Positions 1-11,360 of a stretch of 11,360 nt of DNA are shown piece after piece. The notes under the pieces were generated by a model. That model was not told the origin of the DNA and did not search any database. It saw only the letters and a list, made by a program, of their open reading frames with translations. The position numbers and the translations under genes are program-made. The stretch's first letter is position 1; each line of letters opens with the position of its first letter. Origin of the DNA: Candidatus Fermentibacterales bacterium (lineage in GTDB: Bacteria; Fermentibacterota; Fermentibacteria; Fermentibacterales; JAFGKQ01); assembly GCA_016928495.1 (NCBI GenBank), contig JAFGKQ010000200.1, forward strand, positions 1 through 11,360, written 5' to 3'.

Positions 1-289
1 CGAGCGCCCTCGAGACAGCCAGGGAGTCGGCGAGATCCGGGAGCCGGCCGATGCGCAGGGTACGGACGGCGCTGTCGGACTCCATTGCCTGTGCGAGAGG
101 GCCATGACCCGCAATGCCGATAGTGAGATCGCTCGGCTCCAGACCCTCGGAGACCTGCGTGATCTGGACCATTCCGAAGAACAGCGCCGGGTAGAGGAAC
201 AGCGGAACGACTATGGTGTAGATGAGTGTGTGCCGGTCCCTGAAGGTCGCCAGGAGCTCGAACCTGACGGACAGAAGGGCGCGTCTCAC
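1..289 (-). CDS. ABC transporter permease, ABC-2/NatB-like, N-terminal fragment
   Basis: The gene runs off the left edge, so only the first 96 codons are visible. It starts at a GTG whose last two bases lie inside the TGA stop of the upstream sensor-like gene (GTGA, 4-base overlap). A GGAGG-type ribosome site lies in 295-304. The N-terminus reads as a short basic cytoplasmic segment (MRRALLSVRFELLATFRDRH). A hydrophobic transmembrane helix follows at about residues 22-41, containing the PLFLYP stretch. After it comes a polar, presumably extracytoplasmic region with ITIGIAG-like character (TIGIAGHGPLAQAM). A basic 'rkEL.e.lRDrrtl' lead followed by a TM helix and a large exported loop is typical of NatB/ABC-2 efflux permeases. 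Substrate cannot be inferred. The ATPase partner is not visible and may lie further left. The family call is from pattern recognition of the N-terminus only. Confidence 0.72.
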   Translation of the reverse strand, partial: MRRALLSVRFELLATFRDRHTLIYTIVVPLFLYPALFFGMVQITQVSEGLEPSDLTIGIAGHGPLAQAMESDSAVRTLRIGRLPDLADSLAVSRAL

Positions 290-3200
290 CCCTGTCCTCC
301 CTCCGGCTCGCGCTCACGCGCCGCTCGCATCATCGAGGACACCCTAGAGACGGCTTCCATTGCCTGCGAGAAGCTGAACGGCCTGAACAGCGAGAGCTCG
401 GAGAGACGGCTCTCTCGCCCGGTGCCTCCGGCAGATACGTCCGCGCCGCGGAGGGCTGCGTGCTCTATCATGCAGACGATGGATCCGGGAGAGGCAGCCG
501 CCAGGCGCTCGACGAAATCGACTCCTCCGGTTCCGTGGAGCTCACGGCTCACGAACACGGCGTCGAAAGACCCGGCTGAGGCGACGAGTGACAGACCCTC
601 GGCTGCGCTCGATGCCTGGACAGCCTCCAGGCCGCTCCGTCCGAGAGCACGGGCGATCATGTGACGGGACGAGACGTCCTCGTCGAGTACCAGCACGGTT
701 CCCGCGGGCCCTTCCCCGGAAGGTCCGCTGGAGGCTCTCGCGGACGTGCCGGGAATCACTATGGAGATGCTTCTTCCGTCACCCCCTCTCATGCAGTCGC
801 CCCCGCACAGGACGATGAGAAGCTGCAGCAGGGAGAGCTCCGCAGACGGCGACAGGAAACCCATACCGAGGTCGGCCAGCACCCCACGCCCGCCTGTCGA
901 CTCCGGCAGCAGGGAGTCGCACACGAGCATGATCCCGAGGTAGACGGGAGAGGTCCCTACCACGGCCCGCTCCACCTCGGGAGACCCGGCGTGCAGAGAC
1001 CTCGCGACTATCACGCACTCCCCTTCGGACGAGCAGAGGGCAGCGAGCCGCACCAGAGCGAACCTCAGCAACTGCTCGTCGAACTCCACCGCCGGAAGCT
1101 CGCCCTCGAGCGAGAGACTGGGCGGCCTCATGCCCCGGGAGACGAATCTGTCTATGACCTCGTGCAGCACCTCCGGAGCATCCATCTTGCGCACCATCCT
1201 GAGCTGGGAGCGCAGGAAGGCCCAGAGGCAGTCCGCCACCCTGAGGGCGCCCTCCTGCTTGCTCATCAGAGATCCTGACACCGCCCGTGAGACCCTGTCC
1301 GGCGGCAGGAGGCCGAGCAGCTCCGACAGATCGTCCCTTGCTTCCGACAGCGTCCTCATGACTATCTCGGCCATTGCCGATTCGAGCCCTCTGGTCGCGG
1401 TACCCGGGTCGATGTCGGCGGCAAGGGCGGGCGTCAGCTCGTCGAGAGGTATCCAGAACAGCACTCCGCTTCCCTGTACGGTGTCCATGGAGACCAGAAC
1501 ATGATGACAGCGCTCGGTCCGTCCCGCCGGAAGACCGGAGGCGATCGCCCGGCCCGAGGAGACTGCTCTTGCCATCGCCTCTCGAAGAGGCCCCTCACCG
1601 GAAGGAAAGAGCGACGCGACAGAAACGCCTTCGCGGAGACCAGGGAACAGCCTGCCTCCGGATGGCGGGATCAGGACCTCGCCCGAGCCGTTGGTCACGA
1701 AAGCCGACGAGCCCGGGCCTCCCAGAATCGAACCCATGCTGCCGATCAGCCGCGCCTCTGCAAGGGCCGATAGCCTGGCCGAGACAATCGAGCAGAACTC
1801 GTCCAGCAGGGCGGTCCACTCCCCACCGTACATGATGAGTCTTCCCAGCGGCTTTCCGGAGGGTCCCAGAGACCTGACGGTCAGATCTCCGCCCGGCTCT
1901 GCCGCGGGCCCGGTGGACCCGGCCTCGCCGGTCAGGTCCAGCTCCACGAGGACCTTCCGTGCTCCGCTGACGAGCCTGATCGTCTCCCGGGCGATCCTCG
2001 CCAGGGCGTCAGGGTCAGGAGCCGAGCAGACCCTCGCGGTGCCGCGAACGAAGGCCTCCATTCGCCGCAGGGACTCGGTGATGCCGGACGGCACTCCACC
2101 CGTCTCCACCGGGACCCCCGTCAGCAGATTGACGAGGTCCACCCCGCCGAGCTCGGGGGTGTCCAGAGTGAACGTCCTCCAGGCGACCAGAGCTGGCTCA
2201 CTCGTGCCTTCCCTGGCCGGGGAGCCTCTCTCAGCCTCTCTCCCGACGCCCCAGACGGCCGGCCCGGAGCTCCTGGAGCTCTCGGCAAGGATGGCTCTCG
2301 CCGAGGACAACCCGCCGGCCTTCCCGAAAAGGAGATCCCTGGCCAGCTCCGGCCTGCCGAGAGCCTTCTCGGCAGGGCAGCCCGTCAGCTCCTCCATCGC
2401 CTGGTTCCAGAGCACCACGCGCCAGTCGGCAGTGAACCCGGCAACGGGAACGCCCAGGCCGCTCAGGAGAGAGGAGGCGAACTCGCGCTCCTTGTCGAGA
2501 AGGAAGTCCGCCTGCTCCCTGCCGGAGCGCTCCCTGCGAAGGCTCTCCTCTAGCAGAGCCAGATGGACGAGTGAGACACAGAAGCTCTCCGTTTCCTCGT
2601 CCACGGGCTCGGGGTCACACACCAGAAGGAAGCCGGCAGTGAAGCTGCCGACCCCGATCGGATAGACGACGCACAGCGAGAAGCTGTCGCCCAGAAGACC
2701 GGTCTCGTGCTCCCGGAGCTGGCTGCTCGGCAGAGAGGTCCAGACCGTGTCGGGGAGCCCGAGGCTCGAGAACTCCGTGCCCGGAGCGATCTGCCACTCG
2801 CCCGCGCTCGCCGAGAGGTAGGTGGACTCGAAGGGATCGTACCTGTAGACGGCCACGGCCCTCGCCGGGCAGCCCCGCAGCGCGGCGATAGCCACTCGCT
2901 CGTCGAAGGCCGGCTGCTTCTCGGAGATGTCCCGCTCGAGGAGCCCCCGGACAAGCTCCGTCCTTGCCTTCAGGGCAGAGAGCTTCTCTCTGGCCGAATC
3001 CAGCTCTGACACGTCCTCGAGTATCCCGGCCAGATAGGCGATCTCCGTCTCGTCCCCCTCCAGCGGCTTCAGAGTGATCTCCACGGTCCTGCGTGAACCG
3101 TCAGGATGATCGTAGCGGGCCGTCCGGATCGGCTTCTCCGGGGAACGCCCGGAGAGCACGGCCTGCATCAGCGCGTCCAGCTCGGCAAAGCACTCCCTGG

Positions 3201-3993
3201 GCAGTATCTCGTACACCGGCATCCCCATGAGGTTCTCGGAAACCCCGAGCATCCGCCCGAACCCCGGGTTGGAGAGCAGGATCCTGTAGTCCTGCCCGAA
3301 CAGGACGAGGCCCGTGTCCAGGTTGCGGAAGTAGGTCTGGCTCATGCGGCGGTTGGTCCTGAGACGCTTCTCCGTCCTGAAGCTGTCCGTGGTATCGACG
3401 AATGTGCCGACGACGCCGCGACCGGTGGAAACAAGCGTAGCCTCGACCCTGGTCTCGGTGCCCGGTCTGCATTCGACCTTGACGTGCCTGCCCCTCATGC
3501 AGGAGTCCAGCACGCTGTCCCAGGAGAGCAGCACCGGCTCCGGCATGAAGTCCCCGAAGCGATCGCCCAGAGCATCCTCGCTCCTTATCCCGAACATGGA
3601 TGCCATCGCGCTGTTCCAGAAACGGCAGATGCCTCTGGAATCGATCAGAGTGACTCCGGCAGTAACCTCCTCGAGCAGATCCTCGTCCAGGCCTGCCCGG
3701 GCATCGGCTCTGTACAGGACGACCTCGACTGCATCCTCGTGCCTGGCGGCTACTCCGCGAAGCCCCTCCCCGAGGAAGAGCACGGGAGCGCTTCCCTGAC
3801 CCGGGCCCCTCAGGAGGTCGGCAAGAGCCGATGGCAGGAGTGAAAGTGCATCGGGACCGTTCGACAGGGCTTCCGGGCCGATTCCCAGGACTCCCCTGCA
3901 GTCCCCGGAGATGGACTCGAACCCGGTGAGAGGCCGGTAGGTAAGGCGGGTCCACACCTGAACGCTGCTCGCTCTGAGAGTAGGGTCGCTCAT
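286..3993 (-). CDS. Multi-PAS/GAF hybrid sensor histidine kinase-like protein, catalytically degenerate
   Basis: This is a 1235-residue protein counted from ATG 3993. An in-frame GTG at 4053 would add 20 residues rich in Pro, Cys and Trp with no ribosome site, so I prefer 3993, although its own ribosome site is also weak. No signal peptide or TM helix is visible, so it is probably cytoplasmic. Approximate domain order: weak PAS (18-65), PAS (102-200, with LIDSRGICRFWN), PAS (215-332, with NPGFGRMLG and a DGSRRTVEI strand), GAF-like (340-480), PAS (500-625, with WRVVLWNQAMEELTG), GAF-like (635-745), degenerate PAS (750-848), DHp-like helices (860-955), HATPase-like (965-1081), receiver-like (1097-1220). 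The usual His appears to be Asp887 (RDDLSELL in place of HDxNNLL). The Mg-binding Asn of the N-box appears to be Ala985. The G-boxes have lost their glycines (CDSLLP). The receiver keeps the acidic pocket (DED 1104-1106), but the phospho-acceptor Asp is Ser1149, the conserved Thr is Ile1176 and the Lys is Arg1204. It probably senses or scaffolds rather than phosphorylates. The domain calls rest on reading motifs by eye. Confidence 0.85.
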   Translation of the reverse strand: MSDPTLRASSVQVWTRLTYRPLTGFESISGDCRGVLGIGPEALSNGPDALSLLPSALADLLRGPGQGSAPVLFLGEGLRGVAARHEDAVEVVLYRADARAGLDEDLLEEVTAGVTLIDSRGICRFWNSAMASMFGIRSEDALGDRFGDFMPEPVLLSWDSVLDSCMRGRHVKVECRPGTETRVEATLVSTGRGVVGTFVDTTDSFRTEKRLRTNRRMSQTYFRNLDTGLVLFGQDYRILLSNPGFGRMLGVSENLMGMPVYEILPRECFAELDALMQAVLSGRSPEKPIRTARYDHPDGSRRTVEITLKPLEGDETEIAYLAGILEDVSELDSAREKLSALKARTELVRGLLERDISEKQPAFDERVAIAALRGCPARAVAVYRYDPFESTYLSASAGEWQIAPGTEFSSLGLPDTVWTSLPSSQLREHETGLLGDSFSLCVVYPIGVGSFTAGFLLVCDPEPVDEETESFCVSLVHLALLEESLRRERSGREQADFLLDKEREFASSLLSGLGVPVAGFTADWRVVLWNQAMEELTGCPAEKALGRPELARDLLFGKAGGLSSARAILAESSRSSGPAVWGVGREAERGSPAREGTSEPALVAWRTFTLDTPELGGVDLVNLLTGVPVETGGVPSGITESLRRMEAFVRGTARVCSAPDPDALARIARETIRLVSGARKVLVELDLTGEAGSTGPAAEPGGDLTVRSLGPSGKPLGRLIMYGGEWTALLDEFCSIVSARLSALAEARLIGSMGSILGGPGSSAFVTNGSGEVLIPPSGGRLFPGLREGVSVASLFPSGEGPLREAMARAVSSGRAIASGLPAGRTERCHHVLVSMDTVQGSGVLFWIPLDELTPALAADIDPGTATRGLESAMAEIVMRTLSEARDDLSELLGLLPPDRVSRAVSGSLMSKQEGALRVADCLWAFLRSQLRMVRKMDAPEVLHEVIDRFVSRGMRPPSLSLEGELPAVEFDEQLLRFALVRLAALCSSEGECVIVARSLHAGSPEVERAVVGTSPVYLGIMLVCDSLLPESTGGRGVLADLGMGFLSPSAELSLLQLLIVLCGGDCMRGGDGRSISIVIPGTSARASSGPSGEGPAGTVLVLDEDVSSRHMIARALGRSGLEAVQASSAAEGLSLVASAGSFDAVFVSRELHGTGGVDFVERLAAASPGSIVCMIEHAALRGADVSAGGTGRESRLSELSLFRPFSFSQAMEAVSRVSSMMRAAREREPEGGQG

Positions 3994-4080
3994 GAGCCAA
4001 CCGATCCATTGCCGGAGTCCGCCGCAGGGCGGGGGCCGACACGAGTGCCGCACCCGTTGCGGTCAGCTATGATTCATACG

Positions 4081-4121
4081 CTGGCGCCCCGGGGGCAAGC
4101 CCCGGAATGGCTGTTTGCCAG
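4081..4121. repeat. Nested inverted repeats in the divergent intergenic region
   Basis: An outer arm CTGGC (4081-4085) matches GCCAG (4117-4121). An inner arm CCGGGG (4089-4094) matches CCCCGG (4100-4105) across a 5-base loop. The right outer arm overlaps the putative -35 element of ndk (4115-4120), so the structure could be an operator or a cruciform near the divergent start sites. It could equally be chance in GC-rich DNA; no protein is implied. Confidence 0.3.
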
Positions 4122-4143
4122 TGACCCGGCACCGCTCTAGAAT
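4115..4143 (+). promoter_or_regulatory. Putative sigma70-type promoter of ndk
   Basis: A TTGCCA hexamer at 4115-4120 and a TAGAAT hexamer at 4138-4143 are separated by exactly 17 bases. This is close to the TTGACA-17-TATAAT consensus. It would put the transcript start near 4150, leaving a leader of roughly 35 bases before the ndk TTG at 4184. It is the only well-spaced promoter-like pair I found by eye in the divergent region. Confidence 0.55.
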
Positions 4144-4183
4144 ACGGGCTGTGTACCACAGGAACAACGGAAGGACCCGGGAG

Positions 4184-4627
4184 TTGGAAAGAACCTTCGT
4201 CATACTCAAGCCCAATGCCGTTCAGCGAGAGCTCGTGGGAGAGCTGATCTCGAGGTTCGAGAAGCGGGGCCTGAAGATAACCGCGCTCCGCATGACGGTG
4301 CTTTCGGCCGAGCAGGCAGAGCTGCACTACGCCCAGCACAGAGAGAAGAGCTTCTACTCCGACCTCGTCAGCTTCATCACGAGCGGTCCATCGGTCCTGA
4401 TCGTCCTCGAAGCCGAGAATGCCGTATCCGTCGTCAGGCAGATGGTCGGCGCCACGGATCCCAAGGACGCGCTTCCGGGCACGATCAGGGGTGACTATGC
4501 CAATACTTTGGGTCACAATATGATCCACGCCTCAGACTCTGCCGGGGCTGCCATTCGGGAGATCGCCCTCTTCTTCACCGAAGAGGAGATCGCAAAGTAC
4601 ACGCTCTCGATAAGGCCCTGGCTCTGA
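4184..4627 (+). CDS. ndk: Nucleoside diphosphate kinase
   Basis: The enzyme transfers the gamma phosphate of ATP to nucleoside diphosphates through a phosphohistidine, balancing the cytosolic NTP and dNTP pools. The 147-residue protein has the usual bacterial length. It opens with the hallmark ERTFVILKPNAVQR (catalytic Lys9), followed by helix GELISRFEKRGLKI, then GTIRGDYA (99-106) and the active-site segment NMIHASDS with His115. HASDS replaces the commoner HGSDS; this variant occurs in other NDKs and should be active. The reading frame is open upstream to 4115, but homology begins at the TTG at 4184. An AAGGAC ribosome site at 4171-4176 lies at proper spacing, and the likely promoter lies inside the upstream open stretch, so the TTG start is well supported. 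It is the only plus-strand gene, divergent from the sensor-like gene and convergent with the barrel gene, so probably monocistronic. Confidence 0.97.
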   Translation: MERTFVILKPNAVQRELVGELISRFEKRGLKITALRMTVLSAEQAELHYAQHREKSFYSDLVSFITSGPSVLIVLEAENAVSVVRQMVGATDPKDALPGTIRGDYANTLGHNMIHASDSAGAAIREIALFFTEEEIAKYTLSIRPWL

Positions 4628-4639
4628 GACCTTCGACCC

Positions 4640-4672
4640 GGGGACGATCAGCTCGAGCTGTAGCTGATCCCC
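4640..4672. terminator. Hairpin at convergent gene ends, possible two-way terminator
   Basis: GATCAGCT (4646-4653) pairs perfectly with AGCTGATC (4662-4669) over an 8-base loop. GGG (4641-4643) can add to the stem with CCC (4670-4672) across a 2-base bulge. The structure sits just after the ndk stop (4627) and over the last codons and stop of the opposing barrel gene (stop 4648-4650). Its placement between convergent genes suits a terminator for both, but neither side carries a T run, so a classical intrinsic terminator is not shown. Confidence 0.42.
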
Positions 4673-5760
4673 AGTGCGAGAGTGTTCGCGGAGTCATCCA
4701 TGGTGACGGGGTCGTCCTGGTAGGGGAAGGGCCCCCCGTTTCTGCTCCTGGTCCAGTAGTAGTACCCGCCCTCGATGCCGAATCTGCCAAGGTCTATCGC
4801 CATTCCCAGCGAGAACCCGATGCCGGCCCTGCTGCTGGCTTCCCCGTCGTTGAAGCTGACGCCCCACCTGCTGAGGGCATGCTCTCCCATCGGCACATCC
4901 GCGAACAGCTTCACGACCACATCCTGCACTCCCGCCGGATCGGAGACCTCCGCCTCGAAGCCGAAGGTCCCGTTGTTGAGGTAGCTGAGCATCGTGTAGG
5001 CTCCGCCGGAGAGCACGGGCACAACGCCATCAGAGCCGGAGGAGAAGGCCATGCCGCACCCCATGAGGCTGTCGGCGAGCACGAAACCGGCATGGAACGC
5101 CGGTTCCTTCCAGCTCCTGCTCTCGGACAGACTGGAGTCCAGAACCGAGGTATGCAGGCTGTCTATGCTGATGGAGGAGGTGCCGGAGCCGAAGCGCATG
5201 CCTGCCGACACGCCGATGCAGAGACCGCCGAGTGGTTCGAAGGAGGCTCCCGCGGAGCACTCCCAGATCCCTCCGGTGCATTCCGCCTCGCTGATGACGA
5301 TGGTCACGGTATCGACTCCGGCCTCCTCGTAGTCGGTCTCCTGGGCGAAATAGGAGAGATCGGTGATCCTCGCCACTCCCGCGGCGAAGCCCACGCCCTC
5401 GAAGGGCTGGAGGCTTGCGTACAGGCTGACCGGGCTGAAGGTCAGACCCGACCTCTGGATCCTGTAGGGATTGTCCGCCGACTCGACCCAGATCGTGGGG
5501 CCGAGGCTGCCGGACACCTGGAGACCCGGCTCACGCGGGATGTTGGCCGGGTTCGTCAGGACGGTGCCGGGCTCGATGAGATAGACGGAGCGAAGCCCGC
5601 ACAGGGAGACGGATGAAGAAGTCAGGCCTCTGATGGCCGTTCCTCCCGACTCGGCGTCCTGGAAGCTGTAGGCGAGGCACCCGGTCTGCGCGATCAGCAC
5701 GAGCGGAAGCAGCAGACCCGGTACCGCAAGCGAGATCAGGGGGCGTTGAAGGAGTCTCAA
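4648..5760 (-). CDS. Predicted outer-membrane beta-barrel protein, second of a paralogous pair
   Basis: This is a 370-residue protein with a TTG start at 5760 and an AAGGA ribosome site (5770-5774) 9 bases upstream. A hydrophobic leader (LISLAVPGLLLPLVLIAQ) ends near CLA at residue 30. The QTGC stretch is a poor lipobox because Gln sits at -3, so signal peptidase I cleavage seems likelier. The mature part is rich in Gly, Ser and alternating hydrophobic residues, and ends in an aromatic-containing strand (LALGISYSSS), as expected for a porin-like barrel. It shares landmarks in the same order with the gene at 5861-6973: GPxIW, ARxTDxS, GGxWE, GVSAGxRFG, HAG, SGSD, FGxExExxDPxG and LGISY. An N-terminal SLCG....TNPANI region recalls the 'RS.ALGG...NPAGL' signature of PorV/FadL/UPF0164-like barrels, but is weaker here. 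Ligand and function are unknown. Confidence 0.8.
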   Translation of the reverse strand: MRLLQRPLISLAVPGLLLPLVLIAQTGCLAYSFQDAESGGTAIRGLTSSSVSLCGLRSVYLIEPGTVLTNPANIPREPGLQVSGSLGPTIWVESADNPYRIQRSGLTFSPVSLYASLQPFEGVGFAAGVARITDLSYFAQETDYEEAGVDTVTIVISEAECTGGIWECSAGASFEPLGGLCIGVSAGMRFGSGTSSISIDSLHTSVLDSSLSESRSWKEPAFHAGFVLADSLMGCGMAFSSGSDGVVPVLSGGAYTMLSYLNNGTFGFEAEVSDPAGVQDVVVKLFADVPMGEHALSRWGVSFNDGEASSRAGIGFSLGMAIDLGRFGIEGGYYYWTRSRNGGPFPYQDDPVTMDDSANTLALGISYSSS

Positions 5761-5790
5761 GCCTGTAAGTCCTTACCTGGTTTGGGTCAG

Positions 5791-5829
5791 GGCAGGAGCG
5801 GAGTCAGATCCTGTCACGCCGCCCCTGCC
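5791..5829 (-). other. GC-rich RNA hairpin between the two barrel genes
   Basis: In the minus-strand transcript GGCAGGGGCGG pairs with CCGCUCCUGCC: 11 base pairs including one G-U wobble, around a 17-base loop. The plus-strand version would carry an A-C mismatch, so the structure favours the coding transcript. It lies about 30 bases after the stop of the first barrel gene and about 30 before the TTG of the second. No U run follows. It could be an attenuator, a partial terminator or an mRNA-stabilising element that sets the ratio of the two proteins. Confidence 0.45.
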
Positions 5830-5860
5830 GAGTCCGCTGCTCCACCATCCATCAGGTCCC

Positions 5861-6973
5861 TCAGAGCACGTAGCTGATGCCCAGCACTACGTTCGTGACC
5901 GAATCGAGCACCTGATCGGGCTCTGCATGGGTGAATGACGAGTCGGCGCTCGAAGTGCTCGTCCACTGCAGAGCGGCATCGAACTGGAAGTGGCGCATGG
6001 AGTAGGTGCCGCCGAGTCCGAGAGACAGAGCGGTCAGATCGGCTTTCGATGCCTCGGTGAGGCTGATCCCCCCGCAGAAGACCAGGCTGGCTTCCGGCGC
6101 GTACTGGCCGAAAACCCTGACTACGATCTGATCGTCACCGCCGGGGTCCCTCAGCTCGCCCTCCGCCCCGAAGGCCCCGCGGTTGCTCGAGCCGGTGAAT
6201 ATGGTCCCGCCCAGGGCCACTCTCGCGGGGTACCTGTCGCTTCCGGAGCAATAGGACAGGCCCACGGAGCTCAGCCCGAAGGGGACGGTCAGCCCGGCAT
6301 GCCAGCAGAGCGCGGACTCCTCGAGCTCATCAGTCCAGGTGGAGTCACCGCTTCCTACCATGTCGTCGAACTCGTACTTCCTCTCGAGCGTCCCGAACCG
6401 CTGGCCGGCCGAAACCCCGGCGCTCAGCCAGGGACTGACCCTGAAAGCTGCCCCGCCGAGCAACTCCCAGAACCCGCCCGTGGCGCTGAGGTACTCGATG
6501 GACTCGAGCACCGCCGTGTCGGGAGGAGCGTTGTAGTTGTACCGAACATCCTCATGGCTGCCATCGGTCACCCTGGCTATCCCTCCGCCGAGCACGAAAC
6601 CTCTGGAGACCTCGATCTTCATGGCTGCAAGCGCAGATCCCAGGGCAAGGCCGCTCTGGGTCTGGCGATAGGTGTTCAGCTCCACGCGCTCGCTCCAGAT
6701 GGCAGGACCGAAAGCGATCGAGAATCTGTTGGAGGGAGCCGTCAGGAGGCCGGACGGATTGGAGAAGAGAGCAGCCGCATCCGTGCTCCCCGTCGCCATG
6801 GGGCCACCCAGTGCGATCGACCGGGGATGGACGCCTGACAGCACCGTTCCCTCCCGGATGGCATCGGGGTATCCGAAGGCAAGGGCGCCCCCGGAGAACG
6901 CCAGCACGGCGACTGCCAGCCCGGGCAGGCACAACCGGAATCTCCCGGGTCCGGGACGCAGAAGACGAACCAT
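5861..6973 (-). CDS. Predicted outer-membrane beta-barrel protein, first of a paralogous pair (PorV/FadL-like signature)
   Basis: This is a 370-residue protein with an ATG at 6973 and a strong AGGAGG-type site (complement in 6980-6987) directly upstream. The leader is basic (MVRLLRPGPGRFR), then hydrophobic (LPGLAVAVLAFSGG), with a likely cut after ALA at residue 32. The mature N-terminus carries RSIALGG (51-57) followed by DAAALFSNPSGL (65-76). This is the pattern seen at the start of PorV/UPF0164/FadL-type barrels. The rest is Gly-rich alternating strand, closing with NVVLGISYVL. Length and motif order match the neighbour at 4648-5760, pointing to tandem duplication followed by strong divergence. 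It begins only 17 bases after the lipoprotein gene ends, so the two are very likely cotranscribed. The role is unknown; transport of hydrophobic compounds and secretion-system barrel accessory are both possible. The envelope location is inference. Confidence 0.82.
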   Translation of the reverse strand: MVRLLRPGPGRFRLCLPGLAVAVLAFSGGALAFGYPDAIREGTVLSGVHPRSIALGGPMATGSTDAAALFSNPSGLLTAPSNRFSIAFGPAIWSERVELNTYRQTQSGLALGSALAAMKIEVSRGFVLGGGIARVTDGSHEDVRYNYNAPPDTAVLESIEYLSATGGFWELLGGAAFRVSPWLSAGVSAGQRFGTLERKYEFDDMVGSGDSTWTDELEESALCWHAGLTVPFGLSSVGLSYCSGSDRYPARVALGGTIFTGSSNRGAFGAEGELRDPGGDDQIVVRVFGQYAPEASLVFCGGISLTEASKADLTALSLGLGGTYSMRHFQFDAALQWTSTSSADSSFTHAEPDQVLDSVTNVVLGISYVL

Positions 6974-6990
6974 GCGAATCCTCCTCCCCG

Positions 6991-8547
6991 TCAGACCTTC
7001 TCCGCTGCGGTCTCGTCCTCGGGCTTCTGGCCGGTATCCACCGAGGGGTCCTGATCGGAGTCGACCACGGGCTCCTGCCAGGGACCTGTCATCCTCGCCA
7101 GCATGACGTCCTCGAGGATGTCGAAGACGGACATCCAGGCATCCTCGTCACCGCTGAAGACAATGGTTGCTTCGTGAGTGAGGGTGCCCTCGGAGACTCC
7201 CAGAGAGGCTTCGAAAGCCCCAATACGCCCGAGAATGACGTCGGCTCCTTCCAGATCCTGCGTCAGCCCGGCAAGCCGCTCTCCGCTTCCAACCAGAATG
7301 AAGGCGGAGCCATCGTCGACCGCGTCGAGACCGAAATCCCTCGCAAGCGAGGGCAGGTCAGTCCCATCGCTCTCGAGATCCTCGAGAGTGCCACCGACGG
7401 TCAGGTAGAGTGCGCCGTCGTGAAGCCCGGCCTGGATCTGGAGGCCGTCCGCGTCCACAGCGAGCGCGAAACGGCCGCCGAACTCGAACCTCTCGAGCTC
7501 CACCGCGCCCGCACCGGAGGCAAGGCCCGAGAGGGTCTCCAGGAGTTGCTCAGCCGCGGCTTCGTCGTTCAGCCCTATGGCGAGGCACCCGGATGGGACT
7601 CCATCCCTCATGCCGGTCAGGCTCACGCAAACGTCTCCCCTGAACAGGCCGACGAAGTCCTCGAGAGACTCGAAGCCCATCATCGCAAGCCCCATCAGGG
7701 CCTCCGGCGGGAGCTCCGAGCCAACGGAGGCGGCGATAGGCTCCATGTCAACGCAGAGCCGGGCCACGGCAATCGTCCCGCCGGGCACGAGCAGCCGTCC
7801 GCCCGAGCCCGGGGACTCGAGGAACGGCGCAACCTCGGCAAAATCAGGGTCCGTGACGTCCGCCGCCATCCTGTAGCTGATCGCCGGGCCGTCACAACCT
7901 GCCGAGAGAAGGAAGGCCGACACGCCCTCGGAAGCGGGGGGCATCCCGTAGATCATGAGATCAGCGCCTGCCATCCCGGCCAGCCCCCTGAACCTCGCGT
8001 AGCCGGGCTCCTCCGACAGAGGGCGGGAGGCCGACTCGACGTCGTCCCTGAAGTCCTCCACGTCATCGTCTCTCTCGCCCATCGCCAGGACGACGTGTCC
8101 TCCCGACTGGAAGACCTCGAGGCCCAGCTCTCCGGGAAGAAGCTGCTCCATGTTCTCCTCGACTTCCCGCAGAGCCTGAGTAGGAAGGTAGAGGGCGATC
8201 ACCTCAGGCTCCTCCGAGTGGCCCATCTCCAGGACCAGCCCCAGCTCGCCCGCTCCGTCCAGGCTGAAGAAGTCGAGCCAGCCCTCCCAGTCGAGAGGGT
8301 CGAAGCCCACGTAGTCCTCGAAGCTCTCCAGGTCGCTCTCGGGAACCAGGTTCATGGACCGGACCCGCTGCATCAGAGCCCCCGCGTCCATCCCGGACAG
8401 GTCGGCGACAACGTAGACGTCGTATCCTTCGGGCATGACGTCGAGAAGCGTCGGTTCCTCTTCCGGTCCGCCACAGGAGCACACGAGCATCGGAACGACG
8501 AGAGACACCACAGCAAACCAGCGAGTGCTCACGAATCGGGTTCTCAT
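6991..8547 (-). CDS. Acidic lipoprotein with two similar halves (DUF3352-like)
   Basis: This is a 518-residue protein with an ATG at 8547 and a GGAGG site at 8556-8560, 8 bases upstream. The leader MRTRFVSTRW then FAVVSLVVPMLVCSC fits a lipoprotein signal, with Cys25 as the lipid-bearing residue (V-C-S at -3 to -1). The mature protein is strongly acidic and ends in a low-complexity acidic tail (about 491-518). Residues about 36-203 and 253-420 appear to be diverged copies of one domain. Each opens with a P.G...VA.L..M strand-helix start, has LESFEDYVGF (73-82) or FESLEDFVGL (292-301) at the matching place, then beta strands (ELGLVLEM / DVCVSLTG) and an E..LL helix. The overall pattern resembles the poorly characterised DUF3352 group; I hold that loosely. 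It is the first gene of the envelope cluster, and its product is probably membrane-anchored in the periplasm. Confidence 0.82.
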   Translation of the reverse strand: MRTRFVSTRWFAVVSLVVPMLVCSCGGPEEEPTLLDVMPEGYDVYVVADLSGMDAGALMQRVRSMNLVPESDLESFEDYVGFDPLDWEGWLDFFSLDGAGELGLVLEMGHSEEPEVIALYLPTQALREVEENMEQLLPGELGLEVFQSGGHVVLAMGERDDDVEDFRDDVESASRPLSEEPGYARFRGLAGMAGADLMIYGMPPASEGVSAFLLSAGCDGPAISYRMAADVTDPDFAEVAPFLESPGSGGRLLVPGGTIAVARLCVDMEPIAASVGSELPPEALMGLAMMGFESLEDFVGLFRGDVCVSLTGMRDGVPSGCLAIGLNDEAAAEQLLETLSGLASGAGAVELERFEFGGRFALAVDADGLQIQAGLHDGALYLTVGGTLEDLESDGTDLPSLARDFGLDAVDDGSAFILVGSGERLAGLTQDLEGADVILGRIGAFEASLGVSEGTLTHEATIVFSGDEDAWMSVFDILEDVMLARMTGPWQEPVVDSDQDPSVDTGQKPEDETAAEKV

Positions 8548-8567
8548 CCGTCAGGCCTCCAGGCTTC

Positions 8568-8593
8568 CGCCCGGCCCCCGAGGGAGCCGGGCG
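8568..8593 (-). terminator. Perfect 8-bp GC hairpin, possible terminator of the oxidoreductase operon
   Basis: CGCCCGGC (8568-8575) pairs perfectly with GCCGGGCG (8586-8593) around a 10-base loop. It lies in the 82-base gap between the stop of the oxidoreductase beta-gamma gene (8630) and the lipoprotein start (8547), a few bases before the latter's ribosome site. There is no T run, so it may only attenuate read-through, or it may affect access to the lipoprotein ribosome site. Confidence 0.42.
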
Positions 8594-8629
8594 TCAGGGT
8601 TGTCGGCTCGAGCGCCGGGGAAGATCCGA

Positions 8630-10102
8630 TCAGCCTCGGGAACGAGCGGCGGCCACGACGTGGTCGTAGCCCGCTCTAACCGCCCTCTCGTTGAGATCGA
8701 GAAGCTCCTTCTTCCCGGGGAAGAGCCTAGGCAGCATGGAGACGACGTCCTCCAGGTCGAAGAGGCCGGTCGCGCCTATGTAGGCGCCAACCGCCACCAT
8801 GCTCTGGACCTTGGTGTTGCCCAGATCATCGGCAAGCTTCGTTATGGGCGCCGCGACCACCGAGATGTCGCCGCGCGTCGGCTCGATCTCGATCAGGGTG
8901 CTGTTGTAGATCAACAGACCACCGGGAACCAGTATCTTTTCGAACCTCTCCATGCTCGGGCGGTTCATGGCTATGACCACAGTAGGCTCGGTGGCCTCCA
9001 CCGCTCCTACCGTGGCCTCCTGGATCTTGACCGAGCAGTTGGCCGTGCCGCCTCTCATCTCGGGGCCATATGAGGGAAGCCAGCTCACGTTGTAACCATA
9101 CTCCATCCCGACGTTCGCAAGCGCGACGCCAATGGAGAGCACGCCCTGGCCACCGAATCCGGCCACCCTGATGGATGGATTGGCGTGCTGGGGGGCAACC
9201 TCCCTGCGCTTGAAGTCGCGCGAGGCGGAAGCTCCCGCGACCTCCTCATCGGATATGAGCCCCAGGAGCCTCTTCACCTCGGTGGGCTCCATGACCGGCA
9301 CGGGTCTGGCTATCGGCTCGCGCTCGTCCGACAGGTCTCTCACGACTCCCAGCGGGAAGGTCGGTATCATCTTCTCGAGTATCCACTTCTGCGCCGCCGG
9401 GCCATCGGTCCTCCACTGGCTCGGGCACATGCTCAGGACCTCGACCAACGAGAAGCCCTTCTTGTCCTTGACGTTCTGGATGGCCTTGCGGATGGCCTGC
9501 CTGGTCTTCCTCATGTTGGGGACGTCGTGGAGCGAGGTCCTGGCAAGGTAGGTCGGGGCGTCGAGGCAGTTCAGGATCTCGACCATCTTGAGGGGGTAGC
9601 CCTCGTTGGCCGGGTTCCTGCCGTAGGGCGACGTGGTCGTCTTCTGCCCGGGCAGCGTCGTGGGGGCCATCTGGCCGCCAGTCATACCGTAGATCGCGTT
9701 GTTCACGAAGACGACGGCGATGTTCTCTCCACGGTTCGCGGCCTGGAGGATGTTGTTGCCGCCTATGGCCGCCAGGTCGCCATCTCCCTGGTAGCTGATG
9801 ACGACCGAGTCCGGGTTGGCCCTCGAGGCGGCGGTTGCGACGGCCGGAGCGCGGCCATGCGCGACCTGCAGGTTGCCCGTGTTGAAATAGTAGTAGAGAA
9901 ACACGCTGCATCCCACGGGGCTTATCATCACGGTTCGCTCGGTGATCTCCATGTCCTCGAGCGCCTCGGCTATGAGCTTGTGAATGATCCCGTGGCCACA
10001 CCCCGGGCAGTAGTGAGTCCTGTCCTTCTCCGGGCCGGGCTTGTGCTTGTAGATCTCCATGAAGCTCGAGGGCTTCCTGAGGACCTTGCTTGCCTTACTC
10101 AT
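8630..10102 (-). CDS. 2-oxoacid:ferredoxin oxidoreductase, fused beta (TPP-binding) and gamma subunits
   Basis: This 490-residue cytosolic protein provides the thiamine pyrophosphate site and the gamma domain of an enzyme that oxidatively decarboxylates 2-oxoacids to acyl-CoA while reducing ferredoxin. Beta part, about residues 1-250: CPGCGHG (Cys32, Cys35), SPVGC (Cys65) and EVLSMCP (Cys226) give the four ligands expected for a [4Fe-4S] cluster. GDGD (106-109) through [12 protein letters not shown] is the TPP-Mg motif. After a charged linker (about 250-308), the gamma part begins with [12 protein letters not shown] (311-322) and has [13 protein letters not shown]. These two parts are usually separate polypeptides. 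The ATG overlaps the alpha stop as ATGA, with GGAGG at 10111-10115. The frame stays open upstream to 10513, but that portion is only a shadow of the alpha gene. Substrate (branched-chain 2-oxoacids or 2-oxoglutarate) is not settled by sequence. Confidence 0.93.
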
Positions 10103-11166
10103 GATCCCGACCTCCAACCCAGTTCGGCAATCCTGTCCAGGACTTCCCTGGCCGACGGGACATTGCCCCCGTATCGCCCGTAGTAGCCGGATCTCACGTC
10201 CGTCCCGCAGAGGGCCAGATTCACGTCGTCGACCATCTGGCCCGTGTTCATCTCCACCGTGAGTATCCCCTTGACGCCTCTGCCGGGAAGCGCGGCGATC
10301 TCCTTCTTCGGGAAGGGAAACAGCGTGATGGGGCGGAACAACCCCAGTCTGGTGCCTTCGGCCCTGGCCATGTCGACGGTGGTCCGCAGAACGCGGCTGG
10401 CGGCTCCGAAGCCGATAACCGCGTACTCCGCGTCGTCCATCATGTACTCCTCGAACATGACCTCCTTCTGCTGCACGAGCTCGTACTTCTTCCTGAGCTG
10501 CTCGTTCCACCATTCCATCTCGTCGTGGGCCAGGTAGATGGAATTGATCAGGTTACGGGTTCCGGCGGTGCCCATCACGGCCCAATCGGACTTATCGGGC
10601 AGGTTCTCGACGGGCTCCGGAAGCTCCACGACCTCCATCATCTGACCGATCACGCCGTCCGTAAGGACGAACACCGGGTTGCGATACCTGTCCGCGAGCT
10701 CGAATGCGTACATGGTCAGGTCGCACATCTCCTGGCAGGAGTTGGGAGCGAGCACGATGGTCCGGTAGTTGCCGTGTCCGCCCCCCTTGACCACCTGGTT
10801 GTAGTCGCCCTGCTCGGGGCCTATGTTGCCCAGACCCGGACCGCCCCTCATGATGTCCACGACAACGCACGGCAGAGCGGAGCCGGCGCAATAGGAGAGC
10901 CCCTCCTGCTTGAGGCTGACGCCGGGGCCGGAGCTGGCGGTCAGGACTCTCTTGCCGCATCCGGCGGCTCCGTAGACCATGTTGATCGCGCCGACCTCGC
11001 TCTCGGCCTGTATGAAGGTCCTCCCCAGCTTCGGGAAGAGCAAGGATGCCCCCTCGGCTATCTCGCTCGCGGGGGTTATGGGATAACCGAAGTAGGCTTC
11101 GCAGCCCGCCAGAAGCGCTCCGTAGACGGCCGCGTGATTGCCTTTCATGAGCATTCTCGTTGCCAT
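10099..11166 (-). CDS. vorB: 2-oxoacid:ferredoxin oxidoreductase alpha subunit, VorB-type
   Basis: This is a 355-residue subunit. The start ATG at 11166 gives [21 protein letters not shown], the expected N-terminus of VorB/KorA alpha chains. A GAGGAGG site (complement at 11174-11180) lies 7 bases upstream. GYPITPASE (27-35) is the classic pyrimidine-domain motif. It is followed by [17 protein letters not shown] (53-69), the [12 protein letters not shown] loop and RGGPGLG (107-113). The C-terminal domain II has [12 protein letters not shown] (304-315). The start shares one base with the ferredoxin-subunit stop (TGATG), and the stop overlaps the next start (ATGA). The gene order delta-alpha-beta/gamma and this N-terminus resemble proteins called 3-methyl-2-oxobutanoate dehydrogenase subunit VorB. 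2-oxoglutarate:ferredoxin oxidoreductase alpha (KorA) is the main alternative. The enzyme would feed reduced ferredoxin to hydrogenase, Rnf or biosynthesis. Confidence 0.93.
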
Positions 11167-11360
11167 CAGACGGCCTCCTCTTCGACGTAGCCCTTGAGGT
11201 AGACGCTGATGGCTCCGGGCTCGGGGCAGATGTAGAAGCAGTTGCCGCACCCGATGCACCCCTCGCCGCTGTAGACAGAGGGGTGGTAGCCCTTGGAGTT
11301 CAGGGCCTCGGATATGGAGAGAACGCCGGAGGGGCATGCCGGCACGCACAAGCCGCATCC
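11166..11360 (-). CDS. 2-oxoacid:ferredoxin oxidoreductase delta subunit, 2x[4Fe-4S] ferredoxin domain, partial
   Basis: The 5' end lies beyond the right edge; the last 64 residues are visible. The segment opens inside the first cluster motif ([12 protein letters not shown]) and carries a complete second one ([16 protein letters not shown]), i.e. CxxCxxCxxxCP. The two clusters would carry electrons from the TPP site to external ferredoxin. The protein ends in a short acidic tail (EEEAV), and its TGA shares one base with the alpha ATG. In this family a small delta ferredoxin subunit is commonly the first gene of the operon, so the operon promoter should lie just outside the window. A GCV-type Cys before the edge would complete the first motif. 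Confidence 0.93.

Follow-up and report, generated by a model that had tools for sequence, protein, structure and literature searches.

We report that the window, a stretch of 11,360 nucleotides from a Candidatus Fermentibacterales bacterium, encodes a long protein whose C-terminal part is predicted to have the fold of a histidine kinase, and that the residues of kinase chemistry are missing from it and from all of its aligned orthologues. Our preferred reading is that the protein is probably a soluble multi-sensor pseudo-histidine kinase, which acts by conformation and partner binding in the manner of DivL, RetS and RocA. We compare this reading with a scaffold outside two-component signalling, with a divergent but active kinase and with a decaying pseudogene.

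The gene, its sensor domains and its neighbours

The pseudokinase gene occupies positions 286..3993 on the (−) strand and encodes 1235 residues; the frame is intact, as an earlier note on this DNA had claimed. It starts with an ATG at 3993, and an in-frame GTG upstream, at 4053, is a possible alternative start. Pfam finds three PAS regions (PAS_4/PAS/PAS_8 stretches) and a sub-threshold receiver in the protein, and the AlphaFold2 (AF2) model of the N-terminal 880 residues shows PAS and GAF-like folds one after another. We read the order of the sensor domains as PAS-PAS-PAS-GAF-PAS-GAF-PAS, where both GAF-like domains, the first PAS and the last PAS are putative assignments from the secondary-structure pattern.

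All of these domains lie on the (−) strand. The N-terminal PAS-like domain (residues 14-95, 3709..3954) is predicted from secondary structure and conservation; it contains a family-specific motif, W-x-P..GD..GLLG, and has no Pfam match. It is followed by PAS domain 1 (residues ~106-205, 3379..3678; Pfam PAS and AF2 model) and PAS domain 2 (residues ~220-328, 3010..3336; Pfam PAS_4 at 2.1e-25 and AF2 model). GAF-like domain 1 (residues ~362-475, 2569..2910) is proposed only from its secondary-structure pattern, and weak GAF matches are seen in two of 18 family members. PAS domain 3 (residues ~512-630, 2104..2460) combines a Pfam PAS-type stretch, the AF2 model and an invariant W529 N530 pair. 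GAF-like domain 2 (residues ~655-745, 1759..2031) is suggested by the secondary-structure pattern, and PAS-like domain 4 (residues ~763-850, 1444..1707) by the AF2 secondary structure; the latter falls in an alignment gap in the ~945-aa orthologues of one genus (g8, Ca. Sabulitectum) and is thus absent from them. The inter-domain confidence of the sensor model is low, with a pTM of 0.42.

No hydrophobic segment recurs at a common position among the long orthologues, and none can be assigned as a membrane segment in the window's protein. Its most hydrophobic segment, at residue ~440 with a mean of 1.95, lies inside a predicted GAF fold, and the hydrophobic segment of the ~945-aa group (~842-861, up to 2.3) falls within the CA-like region.

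The usual gene order in the phylum is ferredoxin, 2-oxoacid:ferredoxin oxidoreductase genes, outer-membrane protein, ndk (on the opposite strand), outer-membrane protein, pseudokinase and leuS. Here, leuS and ndk are identified by Pfam, whereas the oxidoreductase (vor) genes are what we take them to be from recognition of their sequences. In the window, ndk (4115..4627, (+); Pfam NDK 5.5e-55, syntenic) separates the pseudokinase from the second outer-membrane protein gene. The two outer-membrane proteins, paralogue 1 (5861..6973, (−)) and paralogue 2 (4648..5760, (−)), match TodX/TbuX-type channels of the FadL family. It is paralogue 2 that usually directly precedes the pseudokinase gene in relatives, where the outer-membrane protein gene often ends 3-60 bp upstream of the pseudokinase start. 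As an observation in its own right, this tandem, diverged pair (4648-6973) has no Pfam match and is kept across much of Fermentibacterota.

On the other side, the place of leuS is taken in the window by an ABC-2-permease-like frame that is cut by the contig end. Since relatives have leuS there, the downstream side has been rearranged in the window's lineage. By sequence impression, the frame (2-289, (−)) is the start of an ABC-2-permease-like protein; it abuts the pseudokinase stop, and Pfam gives no match for it. A further gene of the window (6991-8547, (−)), located between the oxidoreductase genes and the outer-membrane pair and not seen there in relatives, encodes an apparently secreted, lipoprotein-like protein of 518 residues (LVCSCGGPEEEP) that has no Pfam match. 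No response regulator or kinase gene is a conserved neighbour of the pseudokinase. Synteny is all that connects the pseudokinase with the leuS, ndk and vor genes, and a functional link to them was therefore rejected.

Fold and residues of the kinase-like core

The earlier note had proposed profile searches of the core and the receiver. For the core, neither HisKA nor HATPase_c gives a Pfam match in the window's protein or in 17 orthologues (18 members) at E-values up to 10, while for the receiver Response_reg gives a sub-threshold match. The HATPase_c and receiver models do work in this genome, since 17 ordinary HATPase_c domains, the window's protein not included, and 22 receiver matches are detected there. 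As loose-threshold Pfam, PHROGs and a search of PDB sequences using the profile of the core all gave no histidine-kinase match, fold prediction was employed.

An AF2 model of residues 842-1235, built with 27 sequences, consists in its core of a two-helix hairpin (helices 866-895 and 901-929), of moderate confidence with a pLDDT of about 58-83, and a CA-type alpha/beta sandwich with a pLDDT mostly of 80-95. A Foldseek search of the core against the PDB returns 119 matches at E<=0.001 and, among the 50 of these that were listed, all are histidine-kinase-type or related structures. Superposition with VIA-align over ~180-200 residues gives Z-scores of 17.3 to HK853, 16.3 to RetS and 15.2 to DivL, and with hhalign the CA part aligns to five real histidine kinases of the same genome (E 5.2e-5, probability 67%). 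Residues ~860-1085 are thus, by predicted fold, a histidine-kinase DHp-CA core, in line with the suggestion that the fold is preserved around the missing histidine. The DHp-like hairpin (residues 866-929, 1207..1398, (−)) is assigned from the AF2 helices, the fold matches and column counts, and the CA (HATPase_c)-like domain (residues ~935-1084, 742..1191, (−)) from AF2, Foldseek/VIA and hhalign.

The absence of the H-box, of the N-box Asn and of both glycine boxes, claimed previously from an alignment by eye, is borne out by column counts and the hhalign register over 27 sequences, although some positions have to be moved. Along the first helix of the hairpin, none of the columns has a conserved His in the 27 sequences. 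The phospho-His column had been placed at Asp887; the spacing of the HDFNN class to the PPD/DHP turn, together with the predicted helix 866-895, makes Glu876 (D or E in 19 of 27) the more likely position, and in either register no His is conserved. By the hhalign register, Leu986 stands in the place of the N-box Asn (mostly L/I/V across the 27 sequences), and not Ala985 as first thought; the first N-box Asn corresponds to Arg982 (mostly R/Q/L). Nothing comparable to the G1 motif is conserved in the family, and the G2 box, GxGLG, reads S-P-S-A-E in the window's protein. The last of these residues, Glu1052 (codon at 838..840, (−); column counts and hhalign register), stands in the phosphate loop where this box has its third Gly, and is Glu in all 27 sequences. 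Besides Glu1052, only Gly954 and Pro958 are invariant (27/27) in the core. Judged from these residues, the core has in all likelihood lost both the normal mode of ATP-Mg binding and autophosphorylation.

The C-terminal pseudo-receiver (residues ~1098-1220, 334..702, (−)) is assigned from Pfam, PDB receiver matches and residue alignment. Response_reg matches residues 1100-1176 with 23.2 bits (E 8e-5), which is under the gathering cut-off of 30.2; the region also matches PDB receivers by sequence, and the AF2 model is poor over this part. The phospho-Asp is replaced by Ser1149 and the Lys by Arg1204, so that both columns stand as originally read, while the Thr column is Glu1177 and not Ile1176. 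The acidic residues had been reported as kept, and the pair D1104/E1105 is indeed present. A second receiver-like domain in the window's genome (G000, contig C206:1744-2103, L149) has neither the phospho-Asp (SATLPD) nor the Lys-Pro-Phe motif, and appears to be another pseudo-receiver.

Distribution, timing of the losses and selection

A protein-only scan of genome contigs found no relatives. Scanned with a profile, the GTDB collection gives 29 loci, all of them from Candidatus Fermentibacteria, with titles naming Candidatus Fermentibacteria, Fermentibacteraceae, Aegiribacteria, Sabulitectum, Fermentibacter or Hyd24-12. By profile search, 40 of 42 Fermentibacterota genomes have a clear family match (the other two are 61% and 77% complete), and in a search of 385 genomes the core was matched strongly only inside this phylum. 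The orthologues are ~1060-1105 aa long, show 27-33% identity, span query residues ~8-1085 and then end; a shorter version of ~940-960 aa occurs in one genus. All aligned orthologues lack the same kinase motifs, and none has the catalytic residues. This, together with the presence of the family in 40 of the 42 genomes, indicates that the kinase core was already dead in the common ancestor, before the phylum diversified.

The receiver has a different history. It is carried, among the family, only by the window's protein, that is by one MAG, and a search of the relatives for the receiver or for the downstream ABC-2-like gene returned only ordinary receivers and weak permease matches; a regular-expression search for receivers gave zero matches. 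As no other member has it, the receiver appears to be a later, lineage-specific fusion, which has likewise lost its phospho-site. The suggestion that three domains lost their residues simultaneously is thus not upheld: the core loss is phylum-wide and the receiver is confined to the window's protein, which makes the two losses separate events.

The dead core is under purifying selection. For dN/dS, 22 pairs of orthologues with dS<1 were pooled; they were taken from Aegiribacteria-like and Sabulitectum-like genomes and share branches, so that they are not independent. The values are 0.133 in the DHp-like region and 0.179 in the CA-like one, and 0.08-0.22 in the sensor domains. Leaving aside copies cut by contig ends, the frames are intact in nearly all genomes. 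The exceptions are one badly broken orthologue, fragmented in genome G041, and one split frame, in G021. On the G041 contig (C8, L136), leuS, vorA/B, the outer-membrane protein genes and the pseudokinase are all frameshifted, and these breaks are therefore probably sequence errors and not decay. The earlier conclusion of a non-catalytic sensor or scaffold, as opposed to a pseudogene, is thus strengthened by full-length orthologues across the phylum, by the low dN/dS values and by the preserved fold.

Possible modes of action and known systems

That the residues of phosphate chemistry are lost while the relatives are kept intact by selection makes signalling by shape change or partner binding, and not by phosphorylation, probable. 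The main rival, which we consider rather doubtful, is a scaffold outside two-component signalling, in which the DHp-CA fold would be a platform for dimerisation and ligand binding only and would contact neither kinases nor response regulators; it might, for example, be tuned to hydrophobic nutrients that enter via the adjacent FadL/TodX-like channels. In its favour, two FadL/TodX-like genes are conserved neighbours that run in the same direction, often at a distance of 3-60 bp, no two-component partner gene lies nearby, and the CA pocket is rewritten with an invariant Glu. However, leuS, ndk and the vor genes are equally conserved neighbours, and gene order alone is therefore no proof of a functional linkage; moreover, the receiver-type domain fused in the window's lineage hints at a two-component context.

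A divergent but active kinase, with another phospho-acceptor residue and non-standard ATP binding, would account for the strong purifying selection on the core and the confident CA fold, and the invariant Glu1052, Gly954 and Pro958 could serve a new chemistry. It is nevertheless quite unlikely: none of the N-box, DxGxG and GxGxG motifs is left, the expected site of the ATP phosphates holds an acidic residue, and the first helix offers no invariant acceptor, the core invariants being just the three residues named. Least plausible of all, and in our judgement highly improbable, is a decaying pseudogene on its way out. The loss of all catalytic motifs, the fragmented copies in G041 and the split frame in G021 would fit such decay, but dN/dS is 0.08-0.22 in every domain and the G041 contig is frameshifted in its leuS, vor and outer-membrane protein genes as well, which makes sequence error likely there; the intact frames in nearly all genomes exclude decay for the family.

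In the preferred reading, that of a pseudo-histidine kinase, about five PAS and two GAF-like domains would feed into the DHp-CA core. Ligand binding to these sensor domains would shift the DHp-CA conformation, and the protein may dimerise via the DHp-like hairpin, both steps being suggested by the fold. The loss of residues argues strongly that no ATP-driven chemistry would follow. By analogy with DivL (PMC4211667) and RocA (PMC7380576), the DHp-CA module may instead bind and modulate an ordinary histidine kinase or response regulator, and in the window's species the dead receiver at the C-terminus would be an extra docking domain.

Pseudo-histidine kinases and pseudo-receivers are known kinds of protein (PMC12632262), and we found no paper combining "Fermentibacteria" and "histidine kinase". 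What appears unreported here is that the family is fixed across the phylum, that all motifs are lost and standard models fail to see it, that a Glu of the phosphate loop is invariant, and that a pseudo-receiver has been fused to one member. A bolder and more tentative proposal, possible but short of probable, is that the family is phylum-defining, HMM-invisible and obligately pseudokinase, with the ATP pocket rebuilt round the invariant Glu and the whole histidine-kinase core used as a non-catalytic signal integrator. If this is true, counts of pseudo-histidine kinases from HisKA-model hits overlook such families. HisKA domains without His have a published frequency of 0.9%, a figure that covers only Pfam-recognised domains (PMC12632262), and a dead family that is invisible to the Pfam models behind such counts suggests that they are lower bounds. 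Pseudo-histidine kinases are known from few cases; a family that is fully dead, phylum-wide and under selection offers a clean test of the role of the histidine-kinase core without phosphoryl transfer, and the later fusion of a now-dead receiver a natural example of hybrid-kinase architecture without a phosphorelay.

We finally compare the protein with known systems. RetS of Pseudomonas is a membrane-anchored hybrid sensor that acts on GacS as its antagonist. The core resembles it in fold, with a Z-score of 16.3 to PDB 7n0e, which contains the kinase region of RetS and the DHp domain of GacS, while RetS, unlike the window's protein, matches as a histidine kinase region. DivL of Caulobacter (PDB 4q20), at a Z-score of 15.2, has, like the window's protein, PAS domains leading into a dead DHp-CA module that lacks the phosphosite His. 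It has no kinase or phosphatase activity and senses a phosphorylated response regulator (PMC4211667). In DivL, a Tyr is the single substitution and weak ATP binding remains (PMC4211667), whereas the window's family, from another phylum, has lost the His, the N-box and both G-boxes, and its core is not recognised by HMMs. RocA of group A Streptococcus is a non-catalytic, histidine-kinase-like pseudokinase that acts through a real histidine kinase, CovS (PMC7380576), and a modulating role of the present family would be analogous; RocA, however, binds CovS via N-terminal transmembrane domains, and the window's protein has no assignable membrane segment. The histidine-kinase-related domains of phytochromes and ethylene receptors are also catalytically dead outputs, and phytochrome A is among the fold matches, but they belong to plant proteins, whose sensor domains bind a chromophore or lie in the membrane. 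Aspartate-less receivers, finally, make up about 2-6% of bacterial receivers (PMC12632262), and the receiver fold without phospho-Asp, Thr and Lys in the window's protein is of this type. It differs from them in being fused behind a pseudo-histidine-kinase core, so that a single chain has the layout of a hybrid kinase and none of its phosphotransfer centres.
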